Assembly: GCF_000427445.1 (NCBI RefSeq) | Contig: NZ_KE386496.1 | Span: forward strand, 1,601,585 to 1,665,584 | Length of the DNA: 64,000 bases | Direction: 5' to 3' | Source of the DNA: Methylocapsa acidiphila B2 | Lineage (GTDB): Bacteria > Pseudomonadota > Alphaproteobacteria > Rhizobiales > Beijerinckiaceae | In this document: piece by piece, positions 1 to 64,000 of the stretch | Layout: every line of letters begins with the position of its first letter | Numbering within the stretch: position 1 is the first letter of the stretch | Position numbers and translations under genes: made by a program | The notes under the pieces: model-generated | Databases searched by the model: none | What the model saw: the letters and a program-made list of their open reading frames with translations, nothing else | What the model was told of the DNA's origin: nothing

Positions 1-480
1 AACCGTCCCGCCGCCATAGACTGCGCCGCCTCCGCCATAGGCTCCAACCGCGGCGCCCCCGTAATAGGAGCCGGCCGTCGCGGCTGCGGCAGCCGCGGCT
101 ATCCCGTCGCCATGCCAGTCGCCGCCCGCAGCTCCGGCGACTCCGCCTCCTGCGCCGGCCCCGCCGACCGCGCCGCCATGCCAAGCGCCGCCCTCGGCTC
201 CGGCCCCGCCGGCCACACCGCCATGCCATGCGCCGCCCTCAGCCCCGGCCCCGCCAACCGCACCGCCATGCCATGCGCCGCCTTCGGCTCCGGCCCCGCC
301 GGCCGCGCCGCCCCCGCGCCCGAAATCCCCTCCTCCGCCGTGCTCGAATCCGCCCTCGCCTCCGCCGCCTCCCTCATGGCCGAAGCCGCCGCGGCCGCGA
401 AACGCGTCTGCGGTCGACGACGCGCCGATCGCTAGCGCCAAGGCCAGGACGGCGGCGCCTGTGAGCAGTTTGCTTTTCAT
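1..480 (-). CDS. Glycine-rich secreted repeat protein (partial, runs off left edge)
   Basis: Reading the minus strand from ATG at 480 gives 160 residues, open to position 1 with no stop. The N-terminus (MKSKLLTGAAVLALALAIGA, then SSTADA) is a typical Sec signal peptide with likely cleavage after ADA near residue 26. The mature part is almost entirely Gly/Ala with His and Trp. Residues about 61-105 are three 15-residue repeats of the type GGAGAEGGAWHGG(A/V)(V/A), encoded by three 45-bp tandem repeats, with a decayed fourth copy, and a Gly/Tyr-rich stretch follows. GAGG lies about 8 bases before the ATG. The protein is probably exported and surface-associated or structural. I do not recognise a named family, and the C-terminus lies outside the window. 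Confidence 0.75.
   Translation of the reverse strand, partial: MKSKLLTGAAVLALALAIGASSTADAFRGRGGFGHEGGGGGEGGFEHGGGGDFGRGGGAAGGAGAEGGAWHGGAVGGAGAEGGAWHGGVAGGAGAEGGAWHGGAVGGAGAGGGVAGAAGGDWHGDGIAAAAAAATAGSYYGGAAVGAYGGGGAVYGGGTV
166..300 (-). repeat. Three 45-bp tandem repeats within the glycine-rich gene
   Basis: Three successive 45-bp units (300-256, 255-211, 210-166) encode GGAGAEGGAWHGG plus AV or VA. They differ mainly at wobble positions. A degenerate fourth unit continues below 166. The in-frame period means copy-number change would alter length without a frameshift. Confidence 0.8.
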
Positions 481-808
481 GGGGAATCCCTCGATCCTAA
501 GCGATATGAAGCTAGGCTTGGATCTTTGCCCCAAGGGCCTGAAAGAGCGGCAAAATCTCAGCGTAAAATTCGACGCTTTGGATCGATTGGCGGCATGGAC
601 GAAGCGTCGCGGGCGTAATGTCGCCGGCTTTTCGCGCCAGTCTCGCTTCGTTTCGCGCTAAAATGCGCGCGCTCGGGATGATATCGGATCGCATCGATCT
701 AAATCATCGGGACGGCGGCCGATTCGGAAAAAGTCCGAGCGCGCGCCGCTTTAGCGCGCCCCGGCGTGAGAAACTTATGCCTCAGGGGGCGAAAAGCTGG
801 TTTATGCT
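481..808. other. Intergenic region, nothing recognised
   Basis: This 328-base gap lies between the divergent glycine-rich gene and the ThiE-like gene, so it should hold both promoters. I see no convincing -35/-10 pair, RNA gene or strong hairpin in it. Confidence 0.4.
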
Positions 809-1450
809 ATGTCGATGGAATTGCCCCGCCTCTACCTGATCACGCCGCCGATCGCCGATGGCGCGGACTTCGCGCCGGCGCTCGCCGCAACTCTGGCGGC
901 CGGCGACGCCGCCTGCCTTCTTCTGCGAACGGCGGCGCGCGACGAGATCGACCGCAAAAAAATCATCCGCGCCTTGGCCCCGCTGACGCAAAAGCACGGC
1001 GTCGCGTGCCTTATCGCCGATGATCCCCAGCTGGCGCTCAAGACCGACGCCGACGGCGTTCACATCGAGTCGGACGGAGAGCCGCTCAAAGCGGCCTTGA
1101 AGAGCCTGAAGCCGAACCGGATCGTCGGCGCCGGCGGATTGATGACGCGCGACTCCGCCATGACGGCGGGCGAGGCGGGCGTCGATTATCTCATGTTCGG
1201 TGGTCCCGACGGCCCCGACGGCTCCTTGTCGCACGCCAATATCGTCGAGCGGGTCGCTTGGTGGGCCGAGATCTTCAATGTCCCCTGCATTGGCTATGCT
1301 CATGGCCTCGATTGCGTCGGTGATCTTGTTCGCGCGGGCGCCGATTTCATCGCACTGGGCGACGCCGTCTTCGCCGATCCGCGCGGCGCCCCGGCCGCCA
1401 TGCGGGAGTTTGGCGAGATCCTCGCGCGCGTGAGCGAACCGGCCCAGTGA
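809..1450 (+). CDS. Thiamine-phosphate synthase family protein (ThiE/TenI-like)
   Basis: The 213-residue protein has the TIM-barrel layout of the ThiE/TenI family. It opens with LPRLYLITPP, followed by a strand with ADGVHIES, then IVGAGGLMTRDSAMTAGEAGVDYLMFGGPDGP and a C-terminal GADFIALGDAVFADP phosphate-binding end. ThiE joins the thiazole and pyrimidine halves of thiamine in the cytoplasm, while TenI relatives aromatise the thiazole. The classic ThiE pyrophosphate-binding residues are not all obvious, so this may be a paralogue rather than the true synthase. The ATG at 809 is followed by a second in-frame ATG at 815. The stop overlaps the GTG start of the Sel1-repeat gene, which suggests translational coupling. 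Confidence 0.75.
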   Translation: MSMELPRLYLITPPIADGADFAPALAATLAAGDAACLLLRTAARDEIDRKKIIRALAPLTQKHGVACLIADDPQLALKTDADGVHIESDGEPLKAALKSLKPNRIVGAGGLMTRDSAMTAGEAGVDYLMFGGPDGPDGSLSHANIVERVAWWAEIFNVPCIGYAHGLDCVGDLVRAGADFIALGDAVFADPRGAPAAMREFGEILARVSEPAQ

Positions 1451-2436
1451 GCGACGCGAGCTTGTTCCTCCGACTTCGCCCGGTGGGACTCGCCGGCATG
1501 GCCCGCGCCTTGGCGAGCTGCTTGGCGGGTTGCGCCCCTCTTCCCGGCGCGGCGATGGCTGCGGCCGCAGAATCGCCGGCCGCGCTCGTGCGCTCTGGCG
1601 CCGTCCCGGACCTCGCCTTCGCCGCCTATCAACGCGGCCATTACGCCACCGCGATGCGCGAGGCGATCAAGCGCATTGATGCGGATCCGTCCGACGGCGC
1701 GGCCATGACCCTGATCGGCGAGCTCTATTCGCAAGGTCTCAGCGTGCCGCGGAACGCCACGGAGGCCGTGCGCTGGTACAGCTTGGGAAGCGATCGCGGC
1801 GATCGACAGGCGACCTTCGCGCTCGCGATCGCAAAGCTTAAGGGCGAAGGCGTCAAGCAGGACCGCGCGGCCGCCGCGGCCCTATTCGAAAAGGCGGCGG
1901 CCCAAGGCCATGCCAGCGCCTATTACAATCTCGGCGTTCTGGCGATGGAGAATAATGGCGTCGTTCCCGATTTCGCCAAGGCCGCGCAACTGTTCCAAAA
2001 GGGGGCCGAGCTCGGCGATTCCGACGCCGCCTACGCCTTGGGCCAGCTCTACAGAAGCGGCAGCGGCGTCGAAAAAAGCGACCAGCGCGCCGCGCAATGG
2101 ATCGGCCTCGCCGCCAAAGAGGACAATGTCCCCGCCGAGGTCGAATATGCAATCATGATCTTCAACGGGATCGGCGTCGCGAAGGACGAGACGGCCGCCG
2201 CGAAGCTTTTTCTCAAGGCGGCGGCCCACGACAATCCGGTCGCGCAAAATCGCAGCGCGCGGATTCTCGCGGCGGGCCGCGGCCTAGCGCAGGATAAGGT
2301 CGAGGCGATGAAATGGCATCTCCTGGCTCGCGGCGCCGGCGTCAGCGACGCCTGGCTCGACGGCGAGCTCGCCAAGCTGTCGCCGCAGGAAAAATCCTCC
2401 GTGCAAGCCGCCGTGCGCCAATATGTCGGTCATTAG
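1447..2436 (+). CDS. Sel1-like repeat (TPR-type) protein, probably exported
   Basis: The 329-residue protein starts with GTG inside the stop of the upstream ThiE-like gene. After an Ala-rich hydrophobic N-terminus with a lipobox-like LAGC near residue 29, it is built of about six Sel1-type helical repeats of roughly 36 residues. Examples are AVRWYSLGSDRGDRQATFALA, AAALFEKAAAQGHASAYYNLG and AAQLFQKGAELGDSDAAYALG. Such repeats form a solenoid that binds other proteins. In alphaproteobacteria, periplasmic Sel1 proteins such as ExoR act as regulators, but nothing here ties this copy to that role. Its stop overlaps the stop of the convergent pseudouridine synthase. Whether it is a lipoprotein or simply secreted is uncertain. 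Confidence 0.8.
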   Translation: MSDASLFLRLRPVGLAGMARALASCLAGCAPLPGAAMAAAAESPAALVRSGAVPDLAFAAYQRGHYATAMREAIKRIDADPSDGAAMTLIGELYSQGLSVPRNATEAVRWYSLGSDRGDRQATFALAIAKLKGEGVKQDRAAAAALFEKAAAQGHASAYYNLGVLAMENNGVVPDFAKAAQLFQKGAELGDSDAAYALGQLYRSGSGVEKSDQRAAQWIGLAAKEDNVPAEVEYAIMIFNGIGVAKDETAAAKLFLKAAAHDNPVAQNRSARILAAGRGLAQDKVEAMKWHLLARGAGVSDAWLDGELAKLSPQEKSSVQAAVRQYVGH

Positions 2437-3182
2437 ATCGGCGCGGCCGCCGCGCTGACCTCGCTCGCATCCTCAAGCCCGCATTCGGCGAGCGCCCGGC
2501 TCATCGCTTTCGGCGTCGGCGCTTCGACGAGGATCGGCGGCTTGTTCTTGTAGAGAGGAATTTTGATCGCACGGGCGTGAAGTTGCAGCCCACCGCCGCG
2601 TCCATAGATCGGGTCGCCGAGGATCGGCCAGCCGAGAGCGGCGCAATGCACGCGCAATTGATGCGTTCTGCCGGTCAAAGGCTCGAGCGCTAGAAATGCA
2701 TGATTCTCCGAGCGCGCCAAAACCAGCCAGCGGGTTTGCGCCGGCTGGCCGCGCGGATCGACCTTCATCCACCAGCCGCGGCTCTCGTCGAGACGGCCGA
2801 GCGGGAGGTCGATCAGGCCCTCCTCTTCCACAGGCCCGCCCTCGACGATGGCCCAATAGGTCTTTTCGATCTTGCCCTGCTTGAACAGAAGGCCGAGCTT
2901 CTCCAGCGCCTTGTGGTGACGGCCGAGGACTAGGCAGCCGGAGGTGTCGCGATCGAGCCTATGGGCGAGCGCCGGCGCGCGCGGAAGGCCGAAGCGCAGC
3001 ATGGGGAAATAGGACTCGAAATTCTCTCCGCCGTTTGGACCTCTGTGAACGGCAATCCCTGCGGGCTTGTCGACGACGAGCATCAGCGCGTCGCGGTAGA
3101 GGAGCCGCGCGAGAAGCTCCGCCTCCGACAGGAAAGACGTCGGCTCAGGAACTAATTCGAGGTTCACCACCAGCCGCGCCAT
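2433..3182 (-). CDS. RluA-family pseudouridine synthase
   Basis: The protein carries the RluA signature HRLDRDTSGCLVLG, which holds the catalytic Asp, followed by GRTHQLRVH and LGDPIYG, all diagnostic of RluA/RluC/RluD-type enzymes that isomerise uridine to pseudouridine in rRNA or tRNA. No N-terminal S4 RNA-binding domain is present. With about 249 residues it is the short RluA/TruC-like form. I chose the ATG at 3182, which gives MARLVVNLELVPEP. The open frame runs further upstream but entirely inside corA. The start overlaps the end of corA by 19 bases, so the two are probably cotranscribed. The RNA target cannot be told from sequence. Confidence 0.88.
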   Translation of the reverse strand: MARLVVNLELVPEPTSFLSEAELLARLLYRDALMLVVDKPAGIAVHRGPNGGENFESYFPMLRFGLPRAPALAHRLDRDTSGCLVLGRHHKALEKLGLLFKQGKIEKTYWAIVEGGPVEEEGLIDLPLGRLDESRGWWMKVDPRGQPAQTRWLVLARSENHAFLALEPLTGRTHQLRVHCAALGWPILGDPIYGRGGGLQLHARAIKIPLYKNKPPILVEAPTPKAMSRALAECGLEDASEVSAAAAPI

Positions 3183-4153
3183 TTGAACCAGATGATAGGA
3201 ACAAGCGCGCTGAGCGCGATCAAAGCCAGCCCATAGGCGTAGCCATAAGTCCATTCCAGCTCGGGCATGTTCTTGAAGTTCATCCCATACATGCTTGCGA
3301 CGAGAGTCGGCGGAATGCCGACCACGGAGACGACGGTCAGCACCCGGAAGATATTGTTCTGCTCGACATTGGTCAGGCCGAGGGTCGCGTCGAGAAGGAA
3401 CTGGATCTTGTCGGTGAGGCGCGTCTCGTAATCATTAAGAGAATCGACGTCGCGGTGGAGGCTCTTCAGCTTCCCGCGCGAGTCGGAGCCGAGATAGTCC
3501 TCCCCGCTTGCCGCGACATAGGGGATCATGCGCGCCATGCCGAGCAGCACGTCGTTGATCTTGCCGGTAAGATCGGCGTGTCGCCCGAGCTTGCGCAAGA
3601 CGCCGCGCATATGAGGCCCCTCCTCGATCGGCCGGACGGGCTGATCCGACAATTTCTCCGTGCCGAAAATGTCCTGTGACACGCGGTCGAGCTCGCCGCT
3701 AACGCACTCCAGTTCGTCGGCGGTATGATCAATGATCATCCCCAGAAGATTGACGAAGGCTCCAATCCCGCCCACCGCGCCGCGATGCTGCGAAAGGGCG
3801 TGGCCCTCGATGAGGTCGAAGCCTTTGAGGCGCTTGAACCGCACCGTCAAAAGAATGTCCTTGGATAGGACGAAGCCGAGCGGCGTCGTATGCGGCGCCC
3901 CGCCGTCGATCCGGTAAAATGCGGGAGAGCTCAGATAGAGATGATCCTTGTCCCGATAGAGCCGACTCGAGGTCTCGATTTCGGACAGCTGCGCCAGAGT
4001 CGGCACCTCAATGCCTAGGTTTCGCTCCAAAAAGTCGATTTCCCAAGGCTCGGGCCGAAAGGCGTCGATCCAGTTCACTTCGGCCGGAATCGCCGCCGCG
4101 TCGCGCTCGACTTTGATGAAGGGCTTGCCGGCAGTCGAATGGAAACAAAGCAT
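3164..4153 (-). CDS. corA: CorA-family magnesium/divalent cation transporter
   Basis: The 329-residue protein has the CorA layout: a large cytoplasmic alpha/beta domain, a long helix, then two C-terminal membrane segments. The first segment ends in the signature MYGMNF (GMN at about residues 290-292), which forms the pore filter. The final residues WFKWRGWW are typical of the family. CorA is a homopentameric inner-membrane channel for Mg2+, and some members carry Co2+, Ni2+ or Zn2+. The gene sits upstream of, and overlaps, the pseudouridine synthase gene. Confidence 0.92.
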   Translation of the reverse strand: MLCFHSTAGKPFIKVERDAAAIPAEVNWIDAFRPEPWEIDFLERNLGIEVPTLAQLSEIETSSRLYRDKDHLYLSSPAFYRIDGGAPHTTPLGFVLSKDILLTVRFKRLKGFDLIEGHALSQHRGAVGGIGAFVNLLGMIIDHTADELECVSGELDRVSQDIFGTEKLSDQPVRPIEEGPHMRGVLRKLGRHADLTGKINDVLLGMARMIPYVAASGEDYLGSDSRGKLKSLHRDVDSLNDYETRLTDKIQFLLDATLGLTNVEQNNIFRVLTVVSVVGIPPTLVASMYGMNFKNMPELEWTYGYAYGLALIALSALVPIIWFKWRGWW

Positions 4154-4267
4154 GGCGCCTCGCGAAGCAGAATTACGGACCGGATTTTCGCGTCCAGCGG
4201 ATATGAACCTGCGTTATGGGCGCAAAGCGACCGCCATGCGACAATGCGCCGAGCTTGTGCATGGCCG

Positions 4268-4897
4268 CTAGTGCTGCGCGCGGCCGATGACCGCCCACAA
4301 AGGATCATAGCCCCGCGCCGGCGGGATGAGCCTCTGCGCTTCGATCGAGGCGAACCCGGCCCTGGCGAGATAGAGCTCGACGAGCTTTGCATGCGCCTCG
4401 TCGTCGAGCGCCTGCCATATGGCGACGGCCTTGGTCGGAAAGCATCGGTTCGAAAAGCTGATCGCGACCGGCCCGCCGGGCTTCAAGATACGCGCCAGCT
4501 CGCGCAGCACGGCGATCGGATTTTGCAAATATTGAATGGAGACGCAAATCGCCGCCGCGTCCACGCTCGCATCAGCGAGCGGCAGCACCGGGTCGACGTT
4601 GAGATCCTGAACGAAAGAACGGGAAAGCTGCCGATTGGCCGCGAGCTCCGCCGCGTTCATGCCATGACCGATCACTTCGGCATAGACGACATCCCGCGGC
4701 AAATGGCTGATCCAGCTCGACATGAGGTCCAGAATGACGCCCCCGGTCGGAAAAAGGCCGCGATAGAGCGCGCTCACGGCGGCGATGGCGGCGCCGTCAA
4801 TATGGGTGACGAAGCGCGGCGCCGCATAGAAAATCTCGTCGGGAGAGCTGTCCGCTTTGAGGAACGCGTCGGGTGGCAGCTCAGGGACGTCTTCCAT
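4268..4897 (-). CDS. Class I SAM-dependent methyltransferase-like protein
   Basis: About 209 residues with a methyltransferase fold: GVILDLMSSWISHLP at the motif I position, FVQDLNVDPVLPLADASVDAAAICVSIQYL at motifs II-III, and ELARILKPGGPVAISFSNRCFP at motif IV. The usual Gly-rich GxGxG loop of motif I is replaced by DLMSSWISHLP, so SAM binding must be unusual or lost. I prefer ATG 4897 because AGGA lies just upstream. An in-frame ATG at 4942 overlaps the upstream opgD/G stop and is also possible. The substrate is unknown. Confidence 0.7.
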   Translation of the reverse strand: MEDVPELPPDAFLKADSSPDEIFYAAPRFVTHIDGAAIAAVSALYRGLFPTGGVILDLMSSWISHLPRDVVYAEVIGHGMNAAELAANRQLSRSFVQDLNVDPVLPLADASVDAAAICVSIQYLQNPIAVLRELARILKPGGPVAISFSNRCFPTKAVAIWQALDDEAHAKLVELYLARAGFASIEAQRLIPPARGYDPLWAVIGRAQH

Positions 4898-4938
4898 GGT
4901 TCCTACCCTTCCCGCAACGGCCCTGCGTTCATCGCCTC

Positions 4939-6516
4939 TCAAAATGGGTGATATTGGAAGAGCCAGGTCTCGCTCAAGATTTTTTCGCCCGAGCGCAGGA
5001 AGAGCCGCATTTCAACCGGATCGTCGCCTGTCGTCGTGAAGTCGAACTGGGCGCGCCAATGGCCCGGAACGTCGTCGGGCACGGCCTCGGTGAACACATA
5101 AGAGAAGCTCCCGCGCGAGGCCCAGAGCACTGGCTCCGGCTTGACCCCGAAGGGCAGCGCCTCGAGCGGCGGGCCTTGAAACTCGACCATGAATTTCCGC
5201 ACGCCCTTGGGACGCGGCTGACCCGGCACGCCGCCATTGCCCAATCGCGTCGCGACGCAGCGGGCGAGATCGGTCGGAAAAGGCTCGTCGGCGCGCCAAT
5301 GGAGGCGATAGGCGAGCTTGACCTCGGAGCCCGCCGCAGCGGGCTTCTCCGAAACCCACATGGCGACGATATTGTCGTGGATCTCGTCGTCGGTCGGGAT
5401 CTCGACCAGTTGCACCGAGCCTTTGCCCCATGAGCCCAAGGGCTCGACCCACAGGCTAGGACGACGGTCATAAAAGACGCCGTCCTCGTAATGATCGAAA
5501 TTTCGATCGCGCTGCAAAAGCCCGAATCCGCGCGGGTTCTCGTCGAGAAAGGAGGAGGCCATGATGCGCGGGGGATTATTGAGCGGGCGCCAGAGTCTCT
5601 CGCCGCTCCCGGTCCAGATGGCGAGCCCGTCGGAATCGTGAACTTCGGGACGCCAGTCCACCCCCGTCGCCTTCTTGGTCTCGGAGAACCAATACATGGA
5701 GGTCAAAGGCGCAAGGCCGAAACGCTGGACGGCGCCGCGCAGAAAAAAGGTCTGCTCGATGTCCATCGTCACGCCCTCGCCGCGCGTCAATAGAAAGCGG
5801 CAAGCGCCGACGATGGAGGGCCCCTCCAACAAGGCGTAGACTATCAGGGAATGCTCGGGGCCGGCGCGCTCGATGTAGAATTTCGTGAAGTCTGGGAATT
5901 CCTCGCTGAAGCCGGCGACCGCGCAATCGAGCGCGACGGCGCGGGCCGAAAGGCCATATTGATGCAATTCGCCGATGGAGCGGAAATAGGCCGCCCCGAG
6001 AAAAGCGACCCAATCGTTTCTGCGCCAGTCGAGCGCGCCGCCGACCGGCTCCTGGATGCGAAGGCCGGCGAAGCCCGCCCCTTGCGGAAGCTGTCGCGCG
6101 ATCGAATCCGCCGGCATGTGGAAATAGCTCGGATCATAGACGATCTCGCGCGCGCTTCCCGAGTCGACGACATTCATCTCGACGGATTTCGGAAAAAACA
6201 TGCCGAGATGAAAGAAGCTTATCGGGAAGCGGCCGGGCTCCTGCGCGAAAAGGGCGTGATCCATGTCGAAGGCGATCTTGCCCCAGGCCTCGTAATCGAT
6301 TTTGGCGACAATGTCGGGCGCCGGCCGCGCCGGCCCGACATAAGGCCCAGCGGCCATGCGCCTCGCCGTCCATTTCAGGATTTCATAGGAGAAGGGCCGG
6401 GTCGGGCCGAGCTTCAGCAAATCCGCCTCGGCATGGGTCGTCGCGGCGTCGACGCCGATCAGTCCGAGCGCGGCGGCGGCCTTCAAGATCCATCTGCGAT
6501 CAACGCTGTCGCCCAT
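4939..6516 (-). CDS. Periplasmic glucan biosynthesis protein, MdoG/OpgD family
   Basis: The protein of about 525 residues matches the OpgG/OpgD family needed to make osmoregulated periplasmic glucans. It has FSYEILKWTARRMA near the start, DYEAWGKIAFD, FHLGMFFPKSVEMN, and the central YFRSIGELHQYGLSARAVALDCAVAGFSEEFPDF. The N-terminus DRRWILKAAAALGLIG is a twin-arginine signal, as in OpgD, so export is likely folded via Tat. I chose ATG 6516, which has AAGGA just upstream, and about 55 residues of open frame above it look unrelated. No opgH glucosyltransferase lies in the window. OpgD versus OpgG cannot be settled, though the Tat signal favours OpgD. Confidence 0.85.
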   Translation of the reverse strand: MGDSVDRRWILKAAAALGLIGVDAATTHAEADLLKLGPTRPFSYEILKWTARRMAAGPYVGPARPAPDIVAKIDYEAWGKIAFDMDHALFAQEPGRFPISFFHLGMFFPKSVEMNVVDSGSAREIVYDPSYFHMPADSIARQLPQGAGFAGLRIQEPVGGALDWRRNDWVAFLGAAYFRSIGELHQYGLSARAVALDCAVAGFSEEFPDFTKFYIERAGPEHSLIVYALLEGPSIVGACRFLLTRGEGVTMDIEQTFFLRGAVQRFGLAPLTSMYWFSETKKATGVDWRPEVHDSDGLAIWTGSGERLWRPLNNPPRIMASSFLDENPRGFGLLQRDRNFDHYEDGVFYDRRPSLWVEPLGSWGKGSVQLVEIPTDDEIHDNIVAMWVSEKPAAAGSEVKLAYRLHWRADEPFPTDLARCVATRLGNGGVPGQPRPKGVRKFMVEFQGPPLEALPFGVKPEPVLWASRGSFSYVFTEAVPDDVPGHWRAQFDFTTTGDDPVEMRLFLRSGEKILSETWLFQYHPF

Positions 6517-6655
6517 TCTGTTCCTTATCCCATCTCGCGGCCGCGGTTTACCGGGCGCCCGGAAACGCCGTCGCCGCGCGGAGCCATGCGCAAAACGCAT
6601 GCGAGGCAAAGCTGAATTGGGGCGGGCCGCCGCTCGCCCCGCCGCCTGTCGCTGA

Positions 6656-8062
6656 TCAGCGCCATTCCCTAATGTCGACAAAACGGCCGGCGATCGCCGC
6701 AGCCGCGGCCATGGCCGGCGACACCAGATGGGTGCGCCCCTTATAACCCTGGCGGCCTTCGAAATTGCGGTTAGAAGTGGAGGCGCAGCGCTCCCCCGGC
6801 GCCAGCCGATCCGGGTTCATCGCGAGACACATCGAGCAGCCGGGCTCGCGCCATTCGAAACCGGCCGCCTTGAAGATGAGGTCGAGCCCCTCGGCCTCGG
6901 CCTGGCGCTTCACGAGGCCGGAGCCCGGCACCACCATCGCGCTGACGCTCGACGCGACATGCTTCCCGGCGGCGATCTTCGCCGCCGCGCGAAGATCCTC
7001 GATCCGGCCATTGGTGCAGGAGCCGATGAAGACACGGTCGATCGCAATGTCGGTGATCTTCTCGCCGCCGCGCAAGCCCATGTAGTCGAGCGCGCGGGCG
7101 ATCGACGCCCGCTTGGCCTCGCTCGCCGCGGCGTCAGGATGCGGCACAACGCCGGTGATCGTCGCGACGTCTTCCGGGCTCGTGCCCCAGGTGACGATCG
7201 GCGGCAGGGCCGAGACGTCGAGCCGAACTTCCTTGTCGAACTCGGCGCCGGCGTCCGAATGGAGCCCCTCCCAATAGCGCATCGCCGCGTCCCAGGCCGC
7301 GCCCTTCGGCGCCTTCGGCCGGCCTTCGAGATAGGCGAAGGTCTTGGCGTCGGGCGCGATCATGCCGGCGCGAGCGCCGCCCTCAATGGTCATGTTGCAG
7401 ACGGTCATGCGGCCCTCCATCGAGAGCGCGCGGATCGCTTCGCCGGCGAATTCGATGACATGGCCGGTGCCGCCCGCCGTGCCGATCTCGCCGATGATCG
7501 CCAGCACGATGTCCTTGGCGCTCACGCCCTCCGACAGGACGCCGTCGACGGTGACGCGCATATTCTTCGCCCTGGACTGGATCAGGGTCTGGGTCGCCAG
7601 CACATGCTCGACCTCGGAGGTGCCGACCCCATGCGCGAGCGCGCCGAAAGCCCCGTGGGTCGAGGTATGGCTGTCGCCGCAAACGATCGTGGTCCCGGGC
7701 AAGGTGAAGCCCTGCTCCGGCCCGATGATGTGAACGACGCCCTGGCGCTCGTCGAGCGCGTCGAAATATTCGATGCCGAACTCGCGCGCGTTCGTCGCGA
7801 GCTGCTCGACCTGGATGCGGCTTTCCGGATCGTCGATGCCTTTGGAGCGATCCGTGGTCGGCACATTGTGATCGACCACCGCAAGGGTCTTTTGCGGGGC
7901 GCGAACCTTGCGGCCCGCCATTCTGAGCCCTTCGAATGCCTGCGGGCTCGTGACCTCATGGACAAGATGGCGGTCGACATAGATGAGGCTCGCGCCGTCG
8001 GGGCCGCCCTCGACGAGATGGTCGTCCCAAATCTTGTCGTAAAGCGTGCGAGGCTTGACCAT
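6656..8062 (-). CDS. leuC: 3-isopropylmalate dehydratase large subunit
   Basis: The 468-residue protein is a full-length LeuC. It has [15 protein letters not shown] at the start, [36 protein letters not shown] and the paired cysteines of [11 protein letters not shown], which hold the 4Fe-4S cluster. With LeuD it interconverts 2- and 3-isopropylmalate in leucine synthesis. The small subunit leuD is not in the window. In many Hyphomicrobiales leuC lies close to rplS. Here the two are about 3 kb apart, with VOC, SGNH and HdeA-like genes between them. Confidence 0.96.
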
Positions 8063-8408
8063 TTTGAAATCCTACCGGGTTTATGGACACGGCTGCAGTC
8101 TGCGTCATCCGAGCCGCGCGTGTTTCGTGTGAACCTGTTCCCCGCGCGACGCCGCCCGTGCTCGCTGGGGAATTGCTTTCGGGCAGTCACGATCACGATG
8201 GTTTTGGATCGAGACGGTCCAAAACCACGAATGCGATCGATTTTCATGAACGGGCGCGGGATGAGGGCGAAAAACCGCCTTTCGCCTGTCCCCGTCCCGC
8301 TCACACTCAAAGAAACGCATCCAAGGGCGCAGTTCTTACTCGCAAGATCCGCCGCGGGGAAGTACCTTCGGCGCGGATCCTTGATCATATCGAGTCGCGG
8401 AGGAGTTT
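8063..8408. other. Divergent intergenic region leuC / VOC gene
   Basis: The 346-base gap must hold the leuC promoter and that of the VOC gene. The only clear signal is the strong ribosome-binding site GGAGGAG five bases or so before the ATG at 8409. No hairpin with a U-tract or leader peptide rich in leucine codons was seen. Confidence 0.4.
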
Positions 8409-8810
8409 ATGCGCCCGCCGGTTGCGCCCTATCTGACCGTCTCCCCCGCCCTGGCGGCGATCGCCTATTACACCACGGTTTTCGGCGCGCAGCAGAAGGC
8501 GATCATGCCGGCCTTCGACGGCCTGCGGATTATGCATTGCGAGCTCACCATAAACGGCGGCTCGATCATGCTCGCCGACGCCTTTCCCGAATTTGGCAGC
8601 ACGCGAATTCCCCTTCCTGGCGAGCTTTCGACGGTCTCGGTCAGCCTTGAATTCAAGACCGCCAAGGACGTCGACTCGATCTTCACCAAGGCGACAGGAC
8701 TCGGCGCCAAGGGCGAGACCAATCCGATGAACTCCTTTTGGGGCACGCGGGTGGCGACCTTCCGCGATCCGTTCGGCCACCGCTGGATCTTGAACGCGCC
8801 CATCGTCTGA
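8409..8810 (+). CDS. VOC (glyoxalase/PhnB-like) family protein
   Basis: The 133-residue protein has the two-module beta-alpha-beta-beta-beta fold of the vicinal oxygen chelate superfamily, close to PhnB-like proteins. It opens with APYLTVSPALAAIAYYTTVFGAQ, continues with MHCELTINGGSIMLADAF, and ends with the typical FRDPFGHRWILNAPI. The metal ligands of true glyoxalase I are only partly evident. The reaction is unknown. It is preceded by an excellent GGAGGAG site. No operon partner is apparent. Confidence 0.8.
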   Translation: MRPPVAPYLTVSPALAAIAYYTTVFGAQQKAIMPAFDGLRIMHCELTINGGSIMLADAFPEFGSTRIPLPGELSTVSVSLEFKTAKDVDSIFTKATGLGAKGETNPMNSFWGTRVATFRDPFGHRWILNAPIV

Positions 8811-8951
8811 TCCGTCGTAAAAGTCTCAGATCCAAGAGCCATAGTCGATGCGGCCAATGCGGCCGCGCGATCCATGCGCTATCCGCTTGCTTACGCTGAG
8901 AAATGGCGCGGTTGGTCACTTGTGTCATAAGTAAATATCCGAGCGAATATC

Positions 8952-10067
8952 ATGAAACTACAATCGAGCGTCAACCAGCTCGTGAACCTCATGCTGAGCC
9001 TTATTACTATTCTAATCTTTATAATCGGACTTGAGATCGCTTTAAGATATTTCTCGCCCAACCCTAGTCGCTTGGATAGCCTGGCCATGGAAAAGCGGCT
9101 CCTCTTCTATTCAGAGGGCCGCGTCGTTCAAAACAAGGAATGGGGCGGATTTGTCTACGCGCCGGCGTCCAAGATGCAGGCTCAGGCCTATTACATCGTC
9201 GACCCCGACGCCCCATTTCCCGACAAGGAATATGAATATAGCGTCGCCACCAACGCCTCTGGCCTGATTCAACAGACAGACGTGGATCCCGCCCGTCCGG
9301 CCGTTCTGTTCCTCGGGGACAGCTTCACCGAGGGCGAAGGCGCGTCGCCCTGGTTTTATAAACTCGAAAGGGCATGGCCCCAAGAGGCCGCCGAGCAAAT
9401 CATCGATGGCGGCGTCATGGGCACCGGAGTCGAGGCATGGGGGCGGCTTTACGACGACACCTCATCGCAGGTGAAAATCACAAAGGCCGTCGTCATCTTC
9501 ATCTCGGACGATTGGCGCCGACCAGTCTGGCAGTTTAGGGACCAGGATCTCGCCTGCCTGAAGGATTCCCGCGCTTGCGATCCAGGGCGGCAATCCGTTT
9601 TCGGCCTCCCCTCGGACCCAGTCGAAGCCAGGCGGAGAATCGCCGCGATCGCCCAGGGTCGGATCGAACACCTATTTTCTCCGACAAACCTAAAAGGCCT
9701 GATCCGCGCCTCCGCGATCTACCAACAATTGCTCCAGCCGGCCTATCACGCTGTGGTGGATCAGGAACGGCCGCAATTCGAAAAAAGCGCCGAGACCATC
9801 GCCGCCCTCGTCGCAAAACTCGGGCGCGACAATGTTCTCCTCGTCCAATTGCCGCAAAGGGAAGAATTGGAGGGAGGTCCCGAGGCTTTGGGTAAAAGAG
9901 CCGTGGAATTCATTACGCGAAACGGGTTCCAATTCGTCAATGGCTTCGAGGCCTGCGGACTTGATCCTTCAGACTACCATATCGAAGGCCATCCGAACGC
10001 GAACGGCTATGGCAAAATCGCCAAATGCGTCGATCGCGCCGTCAAAGAAGCTTTTCATCTTTCGTGA
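8952..10067 (+). CDS. Membrane-anchored SGNH/GDSL-type hydrolase
   Basis: The 371-residue protein begins with one uncleaved-looking membrane helix (residues about 11-33, LMLSLITILIFIIGLEIAL). SGNH block I follows at ADVLFLGDSFTEGEG-like residues (seen as AVLFLGDSFTEGEGAS), and block V is near the C-terminus as DYHIEGHPNANGYGKIA, giving Ser, Asp and His of the triad. Such proteins deacylate or acylate sugars and lipids at the outer face of the inner membrane, often for exopolysaccharide. The substrate here is unknown. The first 100 bases are much more AT-rich than the surroundings, which may mark recent acquisition or simply the membrane helix. Confidence 0.75.
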   Translation: MKLQSSVNQLVNLMLSLITILIFIIGLEIALRYFSPNPSRLDSLAMEKRLLFYSEGRVVQNKEWGGFVYAPASKMQAQAYYIVDPDAPFPDKEYEYSVATNASGLIQQTDVDPARPAVLFLGDSFTEGEGASPWFYKLERAWPQEAAEQIIDGGVMGTGVEAWGRLYDDTSSQVKITKAVVIFISDDWRRPVWQFRDQDLACLKDSRACDPGRQSVFGLPSDPVEARRRIAAIAQGRIEHLFSPTNLKGLIRASAIYQQLLQPAYHAVVDQERPQFEKSAETIAALVAKLGRDNVLLVQLPQREELEGGPEALGKRAVEFITRNGFQFVNGFEACGLDPSDYHIEGHPNANGYGKIAKCVDRAVKEAFHLS

Positions 10068-10260
10068 ATTTCGCTCGTTGGCCATGATGAAAACGACGGC
10101 GTTTAGTGTAGTCGCTTCCTTGCGCCCGCAACGCCGATTTTTGATCTGGAACCAGCCAAGGCTTTGGTTGTTTCCAATAGCCTGCATCGGAGGCGGCGCA
10201 TCGAACCATGCTGCATCCGGCGGGCGAATTTTTTAGGCAAAATTTTCAGGGAGGATCAAT

Positions 10261-10587
10261 ATGATAGGAAAAACGTCCGCGGCTTTATCCCTCGCCGGCG
10301 CCTGCGCCTTCGCGGCTCTGTCGGCAAGTGCGCCGGCGCTCGCCAAAACGCCTCAGGATTGGACCTGCAGCGATTTCCTGAAAGTCCCCGCAAACTCCAA
10401 GGCGAATGTCGTCTATTGGCTCGACGGCTTCAACCGAAGCGCCAAATCGAACACGGCCGACGTCACCGCCGAAAGCTTCAAGCATCCGATCGGCAAGCTC
10501 GTCGTGGAGTGCCGCAAGAACCAGACGCAAAATCTCTGGGACGCGATCGTCAAGCATTTCTACACCGCGGCCGACCAAATCCCGTAA
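10261..10587 (+). CDS. HdeA/HdeB-family periplasmic protein
   Basis: The 108-residue protein has a signal peptide ending ASAPALA (cleavage near residue 28). A compact domain follows, with one Cys in WTCSDFLKVP and a second in LVVECRKN, matching the disulphide-bonded HdeA acid-chaperone fold. HdeA proteins protect periplasmic proteins from acid aggregation. Alphaproteobacterial relatives are widespread and mostly untested. AGGGAGGA lies five bases before the ATG, suggesting strong translation. It stands alone between the SGNH gene and a convergent hypothetical gene. Confidence 0.8.
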   Translation: MIGKTSAALSLAGACAFAALSASAPALAKTPQDWTCSDFLKVPANSKANVVYWLDGFNRSAKSNTADVTAESFKHPIGKLVVECRKNQTQNLWDAIVKHFYTAADQIP

Positions 10588-10795
10588 GCTCGGCGCGCCG
10601 GGACATCTTCCCGATAGAGCCAAAATACATGATGGAGCATGATCGCCCGCAGCGGTCTTGCTCCATTCTTTTCAAAGCTCGGCCAGAGCGCGCTTTTGTT
10701 AATTGGACGAGTCTGTCCGATAAAAACACGCTTCAGATCAATAAGTTGGAGAATGTTCCAATCGAAAAAGCCGATCGACTTTTTCGCAGCGCGTT

Positions 10796-11146
10796 CTAAT
10801 GCAAGATCGGCGCGGTGATCGTCCAGAGACTCGTATAATCAGGGTCGCGGACGAGTTCGTTTGTGCCTTTAAGTCGATATTTGCCGGGGCCGGCTTTGAC
10901 GAAAGCGCGCGTGTCCGGCGGAAGGGTCATCGTCTCGCCGGCGCGCTTGCCGCGCAGCGACAGGACGAAGCCTGATGGAGCGGCTGCCTCGACGATGACG
11001 CCATGGACCTGCACCCGCTCACGCACCGTCGCGCCATCCGGCTCAAGATAAATGAATCCGGCGATCACATATTTGCCGACGAGCTTTCGCGCCAGCGCAG
11101 GGTCCCAGCCGGGGCCTTCGGAGGGTTCGTCCTCATCGTCATTCAT
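10796..11146 (-). CDS. Conserved hypothetical protein, 116 residues
   Basis: I do not recognise a named family. The protein opens with an acidic stretch (MNDDEDEPSEGPG). It then looks like an all-beta domain: KYVIAGFIYLEPDGATVRERVQVHGVIVEAAAPSGFVLSLRGKRAGETMTLPPDTRAFVKAGPGKYRLKG, ending PDYTSLWTITAPI. It has no signal peptide, membrane helix or cysteine. It lies 41 bases downstream of rplS on the same strand and may be cotranscribed with it. Confidence 0.7.
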   Translation of the reverse strand: MNDDEDEPSEGPGWDPALARKLVGKYVIAGFIYLEPDGATVRERVQVHGVIVEAAAPSGFVLSLRGKRAGETMTLPPDTRAFVKAGPGKYRLKGTNELVRDPDYTSLWTITAPILH

Positions 11147-11187
11147 CGATGGGCGGACCTTCGCGAAACGACGCGCGCCGCAGGCGA

Positions 11188-11637
11188 CTATTCGGCGGCC
11201 GGGGCTGCGGCCTTTTTCGCTTTGGCCGTCGCCTTGGCCTCTTTCTTCGCCGCTTCGCGGGCGGCCTTGGCGGCAGGCGATTCCGCCTTTTCGGCGATGC
11301 GCGCCGCCTTGCCGCGCCGATCGCGCAGATAATAGAGCTTCGCCCGACGGACCTTGCCGCGCCGCACGACCTTGATCGAATCGATATTCGGCGAGAACAG
11401 CGGGAAGACGCGCTCCACGCCCTCGCCATAGGAGATCTTGCGCACGGTGAAGCTCTCATTGAGGCCGCCGCCGTTGCGGGCGATGCAGACGCCTTCATAG
11501 GCTTGCACGCGGGTGCGCTCGCCTTCCTTCACCTTGACGTTCACGATCACCGTGTCACCCGGCTGGAACGCCGGGATCGTCTTTCCGGCAGAAAGTTTCG
11601 CGGCCTGCTCGGCCTCGAGTTCGGCGATGATGTTCAT
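11188..11637 (-). CDS. rplS: 50S ribosomal protein L19
   Basis: The 149-residue protein matches L19: [89 protein letters not shown]19 sits at the interface of the ribosomal subunits. About 30 extra C-terminal residues form an Ala/Lys-rich tail ([26 protein letters not shown]), common in this order. The usual upstream partners rimM and trmD are absent. Upstream is an unrelated single-helix membrane protein. Confidence 0.97.
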
Positions 11638-11774
11638 AGATAAAAATCCTGCCGTTTCGCTGGACTGATCCGGCGAGCGTTTCGGTACGCTTGTTTTCAG
11701 TTGAGAACCCTGCCTCTACACGACGCGGGACCTCTTGTCGAGAGCCGACGAAGCGCCGACGCACGTTCGAGACC

Positions 11775-11792
11775 CCGGGCCGCGCGGCCCGG
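11775..11792. repeat. Perfect 18-bp GC palindrome upstream of rplS
   Basis: CCGGGCCGCGCGGCCCGG is its own reverse complement. It lies between the membrane-protein gene and rplS. As RNA it would fold into a strong hairpin but no U-tract follows on either strand, so it is a weak terminator candidate at best. Confidence 0.4.
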
Positions 11793-11827
11793 AGCCCCGG
11801 CGCCAAACGGCTTGGGTCAGCGAAGCG

Positions 11828-12241
11828 TTAGGGCGCCCGCTCGAAGGTCGTCACGCCTTCCGAATAGACATCGATGAGGTCGAAGCGGTTGGGACTCTGC
11901 GCCTTCAGATCGGTCTTGAAGCCCTTGCCGTTCTCGAGCTTCAACGTCACACGGCCAGTCGCATCCGATTGGAAGGAGCCTGCGACGAGCTGGCTCGGCT
12001 CGGCCGACGTGTCGAAGGCCATGTCCAGGCTGCGGTCCTGACGAAAGACGATGCGCCAGGGCTTGTCCGTCGAAATCCATTCGCCGACGATCGGAACGTT
12101 CACCTTCGGGGCGGCATGGATCGTTTGCTTGGCGGCGAGGCCGTAGATCGCGATCACGGCGATGACGCCGAGAACGACGAAGATGATTTCGCGGCGCGTC
12201 GCGCCGAGGTTTTTTTTCGGTTGATTGGGTTGCGCGTTCAT
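11828..12241 (-). CDS. Single-pass membrane protein, hypothetical
   Basis: The 137-residue protein has a short cytoplasmic N-terminus, one membrane helix (IIFVVLGVIAVIAIYGLAA, about residues 19-37) and a periplasmic beta-rich domain. That domain contains VNVPIVGEWISTDKPWRIVFRQDRSLDMAF and ends DLIDVYSEGVTTFERAP. The GEWxS...W.I.F..D.S pattern recalls small lipocalin-like domains, but I cannot name the family. It lies upstream of rplS on the same strand, 190 bases away. Confidence 0.65.
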   Translation of the reverse strand: MNAQPNQPKKNLGATRREIIFVVLGVIAVIAIYGLAAKQTIHAAPKVNVPIVGEWISTDKPWRIVFRQDRSLDMAFDTSAEPSQLVAGSFQSDATGRVTLKLENGKGFKTDLKAQSPNRFDLIDVYSEGVTTFERAP

Positions 12242-12633
12242 CGCTGCCTCATAGCATCTAATGGGCGATGGAGAACGCTTTCTTTTTCAGCTCAGAAGCT
12301 TGAAAGCGCTCCGACTTCCGACAAACTGCAGTGGCGCGCGCGCCGGCTGGCCGAGCCAACTCTCCCCTCCGCGCCGCGGACGCCGGAACGTTCGCCCCGC
12401 TCGAATTGCGCGGCAAATTAGCACGGTTCCAAGATCACCGACAAGACGAACGGCGAAACCCGCGCGCGCCGCCGGATAATCCCATTTGGAAAATCTGACG
12501 GGCGCGCAAGACGATCCCAATTTGCCCATCCGGACGTTTCGCTCTAAGCTTGTACATTCATTTACGAATCAGGCTTTAAGTTGCATTTTTCGGGCGGACT
12601 TGCAGCCTCGTGGATGGAGCGCGGGCCTCTGCC
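12242..12633. other. Divergent intergenic region, nothing recognised
   Basis: This gap of about 390 bases separates the membrane-protein gene from the glycosyltransferase gene on the opposite strand. It must hold both promoters. I see no confident promoter, RNA gene or terminator. Confidence 0.35.
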
Positions 12634-13848
12634 ATGTCGATAGCTTCCGTCCTTCCTTTTAAAGACGGCGACGCGCAGGGTCTCGCCGGCGCGACGATCC
12701 TTCAAGTCGTTCCGGATTTGCAAGGAGGCCCTTTGGCGCGCGCGACGATCGACGTCGCCGCCGCCTTGAGCCGCGTCGGCGCAAACGCCCTGGTCGCGAG
12801 CCGCGGCGGCCGCCTCGTCAGCGAATTGCAGGCTAAAGGGGGCGTCTTCGTCCCTTTTCCAGCGGACGCGAAAAACCCGCTCTCCATGCTTTTGAACATT
12901 GGCCGCCTCGCGCGACTCATAAAATCTGAAGGCGCAGATCTCGTCCATGTCCGCTCGCGCGCCGCGGCCTGGGTCGCCTTCGGCGCGACGAGGCTGACGA
13001 AAACGCCGCTCGTGACGAGCTTTCCCGGCCGTTACGCCGGAGGCAATGCGCTCGAAGTCCGCTATAATTCCATCCTTGCGCGCGGCGACGTCGTCCTCGC
13101 CGATTCCGCCGAGGCGGCCAAGCTGATCGCCGAGCTCTATCCAGCGGCAGCGAATAAGATCGCAGTGGCGCGCCGCGGCGTCGATTGCAAGGTTTTCTCG
13201 CCGGCCGCCGTTTCCCCCGCCCGCGTTCAGGCGGTCCGACGGGAGTGGAAAGTGGAAGCCCATGAGCCGGTGGTGCTCATGGCCGCGACGATCTCGGCCG
13301 CCTGCGGGCAAAAGGCGTTAATCGAGGCCGCGCGCATTCTGCGCGCGCAGGGATTGGCCGGCCCCAAGTTCATCCTCGCCGGCGGCGAGGCCCGCCGAGG
13401 CCTCGGCGTTGAGATCGATCGCGCGATCGCCCAGGCCGAGTTGCAGGACGTCATGCGCCGAACCGGGCGCTGCGCCGATCTGCCGGCGGCCCTTCTCGCC
13501 GCTTCCGTGCTGGCGGCGCCGGTGAACCAGCCTGGCGGCGAAGCCGTCGCCATTGAGGCTCAGGCGATGGGCGCTCCCGCGATCGTCGGCAATTTCGGCG
13601 CGGTGGCGGAGACCATCCTCGCGCCACCCGAGGTCGAGGAGACGCAACGCACCGGCTGGGTCGTTTCGCCCGGCGATCCGGCGGCGCTCGCCGCCGCGTT
13701 GAAAGCCGCGTTGAGCCTCGGGGCGACGGCCAGAGATCGGCTCGCGCTACGCGCTCGTGAAAATGTGGAGCGCCGCTTTTCCCTAGAGCAGGTTTGCGCG
13801 GACACGCTCGCGGCCTATCGGAGCCTTCGCCTGAATGGCGAGCTCTGA
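12634..13848 (+). CDS. GT4-type glycosyltransferase
   Basis: The protein has two Rossmann halves of the GT-B fold. The N-terminal half opens ILQVVPDLQGGPLARATIDVAAALSRVGANALVAS, typical of GT4 enzymes. The C-terminal half has VVLMAATISAACGQKALIEAARIL, a GGEAVAIEAQAMGAPAIVGNFGAVAETI donor-binding region, and GWVVSPGDPAALAAALKAAL. GT4 enzymes move sugars from nucleotide donors onto lipid or polysaccharide acceptors in the cytoplasm. ATG 12634 gives MSIASVLPFKDG, and a GTG at 12610 would add eight residues. No polysaccharide cluster surrounds it, so the product is unknown. Confidence 0.85.
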   Translation: MSIASVLPFKDGDAQGLAGATILQVVPDLQGGPLARATIDVAAALSRVGANALVASRGGRLVSELQAKGGVFVPFPADAKNPLSMLLNIGRLARLIKSEGADLVHVRSRAAAWVAFGATRLTKTPLVTSFPGRYAGGNALEVRYNSILARGDVVLADSAEAAKLIAELYPAAANKIAVARRGVDCKVFSPAAVSPARVQAVRREWKVEAHEPVVLMAATISAACGQKALIEAARILRAQGLAGPKFILAGGEARRGLGVEIDRAIAQAELQDVMRRTGRCADLPAALLAASVLAAPVNQPGGEAVAIEAQAMGAPAIVGNFGAVAETILAPPEVEETQRTGWVVSPGDPAALAAALKAALSLGATARDRLALRARENVERRFSLEQVCADTLAAYRSLRLNGEL

Positions 13849-14284
13849 ACCGCGACCCACGCGCTTTTTCGCTTTTTGATCGCTTCATCCAAAAGCATCT
13901 TGCCCCGTACGCGCGCCGACAGCTTTGCGCACGGTTCTTGCTCGCCATACCAAGCGAGAAATTTGCGCGTCGCTTTTGCGCCGAATTTAACGCGCCCGGA
14001 GTTTTGCTGCTTGTCCAGCCAATGCCTGAAAGTCGATCGCCCTATTCGCATTCCGCGCTCTTGCCTCTGGACCGGACAAGCGTCGCGCGGCGACGCCTGC
14101 GACCGATCTGCAATGATGCGCAAGGCGTCTCAGAATAGACGCGCCAATCGGAACGTTTCGAGCCAAGTGTTTATTGACTTCGCAAGACAATGACACGATC
14201 TTCCCCATGGGTCCGACCGTCGCGATCGAATTGAGCGATTCGCGACAATGGTGGGTCCGATTCATTATCTAAGGAGAAAAAGCC
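13849..14284. other. infC upstream region
   Basis: This 436-base stretch between the glycosyltransferase gene and infC should contain the infC promoter and leader. The only clear signal is AAGGAG at 14271-14276, the infC ribosome-binding site. Short open frames here have no codon bias or ribosome-binding sites that would make them convincing genes. Confidence 0.5.
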
Positions 14285-14824
14285 ATTCGCCGTCCGATGA
14301 AAGCCCCTCCGGTCCCCCAAAGGGACGGGCCACGCATCAATCGTGAGATCCGCGCTCGCGAAATCCAGTTGATCGACGCCGAAAGCCGCAACCAAGGGGT
14401 TGTCGATACTTTAGTCGCGCTGCAAAAGGCCGAGGAGGCCGGGCTTGATCTGGTGGAGATCGTCCCAACCGCCGAGCCGCCGGTTTGCAAGATCCTGGAT
14501 TATGGGAAGTTTCGCTTCCTCGAGCAGAAGAAATCGGCGGAAGCCCGGAAAAAGCAGAAGATCGTCGAGATCAAGGAGATCAAGCTGCGGCCGGGCATCG
14601 ACGATCATGATTACGATACGAAGATGAAGGCGGTTCGGCGCTTTTTCGAGGAAGGCGACAAGGTCAAGGTCACCTTGCGGTTTCGCGGGCGCGAAATGGC
14701 GCATCAGGACATCGGCTTTCGCCTGCTCGAGCGCGTCAAGTCCGAGACCGGAACCATCGCGAAGGTCGAGGCCGAGCCCTCCATGGAAGGTCGGCAAATG
14801 GTGATGGTGCTCGCGCCGAGATAG
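14285..14824 (+). CDS. infC: Translation initiation factor IF-3 (ATT start)
   Basis: The protein has the full IF-3 sequence: [42 protein letters not shown], the basic linker [27 protein letters not shown], and the C-terminal [21 protein letters not shown]-3 binds the 30S subunit and polices initiator tRNA and start codons. AAGGAG (14271-14276) lies eight bases from ATT at 14285 but twenty from the first ATG at 14297. Starting at ATT gives an RRPMKAPP N-terminus, as in relatives. Rare ATT starts are how infC limits its own translation, because IF-3 discriminates against non-standard start codons. Confidence 0.94.
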
Positions 14825-14860
14825 GCGCGAGCTTCGCTGGCGCTGTCGCGCCGGACAAGA

Positions 14861-15432
14861 TTAGGCGGTCGGGCGGCCGATCGCCGTCGCCTCGGGGACC
14901 TCGACCAGGCGGCCGTTCTTCACGTCATAATAGAAGCCGTAAATCGGGATATTGCCCGGCACGAGCGGATGCGCTTGACGTCCTCGACGACGCTCGCCTC
15001 TAGATCCTTGAACGTGTGCCATTTGATGAAATGGCCATGGATGCTGCCGGGGCCATGGCCGTGGTCATGCCAACCCTTTTCATCGATCGTCGCGGTCTCG
15101 AGGCTCTTTTCGAGCAGATTGGACATGATCTCGTCGTCGAAAAGCTGCATCCCGCAGTCCGAGTGATGAATGACGAACCATTCCTTTGTCCCGAGCAGCT
15201 TATAGGAAATCACGAGGGACCGGATGGCGTCGTCGCTCGCCCGACCGCCCGCATTGCGGATCACATGGGCGTCGCCTTCCGCGAGACCGGCATATTTGGC
15301 CGGATCGAGACGCGCATCCATGCAAGTCAGGATCGCGAAGCGCCGCGCCGGCGGCAGGGCGAGCTTGCCCTTCTCGCCGAAACTTGCGGCGTAAGACTCG
15401 TTGGCCTTCAGAACCTCGGGCAACACGGACAT
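14861..15432 (-). pseudogene. Beta-carbonic anhydrase with a frameshift near its C-terminus
   Basis: From ATG 15432 the protein has the beta-carbonic anhydrase zinc site: CMDAR (Cys and the Asp-Arg dyad) and HHSDC (His and Cys). The frame is correct through [10 protein letters not shown], then runs out of register and ends at 14920. The expected ending [17 protein letters not shown] and [14 protein letters not shown] is present in another frame, down to a TAA at 14861. The gap is explained by losing one copy of a 10-bp tandem repeat GCATCCGCTC, of which one copy remains at 14963-14972. Restoring it gives a 193-residue enzyme. Either the gene is mutated or the assembly collapsed the repeat. 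The enzyme hydrates CO2 to bicarbonate in the cytoplasm. Confidence 0.85.
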
Positions 15433-15455
15433 GAACGATGACTCCCTGAATATTG

Positions 15456-15474
15456 TGACTTTTGCCCAAAGTCA
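15456..15474. promoter_or_regulatory. Inverted repeat, candidate LysR operator
   Basis: TGACTTT-TGCCC-AAAGTCA is a perfect 7-bp inverted repeat with a 5-bp spacer. It lies 24 bases upstream of the carbonic anhydrase start in the region shared with the divergent LysR gene. LysR-type regulators typically bind such dyads and control the divergent neighbour. Confidence 0.55.
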
Positions 15475-15606
15475 TCCAGCGAGCCCTCGTCGCAACAAAA
15501 AGCGCGACCAAGTCATAGGATGACGTCAGGCGACTTAACCGATAGCTCGCCTAAACTTGAAAACAAAATTCTTTGTTCCGATCGCCCGAATAGATATTGG
15601 TTATGG

Positions 15607-16470
15607 ATGGAGCTCCATCAAATCAGGCACTTTGTCGCCATCGTCGAAACGGGCAGTTTCACGAAAGGCGCGCAACGCGCCTCGGTCTCTCAACCGGCTA
15701 TCTCCGCGAGCATAGCGAAGCTCGAAGCTGAACTCGACGTCAATCTCTTCGATCGCCGACGTCCGCCGGTGGTCCTGACGCCCGCTGGCGAGCGACTGCT
15801 CGAAGCAGGCCTCACCATTCTTCATGAATGCAATTTGGTGAAGGCCGAGATCAAGACGCTCGGCGCGCCGAAACATCTGCGAATTGGAATTCTTCAATCG
15901 CTGTCGAGCCGCCATGTTTCCGAAATGCTGAGTTCCTTCCGCAGCGCCAATCCTCAGGTGGCGATCGAGGTGACGGACGGGGTCGCCGACCACCTCGTGC
16001 AATGTCTCGCCGAGCAGAAGCTCGATGCGACATTCACCATTCTCGAGGGCGCCGACGCGAGATTCGCGAGCCGCATTCTCTTCAAGGAGCCTTATGTCCT
16101 GGCCGTGTCGGAGGACCATCGCTTCGCGCAACGCGAAAGCGTGACGCTAGCGGAGCTTTCCGACGAGCCCTTCATCGTCCGCACCGGGCGCGATCGATTC
16201 CAGGACGCGAGCAACGCGCTGGTCTCCCGAGGCGTGAAAATCAAGATCGTCTATAAGACCGACCAGATCGACAGAGCGCTGGCGCTCGTCGCCTCGGGCA
16301 TCGGCGTGGCCTTTATTCCGGCTCGATTCGAGATGCCCTCCGTGAGGCAGGTGCCGGTCTTGGATTTGGAGGCTTTCCGGACCTTCGGCCTCATGTGGAC
16401 GCCGGAGCGAGAAGGCGAAAGCGTCACGAAATTCATCGAATTCGCCGCGAGCCACGGCTGGTCTCCCTAG
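15607..16470 (+). CDS. LysR-family transcriptional regulator
   Basis: The 287-residue protein starts MELHQIRHFVAIVETGSFTKGAQRASVSQPAISASIAKLEAELDVNLFDR, the standard LysR winged helix-turn-helix. A linker helix and a two-lobed substrate-binding domain follow, including LRIGILQSLSSRHVSEMLSSF and a late VASGIGVAFIPARFEMP. I chose ATG 15607, and the open frame above it is unrelated to the family. The gene is divergent from the carbonic anhydrase with a dyad between them, so it probably regulates that gene, as CynR does for the carbonic anhydrase CynT. The effector is unknown. Confidence 0.9.
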   Translation: MELHQIRHFVAIVETGSFTKGAQRASVSQPAISASIAKLEAELDVNLFDRRRPPVVLTPAGERLLEAGLTILHECNLVKAEIKTLGAPKHLRIGILQSLSSRHVSEMLSSFRSANPQVAIEVTDGVADHLVQCLAEQKLDATFTILEGADARFASRILFKEPYVLAVSEDHRFAQRESVTLAELSDEPFIVRTGRDRFQDASNALVSRGVKIKIVYKTDQIDRALALVASGIGVAFIPARFEMPSVRQVPVLDLEAFRTFGLMWTPEREGESVTKFIEFAASHGWSP

Positions 16471-16763
16471 GTCGAGGCGAGAAAAGCGGAAGCCTACCTT
16501 TCTCTCCTAAGCTCGGCCCAGCCCCCTCCCGCGCTGCTGCACGATCCGCGCTCGGATCCTTTTGTTGCACCTCTACATCAGTCGGCGAAAACCCGAAGCT
16601 CCACACGCTTTAATCGCAGCGAAGGCGTTGGGCGGCGAAATACGTCATGTTATTTCTTTATCTATCGATCGGGACAGGATCCTCCTCTTGACCCAAGTCC
16701 CGCGCCTCAGTTCCGCCTTTCGCTCCCGCCGAGCGCCAAGAATTTTCCGAAAGGGACAAGCCA

Positions 16764-17595
16764 ATGTTGCGCAGAATTATCCTTGCGTCGGCCTACGCCG
16801 CCGCTCTGCTCGGCCCCGCCGCCGCGGCCGATCTGCCGTCTCGCGCCGCCGACCCCGATCTTCACCTGGACCGGCGTCTATCTCGGCGGTCAGGTCGGCT
16901 ACGCCTGGACAAACGGCCATAGCGCGATCGACTCGGTCGCCTATGATAATCTCGGCAACGCCTATTATAATTCCTTTTACCCACAGTCCAACGCGGGCGG
17001 CGTGATCGGCGGCGCGCATGTCGGGTATAATTTGCAGATCAATCAATGGGTGCTCGGCCTCGAAGGCGACGTCGACGGGTCAAGCCTCAACAAGACAGCG
17101 AGCAGCCAGCCGTACAGTTCCTACTATCTGGATTTTGTTCCCACCACGGTCCACTCGAGCCTCAGCGTTCAGGGCTCGATCCGCGGCCGCGTCGGCTACG
17201 CCTTCGACCGCCTGCTGCTCTATTGGACTGGCGGCGTCGCCTTCGGAGGCTTCGATCAATCGATCCGAACCGATTATCCGGGCTGCTCTTCTAGAACGTG
17301 CCTGTTCGGCGTCAGATTCTCCGGCCAGGATAGCTTTTCCGAGACGCGCGTCGGCTGGACCGCCGGGGGCGGAGTCGAATACGCGATCGATGCGCATTGG
17401 TCGATCCGAGCCGAATATCGTTTCACCCAATATAGCGGACTCGGCGGCGCCTTGGTCAACGCCTATCCAGCCGCCTACGCCGGAGAGCAGGTCAACGCGC
17501 ATTGGAATCGGACTCTGAACGAGAACCGCGCGCAAGTCGGATTTAGCTACAAATTCGATCCGATTCAGCCGGCGCCGGTCGTCGCGAAATACTGA
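16764..17595 (+). pseudogene. Outer-membrane beta-barrel protein (Omp25/31-like), frameshifted after the signal peptide
   Basis: ATG 16764 starts a good signal peptide (MLRRIILASAYAAALLGPAAAADLPSRA). The frame then goes off, while the expected continuation PTPIFTWTGVYLGGQVGYAW lies one base over and runs to a stop at 17595. The total length fits 276 residues plus one extra base somewhere in 16842-16852, a GC-rich CGCGCCGCCG tract. The mature part has the alternating barrel strands of the rhizobial Omp25/Omp31 family: VIGGAHVGYNLQINQWVLGLEGD, GSIRGRVGYAFDRLLLYWTGGVAFG, a final NRAQVGFSYKF. It is either a sequencing error, a pseudogene or a slippage-controlled surface protein. Confidence 0.8.
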
Positions 17596-17928
17596 AAAAG
17601 GGGAGCGCTCCGGCCGGGCGAACAAGATCGGCCGGACAGCCGCATTTGAAAATAGTCAATATCAAATACCCGACATTACGTCATATACGCACAATACGAG
17701 ACGTATTGATCCAGGCGCAAGCTTGGTTTAAGCTTCTGCCGTCCAATGTGGCCGCCAATCCTTTGCTTTCGATCCGCTCCGGCGCGATGTCAGGTTTTTA
17801 ATCCGAGGCCCCACGAAATTCCGTCGAGGCGCCGTTCCAGGACGGCGGCGTCACGCCGCCGTTATTGCGGGACGAGAGCAAGGTTTGACGCCGCAGCGAC
17901 GTCTCAACCAAAACAACCGAGGTCTTAA
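17596..17928. other. Intergenic region with palindrome
   Basis: This 333-base gap separates the barrel gene from the molybdopterin-domain-like gene. Its notable feature is the dyad CAATACG-AGA-CGTATTG at 17692-17708 within a locally AT-rich stretch. Two AAGCTT sites follow closely. No RNA gene was recognised. Confidence 0.45.
17692..17708. promoter_or_regulatory. 17-bp palindrome, operator candidate
   Basis: CAATACGAGACGTATTG has perfect 7-bp arms around AGA. It lies about 220 bases upstream of the gene at 17929 in AT-rich DNA. Its size and symmetry fit a dimeric repressor site, but no regulator is encoded nearby. Confidence 0.35.
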
Positions 17929-18441
17929 ATGAAGATACGTGCCTTTGGCGCGGCGCTTATGCTGCTCGCGGCGCTCAGCCTGTCCACGATCGTCCAAGCG
18001 GCTACGCTCCCCTCTACGACCTTCCAAATCATCGGAAACGTGACGACCCCGACCACTTTTGACATCAGGAAGCTTCAGACCTTCGCGCCGGTCAACCAGA
18101 ACGTGACCTATTTCACAGGCGGCGGCGTCGTTAGCCAAACTTTCACGGGATCTCTGCTTTGGGACCTGCTGCAATATGTCGGCATTAAGCTGGATTCGAC
18201 CATCAAGAACGACATTCTGCACCAGATCGTCATCGTCACCGGCAGCGATGGCTATGTTTCCGTTTTCGGCGGCGGCGAGATCGCGCCGAATTTTGGCGGC
18301 GATCAGATCATCGTGGCCTATGGCGTGAACGGGCAAACGCTGGGAAGCGATGGCTTTGCCCGCATCGTCGCGCCAGGAGACAAGCAAGGCGGCCGTTTCG
18401 TCTCGAATATCGTCAAGATCGAAGTCAGAAACATTCCGTAG
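17929..18441 (+). CDS. Secreted protein with a sulfite-oxidase-type (molybdopterin-domain-like) fold
   Basis: The 170-residue protein has a signal peptide cleaved after VQA near residue 24. The rest follows the short oxidoreductase molybdopterin-binding domain pattern. It has a leading IIGNVTTPTTFDIRKLQTF, TFTGSLLWDLLQYVGI, GSDGYVSVFGGGEIAPNFGGDQIIVAYGVNGQTL, then FARIVAPGDKQGGRFVSNIVKIEV. The conserved cysteine that ligates molybdenum in sulfite oxidases is missing, as in most of these small periplasmic relatives, so catalysis is doubtful. The function is unknown. Confidence 0.7.
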   Translation: MKIRAFGAALMLLAALSLSTIVQAATLPSTTFQIIGNVTTPTTFDIRKLQTFAPVNQNVTYFTGGGVVSQTFTGSLLWDLLQYVGIKLDSTIKNDILHQIVIVTGSDGYVSVFGGGEIAPNFGGDQIIVAYGVNGQTLGSDGFARIVAPGDKQGGRFVSNIVKIEVRNIP

Positions 18442-18591
18442 ACGGCAAGCGTCGCAACGCGCGATCCTGCTTTCTCAAAGCAGCGACGGCGACGCCCAAT
18501 CGCCTGCTTAAAGGCCTCGGACGACTCGATCGCCGGGGCTTTCATCATCAATCGCCGCGCGTCCTAGTGAAAGGCGCAGGCTCGGCCAGCT

Positions 18592-19116
18592 TCAGCGCTT
18601 CTGTTCTTCCAAAGATTGCGAGCCGAACAAATGGCCGAACGTCTCGACCACTTTTTCATAGACTGGCCTCTTAAAGGGAATGATAAGCTCCACGAGGCGG
18701 CTCGCTTGCTCCCATCGCCAAGCGTCGAATTCCGGCTTCTGCCCTCCGGCAGGCGTTTCGATGTCGATCTCGCTTTCCTCCCCCTCGAAGCGTAGGGCGA
18801 ACCATTTTTGGCGCTGTCCCTGAAACCGGCCTTTCCAGGACTTCCGCAAATATTCCTGCGGGAGATCGTAAGTGTACCATTCGGGCGACTCGGCGAGCAG
18901 CGTCGCGGAAAGAACATTCGTTTCTTCCCGTAGTTCGCGCAAAGCCGCATGATACGGTTCCTCGCCAAAGTCGATCCCACCTTGCGGCATCTGCCATTCA
19001 TGGCCCTGGCGCAGATGATGCGGCGTCCGCTTGCTGCGCCGCCGGCCGACGAAGACCAAGCCGTCGCGATTGAGCAGCATGATACCGACGCAGGGACGAT
19101 AATTCTCGAATTGCAT
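18592..19116 (-). CDS. rppH: RNA pyrophosphohydrolase (Nudix)
   Basis: The protein of about 174 residues begins MQFENYRPCVGIMLLNRDGLVFVGRRR, the usual RppH N-terminus. It carries the Nudix box GGIDFGEEPYHAALRELREET, then WYTYDLPQEYLRKSWKGRFQGQRQKWFALRFEG. RppH removes pyrophosphate from 5-prime triphosphorylated RNAs and so starts mRNA decay by RNase E. I chose ATG 19116, which has GAGG upstream, over the open frame extending to 19197. It lies downstream of ctpA on the same strand, in the order usual for this order of bacteria, but a terminator at 19486-19512 separates them. Confidence 0.92.
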   Translation of the reverse strand: MQFENYRPCVGIMLLNRDGLVFVGRRRSKRTPHHLRQGHEWQMPQGGIDFGEEPYHAALRELREETNVLSATLLAESPEWYTYDLPQEYLRKSWKGRFQGQRQKWFALRFEGEESEIDIETPAGGQKPEFDAWRWEQASRLVELIIPFKRPVYEKVVETFGHLFGSQSLEEQKR

Positions 19117-19485
19117 CGTCAGATGACCTCGCGCCTCGTCCTCAAAGTGAACCGGCCCTCCATTGACATAGAGATGATTCAGGCGTGGAGCCCGCAATCA
19201 CCGTGCGACAAATCGCGCCGCGCCGGAACAACCCTTCAGCGCAGCATCTTCGCATATGACGCGCTCGCGTCGATCTCGCCAGTCCACCAACTAAGACGGC
19301 GCTGCAACTGCAGGACGAAAAGCGCCTCCAAAATCTACTCTCATGACGATCATTGATCCGAATCGCCGATTCCCGCAAGGCTTTGGATCGATTTCGCGTC
19401 TGCTGGCGGAAAGGAGAAATGGCCGCCCACGAAACCCAGCCGCAGACAGCAAAGGCGCGACGAACCGAAGCGGAAAAAATTAAAA

Positions 19486-19512
19486 GGACGTCGGATCAAC
19501 GATCCGACGTCC
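19486..19512 (-). terminator. Rho-independent terminator of the envC-ctpA operon
   Basis: On the minus strand GGACGTCGGATC pairs perfectly over 12 bp with GATCCGACGTCC around a 3-base loop. It is followed by TTTTAATTTTTT. It lies 45 bases beyond the ctpA stop. Confidence 0.92.
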
Positions 19513-19556
19513 AAAGCAGCAAGCGCGTCCGCAGAGCGCGCGAAAGAGCTCGAGCC

Positions 19557-20900
19557 TCAGTTCTGAGCCTTCACAGGCTCATTGACAGGGGCAGCGGTGA
19601 CTTTATTCGACGCCTTGGGGCCGTTGCGCAAAATGTCGAGCGCGGCGGCCAATTGCTTATCGTCTTTGGCGTTCGGCGGCACATAGGCTTGCGATCCGCC
19701 CTTCTCATCTTCGCCGTTCTTCAGATGGCCCTTGAGCGACGCTTCGCCCTTTGTGTCATCCTTGCCCTTGAACTCGTCCGGCACGTCCTGCAGGACGATC
19801 ACGTCCGGATCGATGCCCTTGGCCTGGATCGAACGGCCCGAAGGCGTGTAATAGCGCGCCGTCGTCAACCGCACCGCGCCATTGTTCTGGCCAAGCGGGA
19901 TGATCGTCTGCACAGACCCCTTGCCGAAGGAACGCGTGCCGAGAACGGTCGCACGCTTATGGTCCTGCAAAGCGCCGGCGACGATCTCCGAGGCCGAGGC
20001 CGAACCGCCATTGATCAGGATCACCAGAGGCTTGCCTTTGGAGAGATCGCCCGGACGGGCGTTATAGCGCATCGATTCCTCGGCGTTGCGCCCGCGCGTC
20101 GAGACGATCTCGCCGCGGTCGAGGAAGCAATTGGCCACGGCGATCGACTGATCGAGCAAGCCGCCCGGATTGTTGCGCAGATCGAGTATATAGCCCTTGA
20201 ACTTGTCGGCCGGGATTTCCGACTGGAACTTCAGCATGGCGTTGCGGACGCCTTCGAAGGTCTGCTCATTAAACTGGGTGATGCGGATATAGCCGACGTC
20301 GTCGCCTTCCTGATGCTCGCGAACAGATTTGATCTGGATCACGGCGCGCGTGAGCTTGACGTCCTGCGGGTCCTTGTTCGCGCCGCGAAGTATCTTCAAG
20401 GTCACGGCGGTGTTCGGCGCGCCGCGCATCTTGTCGACGGCCTGGTTCAGGCTCAGGCCCTGCACGTTTTCCTCGTCGATGGCGGTGATGATGTCGCCAG
20501 ACTGGATTCCGGCGCGCGAGGCCGGCGTGTCGTCGATCGGCGTCACGACCTTGATCAAGCCGTCTTCCTGCGTCACCTCGATGCCGAGCCCGCCGAACTC
20601 GCCGCGGGTCTGCACTTGCATGTCGCGGAAGCTCTTGGCGTCCATATAGCTCGAATGCGGATCGAGCGAGCCCAGCATGCCGTTGATCGCCGCCTCGACA
20701 AGCTTCTGCTCATCGGGCTTCTCGACATAATCCGAGCGGATTTTCTCGAACACGTCGCCGAAGAGATTGAGATTGCGATAAGTGTCGGAGGCGGCCGCCT
20801 TGGCCGATCCCTCCGGAAAGAGCCAGGCCGTCTTTGTCTCGAACGCAACGAGGGACGCGCCCAATGCCGCGCCGAGAACTACGAGAGAGACTTTCCGCAT
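19557..20900 (-). CDS. ctpA: C-terminal processing peptidase, S41 family
   Basis: The protein of 447 residues has a signal or anchor (MRKVSLVVLGAALGASLVAF) and a PDZ domain (GGLGIEVTQEDGLIKVVTPIDDTPASRAGIQSGDIITAID). The S41 core follows, with YILDLRNNPGGLLDQSI, the nucleophile Ser in NGGSASASEIVAGALQDHKRA and the general-base Lys in GTRSFGKGSVQT. CtpA trims periplasmic proteins and lipoproteins and helps control peptidoglycan hydrolases. The C-terminal 70 residues are charged and poorly conserved. ATG 20900 overlaps the envC stop as TAATG, so translation is coupled. Pairing with an EnvC-like activator fits a shared role in cell division and wall turnover. Confidence 0.95.
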   Translation of the reverse strand: MRKVSLVVLGAALGASLVAFETKTAWLFPEGSAKAAASDTYRNLNLFGDVFEKIRSDYVEKPDEQKLVEAAINGMLGSLDPHSSYMDAKSFRDMQVQTRGEFGGLGIEVTQEDGLIKVVTPIDDTPASRAGIQSGDIITAIDEENVQGLSLNQAVDKMRGAPNTAVTLKILRGANKDPQDVKLTRAVIQIKSVREHQEGDDVGYIRITQFNEQTFEGVRNAMLKFQSEIPADKFKGYILDLRNNPGGLLDQSIAVANCFLDRGEIVSTRGRNAEESMRYNARPGDLSKGKPLVILINGGSASASEIVAGALQDHKRATVLGTRSFGKGSVQTIIPLGQNNGAVRLTTARYYTPSGRSIQAKGIDPDVIVLQDVPDEFKGKDDTKGEASLKGHLKNGEDEKGGSQAYVPPNAKDDKQLAAALDILRNGPKASNKVTAAPVNEPVKAQN

Positions 20901-22291
20901 TATCCGCGAACCTTCTGTAATTCCGGCTTCGCCCACCATGGGCCCGGATCAATCGCCGCCCCGTCTTTACGAAATTCGATATAGAGGATGGGTTGGGCGG
21001 CTCCAAGAGCGACGGCCGCCGCTGTTCTGGCCGATCCATCGCCCATGACCGCAACGGGCTCGCCGGCGAGGATGAACTGCCCTACGTTTACGTTGATCCG
21101 GTCCATCCCCGCAAGAACTATATAGTAGCCCTGCCCCGCGTTGACGATCAAAAGTTGGCCATAAGTTCGATAGGGCCCGGCGAAAGCAACCCATCCGTCG
21201 CAAGGCGAGGCGACAATGGCCTCGGCCCTCGTCGCGACGAGCATCCCCTTCTCGGCCGCGCCGAACCCGTCTGGGGCGCCGAAACCCCGCTGCAGCGTTC
21301 CCGAGACCGGCATCGGCAGCAGGCCTTTCGTTTCGACGAAAGATGTCGCCGGCGCAAGCCTCGCGGGGTCCTTGAAGGGCGCCAGCGCCAATTTCCGCCG
21401 CGCCTCGGGCGATTTCGCGCTCTCGGCGGCTAGCCGCGCTTCATCAGCGCGCCGGGCCGCCTCCGCGCCCCGCGCCGCGGCCGCGACCTCGCTCTCCATC
21501 CGCGCGATGAGATCCTTCAGCGTGGCCGCCTGCTTGGCGAGTTCCATGGCGCGGTCGCGCTCGGCGCCGAGGGCCTTCTCGGCGGCCGTGAGCGCGGACT
21601 GACGCGCCCCGATCAGCGCCGCGAGGCGTTGACGATCGGCGCGAAGCTTCTCCGCATCGACGGCGAGCCCATCCTTCTCGATTGCAATGGATTGCCGCAG
21701 CTGCAGCAGGTCCGATAGATCGGCGGAAAGCGCCTCGGTTTCGGCGCGCATCTCAGGCAAGACAGCGCCGAGCAGCATAGAGGTCCGCACCGCCTGCAGC
21801 ATATCGTCCGGAGCCACGAGAAGCGCCGGCGGCGGCTTGCGGCCCATGCGCTGCAAAGCCGCCAGAACCTCGGCGATCACCGATCGGCGGCTCGCGAGAG
21901 AGCGTTTGATCGCCTCTTCGCCGCCCACGAGCGCATCGAGCCGCGCCTCGGCCTCGCCGATCTTGGCCTCGGTCCCCGCGACGCTTCGGGTGGTCTCGAC
22001 CAGCGCCGCCTCGAGCTTTCCACGATCGGTGCGGATCGCCGCGATCTCGGCCTCGATCTCGCGCCGCTGCGCCTCAGAGGCTTCGAGCGAATCCTGCATG
22101 CCGCGAAGCTCGACCTTATGGCTGCTGAGCTCAGAGGCTTTGTCGACGGCGTTTTGCGGCGCCGGCGGCGCGGCGAATGAGGCGGCCGCGAGCGGCGCCA
22201 GAGCCCAAGGCGCCCAGGAGGCCGCGCGAGCGAGCCGTCGGCTCGGCGCTGTCGTCGCTCGGCTGGAGTCGACCTCAAATCCTGTCGGCAC
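20900..22291 (-). CDS. EnvC-like murein hydrolase activator (degenerate M23 domain)
   Basis: An Arg-rich N-terminus and hydrophobic segment (export signal) is followed by a long coiled coil of about 230 residues (SSHKVELRGMQDSLEASEAQRREIEAEIAAIRTDRGKLEAAL and on). A C-terminal LytM/M23 domain comes last, with GTLQRGFGAPDGFGAAEKGMLVATRAEAIVASPCDGWVAFAGPYRTYGQLLIVNAG. The zinc ligands HxxxD and HxH are replaced, as in EnvC, so it activates amidases rather than cutting wall itself. The start is uncertain: GTG 22291 gives a compact signal, while a TTG at 22372 would extend it by 27 residues. Its stop overlaps the ctpA start. Confidence 0.88.
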   Translation of the reverse strand: MPTGFEVDSSRATTAPSRRLARAASWAPWALAPLAAASFAAPPAPQNAVDKASELSSHKVELRGMQDSLEASEAQRREIEAEIAAIRTDRGKLEAALVETTRSVAGTEAKIGEAEARLDALVGGEEAIKRSLASRRSVIAEVLAALQRMGRKPPPALLVAPDDMLQAVRTSMLLGAVLPEMRAETEALSADLSDLLQLRQSIAIEKDGLAVDAEKLRADRQRLAALIGARQSALTAAEKALGAERDRAMELAKQAATLKDLIARMESEVAAAARGAEAARRADEARLAAESAKSPEARRKLALAPFKDPARLAPATSFVETKGLLPMPVSGTLQRGFGAPDGFGAAEKGMLVATRAEAIVASPCDGWVAFAGPYRTYGQLLIVNAGQGYYIVLAGMDRINVNVGQFILAGEPVAVMGDGSARTAAAVALGAAQPILYIEFRKDGAAIDPGPWWAKPELQKVRG

Positions 22292-22458
22292 GTGACTCGT
22301 TTCGGTTCGCCATCGAATCGACAATGAATCCGGAAAATGGCCGCAACGGGGCGCCGCGGCCGATTCCTCCAATTTGGCGGCGTGCAGCTATGCCCTAATT
22401 GATCCTGTTTAATGTGCGGAAGGTTAGGCAGCGCTGCATTCGGGCGCACAGCGCCCGA

Positions 22459-22941
22459 TCAATCGCGATGATAGGGGTGATTGGAAAGGATGGTCGCCGC
22501 GCGATAGATCTGCTCGGCGGCGAGAATGCGGGCGATCTGATGCGGAAAGCTCATCCGTCCGAAAGAGAGAACCAGCGCGGCCGAGGCGCGAAAGCTCTCC
22601 GCCAGCCCATCCGGCCCGCCGATGACGAACCCCAGGCCGGCGACGCCCTCGTCGCGCCGCCTGCCGAGATCGGCGGCGAAATCGCGGCTCGAGGCGAGCT
22701 TGCCGCCCTCGTCGAAGGCGATCACCGCGGCGCAAGGCGCGAGCAAGGCGCGCAAGGCCTTGGCCTCTTCCTCCTTGCGATCGTCGGCGCGGCGGGCGCG
22801 ACTTTCCTCGATCTCGCGGACTTCGAGCGCGGTGAAGCCGATCGCGCGACCCGCCGCCGCCGCCCGCTCCACATAACGCAGGGCGAGCTCACGCTCAGGG
22901 CCCGCCTTGGCCCGGCCGACGCAGGCCAGCATGAGACGCAT
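22459..22941 (-). CDS. rlmH: 23S rRNA (pseudouridine1915-N3)-methyltransferase
   Basis: The 160-residue protein begins MRLMLACVGRAKAGPERELALRYVERA, has AVIAFDEGGKLASSRDFAADL and the SAM-binding trefoil-knot part FVIGGPDGLAESFRASAALVLSFGRMSFPHQIARILAAEQIYRAATILSNHPYHRD. These are the RlmH hallmarks. It methylates pseudouridine 1915 in helix 69 of 23S rRNA. I chose ATG 22941, the family start. A GTG at 22953 adds four residues. It follows rsfS by 29 bases on the same strand. Confidence 0.95.
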   Translation of the reverse strand: MRLMLACVGRAKAGPERELALRYVERAAAAGRAIGFTALEVREIEESRARRADDRKEEEAKALRALLAPCAAVIAFDEGGKLASSRDFAADLGRRRDEGVAGLGFVIGGPDGLAESFRASAALVLSFGRMSFPHQIARILAAEQIYRAATILSNHPYHRD

Positions 22942-22970
22942 CGGCCAAACCACTTATCAAATGTGGAAGC

Positions 22971-23300
22971 TCACCCGGCGCGGCGCTCGCCCGGCCGGTC
23001 CATGCCCCACATTTTTTCGAGATTGTAGAATTGCCGGACCTCGGGCTTGAAGATATGGACGATGACGTCGCCGCCATCGACCAAAACCCAGTCGCAATTC
23101 TGCAGGCCTTCGACGCGGGGCGCAGTCGCGCTGTTTTCCTTGAACGCCTTGATGACGCGGTCGGCGATCGCCCCGACATGAATGTTGGAGCGGCCGGTCG
23201 CGACGATCATCGTGTCGGCCAAGCTTGTCTTGCCGTGCAGGTCGATGGAGACGATGTCTTCGGCTTTGGAATCGTCGAGACAGGTCAAGATGGTCCGCAC
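22971..23300 (-). CDS. rsfS: Ribosomal silencing factor RsfS
   Basis: The protein has the RsfS/Iojap core LDDSKAEDIVSIDLHGKTSLADTMIVATGRSNIHVGAIADRVIKAFKE, then DWVLVDGGDVIVHIFKPEVRQFYNLEKMWG. RsfS binds L14 and keeps the subunits apart in starvation. GTG 23300 is the nearest standard start but has only a weak ribosome-binding site and trims the first helix. The same frame stays open upstream to 23397 without ATG, GTG or TTG. A CTG at 23384 sits eight bases after AGAGGA and would add 28 residues. The true start may therefore be CTG. nadD, the usual upstream neighbour, is absent. Confidence 0.93.
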   Translation of the reverse strand: MRTILTCLDDSKAEDIVSIDLHGKTSLADTMIVATGRSNIHVGAIADRVIKAFKENSATAPRVEGLQNCDWVLVDGGDVIVHIFKPEVRQFYNLEKMWGMDRPGERRAG

Positions 23301-23546
23301 GAGTGAGTCGGCCTCGAGCTCCGCCTGAGCTTGGACCGCGCGGCGCGGCTTGGGCGCCGCCCCTCTAAGAATCGTGGGTATCAGCGTTTCGATCCTCTAT
23401 GGGCGCCGATCGCAGGACCGGACGCCCGCTCAACATGACGCAGAATCGCGGAGATTTCAATTGGCGCGAAGGCAGGCGGCTTCTTAGCACAATCTTTAGC
23501 GGCATTGGCGGCAGTCCCACACGTCCGGCTCGGCTGCAATGGCGGT

Positions 23547-24386
23547 TTAGGCAAGCAATGACTTGATCCGCTCAGCGTCCTCCGGCGTCGCCGGATTATA
23601 GACCACCATGCTGAGATCCGTCCGGCCGTCGACCGCAAAGGCCGAGTATTCAAAGGCGAGCGGGCCGAGAACCGGGTGGCGTATGTGCTTGACGGCTCCG
23701 CCATGGGCGCCGCGGACGTCGTTGTCGCGCCACATCGCCCTGAACTCGGGACTGAGCTGGCGGAGTTCATCAACGAGAGGCTCAATCTCCGCCGAGGCGC
23801 CTGCACGAGCCGCCTCCGCCCGGAACGCGCCCACCACATGGCGCGCCACGCTCTCCCAGTCGTGTTGCATAGCTCGGGCGCGCGGGTCGAGGAAGATGAT
23901 GCGCAGGACATTGCGCTGATGCGGCGGCAACGAGCCATAGTCGCCCAGCATAACGGCAGCCGCCCGATTCCAGGCGACCACGTTCCAGATCGCCGTCCGA
24001 ATGAGCGCGGGGCTCGGGTCCAACGCGTCGAGGACGCGCTGCAGTCGCGGCGTGACGCCTTCGTTCTCCCGGTAGCGGGCCTCGGGCGGGCGCCCGAGGC
24101 CGAGCAGGAAGAGGTGTTCGCGCTCGACCTCTGTCAGCATCAGCGCGCGGGCGATGCGGTCGAGCACGTCGGCCGAGGGCGCGCCGCCGCGGCCTTGTTC
24201 GAGCCATGTGTACCAGGTTGGGCTGATGTTGGCGCGCTGCGCCACTTCCTCGCGGCGCAGGCCGAGGGTGCGGCGACGCTCCGACGGAAAGCCGAGAGCG
24301 GCCGGATCGAGCTTGGCGCGGCGGTCCCGCAAATAGGTCCCGAACAGGTTCTCGGTAGCCTGATTCTCGCTCATCCTGTTAGCCAT
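23547..24386 (-). CDS. XRE-type regulator with MmyB-like ligand-binding domain
   Basis: The 279-residue protein has an N-terminal Cro/XRE helix-turn-helix (LGLRREEVAQRANISPTWYTWLEQGRGGAPSADVLDRIARAL). An MmyB-like PAS-fold domain follows: PALIRTAIWNVVAWNRAAAVMLGDYGSLPPHQRNVLRIIFLDPRAR, with the typical GPLAFEYSAFAVDGRTDLSMVVYNPATPEDAERI at the end. This family controls adjacent oxidoreductase genes and often binds fatty-acid-like ligands. It is divergent from the epimerase gene at 24467, its probable target, across 80 bases. Confidence 0.9.
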   Translation of the reverse strand: MANRMSENQATENLFGTYLRDRRAKLDPAALGFPSERRRTLGLRREEVAQRANISPTWYTWLEQGRGGAPSADVLDRIARALMLTEVEREHLFLLGLGRPPEARYRENEGVTPRLQRVLDALDPSPALIRTAIWNVVAWNRAAAVMLGDYGSLPPHQRNVLRIIFLDPRARAMQHDWESVARHVVGAFRAEAARAGASAEIEPLVDELRQLSPEFRAMWRDNDVRGAHGGAVKHIRHPVLGPLAFEYSAFAVDGRTDLSMVVYNPATPEDAERIKSLLA

Positions 24387-24466
24387 TTTACTATGATAAG
24401 CTCACTACTTTACCAGAATACGACGCGAGCCGATATTTGCCTCGAACGAACCCTGGAGATCTGCTC

Positions 24467-25351
24467 ATGCGTGTTTTCGTCACCGGCGCAACCGGATTCA
24501 TAGGCATTCCCACCGTCAAGGAACTGATCGCCGCCGGACATATGGTTCTCGGCATGGCCCGTTCGGAGGAAGGGGAAAAATCCCTGGCGGCTCTCGGCGC
24601 GGATGTTCTTCGCGGTTCGCTTGAAGACCTTGACAGCTTGCGTCAGGGGGCAAGCGCTTCTGATGCCGTCATTCATCTGGCCTTCATCCACGACTGGTCG
24701 AAATTCGCGGAGAATTGCGAGATCGACCACCGCACCATTGAAGCCTTGGGTTCCGTTCTGGCAGGTTCCGACAGGCCCCTCATTGTTACAGGGGGGTTGG
24801 CGGGATTAGCTGGGCCCGGTCAGGTTGCGACCGAAGATGACGTGATATCGCCGGATTTCCCATTCCCCCGTGTTTCGGAACAGACGGCCCTATCGCTGAA
24901 GGGCGTCCGCGCCTCGGTCATGCGCCTTCCCCAAGTCCACGACCCGGTCAAGCAGGGTCTCATCATCCCTGCGATCGAGATGTACCGCGAAAAGGGCGTG
25001 TGCGCCTATATCGGCGATGGACGCAATCGCTGGCCGGCGGCGCATGTTCTCGACGTCGCGCGTCTCTACAGGCTGGCGATCGAAAAGGCTGAGCCGAACG
25101 CAAAATACCACGCCGTCGCGGAAGAGGGCGTCTCGATGCGCGATATTGCGGAAGCCATTGGTCGGCGCCTGAAGCTGCCGGTCAAATCTATCCCTGCGGA
25201 AGAGGCCAAGGCCTTTTTTGGCTGGCTCAGCATGTTTACCGCATTCGATATGCCCGCCTCCAGCGCGCAGACGCGGACACAGCTCGGATGGGAACCGACT
25301 GGACCTGGGCTGATCGCAGATCTTGAACAACTGCGCGTATCCGATAGTTGA
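24467..25351 (+). CDS. NAD(P)-dependent epimerase / extended SDR
   Basis: The 294-residue protein starts MRVFVTGATGFIGIPTVKELIAAGHMVLGMARS, the Rossmann glycine motif of extended SDRs. The C-terminal part YHAVAEEGVSMRDIAEAIGRRLKLPVKSIP with TRTQLGWEPTGPGLIADLE matches the epimerase/NmrA-like group that acts on small molecules rather than sugars. The classic YxxxK is not evident, so the chemistry is unclear. ATG 24467 has GGAG eight bases before it. It is divergent from the MmyB-type regulator and convergent with the MFS gene. Confidence 0.85.
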   Translation: MRVFVTGATGFIGIPTVKELIAAGHMVLGMARSEEGEKSLAALGADVLRGSLEDLDSLRQGASASDAVIHLAFIHDWSKFAENCEIDHRTIEALGSVLAGSDRPLIVTGGLAGLAGPGQVATEDDVISPDFPFPRVSEQTALSLKGVRASVMRLPQVHDPVKQGLIIPAIEMYREKGVCAYIGDGRNRWPAAHVLDVARLYRLAIEKAEPNAKYHAVAEEGVSMRDIAEAIGRRLKLPVKSIPAEEAKAFFGWLSMFTAFDMPASSAQTRTQLGWEPTGPGLIADLEQLRVSDS

Positions 25352-25382
25352 CGTTCGCAAGGAGGATCCGAGGCAAGGGCAA

Positions 25383-26609
25383 TCAGACCGAAGGTCGTGG
25401 TCCCGGGCGAGCCAAGGCGTAAATGGCCACGATCGCCGCAGCGAAACCTGAAGCCGCGCCGACGCCGAGGGCCCAGCGGGGGCCAAAATCGTCGGCGACC
25501 CAACCAACGAGCGGCGCGCCGATTGGCGTGCCCCCGAGCGCAATGCCGACGCGCAGCGCCATCACCCTTCCGCGCATGACGGGCTCGGTCGAGAGCTGCA
25601 TCAGGCTGTTCGTGGTGTTCGTGAAGGTCAAGGCGGACGCGCCAATGATGGCGAGCGCGCCGGCGAAGAACCAATAGCCGGATGCAAGAGCGGCCAGTGT
25701 GCAGCCGAGCCCGAAGACCCCGGCGCCGATCAGCAATAGGCCGAACCGCGGTCTATCGCGGCCGGCGCCCAACAACGCGCCCGCCACCGTGCCGATAGCC
25801 ATGATCGACGACAAAAGGCCGTATCCTCGTGCGTCGGCGTGGAACACGCTGACCGCCATCGTCGAGACGAAGATCGGAAAGTTCAGGCCGAAGGTCCCGA
25901 TCAGGAATAGCATGACCAGGATCGCCTTGAGGTCTGGGCGCCCCCACACATAGCGGAACCCTTCGGTGAAGCTTCCCTTGGCGCGGGGCGCCCTTGCGTT
26001 CGGATGAAGCTCGGCCACGCGCAGGAACGCGAGGGAGATCAGCACGGCGGCGAAGGAGACGCCATTGATGAGGAAGGCCCAGCCGGTCCCGATCCCGGCG
26101 ATGACCACCCCAGCGACGGCCGGCCCGATCATCTGCGCGGCGTTGAACGAGGTCGAGTTGAGCGCCACCGCATTGTGCAAGTCCTCGTCCCCAACTAACT
26201 CCGCGACGAAAGTTTGGCGCACGGGCGCATCGAAGGCCGCGGCGCTGCCGAACAAGAAAGCGAAGATATACACGTGCCAGAGTTGGACGACGTTGGCGAT
26301 GGTAAGCGCCCCCAGCGCCAGGGCGAGACCGCCCATCGCCGCCTGTGTTGCGACCAGAAGCTTACGCTGGTTGAAATGGTCGGCGGCGAAGCCCGTCCAA
26401 GGCAGGAGAAGAAGCTGCGGCCCGAACTGCAGCGCCATGACCAAGCCGACGGCCGAAGCGTCGTGATGCGTGAGCTGGGTGAACACTAGCCAGTTCTGGG
26501 CCGTCCGCTGCATCCAGGTGCCGACGTTGGAGATAAAGGCGCCGGCCGCCCAGATTCGAAAGTTGAAACCTCGGAGGGACCGCAAGACGCCCGAAAATGG
26601 GGCCTTCAT
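25383..26609 (-). CDS. MFS efflux transporter (EntS/TES-like)
   Basis: The protein of 408 residues has about twelve membrane segments and the MFS_3/TES pattern. It starts FNFRIWAAGAFISNVGTWMQRTAQNWLVFTQL, then AADHFNQRKLLVATQAAMGG, AAFDAPVRQTFVAELVGDEDLHNAVALNSTSFNAAQMIGPAVAGV, and TNTTNSLMQLSTEPVMRGRVMAL in the second half. Relatives export enterobactin or drugs. ATG 26609 overlaps the stop of the preceding small membrane protein as ATGA. It is the last gene of a marR-headed operon, which suggests inducible efflux. Confidence 0.9.
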   Translation of the reverse strand: MKAPFSGVLRSLRGFNFRIWAAGAFISNVGTWMQRTAQNWLVFTQLTHHDASAVGLVMALQFGPQLLLLPWTGFAADHFNQRKLLVATQAAMGGLALALGALTIANVVQLWHVYIFAFLFGSAAAFDAPVRQTFVAELVGDEDLHNAVALNSTSFNAAQMIGPAVAGVVIAGIGTGWAFLINGVSFAAVLISLAFLRVAELHPNARAPRAKGSFTEGFRYVWGRPDLKAILVMLFLIGTFGLNFPIFVSTMAVSVFHADARGYGLLSSIMAIGTVAGALLGAGRDRPRFGLLLIGAGVFGLGCTLAALASGYWFFAGALAIIGASALTFTNTTNSLMQLSTEPVMRGRVMALRVGIALGGTPIGAPLVGWVADDFGPRWALGVGAASGFAAAIVAIYALARPGPRPSV

Positions 26610-26935
26610 AGACGCTCCGGCAGGTTGCCGCCGTAGAAGCGGCCAAAGTGTCGGGCGGAAAAAAGCGCGATCAGGAGGGCGCCAGCGCCGCAGGCAAGGA
26701 CGTCGCCTGTGTTCTTCAATCCAAAATCGCCGACGCGACAGACGAGCAGATAGCCGATGACAATATTGAAAAAGCCCCAAAGAACGTTGACGGTCGACGA
26801 GGAGAGCCCCTGTCCCGGCGGCTTGGCGAACGGACTCTGGAACGACCTTCCCATCATGCCGCTGACGAAATGCGGGACCGCGTTCGCAAAGAACGCGCCG
26901 CCAAAGAAATAGGACAGGAGAGAAAGCCACGGCAT
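26606..26935 (-). CDS. Small membrane protein (3-4 helices), hypothetical
   Basis: The 109-residue protein is mostly hydrophobic, with segments near residues 4-22, 48-66 and 78-96 (LLSYFFGGAFFANAVPHFVSGMMG, VNVLWGFFNIVIGYLLV, VLACGAGALLIALF). The family is not named to my knowledge, but such proteins recur beside MFS genes. Its start follows the hydrolase stop by one base (TAAGATG) and its stop overlaps the MFS start, so the three are translated together. Confidence 0.75.
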   Translation of the reverse strand: MPWLSLLSYFFGGAFFANAVPHFVSGMMGRSFQSPFAKPPGQGLSSSTVNVLWGFFNIVIGYLLVCRVGDFGLKNTGDVLACGAGALLIALFSARHFGRFYGGNLPERL

Positions 26936-26936
26936 C

Positions 26937-27500
26937 TTATGCGCTCCTTGTGGGTAGGAGGTCGATGATCTTCTGCGTCACGCCGGTTTCACCGAGTCGC
27001 GGAAAGACGTTCCTGATGCTGTAGACGTGAGCCTCGGGACGCATGTCGGTCATGGCGTCGACGGCGAGGGTGACATTGAAACCCGCCTCATAGGCTTGGC
27101 GCGCCGTCGACTCGACGCCGGTCCCCGTCGCAACGCCCGCGATCACCACTTGGGTGACGTCCCGCGCTTTCAACAATGCTTCGAGATCCGTGCTGGCGAA
27201 GGCGCCCCACGTCCGCTTGGTCACCGCGATGTCCTGGGGTTGTTGATTTAGCTCCGGAATGAGGTCGGTCCACCCATCCGGACGGGGACCCGTTTGACGC
27301 GGCTGCTCCGTTCGCCCCGGCGCACCGCCGGCGACGTTAACGAGCACCACCGGCAGGTCGCGCTCGCGGAAAGCGTCGGCCAACGCCCGAGCCCGCTCGA
27401 TGATGTCGCCAATCAGGGGAATAGCCGAAAGACCGACGACGCCCTTCTGCAGGTCAACGATGATCAGGGCGGTGTTCGAATCAAGCGTGGTCAGCGCCAT
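26937..27500 (-). CDS. Isochorismatase-like hydrolase lacking the catalytic cysteine
   Basis: The 187-residue protein has the isochorismatase/cysteine hydrolase fold. It shows ALIIVDLQKGVV (catalytic Asp), AVTKRTWGAFASTDLEALLKARDV (Lys region), and VVIAGVATGTGVESTARQAYEAGFNVTLAVDAMTD. In nicotinamidase-like members the last motif carries a nucleophilic Cys, where this protein has Gly, as in isochorismatase itself. The cytoplasmic substrate is unknown. It is the second gene of the marR operon, 52 bases after marR. Confidence 0.85.
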   Translation of the reverse strand: MALTTLDSNTALIIVDLQKGVVGLSAIPLIGDIIERARALADAFRERDLPVVLVNVAGGAPGRTEQPRQTGPRPDGWTDLIPELNQQPQDIAVTKRTWGAFASTDLEALLKARDVTQVVIAGVATGTGVESTARQAYEAGFNVTLAVDAMTDMRPEAHVYSIRNVFPRLGETGVTQKIIDLLPTRSA

Positions 27501-27552
27501 TGGGATTTTCCATTAAAATTTCGATGCCCTGGTCGGCCGACAAGCCGAATCG

Positions 27553-28005
27553 TCAGTCATCGACGAGCCGCTTGAGCAGCTCGACGGCCTTTGCGAGTTC
27601 AGCTTGTTCCTGCAGGGAAAGGCGGGCCTGGATGGTGCGGGACAGCCAATCCTGCCGCGCCGCTCGCCCGTCCCGAACCCATTTGCGGCAGGCGTCCGTA
27701 AGCGAGAGAAGGCTTTGCCGGCCGTCGTTCGGGTCGGGCGCCCCGCTGACCAGTCCAGCGCCTTCCAGCGCAGCGATGACTGCAGCCATGGACTGCGGTC
27801 GCATGCCCTCCGCTCGGGCAAGGCCCGATGCTGTCGCCGAGCCTTCCTTTTCCAGGCGCAAGAGCACGGACACCTGGGACGGCGTCAGATCTCCTACGTG
27901 CGCCTGCTCGCGCAGCCGGCGCTTCAGCTTGCCGAGCAAGGCGCGGAGGTCCTGCGCCAAGGCTGAGGCGCTTATGATCTGTTGAGTGTTCGGTGCGACG
28001 TCCAT
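27553..28005 (-). CDS. MarR-family transcriptional regulator
   Basis: The 150-residue protein has the MarR winged helix: LTPSQVSVLLRLEKEGSATASGLARAEGMRPQSMAAVIAALEGAGLVSGAPDPNDGRQSLLSLTDACRKWV. A dimerisation helix follows. MarR proteins repress operons and release on binding aromatic or toxic compounds. It is the first gene of the operon with the hydrolase, membrane protein and MFS pump. A perfect 15-bp palindrome overlaps its promoter, the classical arrangement for autorepression. Confidence 0.92.
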   Translation of the reverse strand: MDVAPNTQQIISASALAQDLRALLGKLKRRLREQAHVGDLTPSQVSVLLRLEKEGSATASGLARAEGMRPQSMAAVIAALEGAGLVSGAPDPNDGRQSLLSLTDACRKWVRDGRAARQDWLSRTIQARLSLQEQAELAKAVELLKRLVDD

Positions 28006-28025
28006 GTCGGACCGTTTAATATTTA

Positions 28026-28040
28026 GACAGGTAACCTGTC
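28026..28040 (-). promoter_or_regulatory. MarR operator overlapping the marR promoter
   Basis: GACAGGTAACCTGTC is a perfect palindrome with 7-bp arms, 21 bases before the marR start. On the minus strand a perfect -35 box TTGACA (28037-28042) overlaps it, with AT-rich -10-like TATTAA about 15 bases on. Repressor bound here would block RNA polymerase. Confidence 0.75.
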
Positions 28041-28052
28041 AAGTTAATCTAA

Positions 28053-28065
28053 TCAGGTTTCCTGA
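28053..28065. promoter_or_regulatory. Second operator-like dyad upstream of marR
   Basis: TCAGG-TTT-CCTGA is an inverted repeat centred 26 bp from the main MarR palindrome, and it shares the CAGGT/CCTG core. It may be a second, weaker MarR site. Confidence 0.45.
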
Positions 28066-28340
28066 ATATTTGGAGTTGGCGGGGACATGACGACCGGCTG
28101 ATCGCGCAATGTGTCGACGGAACGGGGGGAGCGAGTCGGCAGATGCGTTCAATGGCCCGCTATCTCTAGGCGTGCGATCGAAAGCTGCCGGATTGCATAC
28201 GGCCAACGGGCTATGCGCCGAATGTCTGCTGTCGCCTTGCCTGCTCCCGGGGAAGCAGAACGTCTAGGAACCGCTCTTCAGAGACATGCAGGTCAGCAAG
28301 GGTCAGTATCCGCTTCGTTTCACAAGCGGATCTCACCCTC

Positions 28341-29018
28341 TCAAATCAGCCCCGCCGCGATATTGATCGTCAGGGCCAGGATCGCGCTGTTGAAGAAAAA
28401 CGCCAGAATGGAATGCACCAGCGAAACTCTACGCATTTCCTTGGCGGTAATTTCCACGTCGGCGGTCTGCGAGGCGACCCCGATAATGTAGGAAAAATAG
28501 AGAAAGTCGAAATAATCCGGCGTGGGCGTCCCAGGAAACTTCAAGCCGCCGGCATATCTGGACGCTTCGGCCGAATCGGGCTTTGGCTCATCAAAATATT
28601 CATGCGCATAGTGAAAGGCGTAGGTCAGATGGATAAAGGTCCAGGCGCTGACGATCGTCGTTCCCGCAAGCGCGATATGGAGGCCCTTCAGGAGCCCGGA
28701 CATCTCCTTGACCGAGGCGAGCTGGGCGACGATGGCGCCGATGGAAGCGAATCCGGCGAGGCTGGTCAGCACCAGAATGAAGAACCGTCCCTCATCGCTC
28801 GCCTTCGCGCGGCGGCGCATCGTCGCCTCGTTGGCGTGAGCCATAAGCCAAAAGGACGTGATGAAATAGAGCCAGGAGCCGACATTCCAGGCGATCAAAA
28901 GACGCGTGCTGAGGTGAACGGCGTGGGGCAGGACGAACCCGGTGACGGCGGCGGCCGCGACGCCCAGAAAAAGGCGCGGATGGCCTCGCACGATGCGCAA
29001 GTGGCGGAGGAAACGCAT
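28341..29018 (-). CDS. DUF1345 membrane protein
   Basis: The 225-residue protein has about five membrane helices. It ends with the DUF1345 signature GLKFPGTPTPDYFDFLYFSYIIGVASQTADVEITAKEMRRVSLVHSILAFFFN. The family is widespread in proteobacteria and of unknown role. ATG 29018 has AAAGGAG six bases upstream and is preferred to the GTG at 29039. It lies 33 bases downstream of ispA on the same strand, so the two may share a transcript. Confidence 0.88.
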   Translation of the reverse strand: MRFLRHLRIVRGHPRLFLGVAAAAVTGFVLPHAVHLSTRLLIAWNVGSWLYFITSFWLMAHANEATMRRRAKASDEGRFFILVLTSLAGFASIGAIVAQLASVKEMSGLLKGLHIALAGTTIVSAWTFIHLTYAFHYAHEYFDEPKPDSAEASRYAGGLKFPGTPTPDYFDFLYFSYIIGVASQTADVEITAKEMRRVSLVHSILAFFFNSAILALTINIAAGLI

Positions 29019-29051
29019 GCGCAGCTCCTTTGGCGTCACAGAGACACGACC

Positions 29052-29984
29052 TCAGTTTTTGCGGGCGGCGACGAAACGCGCCGTCTCCTTCAAAATGGAT
29101 GCGCCGGCCCCCTGCGGAAAACCGTCAAGGGCGGCGATCGCGGCCGCCGCGAGCCTGTCGCGCCTCTCCCGCGCGGCCTCAAGGCCTAAGGCCGCGACCA
29201 GGGTCGCCTTATTGCGCTCGGCGTCCTTGCCGGCCCGCTTGCCGAGCGCCGCCTCATCGGCCTCGACGTCGAGAATGTCGTCGGCGACCTGGAAAGCGGC
29301 GCCGAGCGCAAGGCCATATTCAGAAAGCGCAGCCTTGGCCTCGGCGCTTGCCCCGGCGATGATCGCGCCGGCCATGACGGCGTAATGCAACAAGGCCCCG
29401 GTCTTCATGGCTTGAAGCTCGATCACCGCCTCCGGCCGATGTGGCTCCCGCGCGTGTTCCGCCTCGAGATCGAGCACCTGGCCGCCGATCATGCCACCGA
29501 GGCCGGCCGCCCGCGCCAGCGACAGCACAAGATCCGCGCGGATCGTGGGATCGGCATGCGTGGCGGGGTCCGCCGTCACGTCAAAGGCGTAAGTCAAGAG
29601 GCCGTCGCCGACAAGAATGGCGGTCGCTTCGTCGAAGGCCTTATGCGTAGTCGGCCGGCCGCGGCGCAGATCGTCATTGTCGAGCGCCGGCAGATCGTCA
29701 TGCACGAGCGAATAGCAATGGATCATCTCGAGCGCCGCGGCGGCGCGCAACACCCCCTCGCCTTCCACGCCAAAGAGCCGCGCGGTCTCGACCAGCAGGA
29801 AGGGCCGGAGCCTCTTGCCTCCGCCGAGGCTCGAATAACGCATGGCCTCGAGGAAGCGCGCCGGCCGCGTGGTCTCGCCCGGAAGCGGCGATGCGCCGAG
29901 GAGCCGATCGAGCAGGCTTTCGATCGCGGCGGCGACTGCGTTCAATCGCGCCTCGAATTCGGCCGTCGCTCCGCCATGCGTCAT
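29052..29984 (-). CDS. ispA: (2E,6E)-farnesyl diphosphate synthase
   Basis: The 310-residue protein has the short-chain prenyl synthase motifs: GGKRLRPFL, the first Asp-rich motif HDDLPALDNDDLRRGRPTTHK, LVGDGLLTYAF, GGQVLDLEAE, and the second Asp-rich motif QVADDILDVEAD. It condenses isopentenyl diphosphate with dimethylallyl and geranyl diphosphate to make farnesyl diphosphate, for quinones, undecaprenyl phosphate and hopanoids. It is divergent from mtgA. Confidence 0.93.
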   Translation of the reverse strand: MTHGGATAEFEARLNAVAAAIESLLDRLLGASPLPGETTRPARFLEAMRYSSLGGGKRLRPFLLVETARLFGVEGEGVLRAAAALEMIHCYSLVHDDLPALDNDDLRRGRPTTHKAFDEATAILVGDGLLTYAFDVTADPATHADPTIRADLVLSLARAAGLGGMIGGQVLDLEAEHAREPHRPEAVIELQAMKTGALLHYAVMAGAIIAGASAEAKAALSEYGLALGAAFQVADDILDVEADEAALGKRAGKDAERNKATLVAALGLEAARERRDRLAAAAIAALDGFPQGAGASILKETARFVAARKN

Positions 29985-30141
29985 TTTTTGCGATCCTTCC
30001 GATTAATCCCGCGACTGGCGTGGCGTCGACGCGGAAGCGCCCAGATCGGCCTGACGCCGCCCGCCAATAAAGTCGCGGCTGGGCTTGCCCGATCGGACGA
30101 GATCGGTCAAGGCTCGCCCATGTCCTCGATTAGGCTCGCCT

Positions 30142-30837
30142 ATGTCCTCGAGATCCGGCCGAACCGGCGTCGTCGGAACGCTCGCCAAAATCGTCTTGAG
30201 CCTCATAGTGGCGCTCGGCCTCTGCGTCATAGCCCTGATCGCCGCATATCGTTTCGTACCCCCGATCTCCACGCTGATGCTCGGGCGCTGGGCCGAGGGC
30301 GAGCCGGCGGAGCGCATCTATGTTCCCCTCGAGCGGATCTCGCCCGCCCTGCGCACCGCCGTCATCGTCTCGGAGGACGCCCAGTTTTGCCGCAACGACG
30401 GCGTTGATTGGGGAGCGCTTCGGGAAGTCGTCGATGCGGCCGACGAAGAGGGGCCTTCGCGCGGCGCCTCGACCATCACCATGCAGACCGCCAAGAATCT
30501 TTTCCTGTGGCCGTCCCGATCCTTTATCCGCAAGGGAATCGAAATTCCGACGGCGCTGCTTCTGAACATGGCTTGGCCCAAGAGACGCGTGCTCGAAGTC
30601 TATTTGAACATCGCCGAATGGGGCGACGGCGTTTTCGGCGCCGAAGCCGCTGCGCGGCGCTATTTCCACAAGAGCGCGGACAGGCTCGACGCCGCCGAAG
30701 CGGCCCTGCTCGCAACCGCATTGCCGAACCCGCGCCGACGCGATCCGGCGAAGCCGACGCGCCGGCACGCGGGGCTCGCCGCCCGGATCATGGCGCGGGC
30801 GAAAACGGCCGAAACGCTCGTCGAATGCGTGCGATGA
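30142..30837 (+). CDS. mtgA: Monofunctional peptidoglycan glycosyltransferase
   Basis: The protein of 231 residues has an N-terminal membrane anchor (VLSLIVALGLCVIALIAAYRFV). It then carries the GT51 motifs: VIVSEDAQFCRNDGVDW with the catalytic Glu, RGASTITMQTAKNLFLWPSRSFIRKGIEIPTALLLNMAWPKRRVLEVYLNIAEWG and FGAEAAARRYF. It polymerises lipid II into glycan strands without a transpeptidase domain. ATG 30142 gives MSSRSGRTG, and a longer frame from 30085 is possible. It lies upstream of rpmF, an order common in this group. Confidence 0.93.
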   Translation: MSSRSGRTGVVGTLAKIVLSLIVALGLCVIALIAAYRFVPPISTLMLGRWAEGEPAERIYVPLERISPALRTAVIVSEDAQFCRNDGVDWGALREVVDAADEEGPSRGASTITMQTAKNLFLWPSRSFIRKGIEIPTALLLNMAWPKRRVLEVYLNIAEWGDGVFGAEAAARRYFHKSADRLDAAEAALLATALPNPRRRDPAKPTRRHAGLAARIMARAKTAETLVECVR

Positions 30838-31158
30838 AACGCTTTTCGAGATAGCCAGCGCCCGCGTTTCGTTGTAAGAGGCCCGACTGAACTCGATTTT
30901 TCGAGAGTGGGCTCGAGCGCCTTTCAACCGCCCGGCGTCGATCAGTCGGAGAGAAAAAGCTCAAGCTTCAAATGCTTGAACCTTTTCCCCATCGATGCGA
31001 TCGAGACGGCTTCTTCGGGAAAGGTGTTGGGGTCCGCGCAAGCAAAACCCGATCGCCCAGGCGCTTAGGGTATTTGTCTGTTTGTTTTATTGGATGAGAC
31101 GCGCGCGAGGCCGACGGCCTTTTTCCGAATTCATCCACGAGGGATCAAAGAGAGCAAA
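30838..31158. other. Intergenic region mtgA-rpmF
   Basis: This 321-base region presumably contains the rpmF promoter and leader. No clear hairpin, RNA gene or -35/-10 pair stood out. Confidence 0.35.
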
Positions 31159-31347
31159 ATGGCTGTTCCGAAACGCAAAACGTCTCCTATGAAGCGGGGC
31201 TTCCGCCGTTCCGCGGATGCGCTCGCGGCGCCGACCTATGTCGAGGACAAGGATTCCGGCGAGCTTCGCCGTCCGCATCACATTGATCTCAAGACCGGCA
31301 TGTATCGCGGCCGTCAGGTGATCACGCAAAAGACGAAAGAGGCCTGA
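31159..31347 (+). CDS. rpmF: 50S ribosomal protein L32
   Basis: The 62-residue protein [20 protein letters not shown] through the C-terminal [16 protein letters not shown] is a typical alphaproteobacterial L32 without zinc cysteines. The start at 31159 is fixed by the universal [10 protein letters not shown]-terminus. In-frame sequence above it is not part of the protein. A strong terminator follows. Confidence 0.97.
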
Positions 31348-31401
31348 AGCGCCTTGGTCCTTCGGCCGCGCCGAAGGACGATCTCGCTAAACTTAAAAAA
31401 A

Positions 31402-31433
31402 AGCCGGCCAGAAGCGATCTGGTCGGCTTTTTT
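31402..31433. terminator. Bidirectional terminator between rpmF and the MAPEG gene
   Basis: AGCCGGCCAGA (31402-31412) pairs with TCTGGTCGGCT (31418-31428) with one G-T pair and a 5-base loop. Six T follow on the plus strand and eight A precede it. It serves the convergent rpmF and MAPEG genes. Confidence 0.93.
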
Positions 31434-31454
31434 CTGTTGGCCGCCTGCCCCTCG

Positions 31455-31841
31455 TCAAACAATCTGGCCGAAAATCAAGATCAAGCCGACGATCGATATG
31501 GTCCAGACCAGAGTGCGCAGATAAGGCACGCCCGCCGTAAAGACCAAGGCATAGGCCAGTCGCGCGAAAAAGAAGATCTCCGCGCCTAGCGCCGTCGTGT
31601 CATTGGTGCGGCCAGCGATTTGCGCGACAAGGATCAAAGGCGCGAACAGCGCGAGGTTCTCAAGCGCGTTCAGATGAGCCTTTCGCGCCCTTTCCGCCCA
31701 TCCGGTCAGCTTCGGCATGAATTCACGGTTGCCGACGAGCTCGTCCAGGCCGACTTCCTTCGTCGCGCCCGCGACGGCTAACAGCATCTGCGCGAATGTG
31801 AGCGCCACCGTCCAAGCCAGAAGCTTAAGTTCAATCGTCAT
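31455..31841 (-). CDS. MAPEG-family membrane protein
   Basis: The 128-residue protein has four membrane helices. It has the MAPEG features: a charged first loop (GNREFMPKLTGWAERARKAHLNALENLALFAPLILVAQ), the conserved ARKAHLNALENL, and FFARLAYALVFTAGVPYLRTLVW. Eukaryotic MAPEG proteins act in glutathione and eicosanoid metabolism, while bacterial members are mostly uncharacterised. It is convergent with rpmF. Confidence 0.88.
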   Translation of the reverse strand: MTIELKLLAWTVALTFAQMLLAVAGATKEVGLDELVGNREFMPKLTGWAERARKAHLNALENLALFAPLILVAQIAGRTNDTTALGAEIFFFARLAYALVFTAGVPYLRTLVWTISIVGLILIFGQIV

Positions 31842-31913
31842 CTGCTTCCCCTCCGCAAAAATACGAAAATCCTATCTCGGCGAGGCTGACGATCGCCCGC
31901 CGGGCTCGCCGCC

Positions 31914-32870
31914 TCACGCCGCGGCAAGCAGCCTTTTCGACACCAATTCTCGCAGCCCCTGGAGGTCGCGGGCGAAAATCCGGATGCCCTCGGACAGCTT
32001 CTCGGTCGCCATCGCGTCCTCGTTGAGGATAAAGCGGAAGGTCTTTTCGTCGAGCGACAGACGCGCCGGCGGATGCGCGGCTGCAGTCTGCGGATCAAGC
32101 CGGCGCGGCAGATCGCCGGTGCTTTTAGCGAGTTCGTCGAGCAATTGCGGCGAGATGGTCAAGCGATCGCAGCCCGCGAGCGCCTCGATTTCGCCAATGT
32201 TGCGGAAGGACGCGCCCATGACCACGGTCTGCATGCCATAGGCTTTGTAATAATTGTAGATTTGCCGCACCGAGAGCACGCCCGGATCGGTTTCCGCCGT
32301 ATAGGTCTTGCCTTCATTCTTGACGTGCCAATCGAGAATTCGTCCGACAAAGGGCGAGACCAGATAGGCCCCGGCGTCCGCGCAGGCCACGGCTTGGACC
32401 AGCGAGAAGATCAAGGTCATATTGCAGTCGATTCCCTCGGCCTGCAGGATCTTCGCGGCCTTGGCGCCCTCCCAAGTGGCCGCGATCTTGATGAGGATGC
32501 GGTCACGCCAGACGCCGCGCTTTTCATAGGCCGCGATAATGGCGCGGGCCTTAGCGATCGTGCCCTCAACGTCGAAGGAGAGATCGGCGTCGACCTCGGT
32601 CGAGACCCGTCCGGGCACGATCCTGGTCAATTCCTCGCCGAAATTGATCACCAGCCGGTCGGCGATCTCGCTCGCCATGCGGTTATGGCTCTGCCCCCAG
32701 AGGATCGCCTCTTCCACCAGGCTCGCATAGGCCGGCAATTGGGCGGCCTTGAGGATCAGGCTGGGGTTTGTGGTCGCATCGACCGGCGAGAAAGCGCGAA
32801 TCGATTCGATGTCGCCGGTATCGGCGACGATCGTCGTCATGGTTTTCAATTGGTCAAGCTTGGAGAGCAT
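31914..32870 (-). CDS. tal: Transaldolase (TalB type)
   Basis: The 318-residue protein is a full-length classical transaldolase. It begins MLSKLDQLKTMTTIVADTGDIESIRAFSPVDATTNPSLILKAA, carries RILIKIAATWEGAKAA with the Schiff-base Lys, CNMTLIFSLVQAVACADAGAYLVSPFVGRILDW and VMGASFRNIGEIEALAGCDRLTISPQLL. It transfers a three-carbon unit between sugar phosphates in the pentose phosphate pathway, and in methylotrophs it can also serve ribulose monophosphate or related cycles. Confidence 0.96.
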   Translation of the reverse strand: MLSKLDQLKTMTTIVADTGDIESIRAFSPVDATTNPSLILKAAQLPAYASLVEEAILWGQSHNRMASEIADRLVINFGEELTRIVPGRVSTEVDADLSFDVEGTIAKARAIIAAYEKRGVWRDRILIKIAATWEGAKAAKILQAEGIDCNMTLIFSLVQAVACADAGAYLVSPFVGRILDWHVKNEGKTYTAETDPGVLSVRQIYNYYKAYGMQTVVMGASFRNIGEIEALAGCDRLTISPQLLDELAKSTGDLPRRLDPQTAAAHPPARLSLDEKTFRFILNEDAMATEKLSEGIRIFARDLQGLRELVSKRLLAAA

Positions 32871-33076
32871 GGCGGGATCCGCTTGAAATAAAGACGGGCT
32901 CTGGGAGGACGAAGATCTCTCCGCACCCCCACCATAGAAAGCAAACGCCTAGAGCCACGTTCGATTTGGCTTTGCAATTCAACGCATAGGCCGGGACATT
33001 GTTTCCGCGATCGAGAGTCGGCGGCCAATCGCCCCGTCAGGAGCGAGGCAATCGGCCTTCTCGGGCAAACCGCGCG

Positions 33077-33493
33077 CTACCGGATCAAGCGAAGCAGAGC
33101 CAGCCCGGCTTTGGTGCGCAGCTCCTTTGCGTCAAGCGTGCCGTCATTGTCGACATCTGCCGATTTGAAGAGCTTTTCGACGATCGCGAGATATTCATCC
33201 TTGGACAAGGTTCCATCATTGTCCGGATCGCCCGCCTTGAAGGCGCCTTTGCTCAACCGCCCGCCGACTTCCTTCGGATCGAGCGTATCGTCGCTGTCCT
33301 TGTTCAGCTTGTCGAAATAATCGGCCGCTGCAACCTTGACCTCAGCAAGATCGAGCGTGCCGTCATGATCCTTGTCCAACGCGGCGATCGCGCTCGAGGC
33401 CAAGGCAGCGCTTGCGCCGGACGAGAAAGCTACTGTCGCGGCCAGGACTCCGCAGAAACCGATTTTGCTGACTAAGAAACGGCGATCGATCAC
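33077..33493 (-). CDS. Lanmodulin-like EF-hand protein, exported
   Basis: The 138-residue protein has a signal peptide with a Tat-like DRRFLVSK and cleavage near GASA (29). Four EF-hand loops follow at 40-51, 64-75, 89-100 and 113-124: DKDHDGTLDLAE, NKDSDDTLDPKE, DPDNDGTLSKDE, DVDNDGTLDAKE. The loops are separated by 12, 13 and 12 residues, far shorter than in calmodulin but the spacing I recall for lanmodulin. Surrounding residues (FDKL, YLAIVE, C-terminal LIR) also match. Lanmodulin is a periplasmic protein that binds lanthanides very tightly. Pro at loop position 2 is kept only in loop 3. GTG 33493 has GGGAG upstream, with ATG 33511 as an alternative. It follows tonB by 150 bases on the same strand. 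Confidence 0.8.
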   Translation of the reverse strand: MIDRRFLVSKIGFCGVLAATVAFSSGASAALASSAIAALDKDHDGTLDLAEVKVAAADYFDKLNKDSDDTLDPKEVGGRLSKGAFKAGDPDNDGTLSKDEYLAIVEKLFKSADVDNDGTLDAKELRTKAGLALLRLIR

Positions 33494-33601
33494 GATATTT
33501 TGCTCCCGCATCACGGGCAAAGCCCTGCCGGCTCGCGCATCATGTGCAACGAGCAGACGACATGCTCGCGCATTTAGCCCCAAAAGTCACGTCTTCCACA
33601 C

Positions 33602-33639
33602 TGGCCGCTGCGCATTCCGATGCTTCCGAGCAGCGGCCA
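33602..33639 (-). terminator. Hairpin between tonB and the lanmodulin-like gene
   Basis: TGGCCGCTGC (33602-33611) and GCAGCGGCCA (33630-33639) are a perfect 10-bp inverted repeat around 18 bases, starting five bases after the tonB stop. Only ACTTTTGG follows, so it would be a weak or partial terminator, or an mRNA-stabilising stem. Confidence 0.5.
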
Positions 33640-33643
33640 TGTT

Positions 33644-34405
33644 CTAGGGGTGGAAATTAATCGCGATGGTCACGCCGTTTGGACCCTGCGGCGGCGGAGG
33701 CGGAAAAGAGCCGGCGCTTCGAACCATGCCCAGAGCCGCCTGATCGAGCGACGCCGAGCCGGAACTCCTGGAGATCCGCGCCCCGTAAGGTGCGCCCGAC
33801 GGGCTAACTGAAAACGACAGTCCGACGACCCCGCTTACGCCCATTCCGCCCGGCTTGTGCCGAACCAATATGGCGCGAACTTGGCTGCCCCATTGCGAGC
33901 TCGACATGCTCGAGCCGGCGTTGCCTTGCCGCGCCGCGGACGCCGCCTGCGTGGCGCCGGAACGAACCGGCGCAGTCGTGCGGGGCGCGGGCGGCTCATG
34001 CGTCTGCTTCACGACAGGCTTTGGCGTGACGGTCTCGACTTTTTTAGGCTTCGGCTTCGGCTTGGGTTTCGGAGCCGCCACCAGAACGGCCTCAGGCTTA
34101 GGCGCGGGAGCGAGATCGGGAACCGTGATCGTCTCGGGCGGCTCGACCTCTTCCGGCGTCGCTTCGGTCATTTGCGGACCCGGAGCGACGTCCATGGTGG
34201 TCTCAGCCGGCGCGGTCGCCTCCAGCGGAGCGAGCTCGATCATCACGGCCGGAGCCGTCGACGCGGAATCGTCGGCGGCCGGCCGACGCGTCAGCCAAAA
34301 GACGAAACTCGCGTGCAGGACGAGGATGAGAAAAGCCGCGCCGATCCACGCCAGCACGGAGCGGTCTTCGCCATGATGAAGAACCGCGGCTGCGTGGCCC
34401 CTCAA
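33644..34405 (-). CDS. tonB: Energy transducer TonB
   Basis: The 253-residue protein has one N-terminal membrane helix (VLAWIGAAFLILVLHASFVFWL) and a long Pro-rich periplasmic spacer with KPKPKPKPKK. The C-terminal TonB domain has VRAILVRHKPGGMGVSGVVGLSFSVSPSGAPYGARISRSSGSASLDQAALGMVRSAGSFPPPP and ends VTIAINFHP. TonB passes proton-motive energy from ExbB/ExbD to outer-membrane receptors. It starts with TTG overlapping the exbD stop, so the two are coupled. The receptor at 38371 is the likely client. Confidence 0.93.
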   Translation of the reverse strand: MRGHAAAVLHHGEDRSVLAWIGAAFLILVLHASFVFWLTRRPAADDSASTAPAVMIELAPLEATAPAETTMDVAPGPQMTEATPEEVEPPETITVPDLAPAPKPEAVLVAAPKPKPKPKPKKVETVTPKPVVKQTHEPPAPRTTAPVRSGATQAASAARQGNAGSSMSSSQWGSQVRAILVRHKPGGMGVSGVVGLSFSVSPSGAPYGARISRSSGSASLDQAALGMVRSAGSFPPPPPQGPNGVTIAINFHP

Positions 34406-34902
34406 GGCTTTGCTTCCGGCGTTGGAGCGCTCTGGGTCTGCGGCTGCCCAGATCCCTGACTTGGCGAGCCCGACGGCGCGGTCCCTCCGGCCCCCTCCAG
34501 ACCGACCAGGCCGATCTTCAAATAGCCGGCGGCGCGCAAGAGATTCATCGTGTCCATGATGTCCCCGTAGGAGACGACCTTGTCGGCGCGAACGAAAACG
34601 CGCTGCTCCCGGTCGAACCCGGTCGCGGCGTCGAGCGCGGCGGCGAGACCGTCGCGCGCGACCGGGTCTTCGCCGAGGGCGAGGGCAAGGTCTGATTTCA
34701 CGGTGAGGAAAAGGGGCTTGTCCGGCCGCGGCGCCGGCTGCGCCGTGGAAGCCGGAAGATCGACATTGACGTCGACGGTCGACAAAGGCGCGGCGACCAT
34801 GAAAATGATGAGCAGGACGAGGATGACGTCGATAAAGGGCGTGACATTGATCTCGTGAGTCTCCTCGAGATCATCGTCACCTGAGACGAGGCGAACGGCC
34901 AT
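34402..34902 (-). CDS. exbD: Biopolymer transport protein ExbD
   Basis: The 166-residue protein has ETHEINVTPFIDVILVLLIIFMVAAPLSTVDVNVDLP, the ExbD membrane helix with its essential proton-carrying Asp. A periplasmic domain follows with PLFLTVKSDLALALGEDPV and VFVRADKVVSYGDIMDTMNLLRAAGYLKIGLVGLE. The tail is Gln/Ser/Pro-rich. It partners ExbB, encoded six bases upstream, and TonB, whose start overlaps its stop. Confidence 0.95.
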   Translation of the reverse strand: MAVRLVSGDDDLEETHEINVTPFIDVILVLLIIFMVAAPLSTVDVNVDLPASTAQPAPRPDKPLFLTVKSDLALALGEDPVARDGLAAALDAATGFDREQRVFVRADKVVSYGDIMDTMNLLRAAGYLKIGLVGLEGAGGTAPSGSPSQGSGQPQTQSAPTPEAKP

Positions 34903-34908
34903 GCGCTG

Positions 34909-35937
34909 TCACTCCGCGGGTTGGCGTATCGGAACCACCGGCGAATCCTCCTTGCGCCGGGGCTGAGACTCACGGTCAATGTCGCGCGACAGATGGCGAA
35001 GGACTTCCGCCGACGCGTCGGCGAGCTGGGCCCGATAGCCGGTGATCGCACGGGCGAAGACATTGTAGATCACGACCGCCGGGATCGCGGCGAACAATCC
35101 CATCGCCGTGGCCAAGAGCGCCTCGGCGATGCCCGGCGCGACGACGGCGAGATTGGTCGTGTTCGTCTTCGAGATGCCGATGAAGCTGTCCATAATGCCC
35201 CAGACCGTGCCGAAGAGGCCGACGAAGGGAGCGGTCGCGCCGATCGTCGCGAGCACGCCTGTCCCGCGCGTGATGCTTCGGCCGGCGCGCGCCTCGATGC
35301 GCGAGAGCAGCGCGACCGCGCGCTCCTTGACGCCATCCGGCGGAAGTCCCTTGGAGCGGTCAAGCTCGCCCACGGCGGCGGAAACCAAGCGCGCGACAGG
35401 GCCGCGCGTCTCGGCGAATTCCTTTTCGGCTTCCTTGAGGGTCGCCGCATGCGCCAATGTCTCAAGGCCGCTACGCGCCTTTCGCTTCGCGGCCCAGAGC
35501 TCGATGGTTTTAGCGAGCCACACCGTCCATGTCGCCAGCGACGCAAGGGCGAGACCGATCATGACGGCTTTCACGGCCGGAACCGCGCCGCGGAACATGC
35601 CCCAGGGCGTCAAATCGCGCGGGAGCGAAGACGGCAGCGACGCCTCCGCCTTGAGCGCGGGCTTGACCGCCCCCGACGCCGCCTCGGGCGCAGCCGCTTC
35701 GGGCGCAGCCGCTCGAGTCGGAGCCGCTTCTGCATCGGGATGCGGCTCGGAGACGGCCGCAGGCTCGGCGCTAGTCGAGGCCGGAGATTGCGCCTGAGCC
35801 GAGGCGCTGAAGACCGTGAGGGTCACACATAAAAGGGCGAGCGCCGCGGCGACGCTCTGCGCCCCCGAAATCCAAGCCGCGCAAGGACTGCTCCGCCGAG
35901 TTTCCTTGTCCATGAACACGCTCTCCAACCGACTCAT
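34909..35937 (-). CDS. exbB: Biopolymer transport protein ExbB
   Basis: The protein of 342 residues has a signal peptide and a low-complexity Ala/Pro/Glu stretch, common in rhizobial ExbB. Three membrane helices and the MotA/TolQ/ExbB core follow: LARTIELWAAKRKA-like cytoplasmic part, GTGVLATIGATAPFVGLFGTVWGIMDSFIGISKTNTTNLAVVAPGIAEALLATAMGLFAAIPAVVIYNVFAR. It forms the proton channel with ExbD. ATG 35937 has AGAGAGGA eight bases upstream, and ATG 35913 also has a good site. The frame continues upstream towards piuC but that part is not ExbB. Confidence 0.93.
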   Translation of the reverse strand: MSRLESVFMDKETRRSSPCAAWISGAQSVAAALALLCVTLTVFSASAQAQSPASTSAEPAAVSEPHPDAEAAPTRAAAPEAAAPEAASGAVKPALKAEASLPSSLPRDLTPWGMFRGAVPAVKAVMIGLALASLATWTVWLAKTIELWAAKRKARSGLETLAHAATLKEAEKEFAETRGPVARLVSAAVGELDRSKGLPPDGVKERAVALLSRIEARAGRSITRGTGVLATIGATAPFVGLFGTVWGIMDSFIGISKTNTTNLAVVAPGIAEALLATAMGLFAAIPAVVIYNVFARAITGYRAQLADASAEVLRHLSRDIDRESQPRRKEDSPVVPIRQPAE

Positions 35938-36236
35938 ACGGGAATCCTCTCTACGCGCAATTCGAACAATGCTCCCGGCGCAAATGCGGCGGTCCTTCCT
36001 CGGCCAAAGCAATGCCGAGGATGAAATCATAAAAACAGACCCGAACCAAGCGCGAGGATATGCGCCCAAGACGCCATCCAGCTCGTTCATCGCCCAAGTC
36101 TTCTCCGGCCGCGTTTTCGTTTGGTTCCCTGGCCGGCGCCCGAGCTTTTCGATTGCGACATTCGCCAACTCTTCGCGTCTCCACGACGCTTTTGCGCGGC
36201 TTCCATGCGATTGCCGGACGCCGGCGGCTACGAAAT

Positions 36237-36917
36237 TTAGGCTTCGACCCATTGCCTCAGAAGATTGTGATAGATGGACGTTAGCGAAACCAACGTCGGA
36301 TGGCCGGGACCATCGCGGGTCAGCCGAATGATCGCCGCGTCGAGGTCGAAGAGCAGCGCGCGGCGCGCGCGATCGCGGACGAGGCTCTGCACCCAGAAGA
36401 AAGAGGCGAGCCGCGCGCCGCGCGTGACCGGCGCCACATAATGCAGGCTATCGGACGGATAAACCACGAGATCCCCCGCCGGAAGCTTGACGCTATGGCT
36501 GCCGTAAGTGTCCTCGACCGTCAGTTCGCCGCCGTCATACTCCTCGGGACCGCTCAAGAAAAGCGTAGCCGACACGTCGGTGCGAATGCGGATCGAGCCG
36601 TCCATGGTTTGACGCACCGCGTTGTCGACATGCGCGCCGAACGCCATCCCTTCATCATATCGATTGAACAAAGGCGGAAAAATCGTATGCGGCAGAACCG
36701 CGGAGATGAACAACGGGCTGCGTTGCAGCGCCCGGATCACCATGTTCCCGAGGTCGCGATGCTCGGCGCCGCCCTCGGGCAATTGCAAATTGTTTTTGAC
36801 CTGCGCCGACTGATGGCCCGCCGTGGCGCGCCCGTCGACCCACGCGGCCGCCTGCATGGCGGCCCGGCATAGCGCGAGCTGATCTTGGTCGAGAACTTCT
36901 GGAATATGCACCATCAT
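36237..36917 (-). CDS. piuC: PKHD-type Fe(II)/2-oxoglutarate hydroxylase (PiuC/YbiX)
   Basis: The 226-residue protein is the exact family length and begins [21 protein letters not shown]. Iron ligands are His and Asp in [11 protein letters not shown] and His in [30 protein letters not shown], where the Arg after it binds 2-oxoglutarate. PiuC/YbiX genes accompany catecholate siderophore receptors (PiuA/Fiu), and their substrate is still unclear. ATG 36917 overlaps the PepSY gene stop as ATGA, so the two are translated together. Confidence 0.92.
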
Positions 36918-38149
36918 TGGGATTTCAACGTATGAGCGCGTGACCGCACGACATCGGAAACGCAAAAAAAGGAAAATTCTGCTCGCTTCCGGCGCGACGC
37001 CGGCGCGGCCGGGAATGGACGTCCGCTCGCGCGGAGCCTGCCCGCCGACCTTCTCGCAGAGCGGCGGCGCAGCCACATCATGACGCCGGTGACGAGAAAA
37101 ATCGCTGGAGCCAACCCGCAAAGGACCCCTATTGCGCGCCAGATCGGCCCATGATGGCTCGCCTCATGGATCTGGCGCAGCCAGACGGCGACTCCGTCTC
37201 CTCGCGTCGGCGGCGGCTCGACCTTCACGGCCGAAGTCGCGTCGTCGACCGTCACGACGCGCAACGCATCCTCCGCGTCGCTCAGTTGAACCCGCCAAAG
37301 CCCATCCTGCTCCGTAGGCGAAACCAAAGCCGTCGGGCGCAAGCTGGACCCTGTTTGCAACGCCAAGGCGACGACCCGGTCCGGGTCCAAAATCGGTCGC
37401 CGCAGCAACGCAGCCGCCGGGCCTTGGCGCATCGGACGCGGAGATAGTTCAGAGAAAGCCGCGATCAAAGCCCGCCCCTGCTGCGGAAATCCGAGATAAG
37501 CGCCGGTCAAGGCCATCAAGCCCAAGGGTAAAGCGATCCAACCGCCCAGCACATAATGGAGATTGACGCTCACTTTTGCGCCGCGCCGCCACCATAGCGC
37601 CTGGAGGAATCGCCGGCTTGCCGGCCACCACAGCTTGAGACCCGTCACAGCCAGCGTCAGAAGCCCAACGCCGATGAAGCCTACGATCTGCCGACCCGAA
37701 AGATTTGGCAGCATCAGATCCCCATGGAGCGAATGCGCGCGGCCGATGAAAGAGGCGCGCGCGTCGACGACGCCGAGCGCGCGCCCGGTCGGCGGATCGA
37801 GATAAGCCATGCGCAAGGACGCCCCCGACGCGGTCCGCTTTTCGCCCTCGCCGCTCCGCAGGAAAACAATGATTGGCGCCCCGCTCGTCGCCGGCCAGCG
37901 CAGCGTGGCGGCGCGCCCGCCGGGCGCCGCCAATTCCGCATTGGCGAGATAGACGTCGATCCCCTGCCCGATGGCCGGCCCGCTCACCGCGTAGCGCGCC
38001 GGGTCGAGCAGGCGATCAATATCCTCGCCGAACACGAGCAACACGCCTGAAAAACAAATCGGAACGATCAACGCGCCGGCGCCAAGCCCAATCCAGAGAT
38101 GAATTCGGCGCCAGAGCGACCGGCGGTTGGGGGATGCGAGAGGGTCCAT
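36914..38149 (-). CDS. PepSY-associated membrane protein (PiuB-like)
   Basis: The 411-residue protein has four main membrane helices and PepSY domains. It starts [40 protein letters not shown], then [65 protein letters not shown], and [28 protein letters not shown]. Histidines at helix ends fit haem or metal binding. PiuB/FsqB-type members are thought to reduce ferric siderophores in the periplasm. ATG 38149 is used. It is divergent from the receptor gene and coupled to piuC. Confidence 0.88.
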
Positions 38150-38242
38150 ATCTGCCCAATACACGACTGCCAAAAAATCAACGACTACATGCGCCGTCGA
38201 CGTTCCATATATACGGAGCACAAAAAAAGCAATATAATTTAG

Positions 38243-38259
38243 TTTAGAACTATTACAAT
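38243..38259. promoter_or_regulatory. Weak Irr-box-like site in front of the piuB-like gene
   Basis: TTTAGAA at 38243-38249 is a perfect half-site of the Irr iron-control box. The second half (TTACAAT after 3 bases) matches poorly. It lies about 95 bases upstream of the PepSY gene start and could give Irr a hold on that promoter. Confidence 0.35.
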
Positions 38260-38297
38260 TTTAATAGATACACAGTATATTGTGACTAGTACGAGAT

Positions 38298-38313
38298 ATA
38301 TGCTACAGCATAT
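38298..38313. promoter_or_regulatory. 16-bp palindrome in the receptor promoter
   Basis: ATATGCT-AC-AGCATAT has perfect 7-bp arms. It lies 58 bases before the receptor start, within AT-rich divergent promoter DNA, next to the Irr-like box. Confidence 0.45.
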
Positions 38314-38321
38314 TACGATAT

Positions 38322-38348
38322 TATACTTTAGAATGCGTCTAAAGTATA
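38322..38348. promoter_or_regulatory. Irr/ICE-type iron control box
   Basis: An 11-bp perfect inverted repeat around ATGCG contains TTTAGAATGCGTCTAAA (38327-38343). It matches 13 of 14 fixed positions of the Irr box TTTAGAA-N3-TTCTAAA known from Bradyrhizobium and relatives. It sits 22 bases before the receptor start. Irr controls iron-uptake genes according to haem status in Hyphomicrobiales. Confidence 0.75.
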
Positions 38349-38370
38349 AATTATTACGGGGGATTACGTT

Positions 38371-40725
38371 ATGTCGCAGGACTTGACCCGAGACATATTT
38401 GGATACCATCGCGATAATTCGAACAATTCGAGTTCGAATTTCATTCGCGCAACGGCGCGGACTCCGCTGACGCGGGCTGCAATCGGCCTCGCTTCCGTCA
38501 TGCTCGGCGGCGCCGCATTGGCGCAGGAAAGCGGCGAGGTCGCGCTCGAGCAAATCGACGTCGCCGGTTCCGACGGGGGCCAGCAAGGCAGCGATTTCAA
38601 TCCGCGCAAGCTCGGACTCACGCGATTGCCGACGCCTATTCTCGACACGCCGCAAAGCATCACTGTCGTCCCGCAGAAGCTGATCCAGGACCAGAACGAT
38701 TCAACGGTCGTCGAAGCGCTTCACAACGTGCCAGGCATCACATTTTTCGGCGGTGAAGGAGGCACCCAGGGCGACAATATCGCCATCCATGGCTATTCGG
38801 CCCGCAATGACTTTTATCGCGACGGCGTGCGCGATCCCGGCTGGTACACGCGAGACACGTTCAGCGTGCAGCAGATCGAAGTGCTCAAGGGCCCGTCGTC
38901 CTTCCTGTTCGGACGGGGCTCGACCGGCGGCGTCGTCAACATGACCAGCAAATTGCCGGTCTTCGCCGATTTCACCACGTTGGAAATGTCCGGCTACACG
39001 GCCCCCGGGGGCCGCGTTGTCGCCGACGTCAATCGAACCTTCGGAGACACCGCGGCCCGCATCATTCTTCTCGGCAACGACACCAATGTCGCCGACCGCG
39101 ACAACATCGTCACCAAGCGCGTCGGCGTCGCGCCGTCGATCTCGATACACATGACGCCCGATACGCGGGGCACGCTCAGCTATATTTTTCAAAAGGACGA
39201 CAATATCCCCGACTATGGCATCCCTCTCCTGCCCGGGTCCTATTTCGGCACGTCCTACGGCCAGCCGGCGCCGGTTTCGAAAAATACCTATTACGGACGG
39301 CTTACGAGTGGCTTCTCGGACACCGAGCAGGTCAACGCGCATATCGTCACCGCGCGAATCGAGCATGATTTCAACGCGCAATGGCAAGCCACGAATGTGA
39401 CGCGCTATTCCAATATCGATCGCTTCGTCAGAATTCGCGGCGTTCAGATCGGCAACCAGTCGGTCGGCTCCACGCCGAACATCTATAACGCCCCGGTCGG
39501 CGGCGCCTTGCTCAATCCGGTTCCATATCAATATCCAGTCGCCGACTTATGGGTCGCCAATAAGAATGATTTCCAAAATCACACGCAGAATTCTCTTCTG
39601 ACCAACCAATCTGATCTAGTTGGTCATTTCGACACTGGACTGCTGCAGCATACGCTCCTCGCAGGTCTCGAGCTGTCGCAAGAGACCCGCGACCAATACA
39701 GGACGACTTTGGTCCCTGGCGACCGCGTCAACGTAGGCGATCCCGATCCCTATCCCGCCAACCCAGGCTCGCTGCCGGCGTTGAGCACCGACCAATATGA
39801 TCTCGGGCGCACCATCGGCGTCTACGCAAGCGACCAGGTCAAGATCACCAAATATTTCGAGGTTCTCGGCGGTCTGCGCTATGACCTTTTCAAGATCTGG
39901 CAAAACTACGGCAACGTGTACACCGGAACAAAAATTTACGCGTCCCAGATCAATTCCTCGACGCCCTATAACATGAGCTCCAACACCGAATTCCTGAGCT
40001 GGCGCTCCGGCGGCGTGTTTCACCCGATCGAAAACGCCAGCATCTATTTCGTGTATGGCACATCGTTCGATCCTTCGAGCGAGTTCCTGACGCTCGCCGG
40101 AGGCCAGCAGAATTTCGAGCCGACGACGAACCAGAATTACGAATTCGGCGCCAAGATCGACCTGCTCGACAGCAAGCTGAGCTTGACCGGCGCGCTGTTC
40201 GAAGTCATCCAGAACAATGCGATCGAGACAATCAATTCGGCGGCGGGCCTCTATGCGCAGATCGGCAAGACGCGCGTCGAGGGCGGCGAAATCGGCATCG
40301 CCGGCAAGGTGACGGACGCTTGGAGCATTTTCGGCGGCTACACCTATATGGACGGCCGCGTGCTCGCGAGCGCCGTGAACAATTCAACCGGCGCCTTCAT
40401 CAGCCAGCCGGGCAACCAGCTCGCGAACGTCCCCCACAACACTTTCGCGCTGACCAACACCTATGCGATCACGCCGGCCTTGACCGTCGGGGCCAGCGCA
40501 TATTATGTCGGCGCGCGCTACACCACCGCCGCCGACATAGGCCGCGTTCCTGGTTATTGGCGCTTCGATCTCCTTGGAACCTATAAGATCGACGCCAATT
40601 TCTCCCTGCAAGCGAATATCTATAATATCGCCGACACGAAGAATTTCGAGACGATCTCTGGCTACGGCTCCGCGACCCCAGGGCCTGGTCGATCCGCTGT
40701 CTTGACCGCGAAAATGAGCTTTTGA
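38371..40725 (+). CDS. TonB-dependent siderophore receptor (PiuA/Fiu/FhuE-like)
   Basis: The 784-residue protein has a signal peptide ending ALAQ near residue 52, after a long N-terminal extension. A candidate TonB box lies in ALEQIDVAG. The plug has DTPQSITVVPQKLIQDQNDSTVVEALHNVPGITF and QQIEVLKGPSSFLFGRGSTGGVVNMTSK. A 22-strand barrel ends LTAKMSF with the terminal Phe used by the Bam machine. No N-terminal signalling (STN) domain is present. Family and neighbours (piuB-like, piuC, Irr box) indicate uptake of a ferric siderophore, and the nearby lanmodulin-like gene leaves a lanthanide-chelate open. Confidence 0.9.
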   Translation: MSQDLTRDIFGYHRDNSNNSSSNFIRATARTPLTRAAIGLASVMLGGAALAQESGEVALEQIDVAGSDGGQQGSDFNPRKLGLTRLPTPILDTPQSITVVPQKLIQDQNDSTVVEALHNVPGITFFGGEGGTQGDNIAIHGYSARNDFYRDGVRDPGWYTRDTFSVQQIEVLKGPSSFLFGRGSTGGVVNMTSKLPVFADFTTLEMSGYTAPGGRVVADVNRTFGDTAARIILLGNDTNVADRDNIVTKRVGVAPSISIHMTPDTRGTLSYIFQKDDNIPDYGIPLLPGSYFGTSYGQPAPVSKNTYYGRLTSGFSDTEQVNAHIVTARIEHDFNAQWQATNVTRYSNIDRFVRIRGVQIGNQSVGSTPNIYNAPVGGALLNPVPYQYPVADLWVANKNDFQNHTQNSLLTNQSDLVGHFDTGLLQHTLLAGLELSQETRDQYRTTLVPGDRVNVGDPDPYPANPGSLPALSTDQYDLGRTIGVYASDQVKITKYFEVLGGLRYDLFKIWQNYGNVYTGTKIYASQINSSTPYNMSSNTEFLSWRSGGVFHPIENASIYFVYGTSFDPSSEFLTLAGGQQNFEPTTNQNYEFGAKIDLLDSKLSLTGALFEVIQNNAIETINSAAGLYAQIGKTRVEGGEIGIAGKVTDAWSIFGGYTYMDGRVLASAVNNSTGAFISQPGNQLANVPHNTFALTNTYAITPALTVGASAYYVGARYTTAADIGRVPGYWRFDLLGTYKIDANFSLQANIYNIADTKNFETISGYGSATPGPGRSAVLTAKMSF

Positions 40726-40740
40726 CCGAGGTTGAGCACA

Positions 40741-40767
40741 GGAGCGCCGCCCTAAGCGGCGCTCCTT
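40741..40767. terminator. Terminator between the receptor and universal stress protein genes
   Basis: GGAGCGCCGC (40741-40750) pairs perfectly with GCGGCGCTCC (40756-40765) around CCTAA. It follows the receptor stop by 15 bases and abuts the convergent usp stop. Only two T follow, so it may depend on stem strength. Confidence 0.7.
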
Positions 40768-41600
40768 CAGTGAGCCATGAAGACCGGCACGTCCGCATGC
40801 GCGAGAATCTCGCTGGTCACATTGCCGAAGATGAATTGGCGCAGCCGGCTTCTGGTATAGCCTCCCTTGACGAGGAGATCCGCCCCAAGCATGGCCGCGG
40901 TCTCCAAAAGGGCTGCGCCCGCCGATTTTGCGGCCTCCCCGATCATCACAACCCGCGCCGGAACATCGTGGCGGCGCAAGCTCTTCGCGAGTTGCTCTTC
41001 CGTCGGCCCCGGCATGCGCGGTCCGGGAACGTTCAAGACGACAACATCCTTCGCGAGGGCCAGAAGCGGCATAGCAAAAGCGATCGTGCGGGCCGTGTCG
41101 GTGCTGCCGTTCCAAACGATGACGATCGTTTCTCCGAGCGTCTCCAGCGACCGCGGCGGAGCGATGAGAACAGGCCTGCCGCTTTCGAACAAGGCCGCCT
41201 CGAAAGTGGATTTGCGCGGCTGGCGCGGTCCCGGCCCCGGCCGTCCGACGACGATCAGGTCGAAGATCCTTCCATATTCGCCGACGCCATTGTCGGACAG
41301 CAAGCCATCGCCGATCCAGCCGAAGGTCGGAGCTGCGGCGACAGCGCTTTGACGCCCGACATTGTTCGCCTGCATGAAGGACTCGAAGAAATTACGGCCA
41401 TGATCGAGAAAATCGCGACGGGTCCGCTCGTCGATGACGACGCCGCTCAAGGAAAAATCGGCCGCCGCCAATTCGGCGATGTCCGGGCCGAGCGCGACGC
41501 CTTCGACATAGCTCCCGAACTTGCGCGCGAACAGCAATGCGGTTTCGAGGACGGCGCCAATGAAGGCATGCTCCTCGACCGGAACCAGAACGGATTTCAT
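40767..41600 (-). CDS. Universal stress protein, tandem UspA domains
   Basis: The 277-residue protein begins MKSVLVPVEEHAFIGAVLETALLFARKFGSYVEGVAL. Its second half contains the UspA ATP-binding pattern GADLLVKGGYTRSRLRQFIFGNVTSEILAHADVPVFMAH. The first half also has DLIVVGRPG and ends with PVLIAPP, so two UspA domains are fused, the first degenerate. Usp proteins help survival under starvation and stress. ATG 41600 has GGAGG six bases upstream. Confidence 0.9.
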   Translation of the reverse strand: MKSVLVPVEEHAFIGAVLETALLFARKFGSYVEGVALGPDIAELAAADFSLSGVVIDERTRRDFLDHGRNFFESFMQANNVGRQSAVAAAPTFGWIGDGLLSDNGVGEYGRIFDLIVVGRPGPGPRQPRKSTFEAALFESGRPVLIAPPRSLETLGETIVIVWNGSTDTARTIAFAMPLLALAKDVVVLNVPGPRMPGPTEEQLAKSLRRHDVPARVVMIGEAAKSAGAALLETAAMLGADLLVKGGYTRSRLRQFIFGNVTSEILAHADVPVFMAH

Positions 41601-41906
41601 TAAGGGCCTCCGCTGCAGAAGCGCGAACCGCGGATGCGAACAAGCGGCGCGCCAACCGACTTCATGCGCGATCCGATGCGATAGAGGCAAGCCCGGGCCA
41701 AGCCCGCAAATCGTAATGCCGATTAAGTCAGGCGCGGACGCATTATGAAGGACCCGCATGAAGGATCCGCGAAGCTGGTCGACGGCGTCGCGCATCGGCA
41801 ATCCGATCGTCGTCGGCGACGCGAAGCCGCAGCGGAACTGGAAGCCGAGGCGGAACCCACGCTGGATCGCGGCGTTTTACGCCAGATAGAAATCGGAGCA
41901 TCGATC
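41601..41906. other. Divergent region usp / PRC-barrel gene
   Basis: This 306-base gap holds both promoters. It contains a 13-bp tandem repeat ATGAAGGA(C/T)CCGC at 41745-41770. Otherwise nothing is recognised. Confidence 0.4.
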
Positions 41907-42281
41907 ATGGCGACAACGGCTCAATCCGCGCCGCAAGAAATTCCCGAAGCCCTCCCGATCGGCAAGATCGTGGGGTCCGAGGTCTACCTTCCAGACGCCG
42001 AGAAGATCGGCGCAATCGAGGGGCTGCTGGTCGACAAGCGCAGCGGCCAGGTCGCCTTCGCCGTTATGAGCTTTGGTGGTTTCTTTGGAATCGGCGAGGA
42101 GCATTTTCCGATCCCTTGGCGGAAGCTTCACTATAAATCAGAGATCGACGCTTATGAAATCGAAATAGATGAAGAAAAGCTCGCCAGCGCGCCACGTTTT
42201 TCCCATGAGGCCGCTTATGATTGGTCTCAAGCGGACGGCCGCCAGATCAATGAATATTACGGAGTTCCAGATATTTTCTAA
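41907..42281 (+). CDS. PRC-barrel domain protein
   Basis: The 124-residue protein has a PRC-barrel: IGKIVGSEVYLPDAEKIGAIEGLLVDKRSGQVAFAVMSFGGFFGIGEEHFPIPWRKLHYKSEIDAYEIEIDEEKLASAPRF, ending DGRQINEYYGVPDIF. Such proteins are common in Hyphomicrobiales, are often stress-linked and are poorly characterised. ATG 41907 has GGAG eight bases upstream. The gene is followed by a strong terminator and is divergent from the universal stress protein gene. Confidence 0.88.
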   Translation: MATTAQSAPQEIPEALPIGKIVGSEVYLPDAEKIGAIEGLLVDKRSGQVAFAVMSFGGFFGIGEEHFPIPWRKLHYKSEIDAYEIEIDEEKLASAPRFSHEAAYDWSQADGRQINEYYGVPDIF

Positions 42282-42310
42282 TTAATACGTCGGATTTAAC
42301 ACATTCTGAG

Positions 42311-42338
42311 AGGCCCGCCCGATAGGACGGGCCTTTTT
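42311..42338 (+). terminator. Rho-independent terminator after the PRC-barrel gene
   Basis: AGGCCCGCCC (42311-42320) pairs with GGACGGGCCT (42325-42334) with one mismatch and loop GATA, followed by TTTTT. It lies 30 bases after the stop. Confidence 0.9.
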
Positions 42339-42456
42339 ATTTCTAACTTTTAGAGCCGATAAAAGAACAATGCGCTGCAGCCGCCGACAACTTGGTTAAC
42401 AGATTTAAACGATTTCATCGATGATCGCGTAACACTAGGTTCAGCATAATATAAGT

Positions 42457-42473
42457 GATAAATGATATTTATC
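42457..42473. promoter_or_regulatory. 17-bp palindrome upstream of the helicase-nuclease gene
   Basis: GATAAAT-GAT-ATTTATC is a perfect 7-bp inverted repeat in an AT-rich stretch, 90 bases before the ATG of the large helicase gene. It fits a dimeric repressor site. Confidence 0.5.
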
Positions 42474-42562
42474 TTTACCTAGCACACTGCACAGCTTACG
42501 AAGCGTAAATAAGGCGATTTTATGGCTGAAGTAAGGCAAATTCTGGTACGGAAGGACGGACG

Positions 42563-45500
42563 ATGGGCGAAGTCACCTTCATCAAGGCGGCTCGGAAGAA
42601 AAGCATAAAGCGCGCCGTCGAGCTCCGAGTCGAACAGCTTCTCGATGACGCCAGGCTCAAGCTGGTCGAGACCGGAACGCGCAATCGCCTGATCCACACG
42701 CCCCGCGGCCTCAAGCGCACCCGTTCCTTGTCGCTCTCCGCGAACTCGGATTTGGTCTTTCAAAGCCTTGTTCGCGAAGGACGGCTGCTCCGGTTTCTTG
42801 CCGCAGAAGAGGCTGGTGAAGGGCATAAAGACACGCCCCCATCAAAGTCAACGCGCGTCGTCGCGGCGAGGTCCTTCGAGAGCCGCGGCGGCCTATCGAC
42901 CGGACTTTCGCCGGAGCTTCTCCTGAAGCGCCTGCATGCGATTCAACGCGACGCTCGGACCGCCGAGGAGGAGCGCGGCGCCAATATTCTCTTTCTCGCG
43001 CTCGGATTCCTGCGCTGGTACGAGGACGAAAAGTCCGACGTCCTCCGGCAGGCCCCCCTCCTCCTGCTTCCTGTGGCGCTCGTTCGCGACGACGAGCGCT
43101 CGAGTTTCGATTTGAAATTTCGCCAGGAAGATATTGTGACGAACCAGGCCTTACAGGAGCGTCTGCGCGGCGAATTCGGCGTCACGCTTCCCGATGTGCC
43201 AGAGACGGACGATTGGCGCCCCAGCGCCTATTTCGCCAAAGTGGCGAGCGCAATAGCTCCGAAACGTCGCTGGTCGATCGATGCAGACGGACTCGAGCTC
43301 GGATTTTATTCTTTCTCCAAGCTTTTGATGATGCGGGATCTCGACCCTGCGAACTGGCCCGATGACGCGCTCGCCTCGCATCCGCTTGTGCGCGGCTTGC
43401 TGGCGGAGGGCTTCGGCGCTGAACCACCGATCTTTCCGCCGGACGCCAAGCTGGACGAAATCTTCGATCCAGTCGACCTCATCCAAGTCCTAGACGCCGA
43501 CGCGTCGCAAACGCGCGTGCTCGAGACGGTCCGCGCCGGCCGGAATCTCGTCGTGCAAGGGCCGCCCGGCACAGGCAAATCGCAGACAATCGCCAATATG
43601 ATCGCTGCCGCCGTCCACGACGGCAAGACCGTGCTCTTTGTCGCAGAGAAAATGGCGGCGCTCGACGTGGTCCACGAGCGCTTGCGACAGGCGGGCCTCG
43701 AGGACATCTGCCTCGAGCTGCATAGCCGCGGCGCGAATAAGCGTCTCGTCGCCAGTGCGCTCGATCAGACGCTGCAGGCCCCCGGCGCCGGCGAAACCGA
43801 CGACCCCTTAGCGGAGCTGACCGCCGCGCGAGACGGCCTGAACCATGTTGCGCGCATGTTGCATGCGCCGGTCGGCGCGGGCGTTTTGACGCCCTACGAA
43901 GCTCTTTCAGTTCAGATTGCCGCCGCGGCGCCCGAGTCCGCGCCCGACGCGCGCCTCGTCGCGGCGGCGGGATCTTGGACCCACGAGGATTTAACCCGCA
44001 AACTCACGCGCGTCGAGTCGCTCGCCGACTTGACCTCGCGCGCCGGACCGCTGGAGCGCCATGTCTATTTCGGCATGCGTCGCGACGACCTTCAGCCCAC
44101 CGATTTTCTCCGGCTCACGACGGAGCTGCGGGAACTCGCTGAACAAGCTTCGGCGCTTGTTGCTCACGCCGCCGAAATCGGCGCTCACTTCGGCCTTCGG
44201 CAAGCGCCGACCCTGGCGGGAATCAAGGCTTTGATCAATGTCTTCCGGTTGATCGCCGGCCTTCCGCGAGGCAGCGACGCGATCGCCGCCGCAATCGCCG
44301 CAGCTCCGTCGCTGCGTCGAGTTGCGGAGCTGGCGGCGCTCGGGGCAAAATGGCGCGACCAGCGCGCGCCTTATCGTCATGCCTTCCATCCCGCGGCCTG
44401 GAAAGCGCCCGCAGCGGCGCTCCGGGCTCCCTTGGCGAAGAGAGCGACGTCCCTTTCCGCCCGCTTCGGCCGGGCCTATCGCGAGGCTGCGCACGCGCTC
44501 GAAAGCCTCGCTTGCGGCCCCCTGCCGAAACGACCGGCCGATCGGCTCGCTCTGCTCGACGCCCTTCTCGCCGGTCAAGATTTGCGCGCCAAATTCGCAG
44601 CCGAAGCGAATTTTCTCGCCGACGCGCTCGGCGACGCCTGGCGTGGCGAGGACACGGATTTCGCATTGGTTCAGTCGATCGCGCAAACAACCGAAAAGCT
44701 CGCGGCCTATGATCCCCATCTGAACCTCGCGCGCATCATCGACATGGGCCGCAACGGCGTCGCTCTCGCCCATGCGGAAAGTCTCGAAAAGGGCCTCGGC
44801 GCGACGCTCGCCGCGTTCAGCCGGGTGATGGAGCGGCTCGACCTCGACGTGGGATCCGCCTTTCGGGTGAATTCAGCGGGCGCGATCAATCTGGACGCGC
44901 TCGCCGAGCGCGCCGCAAAATGGACGACGAACCACGCGCGCTTCGACGAATGGATGCGGCTCGCCAAGGCCGATCGGGACGTTCGGGCGGAGGGTCTCGA
45001 TCTCATCGCCGACGGGCTTACTTCCGGAAGGCTGGAGCCCGACCTTGCGCGGACGGAGCTTGAAAAAGCCTATGCCGAGGCCTGCTGGAAAAAGGCGATC
45101 GCGGCGGCGCCCGATCTCGCGGCCTTCGACGGGGCGCGGCATTCGGATCTGGCGAAGCGCTTCGCCACTCTCGAAACGAGGCGACGGCGCGCCGTCGCGC
45201 AGATCATCCGCGCTCGGCACCAGTCGGGCCTGCCTCGGGGCGCGCTCGGCGCCATGGGCGTCGTCCGCGGCGAGATCGGGCGTAAGCGCAATCATTTGCC
45301 TTTGCGCAAGCTGATGCAAACAGCGGGCGAGGCGATTCAGAAAATCAAGCCCATATTTCTCATGAGCCCCATTTCCGTGGCCCAGTTCCTCCCTCCGGGA
45401 GCATTGCAGTTCGATCTGCTCGTGATCGACGAAGCGAGCCAAGTGCGTCCCGAGGAGGCCTTGGGGCTCGTCGCCCGGTGCCGGCAAATGGTGGTCGTCG

Positions 45501-46819
45501 GCGACAAGAAGCAGCTCCCGCCCACGGCCTTCTTCGATCGCGTGACGAGCGACGATCTCGACTCGGCGGAAGAAGATAGATCGCGCGGCGCTGAGGGCGC
45601 CGCTCCGATCGCCGATCTCGAAAGCATCCTCGCCCTCTGCGAAGCGCGCGGCGTCGAGACCCAGATGCTCCGTTGGCATTATCGATCCCGCCATCCATCT
45701 CTGATCGAGGTCTCTAACGCGGAATTCTACAAGCAGCTCATCATGCCGCCCGCGCCGACGACCGAGCGCAAGGATATGGGACTCGTCTGTCGCCGCATTC
45801 ACGGGGCCTATGACCGCGGCGGGGCGCGCACGAATCCGGCCGAGGCCAAGGCCATCGCGGAGGCCGTCGCGGCGCACGCGCGAGGCGCGCGCCGGCTATC
45901 GCTGGGGATCGTTACTTTTTCCACGGCGCAGCGAGATCTCGTGTGCGACCAGCTTGAGACCAAGCGGCGCGACGACCCGATCCTCGACGCCTTTCTGCGC
46001 GAAGGCGCCGAAGAGAACGTCTTTGTGAAGAATCTCGAAAACGTGCAGGGGGACGAGCGCGACGTCATCATGATCTCCGTCGGCTACGGGCCTCGCGAAG
46101 CCGGCAAGCCGCTCGAGAGCATGGCGTTCGGCCCCGTCTCGACGGAAGGCGGCGAACGTCGCCTGAACGTCCTCTTCACCCGCGCGCGCTTGCGCTGCGA
46201 GATTTTCGTTTCCTTCGGCTCCGGCGAGATCAATCTCGAACGCGCGACCGGAGAGGGCCCTCGGGTTCTCAAGCGCTTCCTGCAATATGCCGAAACCGGC
46301 GTGCTCGACGAGAGGCTGCCCACGGGCGCAGGTTTTGACTCTCCCTTCGAGGCGGCCGTGGCGGCGGCCATCGAGGAATTGGGGTATAAGGTCGATGCGC
46401 AAGTCGGATCGGCCGGCTTTCGGATCGACCTTGCGGTGCGCGACCCCGCCAAGGCCGGCCGCTATATGTTCGCCGTCGAATGCGACGGCGCGACCTATCA
46501 TTCGGCCGCCTGGGCGCGAGAACGCGACCGCTTGCGGCAGGAGGTGCTCGAAGGGCTCGGCTGGCGCTTCCATCGCATTTGGAGCACCGACTGGTTTTAC
46601 CGGCGCGAGGACCAACTCGAAAAATTGAGAACGGCACTGGCCGCGGCGCAAAGCGCCACGACGACCGAAACGGCGCCGCCGGCGACGCCGAGCCTTGCCC
46701 AACGCAGACGGCCTTCTGCGGCTCGCCGGCCGGCGAGCGCGCCAAAGACGAAAACACGGCGCGCGGCGAAGCCGGATGCGCAGATGCTGCAGCCTCCGCC
46801 GCCTTCGGCCATAGCCTGA
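42563..46819 (+). CDS. DUF4011-SF1 helicase-REase fusion (Hhe-like antiviral protein)
   Basis: The 1418-residue protein combines three parts. An N-terminal DUF4011 region includes NRLIHTPRG and ILFLALGFLRWYEDE. An SF1/UPF1-like helicase has Walker A GPPGTGKSQT (from 333), Walker B VIDEASQ (D956-E957), GDKKQLPPTAFF, RWHYRSRHPSLI, ENVQGDERDVIM and NVLFTRARLRCEIF. A C-terminal Vsr/MTES_1575-type nuclease has D1289 in RIDLAV and E1306-x-D1308 in VECDG. A basic Pro/Ala tail ends it. This is the architecture I recall as the single-gene Hhe defence system (DUF4011-helicase-Vsr). Cytoplasmic anti-phage action is inferred. GGAAGGA lies six bases upstream. DNA before the gene is AT-rich, the gene itself is not. 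Confidence 0.88.
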   Translation: MGEVTFIKAARKKSIKRAVELRVEQLLDDARLKLVETGTRNRLIHTPRGLKRTRSLSLSANSDLVFQSLVREGRLLRFLAAEEAGEGHKDTPPSKSTRVVAARSFESRGGLSTGLSPELLLKRLHAIQRDARTAEEERGANILFLALGFLRWYEDEKSDVLRQAPLLLLPVALVRDDERSSFDLKFRQEDIVTNQALQERLRGEFGVTLPDVPETDDWRPSAYFAKVASAIAPKRRWSIDADGLELGFYSFSKLLMMRDLDPANWPDDALASHPLVRGLLAEGFGAEPPIFPPDAKLDEIFDPVDLIQVLDADASQTRVLETVRAGRNLVVQGPPGTGKSQTIANMIAAAVHDGKTVLFVAEKMAALDVVHERLRQAGLEDICLELHSRGANKRLVASALDQTLQAPGAGETDDPLAELTAARDGLNHVARMLHAPVGAGVLTPYEALSVQIAAAAPESAPDARLVAAAGSWTHEDLTRKLTRVESLADLTSRAGPLERHVYFGMRRDDLQPTDFLRLTTELRELAEQASALVAHAAEIGAHFGLRQAPTLAGIKALINVFRLIAGLPRGSDAIAAAIAAAPSLRRVAELAALGAKWRDQRAPYRHAFHPAAWKAPAAALRAPLAKRATSLSARFGRAYREAAHALESLACGPLPKRPADRLALLDALLAGQDLRAKFAAEANFLADALGDAWRGEDTDFALVQSIAQTTEKLAAYDPHLNLARIIDMGRNGVALAHAESLEKGLGATLAAFSRVMERLDLDVGSAFRVNSAGAINLDALAERAAKWTTNHARFDEWMRLAKADRDVRAEGLDLIADGLTSGRLEPDLARTELEKAYAEACWKKAIAAAPDLAAFDGARHSDLAKRFATLETRRRRAVAQIIRARHQSGLPRGALGAMGVVRGEIGRKRNHLPLRKLMQTAGEAIQKIKPIFLMSPISVAQFLPPGALQFDLLVIDEASQVRPEEALGLVARCRQMVVVGDKKQLPPTAFFDRVTSDDLDSAEEDRSRGAEGAAPIADLESILALCEARGVETQMLRWHYRSRHPSLIEVSNAEFYKQLIMPPAPTTERKDMGLVCRRIHGAYDRGGARTNPAEAKAIAEAVAAHARGARRLSLGIVTFSTAQRDLVCDQLETKRRDDPILDAFLREGAEENVFVKNLENVQGDERDVIMISVGYGPREAGKPLESMAFGPVSTEGGERRLNVLFTRARLRCEIFVSFGSGEINLERATGEGPRVLKRFLQYAETGVLDERLPTGAGFDSPFEAAVAAAIEELGYKVDAQVGSAGFRIDLAVRDPAKAGRYMFAVECDGATYHSAAWARERDRLRQEVLEGLGWRFHRIWSTDWFYRREDQLEKLRTALAAAQSATTTETAPPATPSLAQRRRPSAARRPASAPKTKTRRAAKPDAQMLQPPPPSAIA

Positions 46820-46902
46820 CGCCTGCGCCATTCGCGACGGCCCGCGTCATTTTTCACCCTAAGGACTCGCGGGGCGTCCAAACATTCGCGGCCGCGCGGC
46901 GA

Positions 46903-47178
46903 TCAAATACGGATTTCGTCCTGTCCCCAAGAGTAAACGCCGTCCGCGGTCGCAGCGAAATCGCCTAAATAGATATACTCTTCGAGCGCCATCACGACAT
47001 GGTCGCATTCCTGGCCGGTTGGACTCGTCCAGATCGCGAGCGCTGGGCGGCGCTCGCTCGCGACGGCGTTGATCGCCGCGAGCACGGCGGGATGCGTCTC
47101 GAGAGACCCCGCTTCCGTCAACGCGATGCAAAAATCGAGAATGTCGTTTGGTTCGCGATAATTCCGCTTCTTGCTCAT
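46903..47178 (-). CDS. Small hypothetical protein, 91 residues
   Basis: I do not recognise the family. The protein is soluble, opens with a basic MSKKRNYREPND and then has helices (ILDFCIALTEAGSLETHPAVLAAINAVASERRP) followed by a beta part (ALAIWTSPTGQECDHVVMALEEYIYLGDF). It ends convergently with the helicase-nuclease gene. Codon use and composition resemble the region, so it is probably real. Confidence 0.6.
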   Translation of the reverse strand: MSKKRNYREPNDILDFCIALTEAGSLETHPAVLAAINAVASERRPALAIWTSPTGQECDHVVMALEEYIYLGDFAATADGVYSWGQDEIRI

Positions 47179-47346
47179 GGATTCTTTTCTTAGCGCCGGC
47201 TGCCATGCGCCCGGCCATCGGTTGCTCGATCCCTTCAGAGAGGCCGGGCCGCCGCCTTGTCTCGTTTGGGGACGTTTTGGCTATCTTACGACAAAGCGGA
47301 CACAGATATCGAACCGGCAGCCGAGCGCGTCTTTGCGGACCTCGGC

Positions 47347-47640
47347 CTATCGCAAGGGAATCTGCGACATGACGTGGATCGTCGCGAAGCAATGATGGGA
47401 GACGTCGATCGCGAGCTTGATCGTTTCTTCGTTTTGGGTCTTGCCAGCGATGAAATCGAGATGATCGACGGCTTTTTCCTCGATGATCCCGGCGCTCAGG
47501 ATTTGGCGGAAAACCTTGGAATCCGGGTGATCCTCGCCAAGCGCTGCGATCAACGCCTCGGCTCGTTCGCGAAACCATTCTGGAATGCCGAGTTCGGGCC
47601 AGTCGGGCCCTTTCATGCATGATTTGAGCAGGGTCGCCAT
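47347..47640 (-). CDS. Small hypothetical protein, 97 residues
   Basis: No family recognised. The protein is predicted mostly helical (IPEWFRERAEALIAALGEDHPDSKVFRQILSAGIIEEKAVDHLDFIAG), with His and Cys near the C-terminus (VSHHCFATIHVM). The ATG is preceded by GGAGAGAG within a few bases on the minus strand, which supports a real gene. It lies 168 bases upstream of the 91-residue gene on the same strand. Confidence 0.6.
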   Translation of the reverse strand: MATLLKSCMKGPDWPELGIPEWFRERAEALIAALGEDHPDSKVFRQILSAGIIEEKAVDHLDFIAGKTQNEETIKLAIDVSHHCFATIHVMSQIPLR

Positions 47641-48102
47641 GGCTCTCTCCTCTTCGCCATAACCTTCCCGTCCAACATCGGGCCATCGAGCGCTTTCGCT
47701 TCGGAAATCGCCCAGATTCCAAAAGTTTGAGTATAATCCCCTCAGGTCGGTTCCCGTCTGATCGGGATATGCTCAATTCGGAAAGAAGAGCCACAAGCTT
47801 CGTCGCCGAAATTCGGCCCTCGCCCGGTCGAACCGGCTTACCTCATTGCAAGCATGATCCTTGCCAAGCTTATCGCCTTATTCACGAGGCGAAATACTTG
47901 CCCTGTTGGCAGAAGATTCGCTTGATCGATTGAGGTTTGCGGTCCTGCGATGACCATGACCCTTTGATGACTGCGGGCGCTGGCCAATGTCCCGAGATCC
48001 TATGGGATTTGGATCGGCGCATCGTGCAATAGCGGGCCGAGGCGCAACCGCGCCGATCGCCGCGACTCGACTCCATCGATATGCAAGTCTGGAGAAATAG
48101 CC
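47641..48102. other. Intergenic region, nothing recognised
   Basis: The 462-base gap between two divergent small orphan genes shows no convincing gene, RNA or repeat. Its open frames lack ribosome-binding sites and codon bias. Confidence 0.4.
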
Positions 48103-48318
48103 ATGCCGGTTCCCGTCGAGAAAATAACGCCAGGCCAATGCTTCCGCGCGAGCGACAATGCGCTCCGCAAGGTGCTGCTGATGCAGGACAAGCGCGTGAC
48201 ATATATTTTGCGCGATACGTTATCCTGGACAGTCTATCGCTATCAGGCGAACGTCGAAAGCTTCGCCCAGGAGTGCGAGGCGGAGATCGATTGCACGACA
48301 TTGGAAGATCGCGCCTGA
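48103..48318 (+). CDS. Small hypothetical protein, 71 residues
   Basis: A 71-residue soluble protein of unknown family: KITPGQCFRASDNALRKVLLMQDKRVTYILRDTLSWTVYRYQANVESFAQECEAEIDCTTLEDR. The pattern suggests a small beta-barrel with two or three cysteines. GGAG lies eight bases before the ATG, which supports translation. It is convergent with hslO. Confidence 0.65.
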   Translation: MPVPVEKITPGQCFRASDNALRKVLLMQDKRVTYILRDTLSWTVYRYQANVESFAQECEAEIDCTTLEDRA

Positions 48319-48380
48319 GCTGATGATTCAGCTGAAGGAACGCAGAGCGCGCCGACAATCGGCCGGCGCCGCAGGCATCG

Positions 48381-49361
48381 CTATTCGTCGAAATCCTTCG
48401 GATCAAACGCGCGATAGGCCGAGCAGAATTCGCAGGTGACGCCGATCAAACCATTGTCGCCGACCATATCGGCGCGTTCCGCGCGCGTGAAGCGACGCAG
48501 CATCGCCTCGATCCGCTCCTGCGAGCAGCGGCAGGCGTCGCGCACCGGGCGCGGCTCGAAAACCCTGACCCCCGGCTGGTGAAACAGCCGATAAAGCAAC
48601 CGCTCACTCGATAAAGTGGGATCGACCAGCTCATGGTCCTCGATCGTCGCGGCCAGCGCCTTCGCCTCGGCCCAGGCGTCATCCTCGTCGGGCGGCGCGA
48701 AATCGACTCCATTCGGCGCGTCGCCCGGATCGAGATCGATGTGCCGCAGCCGCTCCGGCGCGCTCGGCAGGAATTGCACCATCAAGCCGCCGGCGCGCCA
48801 ACTGGCCCCTGCGCCGGTCACGCTTTGCGCGACGGCGAGGCGCACCTTGGTCGGGATCTGCTCGGATTGGCGGAAATATTGATGCGCGGCCTCTTCAAGG
48901 CCCTGGCCCTCAAGGGCCACGATGCCTTGATAGCGGGACGAATCATTGCCCTGGTCGATCGTGAAAGCGAGATGCCCTTTGCCGAGCAGCTCGCCGCTCG
49001 GGGCCGCGTCTTCAACCTTGCCGGCGTCGAAGCGGGCGAACGCCCGCAGCCGGTCCGGAGCGTCGAAATCGACGACGACCATGTCGATCGCGCCGTCGCT
49101 CCTCGTCTGAAGCTGAAACCGGCCTTCGATCTTCAAGGACGAGCCGAGAAGAACAGTCAACGCCATGGCCTCGCCGACGAGCCGCGCAACCGGCGGCGGA
49201 TAATTATGCTGGACGAGAATATGATCGACGCTGGCGCCGAGCCGAACCACGCGGCCGCGAAGATCAAGCGGCTCGACGGCGAAAGGCAGCACCATGTCGT
49301 CGAGGCCCTGGTCCGATACGAGGCGCGAGGCCGGCCCCGCCGGCGGCGTCCCGTCGCTCAT
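48381..49361 (-). CDS. hslO: Redox-regulated chaperone Hsp33
   Basis: The 326-residue protein has the Hsp33 fold: [75 protein letters not shown]. The four zinc-binding cysteines are near the C-terminus as CRCS and CEFC. Oxidation releases zinc and switches on holdase activity against aggregation. ATG 49361 overlaps the argF stop as ATGA, so it belongs to the argD-argF-hslO operon, a layout typical of this order. Confidence 0.95.
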
Positions 49362-50314
49362 GCCTCTGCGGCTCCAAGGCACCATGCGAGAATGCCCTTT
49401 TGCGCATGCAACCGGTTTTCGGCTTCGTCGAAGACGACCGATTGCGGGCCGTCGATCACTTCGTCGGTGACCTCCTCCCCGCGATGGGCCGGGAGGCAAT
49501 GCATGAAAATCGCGTCCTTCGCGGCGGCGGCCATCAGCTTCGCATTCACCTGATATGGCGCGAGCAGATTATGGCGAAAGGCTTCGTCCTCGTCGCCCAT
49601 CGAGACCCAGCAGTCCGAGACTACCGCGTCGGCCCCGCGCACGGCCTCGAAAGGGTCGCGCGTGAGGGTCAAGGCGGTCTGCGTGCGGCGCGCCCAATCG
49701 ACGATCTCCGGCGGAAGCTCGAGCTCGCGAGGGGCCGCCACATTGAGCGCGAAATCGAATCTTTGCGCCGCATGAACCCAGCTTGCGAGCACATTGTTGC
49801 AATCGCCCGTCCAGGCGACCGTGCGGCCCTTGATCGGCCCCCTATGCTCCTCGAAAGTCAGAACGTCGGCCATGACCTGGCAAGGATGCGAGCGCTTGGT
49901 CAGGCCGTTGATCACCGGCACGTCGGCGTGGCGCGCGAGCTCGATCATCTCCTTGTGGTCGAGAATGCGAATGACGATGGCGTCGACGAAGCGCGAGAGG
50001 ACGCGGGCGGTGTCGGCGATCGTCTCGCCTCTTCCAAGCTGCATTTCCTGACCGGTCAGCATGATCGTCTCACCGCCGAGCTCGCGCATGGCGAGATCGA
50101 AAGAGACCCGCGTGCGCGTCGACGGCTTGTCGAAGATCATGGCGAGGACCTTGCCGGCGAGCGGCTTTTCGGCCGCGGGCTGACCCTTGCGCCGGCCGGC
50201 CTTGATCGCGGCCGCCTGATCGAGGATGCGGCGAAGATCGCCAGCGGGAATTTCCGAGAGATCGAGGAAATGCCGCGCCCCCGGAGGTCCGGCTTGCACA
50301 AGAGCCGCGCTCAT
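49358..50314 (-). CDS. argF: Ornithine carbamoyltransferase
   Basis: The 318-residue protein begins after a short N-terminal stretch with [20 protein letters not shown]. It has the carbamoyl-phosphate site [21 protein letters not shown], the ornithine motif [20 protein letters not shown] and [13 protein letters not shown]. It makes citrulline in arginine synthesis. Both ends overlap neighbours by ATGA (argD upstream, hslO downstream), so the three are tightly coupled. Confidence 0.96.
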
Positions 50315-51522
50315 GCCGGCGCGCCGCTCAAACGCCCGTGCTCTTTCTCCCGCTCGACACGCGCGCAGGCAGCCTCGAGCCGAGCGATCGCCTCGGAGAT
50401 CTCCGCCTCCCCCACGATCAAGGGCGGAAGAAGGCGCGCGACATTGTCGCCGGCAGGAATGACGAGGAGCTTTTCCGCCCGCGCGGCCGCGGCGAACTCA
50501 TTGACCGGAACTTTCAGGGCGATGCCGCGCATAAGGCCCTCACCACGGATCTCCGCGATCACCGCAGGGTAGCGATCCTTCAGTTCCGCCAGACTCTGCT
50601 TGAGCTTTAACCCCATCAACGCGACATGGTCCATAAATCCGGGCGCGAGCACCACGTCGAGCACGGCGCCGCCAATGCTCGTCGCCAGCGGATTGCCGCC
50701 GTATGTCGTGCCATGCGAGCCAACGGTCATGCCTTTTCCGGCCTCGCGCGTGGCCAGGAAGGCGCCGAGCGGAAATCCACCCCCTATGCCCTTGGCGATG
50801 GCCATGACGTCGGGCGCGACGCCATAGAGTTCATAAGCAAAGAGCTTGCCCGTGCGCCCGACGCCGCTCTGGACCTCGTCGAAGACCAACAGAAGGTCGT
50901 GGCGGTCGCAAAGCTGGCGCAGGCCGCGCAAAAATTCTGGCGAGGCGACGCGGATTCCGCCCTCGCCCTGGATCGGCTCCACGAGGATCATGCCTGTCTG
51001 CGGCCCGATCGCGGCCTCGACAGCCGCGAGATCGCCGAAGGGGACCGGATCGAAACCCTCGACCTTGGGTCCGAACCCGTCGATATATTTCGGGTTGCCG
51101 CCGGCGGCGATCGTCGCCAGCGTGCGTCCGTGGAAGGCTCCCTCGAAGGTGACGGCGTGAAATTTCTCAGGCCGCCCGCAGACCGATTGATATTTGCGCG
51201 CCGTCTTGATCGCGCCCTCGACGGCCTCGGCGCCCGAATTGGTGAAAAAAACGTAGTCGGCGAAGCTCGCCTCGACGAGACGGGCGGCGAGTCGCTCGGC
51301 CTGCGGGATCTGGAACAGATTCGACGTGTGCCAGAGCTTGCCGCCCTGCTCGTTCAACGCGGCGACCAGATGCGGATGATTGTAGCCGAGCGAGGCCACA
51401 GCGATGCCGCCGCCGAAATCGAGAAATCGTTCGCCCGTCGTCGAGGTCAACCAGGCTCCATCGCCCCGCTCGAAAGCAAGATCCGCGCGGGCATAAGTCG
51501 GAAGCAACGACGAAGTCACCAT
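50311..51522 (-). CDS. argD: Acetylornithine aminotransferase
   Basis: The 403-residue protein is a class III PLP aminotransferase: [93 protein letters not shown], and [21 protein letters not shown] with the PLP Lys. It transaminates N-acetylglutamate semialdehyde and may also serve in lysine synthesis. ATG 51522 gives [14 protein letters not shown]. The upstream 5-prime region contains a strong hairpin. Confidence 0.96.
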
Positions 51523-51906
51523 TTCACTCCAGTTTGGCCGTGGAGGCGGGTCGGCGAGGCATAGAAAATCAAATTGCCGCCCAAGGGGCGGCAATTTCGG
51601 AAGCGACAAGTCTAGGCATTCGCGCCGTCGAGGTCAAATGGCAAGCCGAAACCAGATCTCGGCTCGCCGCGGCGCAATGGATGGGCGCAGCGACAACGAT
51701 TCTAATCTACACAACCGAAGATCGATCATCTACGCGCCCGGCGCTTGACAAAAGATGTCGGGAAGGGCCGTGATCCCGCCTAGACCTCAAAGCGTCGAAG
51801 GGCGAACCGAGCCGCGCCTCGCGACGTCAAGGCGCGACATGGGATGAACCGGCCAGCAAAGGCGCATTCGCCCAGATAGACGATCGAACCCACGGGAGCC
51901 TCTACG
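51523..51906. other. Divergent region argD / small gene
   Basis: This 384-base gap holds the argD leader with a hairpin at 51571-51597 and the promoter of the 73-residue gene. Nothing else was recognised. Confidence 0.45.
51571..51597 (-). promoter_or_regulatory. Strong hairpin in the argD 5-prime region
   Basis: AAATTGCCGCCC (51571-51582) pairs perfectly with GGGCGGCAATTT (51586-51597) around 3 bases. It lies 48 bases upstream of the argD ATG. A T-rich stretch (AATTTGATTTTC) follows on the argD strand, so it could act as an attenuator-type terminator or an operator. Confidence 0.55.
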
Positions 51907-52128
51907 ATGGACAAGCTGGACCGCCCACGCGAAATTATCGAATTCTGCCTGAAGCCGCTCAACCTCTCCAAAACCACCGAAGAATACAAGGAAGCCTATC
52001 GCCGCCTGGAGCATGTGATCAAGACCTATCAGGTCATGGCCATCCGGCAAAAAGCGCCCGTCGCGATCGATTTTTCCAATATGCGGACGATCACGATCAA
52101 CGAGGCCGCGCATGGCGACGACAGCTAA
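51907..52128 (+). CDS. Small conserved hypothetical protein, 73 residues
   Basis: A 73-residue acidic soluble protein, mainly helical: REIIEFCLKPLNLSKTTEEYKEAYRRLEHVIKTYQVMAIRQKAPVAIDFSNMRTITINEA. No family recognised. GGGAG lies eight bases before the ATG. It is convergent with the SDR gene. Confidence 0.65.
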   Translation: MDKLDRPREIIEFCLKPLNLSKTTEEYKEAYRRLEHVIKTYQVMAIRQKAPVAIDFSNMRTITINEAAHGDDS

Positions 52129-52143
52129 GGCGGGCTACGCCCC

Positions 52144-53025
52144 TCAATCCCTTTTCTTCGCGGCCCGGTAGACCTCCTTGCAGCGCAGCCCTTCGTGCGA
52201 GTGGCGCAGCGGCAGGGCGCCGACCGGCGGCGCCCTCAGCGCCTCCGGAACGCAATCCCCGACATTGCCCTTGGCAGGCGTGACGCCGCCGTCGACGAGC
52301 CAGAGCGCGCCGGTGACATAGCTCGCCTCGTCCGAGGCGAGGAAGGCGAAGACATTGGCGATTTCTTCCGGCGAGCCCCGCCGGCCGAGCGGAACGCCTG
52401 CGTCGATCCCCTCTTGCGCCTCCAGCGGAATGGGTCCCTCGGGACCGCGGGTCCAGGCCGTGTCGATCGCGCCGGGACAAACGCAATTGGCCCTCACGCC
52501 ATAACGCGCCTGCTCCAGAGCGACGCCCTTCGCGAAAGCATGGAGAAAGCCTTTCGAGCCGCCATAAGGCGCAAAGGACGCCGATCCATTGATTCCAGCC
52601 TCAGAGCCGGTGAAGAGGACGTTGCCGCGGCTCTTTTGCAAATGCGGCACGGCGAATTTGGTCATCAGGAAGGCTGTGCGGAGATTGGCTCGGATCGTTC
52701 GTTCAAAATCCTCGAGCCGATAATCCTCGGCGTCGGCGAAGGCGATGAAGATGCCTGCATTATTCACCAGCACGTCGAGCCGGCCGAAGGCGCCAACGGC
52801 GCGCTCGACGCAGGCGCGCGCCTCGGCCTCCTCCGCCAAATCGCCGAGATGGGCTTCGGCACGTCCGCCGAGCGCGACGATCGCCTCGGCGACTTGAGCG
52901 ACCGGATCGCCCGGAAGCCCCGCCAGAACGAGCGCGGCGCCCTCTTGCGCGAATTTCAGGGCGATGGCCTCGCCTATTCCCGTCCCGGCCCCGGTGACGA
53001 TCGCGACCTTGTCCTTCAGGCGCAT
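52144..53025 (-). CDS. SDR-family oxidoreductase
   Basis: The 293-residue protein is a classical short-chain dehydrogenase. It has VAIVTGAGTGIGEAIALKFAQEG, VNNAGIF, the catalytic Ser in FTGSEAGINGSASF, and Tyr and Lys in APYGGSKGFLHAFAKG. NVFAFLASDEASYVTGALWLVDGG follows. An extra C-terminal 40 residues (CVPEALRAPPVGALPLRHSH and on) go beyond the usual end. The substrate is unknown. ATG 53025 has GGGAG ten bases upstream. It is divergent from the cytochrome c gene. Confidence 0.9.
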   Translation of the reverse strand: MRLKDKVAIVTGAGTGIGEAIALKFAQEGAALVLAGLPGDPVAQVAEAIVALGGRAEAHLGDLAEEAEARACVERAVGAFGRLDVLVNNAGIFIAFADAEDYRLEDFERTIRANLRTAFLMTKFAVPHLQKSRGNVLFTGSEAGINGSASFAPYGGSKGFLHAFAKGVALEQARYGVRANCVCPGAIDTAWTRGPEGPIPLEAQEGIDAGVPLGRRGSPEEIANVFAFLASDEASYVTGALWLVDGGVTPAKGNVGDCVPEALRAPPVGALPLRHSHEGLRCKEVYRAAKKRD

Positions 53026-53209
53026 TAGAGCCAGCTCCCTCGACGCAATCCGAAATCGAATTGCGCTCCGGGCGGATCCATGCCCGCCCAAAGGCCAGGG
53101 CTCATTGATCTGGCGCAATGTCTGCCGGCTCGGAGCCTGCTCTGCTCGAATGTGGGCAGTTCCCTCGCCAAAGGGCGGGACCGCCCGCCGAACATGAAAG
53201 CGAGGTCCT

Positions 53210-53539
53210 ATGCGTCTTGTCCTCTCCGCCGCGCTCGTCCTCAGCTCATCCATCGCGGCCGTCGCGCCTTCCTCCGCCCAGGAGACGCCGGGCGACGCCG
53301 CCGCCGGCCGCCGAATCGCCGAGGCCTGGTGCGCCGCGTGCCATAGGATCGACGCCAAGGACGATCGGCCTCTGACCGAGGCTCCGAGCTTCGCGGAGGT
53401 CGCGCAACTGCCTTCGACGACCGGCTTGGCGCTGAACGTGTTCCTTCATTCGAGCCATGAGAACATGCCGAACTTTCAGCTCACGCAACGCGAGTCCGAA
53501 GACGTCATCGCCTATATTTTGAGCCTCAAAGCGCGATAG
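53210..53539 (+). CDS. Periplasmic c-type cytochrome, small
   Basis: The 109-residue protein has a signal peptide ending SSAQ (about residue 24). One haem-binding CAACH follows (residues 41-45), with a Met ligand probably in ENMPNFQLT, and a C-terminal helix SEDVIAYILSLK as in class I cytochromes c. It likely carries electrons in the periplasm. No oxidase or dehydrogenase partner is adjacent. The multicopper oxidase gene lies 1.2 kb away on the same strand. Confidence 0.9.
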   Translation: MRLVLSAALVLSSSIAAVAPSSAQETPGDAAAGRRIAEAWCAACHRIDAKDDRPLTEAPSFAEVAQLPSTTGLALNVFLHSSHENMPNFQLTQRESEDVIAYILSLKAR

Positions 53540-53555
53540 AGCACGCTCCCGCGGC

Positions 53556-54599
53556 TCAGAAGCGCGTGAACAGCGCGCTGATCTCATCGCGGCCGGCGCG
53601 ATTGGACAACGCCAACTGGAGCGCGATCCGCGCCTTGCGGGCGTCGAGCCCATTGGCCGGGATCAACCCCCGGCGGATGAGATCAATCTCGCCGCCCGGA
53701 TAGGCATAGGAGGCGCGGAGCGTCTCCCCGGCGCCCGTGCGGCTCGCAAAGACGACCGGCATGCGCGCAGAGAGCTTTTCGAGCGCAGGCGCGGCTTCGG
53801 CTGCGACATGGCCCGCGCCCGGTAGACTCAAGACGAGGCCGTCAATCGCGCCGGGCGCCAGCATTTCAATCGTCTGCGGCTCGAGCCCTGGCCCGGCTTC
53901 GAGGATCGGAACGACCGGAGCGCCTTCGCCATAGGCGAGGGGCGGCGGACGGCGCGCCGGCGCGAGCGCGAAGCGAACCCGGTCCTCGGCCACATAGCCG
54001 AGGGGGCCGAAGGGAAGCGAGGAAAAGGCGTGCGGCCTGAAACTATGCGCCTTGCGGATCAAAGGCGCGGCGTGAATTTCATCGTCGATCACGATGAGCA
54101 CGCCCTTGCCGCGCGATTCCGGCGAGACCGCGACCCGACAAGCGGCTAAGAGATTGGCGGACCCATCGGCGCCCGGTTGGTCGGCCCGCCGCATGGCGGC
54201 GGTCAGGACGATCGGCGTCTCGACCTGGGCGAGCAGGGACAGCGCGAAGCCGGTTTCTTCGAGCGTGTCCGTGCCATGGGTGATCACGACGCCGTCGACC
54301 GTCGCTGCGGCCTCCATCGCCGCGCGCGCAATCGCGGCTATGTCAGCGAGCAAGAGGCTGGCGCTCGGCTTCGCCAGCAGATCGCGCGCGTCGATCTCAG
54401 CGATGTCCGCGATCTGAGGGACGGCGGCGACAAGGCTCGCGGCGCCGAGCTTCAGCCCCGCGGCCTCGCCGACGGCCTCCGCGGCCATGGCGATCGTCCC
54501 GCCGGCCGAAAGAATGATCAGACGCGCGCGTTTCGCAAGCGCGCCCGCGTGGGCGTGAGGCAAGGCGAACTCCTCGAATTCGAGCGCGAGGGGAAACAT
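53556..54599 (-). CDS. Asparaginase-family protein
   Basis: The 347-residue protein has both asparaginase active-site signatures: ARLIILSAGGTIAMAAE with the nucleophilic Thr, and VDGVVITHGTDTLEETGFALSLL. A C-terminal domain includes LVLSLPGAGHVAAEAAPALEKLSARMPVVFASRTGAGE. It hydrolyses asparagine or related amides. No signal peptide is visible, so it is probably cytoplasmic. ATG 54599 gives MFPLALEFEEF. It is divergent from the multicopper oxidase gene. Confidence 0.88.
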   Translation of the reverse strand: MFPLALEFEEFALPHAHAGALAKRARLIILSAGGTIAMAAEAVGEAAGLKLGAASLVAAVPQIADIAEIDARDLLAKPSASLLLADIAAIARAAMEAAATVDGVVITHGTDTLEETGFALSLLAQVETPIVLTAAMRRADQPGADGSANLLAACRVAVSPESRGKGVLIVIDDEIHAAPLIRKAHSFRPHAFSSLPFGPLGYVAEDRVRFALAPARRPPPLAYGEGAPVVPILEAGPGLEPQTIEMLAPGAIDGLVLSLPGAGHVAAEAAPALEKLSARMPVVFASRTGAGETLRASYAYPGGEIDLIRRGLIPANGLDARKARIALQLALSNRAGRDEISALFTRF

Positions 54600-54771
54600 G
54601 CGCCCGGGTCGGCGGTCAAGAGCCAGAAATTCCGGCGACCGCCTTCGTGATCCCCCGCCCAATATGACGCGCCGACTCAAGACAAGTCAGTTGGTTGACG
54701 CAACAGCCATTCGTCTCGACAATTCGGAGCATATTTCGAGCTTGCGGCAGGGGCCGCGCGAAGGGGGGATC

Positions 54772-57243
54772 ATGTTCGGCAATTTCGCCCATTTGAGAGT
54801 TCTTGCGCGCGCGGCGATGATGGCCTCGACGCTTTGTCCCTTGGGCGCGGCCGCCGCGGAATTCATCGACCCTCCGGTGACGCCGCCCCCTCGCGGCGGA
54901 GGCGACCTCATCGTCACGGCGCGGCGCGGCGACGCCGATCTGCCGGGTTTCGGCTTCGTCAAAGACGCCGCAATCTACGACATCGGATCGAGACGCGCGC
55001 CGCACATACACGCGCGCCTGTTGCCGCCGATCATCGCCGTCGAGCGCGATTCGACTCTCAGAATTCTTTTGCGCAACGAACTGACTGCGGCGAGCGCGAC
55101 GGCGCCGAGAATTCGCTTCGGCGCCGAGACCAATCTCCATACCCACGGACTGACCGTCGCTCCAACTGGAGTCGGTTTCGCAGGCGGGACGCCGATCTAT
55201 GGCGATTGCGTATTTGTGCTTGCAACAAGCGCCGATCAAGACGGGCCGAGCGGACACGCTCACGGAAATACAACGCGCCAAGATCCCTGCGCGCCCGGCG
55301 CTCCCTCCATCGCCAGCGAGAAAGGCTCGGTCCGCTATTCCTATCCAATCGCGCCCGACCATCCGAGCGGCCTTTATTGGTTTCATCCGCATCCGCATGG
55401 ACAATCCGAGCCGCAACTCGCCAATGGCGCATCAGGCATGCTGACGATCGGCCGCCTGTGGGATTACGCCTATATCAATTGCCGCATCACGGCCGCGCCC
55501 GACGAGACATTTCCAAGGCCCTGCGCGACGCAGGAAGAACAAAGGGTTGAAAAAGAACTCGAGGCGGAAGCCGACAAGGGCGCAGTGCGCATGCGCTATC
55601 TCGGCTTGAAAGACATTCAGGCGGCTCGAGCGCCCGGCGACAAGTTCTTTCATTTGATAGAATTTCCTGCGCGGCCCGAGATCGTGCGCCCTTATCGGCC
55701 TCTCGATCCAAAGACTGACGCGCAAACAATCAAGGCGCTCCAAGCCTTCGGCGACGCGGCCGACGCGCGCAAGAATCTCTGTGGCGATCTCACGATCGAT
55801 GAGGCGACAGGCGAAGTCTCGGCGAAACAATCGCAGACCACGCTCGGACAATGCGGGTTGAACATCGCCGATCCCAAAGCTAAGTTGAAAAACCCCGACG
55901 CACGCTGGCTCTTCACCGTGTCCGGCCAAGTCTATCCGCATATCAGCTTCGCGGCGGGGAAATCCGAGATCTGGCGCATCGCCAATTTGAGCGCCGACGT
56001 GACTTACCGGCTTCGGCTCGAGACCGAAGGATCTAGCCGCGGCAGCATCAAAATGACCGTGCTCGCCCGCGACGGCGTCGCGCTGCCGTCGGAGGCGACT
56101 GGAACCACGGAACCAGGCGCCGACGGAGCGCCTGCCCCGAAGCCTGGGCCAGGCGACGAAGACATCGTGCTGATGCCGAGCGCGCGCATCGAGATTCTCG
56201 TGCGGCGCTGCGATCCAACCGAAAAATCCGCCGGCTCGCTCCATTGCCTCGCGCCTGAAACGCCCATTGTCGGGCGCCTACGCACGATCGGCATGGCCAC
56301 TGGCGCGGACGCATCCGCCGGCGATCAATGGCCGGCGATTGACCTAGCGTCGATCACCTTTGAGGGCGCCTCTGGCTCGGCGCGAAAGGGGGGCATGCGG
56401 ATCAAGACCATCGGATATCGCGCGCCGCGACAAACTACAGCATCCCCGGCGGGCCCAACGGAAAAAGCCGCCGCGAAGGAGTCCCCGGCGGCGCAAAAAA
56501 AGAGCGCCGCAAAGGCGCTTGAATGCAATTTCGGAAAATATCGGGCTGGCCCCATAGATTCGACTCTCGAAGGGAATGTCGTGCGGCTCGTGCGCTTCAA
56601 CAATATCGACTTCGGCGCGAACGACCCGAACAACCCTGACCTGCCGAATGAGCATTTCGGCCTCCATGTCGAGAATTTCGCCATGGTCGATGAAGCGGCG
56701 GGAAGCCCGATCAGCGTGAAATCCCTGATCGCTGAAGCCAAGACGCCGCAAAAGCCGGCCCCGGCGCGAACTCTCATCGGCCGCGTCGGCCTCGCGGACC
56801 CCTGCCAGTCGGCGGCGATCGATATGTCAGCCGAATCCAATTTGTTCGGCGAGGATTTCGACCAATATTACGCGCCCTTCGACATGGCGAAAATCAACGC
56901 CACGGCGAAATATGGCGCGGAGGAATATTGGCTTCTCGTCAATGATTCAGATGAGTGCCACAACTTCCATATTCATCAGACGAAATTCGCTGTCGTCGAC
57001 GCGGATTTCGTTTCGCACGATGGAGGGAGTAGCTCGCAGGACCGGTGCCTCGGCGACCGCAGAGTCATCCGCCCCATCGACGGCCCGCCCGCGTTGCAAG
57101 ATAATTATCCCCTGCCGCCCTACGCCCGCGTTCTCTTGCGCCTGCGTTTCGACGGACCGAAGCTCGGCCGCTTCGTCTTTCACTGCCACATTCTCGAGCA
57201 TGAAGACAAAGGGATGATGGCGGCAATCGAAGTCGTCCAATGA
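54772..57243 (+). CDS. Large multicopper oxidase, exported
   Basis: The 823-residue protein has a signal peptide (cleavage after GAAAA near 30) and all four copper-binding signatures: HTHG at 123-126, HPHPHG at 205-210, HNFHIHQ at 730-736 and HCHILEHEDKGMM at 804-816. That covers the trinuclear centre and the type 1 site with an axial Met. Multicopper oxidases couple substrate oxidation to reduction of oxygen to water. Normal three-domain members are about 500 residues. Here some 500 residues separate the N- and C-terminal copper motifs, including a Lys/Ala-rich linker. The substrate could be Mn, Cu or an organic compound. AAGGGGGG precedes ATG 54772. Confidence 0.88.
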   Translation: MFGNFAHLRVLARAAMMASTLCPLGAAAAEFIDPPVTPPPRGGGDLIVTARRGDADLPGFGFVKDAAIYDIGSRRAPHIHARLLPPIIAVERDSTLRILLRNELTAASATAPRIRFGAETNLHTHGLTVAPTGVGFAGGTPIYGDCVFVLATSADQDGPSGHAHGNTTRQDPCAPGAPSIASEKGSVRYSYPIAPDHPSGLYWFHPHPHGQSEPQLANGASGMLTIGRLWDYAYINCRITAAPDETFPRPCATQEEQRVEKELEAEADKGAVRMRYLGLKDIQAARAPGDKFFHLIEFPARPEIVRPYRPLDPKTDAQTIKALQAFGDAADARKNLCGDLTIDEATGEVSAKQSQTTLGQCGLNIADPKAKLKNPDARWLFTVSGQVYPHISFAAGKSEIWRIANLSADVTYRLRLETEGSSRGSIKMTVLARDGVALPSEATGTTEPGADGAPAPKPGPGDEDIVLMPSARIEILVRRCDPTEKSAGSLHCLAPETPIVGRLRTIGMATGADASAGDQWPAIDLASITFEGASGSARKGGMRIKTIGYRAPRQTTASPAGPTEKAAAKESPAAQKKSAAKALECNFGKYRAGPIDSTLEGNVVRLVRFNNIDFGANDPNNPDLPNEHFGLHVENFAMVDEAAGSPISVKSLIAEAKTPQKPAPARTLIGRVGLADPCQSAAIDMSAESNLFGEDFDQYYAPFDMAKINATAKYGAEEYWLLVNDSDECHNFHIHQTKFAVVDADFVSHDGGSSSQDRCLGDRRVIRPIDGPPALQDNYPLPPYARVLLRLRFDGPKLGRFVFHCHILEHEDKGMMAAIEVVQ

Positions 57244-57331
57244 GCGGGAAGACGCGAGCGGCGGCGGCTTCGTCTTGGCATCGCCGCATCTCGAATTTTC
57301 TGGTCAAGACGAATCCGCCGACCGCCCCTCG

Positions 57332-58231
57332 TCACACGCTCGGCCAGAGCCAGGCCGCGCCGCGCACGCCGCTCGAATCGCCATGCAGCGCAGGCAGAAT
57401 CGGCGTCTCGACGCCATCCGAAAAGGCGTAGCGCGAGACAAGCTCGGGAAGGCCGGCGTAGAGCCGCGCGATATTGGACAGGCCCCCGCCGAGCACGATC
57501 GCGTCGGGATCGACGACATTGATCACCGAGGCGAGGCCGCGCGCCAATCGGTCCTGATAGATCGCGAGACTGACCTCGGCGTCGGCGTCGCCCAATGCGG
57601 CGGCCTCGGCGATCTCCTCCGCTGATTTCCGTCGCCCCGTGCGGGAGAGGCAATCCCGCGCGAGCCCTGCCCCAGACAAGAAAGTCTCGATGCAGCCGGA
57701 TTTGCCGCAATAGCATGGCGCGCCCGGCCGCTCGTCGTCGCGCGCCCAGGGCAGCGGATTATGGCCCCATTCGCCGGCGATCCGATTGCGTCCAGCGACG
57801 ACCTCCCGATCGACGACGAGGCCGCCGCCGACGCCCGTGCCGAGGATCACGCCGAATACAACGCGCCGCCCCGCGGCCGCCCCGTCGACAGCCTCCGAGA
57901 GCGCGAAGCAATTGGCGTCATTCGCGAGCCGGATGGGCCGCCCGAGAAGCTCGGCAAGATCGCGCTCGAGCGGCTTGCCGTTCAGCGCCGTGCTGTTTGA
58001 ATTCTTGACGAGACCGCTCCGCGTCGAGACCGCGCCCGGCGCGCCGACGCCGATCGAGCCTTGCCGCCCGAGCCCCTTCTCGACAAAGGCGATGAGCGCC
58101 GCCACGGCGCGCAGCGTACCTTCGTAATCGCCCGAAGGGGTCGGCGCGCGATGGCGCATCAGGAGCGCGCCTGCGTCGTCGAGCGCGATCGCCTCTATTT
58201 TGGTGCCGCCCCAATCGACGCCGATGCGCAT
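57332..58231 (-). CDS. ROK-family sugar kinase
   Basis: The 299-residue protein has MRIGVDWGGTKIEAIALDDAG (ATP-binding), IGVGAPGAVSTRSGLVKNSNSTALNGKPLERDL, NDANCFALSEAVDGAAAGRRVVFGVILGTGVGGGLVVD with the catalytic Asp, and the ROK zinc motif GEWGHNPLPW with the CYCGKSGCIETFLSG cysteines. Such kinases phosphorylate fructose, mannose, glucose or N-acetylglucosamine. The sugar cannot be told here. ATG 58231 is the natural start. Confidence 0.92.
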   Translation of the reverse strand: MRIGVDWGGTKIEAIALDDAGALLMRHRAPTPSGDYEGTLRAVAALIAFVEKGLGRQGSIGVGAPGAVSTRSGLVKNSNSTALNGKPLERDLAELLGRPIRLANDANCFALSEAVDGAAAGRRVVFGVILGTGVGGGLVVDREVVAGRNRIAGEWGHNPLPWARDDERPGAPCYCGKSGCIETFLSGAGLARDCLSRTGRRKSAEEIAEAAALGDADAEVSLAIYQDRLARGLASVINVVDPDAIVLGGGLSNIARLYAGLPELVSRYAFSDGVETPILPALHGDSSGVRGAAWLWPSV

Positions 58232-58419
58232 ATTTCCACCGCTCTCCGGCGCCCCGCTTAACTTATTCTTAACGCTGGCAAGGCCCAATCGATACTTGAA
58301 AAATCTCCTAAAGCAAGGTGACGGCGGCGTGAAAAACGGCGCGCTTTTCAACGGTTAGCTTAACCGGTCGTTAACCATACGCTGCGTAAATGAACCCAGC
58401 AGACTCTTGAGGCCTCCTC

Positions 58420-59133
58420 GTGACCGTTGCAGCCCGCCCCCGCCAGTCGATCCGTTTTCACAGCCGCTCGTTCCACGCGATGACTCTCGCGCCGGAGACG
58501 CCCCTGTCCGATTGGCTCGCCGAGCTCGACGGGTGGCTCGAACGCTCGCCTGATTTCTTCATCGGCCGGCCCATCGCGCTCGACATTTCCGCCTGCGAAG
58601 CGACCATGGCCGAGACGATCCAATTGACGAAGGATCTGCGCGAGCGAAAGATCGAGGTGCTGGGCTTGGAGGGCGCCGATCGCGCGTGGCGCGACGCGGA
58701 GCTCCCGCCGCTCTTGAATAGCGGCGGACGCAACGACAATGCGCAAGATTCCGTGATGGCGGCGCTCGACGTCGATCAGCCCGCGCCGCAGGCTCCGCCC
58801 CCTCGCCCGCATTCGCTCCTGGTCGATAGTCCGGTTCGCTCGGGCCAATATATCGAGCATCTCGCAGGCGACGTGATCGTCGTCGGTTCAGTCGCCTCCG
58901 GCGCAGAGATCGTGGCCGGCGGCTCGATCCACATTTATGGCGCGCTCCGGGGCCGCGCGATCGCCGGCGCGGACGATCCGCGCGCCCGGATATTCTGCCG
59001 CAAGCTCGAAGCCGAGCTCCTCGCGATCGACGGACTCTACATGACCGCAGACGATATGGAGCCGCATTTGCGCGGCCGCTCGGTCCAAGTCTGGCTCGAC
59101 GGCGAAACGGTGATGGTGACAGCTCAAGACTGA
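58420..59133 (+). CDS. minC: Septum site-determining protein MinC
   Basis: The 237-residue protein has an N-terminal MinC domain and a C-terminal beta-helix: GQYIEHLAGDVIVVGSVASGAEIVAGGSIHIYGALRGRAIAGADDPRARIFCRKLEAELLAIDGLYMTADDM. MinC blocks FtsZ ring assembly away from mid-cell. GTG 58420 has GAGG eight bases upstream and heads the minCDE operon. Confidence 0.94.
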   Translation: MTVAARPRQSIRFHSRSFHAMTLAPETPLSDWLAELDGWLERSPDFFIGRPIALDISACEATMAETIQLTKDLRERKIEVLGLEGADRAWRDAELPPLLNSGGRNDNAQDSVMAALDVDQPAPQAPPPRPHSLLVDSPVRSGQYIEHLAGDVIVVGSVASGAEIVAGGSIHIYGALRGRAIAGADDPRARIFCRKLEAELLAIDGLYMTADDMEPHLRGRSVQVWLDGETVMVTAQD

Positions 59134-59155
59134 AGTCGAACAGGGAGATCATGCA

Positions 59156-59971
59156 ATGGCCAAGGTTTTGGTCGTCACATCCGGCAAAGGCGGCGTCGGC
59201 AAGACGACATCCACGGCCGCGCTCGGCGCGGCCCTCGCCCAGGAGGGCAAGAACGTCGTCCTCATCGATTTCGACGTCGGCTTGCGTAATCTCGACCTCG
59301 TGATGGGGGCCGAACGACGCGTCGTCTATGACCTCATCAATGTCGTCAACGGCGACGCCAAGCTGGTTCAGGCACTTATTCGCGACAAGCGCGTCCCGAC
59401 CCTGTCGCTGTTGCCCGCCTCGCAGACGCGCGACAAGGACGCGTTGACGGACGAAGGCGTGGCCGCGGTCATCGAAGAGCTGAAGGAAAAGTTCGACTGG
59501 ATCGTCTGCGACAGCCCCGCCGGCATCGAGCGCGGCGCGACTCTCGCCATGCGTTACGCCGACGTCGCGATCGTCGTGACCAATCCCGAAGTCTCTTCGG
59601 TCCGCGACTCCGACCGCATCATCGGCCTGCTCGATTCCAAGACGGAAAAGGCCGAGAAAGGCGAGCGCGTCGAAAAGCATCTGCTGCTCACCCGCTACGA
59701 CGCAGGGCGCGCAGAGCGCGGCGAAATGCTGAATATCGAGGACGTGCTGGAAATTCTCTCGATCCCGCTTCTGGGGATCGTGCCCGAGAGCGAGGAAGTT
59801 CTTAGGGCTTCCAATATCGGCTCGCCTGTCACGCTCGCCAATCCCATGAGCGCGCCGGCGCGCGCCTATTTCGACGCGGCCAAAAGGCTGAACGGCGAAA
59901 CGCTCAGCATGACGATCCCAAGCGATCGGAAAAGCCTCTTTGGCAAACTATTCGGACGGAGGGCCGCATGA
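59156..59971 (+). CDS. minD: Septum site-determining protein MinD
   Basis: The 271-residue protein has the deviant Walker [62 protein letters not shown], and a C-terminal amphipathic helix ([13 protein letters not shown]) that binds the membrane. MinD is the ATPase that carries MinC to the membrane and is driven in waves by MinE. Its stop overlaps the minE start. Confidence 0.97.
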
Positions 59972-60414
59972 ATCTGATCAGCTTCTTCAGACGGCCGAGC
60001 AACACGGCCCCCGTCGCCCGAGAGCGATTGCAAATCCTGCTTGCGCATGAGCGCGCCGTCGTCGGCAAGTCGGATTTGATCGCAATTCTCCAGGACGAGA
60101 TCGTCGCGGTGGTCGCGAAACATTTTCCGGTCGAGCGGGAAAGCATCAAGGTCAAGATGGAGCGCGGCGACGCTGTTTCGACGCTCGAAGTCGAGGTGGA
60201 GATTCCGACGCCTATGTGCGTCAATTTGAGATTGAACGCGGAAAAGCCGAAAGCGGCGAAGGTCGGCGCAAGACCGGATTCCCCGCCGAAGCTAGTCGCG
60301 GCCGCGATCGAGCAGCCGACGGTCGAAGCGCCGGCAGTCGAGACTGCGGCCTTGGCGGCGTCAAAGCTGGAAACTCTGCATACCGTCGAAGCGCCGGCCG
60401 AGGTGGAGGGCTGA
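59968..60414 (+). CDS. minE: Cell division topological factor MinE, with extended C-terminus
   Basis: Residues 1-88 are normal Min[50 protein letters not shown] and [21 protein letters not shown]. MinE stimulates the MinD ATPase and sets the pole-to-pole oscillation. The protein goes on to 148 residues with a low-complexity Ala/Glu/Pro tail ([19 protein letters not shown]), where the family ends near 90. The ATG overlaps the minD stop. Confidence 0.93.
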
Positions 60415-60782
60415 AGACAACCACGCCTGCTTCTTCGCCGAAGAGTCGAACGCCGCGCGACAGCGTCGGCGACGGCGAAGAAGCCTCGCCGACGCCCATA
60501 TGGGCGGGCGCAACACAATTTATTGATGTCGCTCTGGCGTGTGTTTATGCTTTCTGAGCCATCGAAAACGCTATAGACGATCCTTCGGGAGGAAAAATCG
60601 ACGCGAGGCCGAACTACGGCGATCGCGGCGTCCATTGCACAGGCCCTCCGGCCAATCGCCGAGAAAGAATCTCGAAATCGAACGCGAGCAGCGTCGACCC
60701 CGTCATTAGGGCGTCGCGCGAATTGGCGTTGTCGCGAGTCTCGGCGGCCTCACCCGACCAAAATCAAAAAAGGATCGCATCA
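60415..60782. other. Intergenic region minE-lipoprotein gene
   Basis: This 368-base gap has an imperfect stem (GTCGGCGA and TCGCCGAC near 60465-60496) after minE that could end the operon, though no U-tract follows. No gene or RNA was recognised. Confidence 0.4.
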
Positions 60783-61376
60783 ATGGCCCCAAGACTGCAC
60801 GTCTCGTCGCTTCTCTTCGTCACGGCGTCATGCTTCGCCCTGTCTGGATGCTACATTCCGGGCGTCACCCCCGTCGGCACCGCCGATATCGCCTATCAAC
60901 AGGTCGGCGCATGCAATGGAACTGGCGGGACGTCGAACAGGCCCAACGAAGCCTATGTCATCTTCAAGATCGAAACCGTGGACAACGCCAAGGGCAATGT
61001 TGATTTCTTGTTCCTGCCGACGCGCCTTTTCGTGGACCAGTCGTCAGAGAAGGAAAAGGCGACCTGGATCGGCGGATGGAAACGCCAGTTTGTTTCCGAG
61101 GAAACAAAATTCTTGAAAGATCTCGGAGCGCCGGTCGTTTCGACCAAGTCGATCCCAGCTAATGGCAAGGCCTCTCCAAACGGCTTCGTCTTCGTAGCGG
61201 TGGGCACCAAAGACCCTAACGGAGCGGCCGAGGCCAATCAAACGGCCTACAAGCTCTCCTATGATACTGAACCGGTCGAAGGCCAAACGGATCCGAAGGT
61301 CGTTCTGACGAAGACCAACGCGTCGCAGACAAGCTGGCCGGCGACGGAGAATTGCAAGGACGTCAAGCTCCAATAA
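60783..61376 (+). CDS. Putative lipoprotein, hypothetical
   Basis: The 197-residue protein has a lipoprotein signal with lipobox LSGC (Cys near residue 23). The mature part has no family I recognise: NEAYVIFKIETVDNAKGNVDFLFLPTRLFVDQ, FVFVAVGTKDPNGAAEANQTAYKLSYDTEP, ending TENCKDVKLQ with a probable disulphide. The beta-rich pattern suggests a sandwich domain at the periplasmic face. ATG 60783 has AAGGA about ten bases before it. A longer frame begins at 60723. Confidence 0.75.
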   Translation: MAPRLHVSSLLFVTASCFALSGCYIPGVTPVGTADIAYQQVGACNGTGGTSNRPNEAYVIFKIETVDNAKGNVDFLFLPTRLFVDQSSEKEKATWIGGWKRQFVSEETKFLKDLGAPVVSTKSIPANGKASPNGFVFVAVGTKDPNGAAEANQTAYKLSYDTEPVEGQTDPKVVLTKTNASQTSWPATENCKDVKLQ

Positions 61377-61394
61377 ACGTGCTCGCGCGGCTTT

Positions 61395-61417
61395 GGTCCG
61401 CGCGCAACGCGCGGACC
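61395..61417. terminator. Hairpin between convergent lipoprotein and 104-residue genes
   Basis: GGTCCGCGCG pairs perfectly with CGCGCGGACC over 10 bp around CAA. It lies just after the lipoprotein stop and before the convergent stop at 61425. No U-tract follows, so it is a possible bidirectional terminator only. Confidence 0.5.
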
Positions 61418-61424
61418 GCTTCGA

Positions 61425-61736
61425 TCACGCGACGAGGTCGCGCACCATGAAGATCGAAGCGCGTCCATATCGCGCGACCGGATGCACCTTATCGGCGTCG
61501 GTCGCCGGCGAAATCCGCCATCGCGCGCCCTGGGCCTCGATGACGGCCTCGCCACTGTCTTGAACCTCCAGCACCCTCCCCTCGAAGCGCGTCCGACGCG
61601 AGACGACCTCGAAGCTCAGCACGTCGAATGCGCTAAGGCGCGGCGGCTCGTCATTCGATTCCGGGTTCTCGAACAAATCGAGCTCGAGCCCTTTAGAAAT
61701 TTTCGTGGCGGTGAAAAACACGTCCCATTTTCGCAT
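61425..61736 (-). CDS. Conserved hypothetical protein, about 103 residues
   Basis: A soluble protein of unknown family. It has a basic start (MRKWDVFFTATKISKGLELDLF), an acidic centre and a beta-rich end (FEVVSRRTRFEGRVLEVQDSGEAVIEAQGARWRISPATDADKVHPVARYGRASIFMVRDL). Two ATG codons in a row at 61739 and 61736 make the start ambiguous by one residue. It lies downstream of the PhyH gene on the same strand, 75 bases away. Confidence 0.65.
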   Translation of the reverse strand: MRKWDVFFTATKISKGLELDLFENPESNDEPPRLSAFDVLSFEVVSRRTRFEGRVLEVQDSGEAVIEAQGARWRISPATDADKVHPVARYGRASIFMVRDLVA

Positions 61737-61813
61737 CATCGGCCCCGTAGGAGGAAGAGCCTGCGACGGCTCGAGCTCGTTGCGGCAAGAACCACGCCAG
61801 CGTCCAGCGGCGC

Positions 61814-62677
61814 TCAGCGCGTCTCTGAACGCGCAGCGAGAATCGGCCGGATGTCGATGAGATTATCCTTCCTCGCCGGCGACAGGCGCGCGCGAGCGGC
61901 CCGTGCGGCCAGGGGCGCGAAATACTCAGCTCCCGCCGGGTGCTTGACCGTCCATTCGCCAAGCATCATCTTGCGCGTGAGCCTGGGATCGGCGCTTGCA
62001 AATGCGCCATGAGCGATTGCGGGATTGAAAAAGACGACGTCGCCTTTCTTCAGCTGCGGCGCGAATCTCTCATGCGGCTTGACCCGCGATTCGACCTTTG
62101 CGCTTACAAATGGCCATGCCTGATTATGAAGGCGGCGCCATAATTCCGGCTCTTCTCCAAGACGATCGAAGAGCGCAGCGAGATCGGGACGCTCGCTCAG
62201 CAGTTCTCCGCAAAGGCGCGGCGCGAGGGCGCGATGCGCGCCTGGAACGAGATAGAATAGCCCGCTATCGGGATGAATGTCTTCGAGGGCGCACCAGGTT
62301 CGACAGACCGAATAGGGCGGATCGGGCGAGCGGAAAATCGTGTCGACATGGGCGCGCACGCGTTCCGGCTGCCAAAACGCGCTGCGGGCGAAGCCGAGAG
62401 AGGGCTCTCCGCCGAAAAGCTGACGCAGGATCGAGCGGATGATTGGGCCGTGAAGGAGGTTGCCGGCGCTGTCGCCGCGACGATGCAGATAGAGCATCGC
62501 CGTCATAAGCCTATCATCGGCCTGCGGCGCGAGCGATGCGAATGTCGCGGCGTCCGTGGCGCCGTATTCGCGCAGCAGCGCCTCGACCTCGGCTAGGTGG
62601 CCGTCTATAAGATCATGAGAAAGGGCGCCCTCGACCACGATGAACCCCAAGCTGCTATATTCTTCTCGCCAATTCAT
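61814..62677 (-). CDS. Phytanoyl-CoA dioxygenase (PhyH) family protein
   Basis: The 287-residue protein starts MNWREEYSSLGFIVVEGALSHDLIDGHLAEVEALL. It has the Fe(II) ligands His and Asp in ERVRAHVDTIFR and His in FFNPAIAHGAFASADPRLTRKMM, with the Arg for 2-oxoglutarate. HPDSGLFYLVPGAHR is typical of PhyH. These enzymes hydroxylate lipids or small metabolites in the cytoplasm. The substrate is unknown and no pathway genes are adjacent. Confidence 0.88.
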   Translation of the reverse strand: MNWREEYSSLGFIVVEGALSHDLIDGHLAEVEALLREYGATDAATFASLAPQADDRLMTAMLYLHRRGDSAGNLLHGPIIRSILRQLFGGEPSLGFARSAFWQPERVRAHVDTIFRSPDPPYSVCRTWCALEDIHPDSGLFYLVPGAHRALAPRLCGELLSERPDLAALFDRLGEEPELWRRLHNQAWPFVSAKVESRVKPHERFAPQLKKGDVVFFNPAIAHGAFASADPRLTRKMMLGEWTVKHPAGAEYFAPLAARAARARLSPARKDNLIDIRPILAARSETR

Positions 62678-62768
62678 CGCCGTTTCCCGGTTCCCACTCG
62701 TGATCGCGCCTTACGGAGCTTCGCCAAAGCCGCGCGCCGAAGCGCCTAGCTCCGCTAGCGAGACTATT

Positions 62769-62791
62769 GGAGCCGCCCAGAAGGCGGCTCC
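62769..62791. terminator. Hairpin upstream of the PhyH gene
   Basis: GGAGCCGCC-CAGAA-GGCGGCTCC is a perfect 9-bp stem. No strong U-tract follows on either strand, so terminator function is uncertain. Confidence 0.4.
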
Positions 62792-63124
62792 TTCCCGCTC
62801 GTCCGAACGGACCAACAAATAGCGTGACACGCCACTCATTATGTAATTATAGTACATGACGATGCGCAAGCGTTTTCGCATCGCGAGAGGCCGGCGGCGA
62901 ACCGCCAGCGGAGCGTCACCCGAATGGTGGCTCGGCCGCTCGCGTCTCGGCGACGGGCGCGCGGGCGGGATTTCGGTCCTCTTGGCCGTCCGCGCGCCCG
63001 TCTTATCGAGCTGCTGACTGAAGCCCGATTCTCATGCGCTCTTGCTCGAGGCGCGGCAGCGACCGATCGTCGCTGCCGAAAATTTGTCGTTGACTTGTCG
63101 TAAACGCGACAGCCATACCCATGG

Positions 63125-63148
63125 CGCGCCGCTCTAGCGGCGCGTTTT
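63125..63148 (+). terminator. Terminator-like hairpin just upstream of the gene at 63173
   Basis: CGCGCCGCT pairs with AGCGGCGCG around two bases, followed by TTTT. It ends 24 bases before the ATG at 63173. In this place it would end a leader or sRNA transcript rather than a coding gene. Confidence 0.6.
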
Positions 63149-63172
63149 ACCTGCAGAAAGGGAGAGTTCTGG

Positions 63173-63490
63173 ATGGCGGACAATATTGAAGCGACGGCGG
63201 TTTTGGACATTAAAACAAAGACTTCTTCTGACGCCCAAAGCAAGTCGTCGGCGCCGGTCGGCCGCGACGCCGGAACCCACGGCGAAGTGATCGTTCATGT
63301 CCGCTTCCATCCCAATGGCAGGGTCAATATGGTGAACCATCGGCCGGCGAACGTCGATCCGCAGGATTGGTTCGACATGCTTGCCCGCCGCACAGCGGCC
63401 TCCTGCTATCAGGCCTTTTCTGGCGGCCGTGGCGTTTTCCGCATCCAAGTCGACGCTTTCGAAACGATCTGGCGCGAAGCGGAAGCTTGA
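63173..63490 (+). CDS. Conserved hypothetical protein, 105 residues
   Basis: I do not know a named family. A polar N-terminus (MADNIEATAVLDIKTKTSSDAQSKSSAP) is followed by a compact domain: GEVIVHVRFHPNGRVNMVNHRPANVDPQDWFDMLARRTAASCYQAFSGGRGVFRIQVDAFETIW. The protein is soluble and has no signal peptide. GGGAG lies near the ATG. A terminator-like hairpin immediately upstream suggests its expression may be controlled at the RNA level. Confidence 0.7.
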   Translation: MADNIEATAVLDIKTKTSSDAQSKSSAPVGRDAGTHGEVIVHVRFHPNGRVNMVNHRPANVDPQDWFDMLARRTAASCYQAFSGGRGVFRIQVDAFETIWREAEA

Positions 63491-63574
63491 TCGCTGTGGA
63501 AGCGGGCGGCTTTGGCCGCCCGTCTCGCCCCTGCACAGGACGGCGAGGCCACAACCGACGCGAAGGATAGTTTT

Positions 63575-64000
63575 CTGCTCGATCAATCCAATCCCTTGGG
63601 CTTCTTCAAGGCGCTGCATCGCGGATTCGGCGCACGTCTCGCCGCGCCCGTGCAATGGGAGCAGGTCCAGGCCTTGCTCCAGCAGGCTTTCGACGCCTTC
63701 GAGCGCAATGTCGCGGAGCCCGCTGATTGCGGCGGCGCCGTGGCGTGCCACGGCGGATGCGCCGCCTGCTGCGCGATCCGGGTGGCGGCGACCGCGCCGG
63801 AAATCCTTTTGATCGCGCGCACGATCAACGACTTGCCGAAGCGCCTCGAGATCGAGGGCAAAATCATCGACGCCGATCGCATGACGAGGCGGCTCGATCC
63901 GCAACAGCGCATGCTGGCAGGGCTCGTTTGCCCTTTTATCGAGCAGGATTTATGCGTCATCTATCCCGTGCGGCCCATGGCCTGTCGCGGGCATGCTTCG
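63575..64000 (+). CDS. YkgJ-type cysteine-cluster protein (partial, cut by right edge)
   Basis: The frame from 63491 to the window end encodes a YkgJ-family (zinc/iron-chelating cysteine cluster) protein: CHGGCAACCAI, then LVCPFIEQDLCVIYPVRPMACRGH. The clustered cysteines in this spacing bind a metal or Fe-S cluster, and the role is unknown. No ATG occurs upstream in frame. CTG 63575 has AAGGA seven bases before it, and TTG 63512 is the other candidate. It is in the same frame as, and 84 bases after, the preceding gene. The C-terminus is missing. Confidence 0.8.
   Translation, partial: MLDQSNPLGFFKALHRGFGARLAAPVQWEQVQALLQQAFDAFERNVAEPADCGGAVACHGGCAACCAIRVAATAPEILLIARTINDLPKRLEIEGKIIDADRMTRRLDPQQRMLAGLVCPFIEQDLCVIYPVRPMACRGHAS

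What the first reader, a model, noticed from the sequence alone, without database searches (positions are those of the whole stretch)
33077..33493. Lanmodulin-like protein with the diagnostic short spacing between EF-hands
Four 12-residue EF loops are separated by 12, 13 and 12 residues, and the protein ends LLRLIR. Both features match Methylorubrum extorquens lanmodulin as I recall it, whereas calmodulin-type proteins have about 24 residues between loops. A signal peptide is present. A lanthanide-binding periplasmic protein here would be a useful new member of a small family.
Basis: partly seen in the sequence, partly recalled or inferred. Interest (0 to 1): 0.85.

Follow-up and report, generated by a model that had tools for sequence, protein, structure and literature searches.

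The report
Lanmodulin gene in a methane-oxidising bacterium
The gene encodes a genuine lanmodulin, a small protein predicted to bind rare-earth metals outside the inner membrane of a methane-oxidising bacterium; it is a further member of a well-known family, with slightly unusual metal loops and an unusual place beside an energy-coupling (TonB) gene cluster.

Summary
Minus-strand gene 33493..33077 encodes four 12-residue EF loops separated by 12, 13 and 12 residues, ends LLRLIR, and scores 157.9 bits against NCBI's lanmodulin model (cut-off 135). An AlphaFold model matches Nd-bound Methylorubrum extorquens LanM at 0.8 Å. It meets the three published LanM hallmarks, including one proline-2 loop. 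The family is not small: 696 sequences were counted in 2023, and 61 of 199 genomes sampled from the host's family have a clear copy.

Three details go further. (1) In the host's genus lanM usually follows exbB-exbD (8 of 12 other loci) and precedes transaldolase (11 of 12). (2) Its clade has non-canonical loops (EF2 NKDSDDTLDPKE, mostly one Pro2), unlike a second, four-proline LanM in 4 of 15 genomes of the genus. Position in the genome suggests that this second type is the lanthanum-induced Msil_0271 of Methylocella silvestris. (3) The host has a PmoA/AmoA-family protein, an MDH with the lanthanide-type Asp, an MxaF-type MDH and a LutH-like receptor.

Metal binding was not tested. Likely role: periplasmic lanthanide buffer/shuttle.

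The parts
33077..33493 (-). lanM, lanmodulin; GTG start at 33493 (longer in-frame ATG at 33511), 138 aa precursor
   Evidence: NCBIfam NF053806 157.9 bits, cut-off 135; PDB hits 6mi5 and 8fns; predicted fold matches 8fns, rmsd 0.8
33407..33493 (-). probable signal peptide, cleavage guessed after GASA
   Evidence: read by eye; low-confidence region of the model; no signal-peptide predictor available
33341..33376 (-). EF loop 1, DKDHDGTLDLAE (D1 D3 D5 D9 E12; no Pro2)
33269..33304 (-). EF loop 2, NKDSDDTLDPKE (N1 in place of D/E1, D6 in place of G6)
   Evidence: N1 in EF2 in 10 of 116 rows, D6 in 8 of 116 (some genomes appear both named and unnamed in those rows, M. tundrae among the 10 and the 8)
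33194..33229 (-). EF loop 3, DPDNDGTLSKDE (the only Pro2; Ser at position 9)
33122..33157 (-). EF loop 4, DVDNDGTLDAKE (D1, unlike N1 of Mex-LanM EF4)
33644..34405 (-). tonB, directly upstream of lanM
   Evidence: PF03544 TonB_C, TIGR01352
34402..34902 (-). exbD
   Evidence: TIGR02803 201.4 bits, cut-off 152.95
34909..36252 (-). exbB (longest ORF; true start probably internal)
   Evidence: TIGR02797 304.6 bits, cut-off 206.2, matched from residue 216
31914..32870 (-). transaldolase gene, downstream neighbour of lanM, syntenic in the genus
   Evidence: TIGR00874 461.2 bits, cut-off 396.2; 11 of 12 other genus loci

Best explanation
This is a bona fide lanmodulin. The precursor is exported to the periplasm. 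Lanthanide ions brought through the outer membrane by a TonB-dependent receptor (a LutH-like one is encoded elsewhere in the genome) are captured by the carboxylate-rich EF loops, and the mostly unfolded apoprotein closes into the LanM three-helix bundle. The loaded protein then acts as a periplasmic lanthanide buffer and shuttle, limiting free Ln3+ and helping to supply the lanthanide-dependent methanol dehydrogenase (XoxF). Shown here: family membership, predicted fold, and presence in the genome of one MDH with the lanthanide-type Asp, an MxaF-type MDH, a LutH-like receptor and a PmoA/AmoA-family protein. Inferred: export, metal identity, affinity, unfolded apo state, delivery to XoxF. Also inferred: EF1 and EF4 (five acidic ligand positions each) should be the strong sites, and EF2 (N1) and EF3 (S9) weaker.
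For: NCBIfam lanmodulin equivalog above cut-off. PDB best hits are Mex-, Hans- and Ancylobacter LanM at E 1e-29 to 1e-18; best other chain 1e-6, calmodulins about 1e-3. AlphaFold core pLDDT 88-96 by block. Foldseek: only four matches at E <= 0.001, all LanM; TM 0.96 on 8fns, rmsd 0.8; next hit E = 0.01. Published hallmarks met. Host has an MDH with WDYD at C2:2269672, followed by a methanol-type cytochrome and a MoxJ-like gene, and an MDH with WDYA. LutH-like receptor, 44%. PmoA/AmoA family protein, 366 bits. In genome G002 the orthologous lanM lies about 1.4 kb upstream of an MxaF-type MDH gene. Hans-LanM EF1, a loop with the same N1, K2 and D6, is occupied by La in its crystal.
Against: No binding data. 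Only one loop has Pro2, EF2 has N1 and lacks G6, and EF3 lacks D9, so affinity and Ln/Ca selectivity may be below those of Mex-LanM. In Methylobacterium aquaticum 22A LanM was not needed for methanol growth, including that of an XoxF-dependent mutant (PMC9260416 abstract), so delivery to XoxF is not established there. G010 of the same genus has an MDH with the lanthanide-type Asp but no detected LanM. In M. silvestris the Ln-induced LanM appears to be the other type, so I know of no evidence that lanthanides induce this type. The protein and its genus relatives also touch the XopAW calcium-binding model, far below its cut-off (29.5 of 120 bits for the window protein; 17 of 17 members at E <= 0.001).
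Confidence: 0.9

Rival explanations
1. It is a lanmodulin by descent that has drifted towards another job at the TonB complex, for instance buffering Ca2+ or another metal during siderophore-iron uptake, the neighbouring genes being an iron-siderophore uptake set (Fiu-like receptor, PepSY protein, PiuC-type hydroxylase, ExbB-ExbD-TonB).
For: Neighbours 33644-40725 are an iron-uptake-like set, and 8 of 12 other genus loci keep exbB-exbD next to lanM. EF loops are non-canonical across the clade. In G086, of another genus, a receptor-PepSY-PKHD set stands about 0.5 kb before a lanM.
Against: Coordinating acids are kept: in the 13 proteins of the clade EF1 is D1 D3 D5 D9 E12 in 13 of 13, and EF2 keeps D3 D5 D9 E12 in 13 of 13. 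All 17 members of the genus alignment hit the lanmodulin model at E <= 0.001 (cut-off compared only for the window protein). A promoter-like block before lanM in 5 of 12 other loci suggests its own transcription.
Confidence: 0.07
2. An ordinary calcium EF-hand (calmodulin-like) periplasmic protein.
For: Generic EF-hand Pfam families match.
Against: Loop spacing 12/13/12 instead of about 25 residues, LanM HMM above cut-off, best calmodulin listed about 26 orders of magnitude weaker in E-value, Foldseek calmodulins at TM about 0.2 against 0.96 for LanM.
Confidence: 0.02
3. A rival to the novel reading rather than to LanM identity: the exbB-exbD-tonB-lanM-tal order has no functional meaning; lanM simply sits there by descent.
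For: The arrangement was seen within one genus, so it may be one ancestral event. In Methylocystis and relatives lanM sits in the lut cluster instead. A hairpin just after tonB and, in some relatives, a promoter-like block separate the genes. In Beijerinckiaceae RH AL1 exbB/exbD went down with Nd while lanM went up (PMC10848612 passages); its gene order was not examined.
Against: Order kept in 8 of 12 loci although LanM identity falls to 58%. Of the four ExbD/TolR-family genes of the genome only the window's passes a curated ExbD cut-off, so this complex could well power lanthanide uptake.
Confidence: 0.5

Closest known systems
Lanmodulin of Methylorubrum extorquens AM1 (Mex-LanM; PDB 6mi5, 8fns)
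   Same: Four EF loops, 12/13/12 spacers, predicted fold (rmsd 0.8), 59% identity of aligned core, C-terminal LIR
   Different: One Pro2 loop instead of four; EF2 N1/D6; EF3 S9; EF4 has D1 where Mex has N1; gene lies beside exbB-exbD-tonB, not in a lut-type cluster as described for Methylorubrum
Lanmodulin of Hansschlegelia quercus (Hans-LanM; PDB 8dq2)
   Same: Fold; its EF1 loop NKDNDDSLEIAE shares N1, K2 and D6 with EF2 here
   Different: 42% identity in the aligned core; Glu at position 9 in EF1-3; the Arg100-EF3 dimer contact was not examined here
LanM orthologues of Methylocella tundrae (L004) and of the MAG USCa_AHI (L003)
   Same: 64% identity each, both among the same group of rows in the tree; M. 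tundrae shares the receptor-PepSY-PKHD-exbB-exbD-tonB-lanM-tal order
   Different: The USCa_AHI contig (10.5 kb, 2.8 kb upstream of lanM) shows only lanM-tal; loop details differ
Lanthanum-induced LanM Msil_0271 of Methylocella silvestris BL2 (PMC9291206)
   Same: LanM family, same GTDB genus as the host (by the position argument)
   Different: By position in the genome it is the other LanM type: four DPD loops, 12/11/12 spacers, 44% identity to the window protein

Membership tests
Lanmodulin (LanM) | Four EF-hand loops (PMC10232371 section 5) | tested here: met
Lanmodulin (LanM) | Adjacent loops 12-13 residues apart | tested here: met
   12, 13, 12
Lanmodulin (LanM) | Pro at position 2 of at least one loop | tested here: met
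   EF3 DPDNDG only
Lanmodulin (LanM) | Curated family model above cut-off | tested here: met
   NF053806 157.9 bits, cut-off 135
Lanmodulin (LanM) | Three-helix-bundle LanM fold | tested here: met
   Predicted model only: Foldseek TM 0.96 on target, rmsd 0.8 to 8fns
Lanmodulin (LanM) | Under 200 residues and exported | tested here: inconclusive
   138 aa; signal peptide judged by eye only
Lanmodulin (LanM) | Picomolar lanthanide response, strong selectivity over Ca | not testable with these tools
   Needs metal titration
lut-cluster linkage of lanM (not required of a LanM) | lanM next to lutH, lutA, lutB, lutE, lutF | tested here: not met
   Window neighbours are exbB-exbD-tonB and tal; the LutH-like receptor is at C2:133353, 1.5 Mb away, with no LutA/B/E/F match at E <= 1e-6 in the 20 kb around it
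Calmodulin-type Ca EF-hand protein | About 25 residues between loops; calmodulin fold | tested here: not met

The most novel reading that the evidence does not exclude
Methylocella-type methanotrophs carry a separate lanmodulin lineage, genetically tied to the TonB-ExbB-ExbD energy complex. Its binding hierarchy is shifted (EF1/EF4 strong, EF2 with N1/D6 weak) and its task differs from that of the lanthanum-induced, four-proline LanM. It would be a first acceptor of lanthanides, or a metal-sorting protein, at the TonB uptake machinery.
Probability: 0.15. Interest if true: 0.55.

Novelty: new member of a known kind. Interest (0 to 1): 0.32.

Why it matters
LanM variants differ in affinity and in light/heavy rare-earth selectivity (PMC10232371), so natural variants with unusual loops are useful for rare-earth separation. 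For biology, two LanM types in one genus, only one of which is named in the M. silvestris lanthanum study's main text, make the open question of what LanM does in vivo testable by single and double deletion.

Tried and rejected
Chance or mis-called ORF: rejected. Calcium EF-hand protein: disfavoured by spacing, HMM and predicted fold. A second LanM in the host genome: none detected; the only other hit (E = 0.705, C2:497405) lies in an ORF of 183 aa whose letters show no EF loops by eye. Viral relatives: 17 pattern matches, none confirmed. Tat export: the RR motif (VIDRRFLV) occurs in the window and in G001, G005, G006, G007, G008 and G011 but not in G002, G003, G004, G012, G013 and G014, so it is not claimed. 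Whether the lanM-linked TonB complex is the only one: left open. The genome has three further ExbD/TolR-family genes; one passes the TolR cut-off, one is nearest to TolR and one nearest to ExbD_2, the last two below cut-off. Promoter/terminator scan of 32800-33800: no promoter-like site, five terminator-like sites against 1.2 expected, none of them the inverted repeat after tonB. The upstream block was read off the sequences and has no chance control. sMMO search (PF02332) was negative, but no control genome rang either, so it says nothing.

Full report
Observation. The start is most likely the GTG at 33493: GGGAG stands 9 bases upstream, and several relatives start with Met at that column.

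Identity. NCBIfam NF053806 (lanmodulin, equivalog) scores 157.9 bits against a cut-off of 135. In the PDB the four best sequences are two Mex-LanM constructs (about 105 bits each), Hans-LanM (70 bits) and the Ancylobacter lacus protein (70 bits). The next is a radial spoke protein at 1.1e-6, and calmodulins begin at 0.0018 (60 of 105 hits shown). AlphaFold2 with 33 aligned LanMs gave mean pLDDT 81.9, 88-96 by block in the core. Foldseek's only matches at E <= 0.001 are four LanM chains: 8fns (TM 0.96 on target, rmsd 0.8), 8dq2, 8fnr and 6mi5. The three hallmarks in PMC10232371 (section 5 read), namely four EF hands, 12-13 residue separation and at least one Pro2, are all met. A lesser match to the XopAW calcium-binding model is far below its cut-off (29.5 of 120 bits).

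How common it is. In the host's GTDB genus 13 of 15 genomes, the host included, have a LanM, and four of these have two. In the family sample 68 of 199 match at E <= 0.001; 7 of these have only weak matches (E 1e-5 to 1e-3), leaving 61, one of them a fragment at a contig end. In the named species genomes 106 relatives were confirmed and the best 80 kept. PMC10232371 counted 696 LanMs. PMC12482762 (section 11, first of two parts) reports LanM in methanotrophs of Methylocystaceae and Beijerinckiaceae. So the family is not small and its presence in this group is known.

Host. The genome holds a PmoA/AmoA-family protein. It has one MDH with the lanthanide-type Asp (WDYD) followed by a methanol-type cytochrome and a MoxJ-like gene, one MxaF-type MDH (WDYA), and a third PQQ dehydrogenase below the family cut-off. 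A receptor 44% identical to the LutH-like one beside lanM in Methylocystis rosea lies at C2:133353. I gave the lut names to the Methylocystis genes from Pfam domains and recall, with no reference LutH in hand. That an Asp marks lanthanide MDHs is stated in PMC9291206 (passages); the motif letters that I used are recalled. Named closest relatives are Methylocella tundrae and the MAG USCa_AHI, so the host is probably a Methylocella/Methylocapsa-type methanotroph; its species was not determined.

Neighbourhood. Downstream is transaldolase; upstream are tonB, exbD, exbB, then a PiuC-type hydroxylase, a PepSY protein and a divergent siderophore-type receptor. Across 12 other primary loci of the genus, exbB and exbD were found next to lanM in 8, a detectable tonB in 7, transaldolase in 11. 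The exceptions for exbB/exbD are G002, G005, G008 and G011; G005 and G008 lie on short contigs with about 2.8 kb upstream. Among the 80 named loci the full set was seen in M. tundrae only. Elsewhere the order differs. In Methylocystis lanM lies beside lut-type genes. In G002 of the same genus it lies about 1.4 kb before an MxaF-type MDH gene. In G086 of another genus a receptor-PepSY-PKHD set stands about 0.5 kb before a lanM. So a link with TonB-dependent uptake recurs, while the exbB-exbD-tonB arrangement may be a single inherited feature. Against an operon: a 10-bp perfect inverted repeat follows tonB directly (read), and a block TTTACTTT...AAAGATA (AAGGATA in G008) stands before lanM in 5 of 12 other loci; the window has only GACTTTT at -95, as have G003 and G004 nearby (no chance control). 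Of the four ExbD/TolR-family genes in the genome only the window's passes a curated ExbD cut-off, so it may be the main TonB complex; this is not settled.

Two LanM types in the genus. The maximum-likelihood tree of 118 rows (few columns, many unresolved forks) keeps the primary copies and the second copies apart, each as one group when only labelled rows are counted. The label 'TonB-linked' there covers all primary copies, including the four genomes without exbB/exbD seen, with M. tundrae and USCa_AHI entered twice. The smallest well-supported set that holds the window protein has 25 rows, 10 of them unlabelled, so the primary type is not shown to be confined to this genus. The second type has four DPD loops and 12/11/12 spacers in 4 of 4; the primary type has 12/13/12 spacers in 13 of 13, and Pro2 counts of one in 11, two in 1 and none in 1. 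N1 in EF2 occurs in 10 of 116 rows, 9 of them in this clade, and D6 in 8 of 116, all in this clade, M. tundrae counted twice in both. G003 has seven PQQ dehydrogenase loci whose positions follow the seven Msil tags of PMC9291206 at 1,080-1,109 bases per tag. By that scale Msil_0271, the LanM induced 39-fold (methanol) and 26-fold (ethanol) by lanthanum, is the second type at 314 kb (1,160 bases per tag, a little off the line). The primary one at 904 kb would be near tag 828 (my interpolation), and the main text does not mention it (no Msil_08 term; supplements not readable).

Mechanism. From the LanM literature (PMC10232371 sections and passages; PMC9260416 abstract; PMC10848612 passages) the protein should bind Ln3+ in the periplasm with a disorder-to-order change and buffer or shuttle it. 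In M. aquaticum 22A LanM is dispensable for methanol growth, but its loss causes aggregation, membrane damage and periplasmic La deposits, which favours homeostasis over obligatory delivery. Site prediction: EF1 and EF4 keep five acidic ligand positions. EF4 has the Asp that was engineered into Mex-LanM (N108D raised Gd stoichiometry from about 2.2 to 3.8; PMC11561317 passages). EF2 has N1 and D6, as does EF1 of Hans-LanM, which holds La in the crystal. EF3 lacks D9.

Literature. Searches made. None of the listings showed a paper on a TonB-linked LanM type in Methylocella, but I saw only parts of seven papers (PMC10232371, PMC12482762, PMC9291206, PMC10848612, PMC9260416, PMC11561317, PMC8316094), and the library lacks most subscription journals.

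Verdict. A correct and well-reasoned reading of an ordinary but genuine lanmodulin; interest 0.32.

Noticed in passing
33602-33639: Perfect 10-bp inverted repeat (arms 33639-33630 and 33611-33602 on the minus strand) directly after the tonB stop and before lanM, without a T run (read).
   Followed up: partly
L125, L127, L130, L131, L132 upstream of lanM: Block TTTACTTT(N)AAAGATA (AAGGATA in L125) before lanM in 5 of 12 other genus loci; only GACTTTT at -95 in the window. No chance control.
   Followed up: partly
L133:10318-14363: In G002 the orthologous lanM lies about 1.4 kb upstream of an MxaF-type methanol dehydrogenase gene.
   Followed up: partly
L138 and G013:C3:1427922-1449123: The second, four-proline lanM of G013 lies between two PQQ methanol dehydrogenase genes, with a LutH-like receptor (37%) nearby.
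   Followed up: no
L160:3983-9523: In G086, a different genus, siderophore-type receptor, PepSY and PKHD genes stand about 0.5 kb before a lanM.
   Followed up: no
36237-40725: Fiu-like TonB-dependent receptor, PepSY membrane protein and PiuC-type hydroxylase: an iron-siderophore-like uptake set next to exbB-exbD-tonB.
   Followed up: partly
33470-33493: Signal peptide begins VIDRRFLV, a twin-arginine-like motif; shared by six of the 12 other primary genus loci but not by the M. tundrae / M. silvestris branch.
   Followed up: partly
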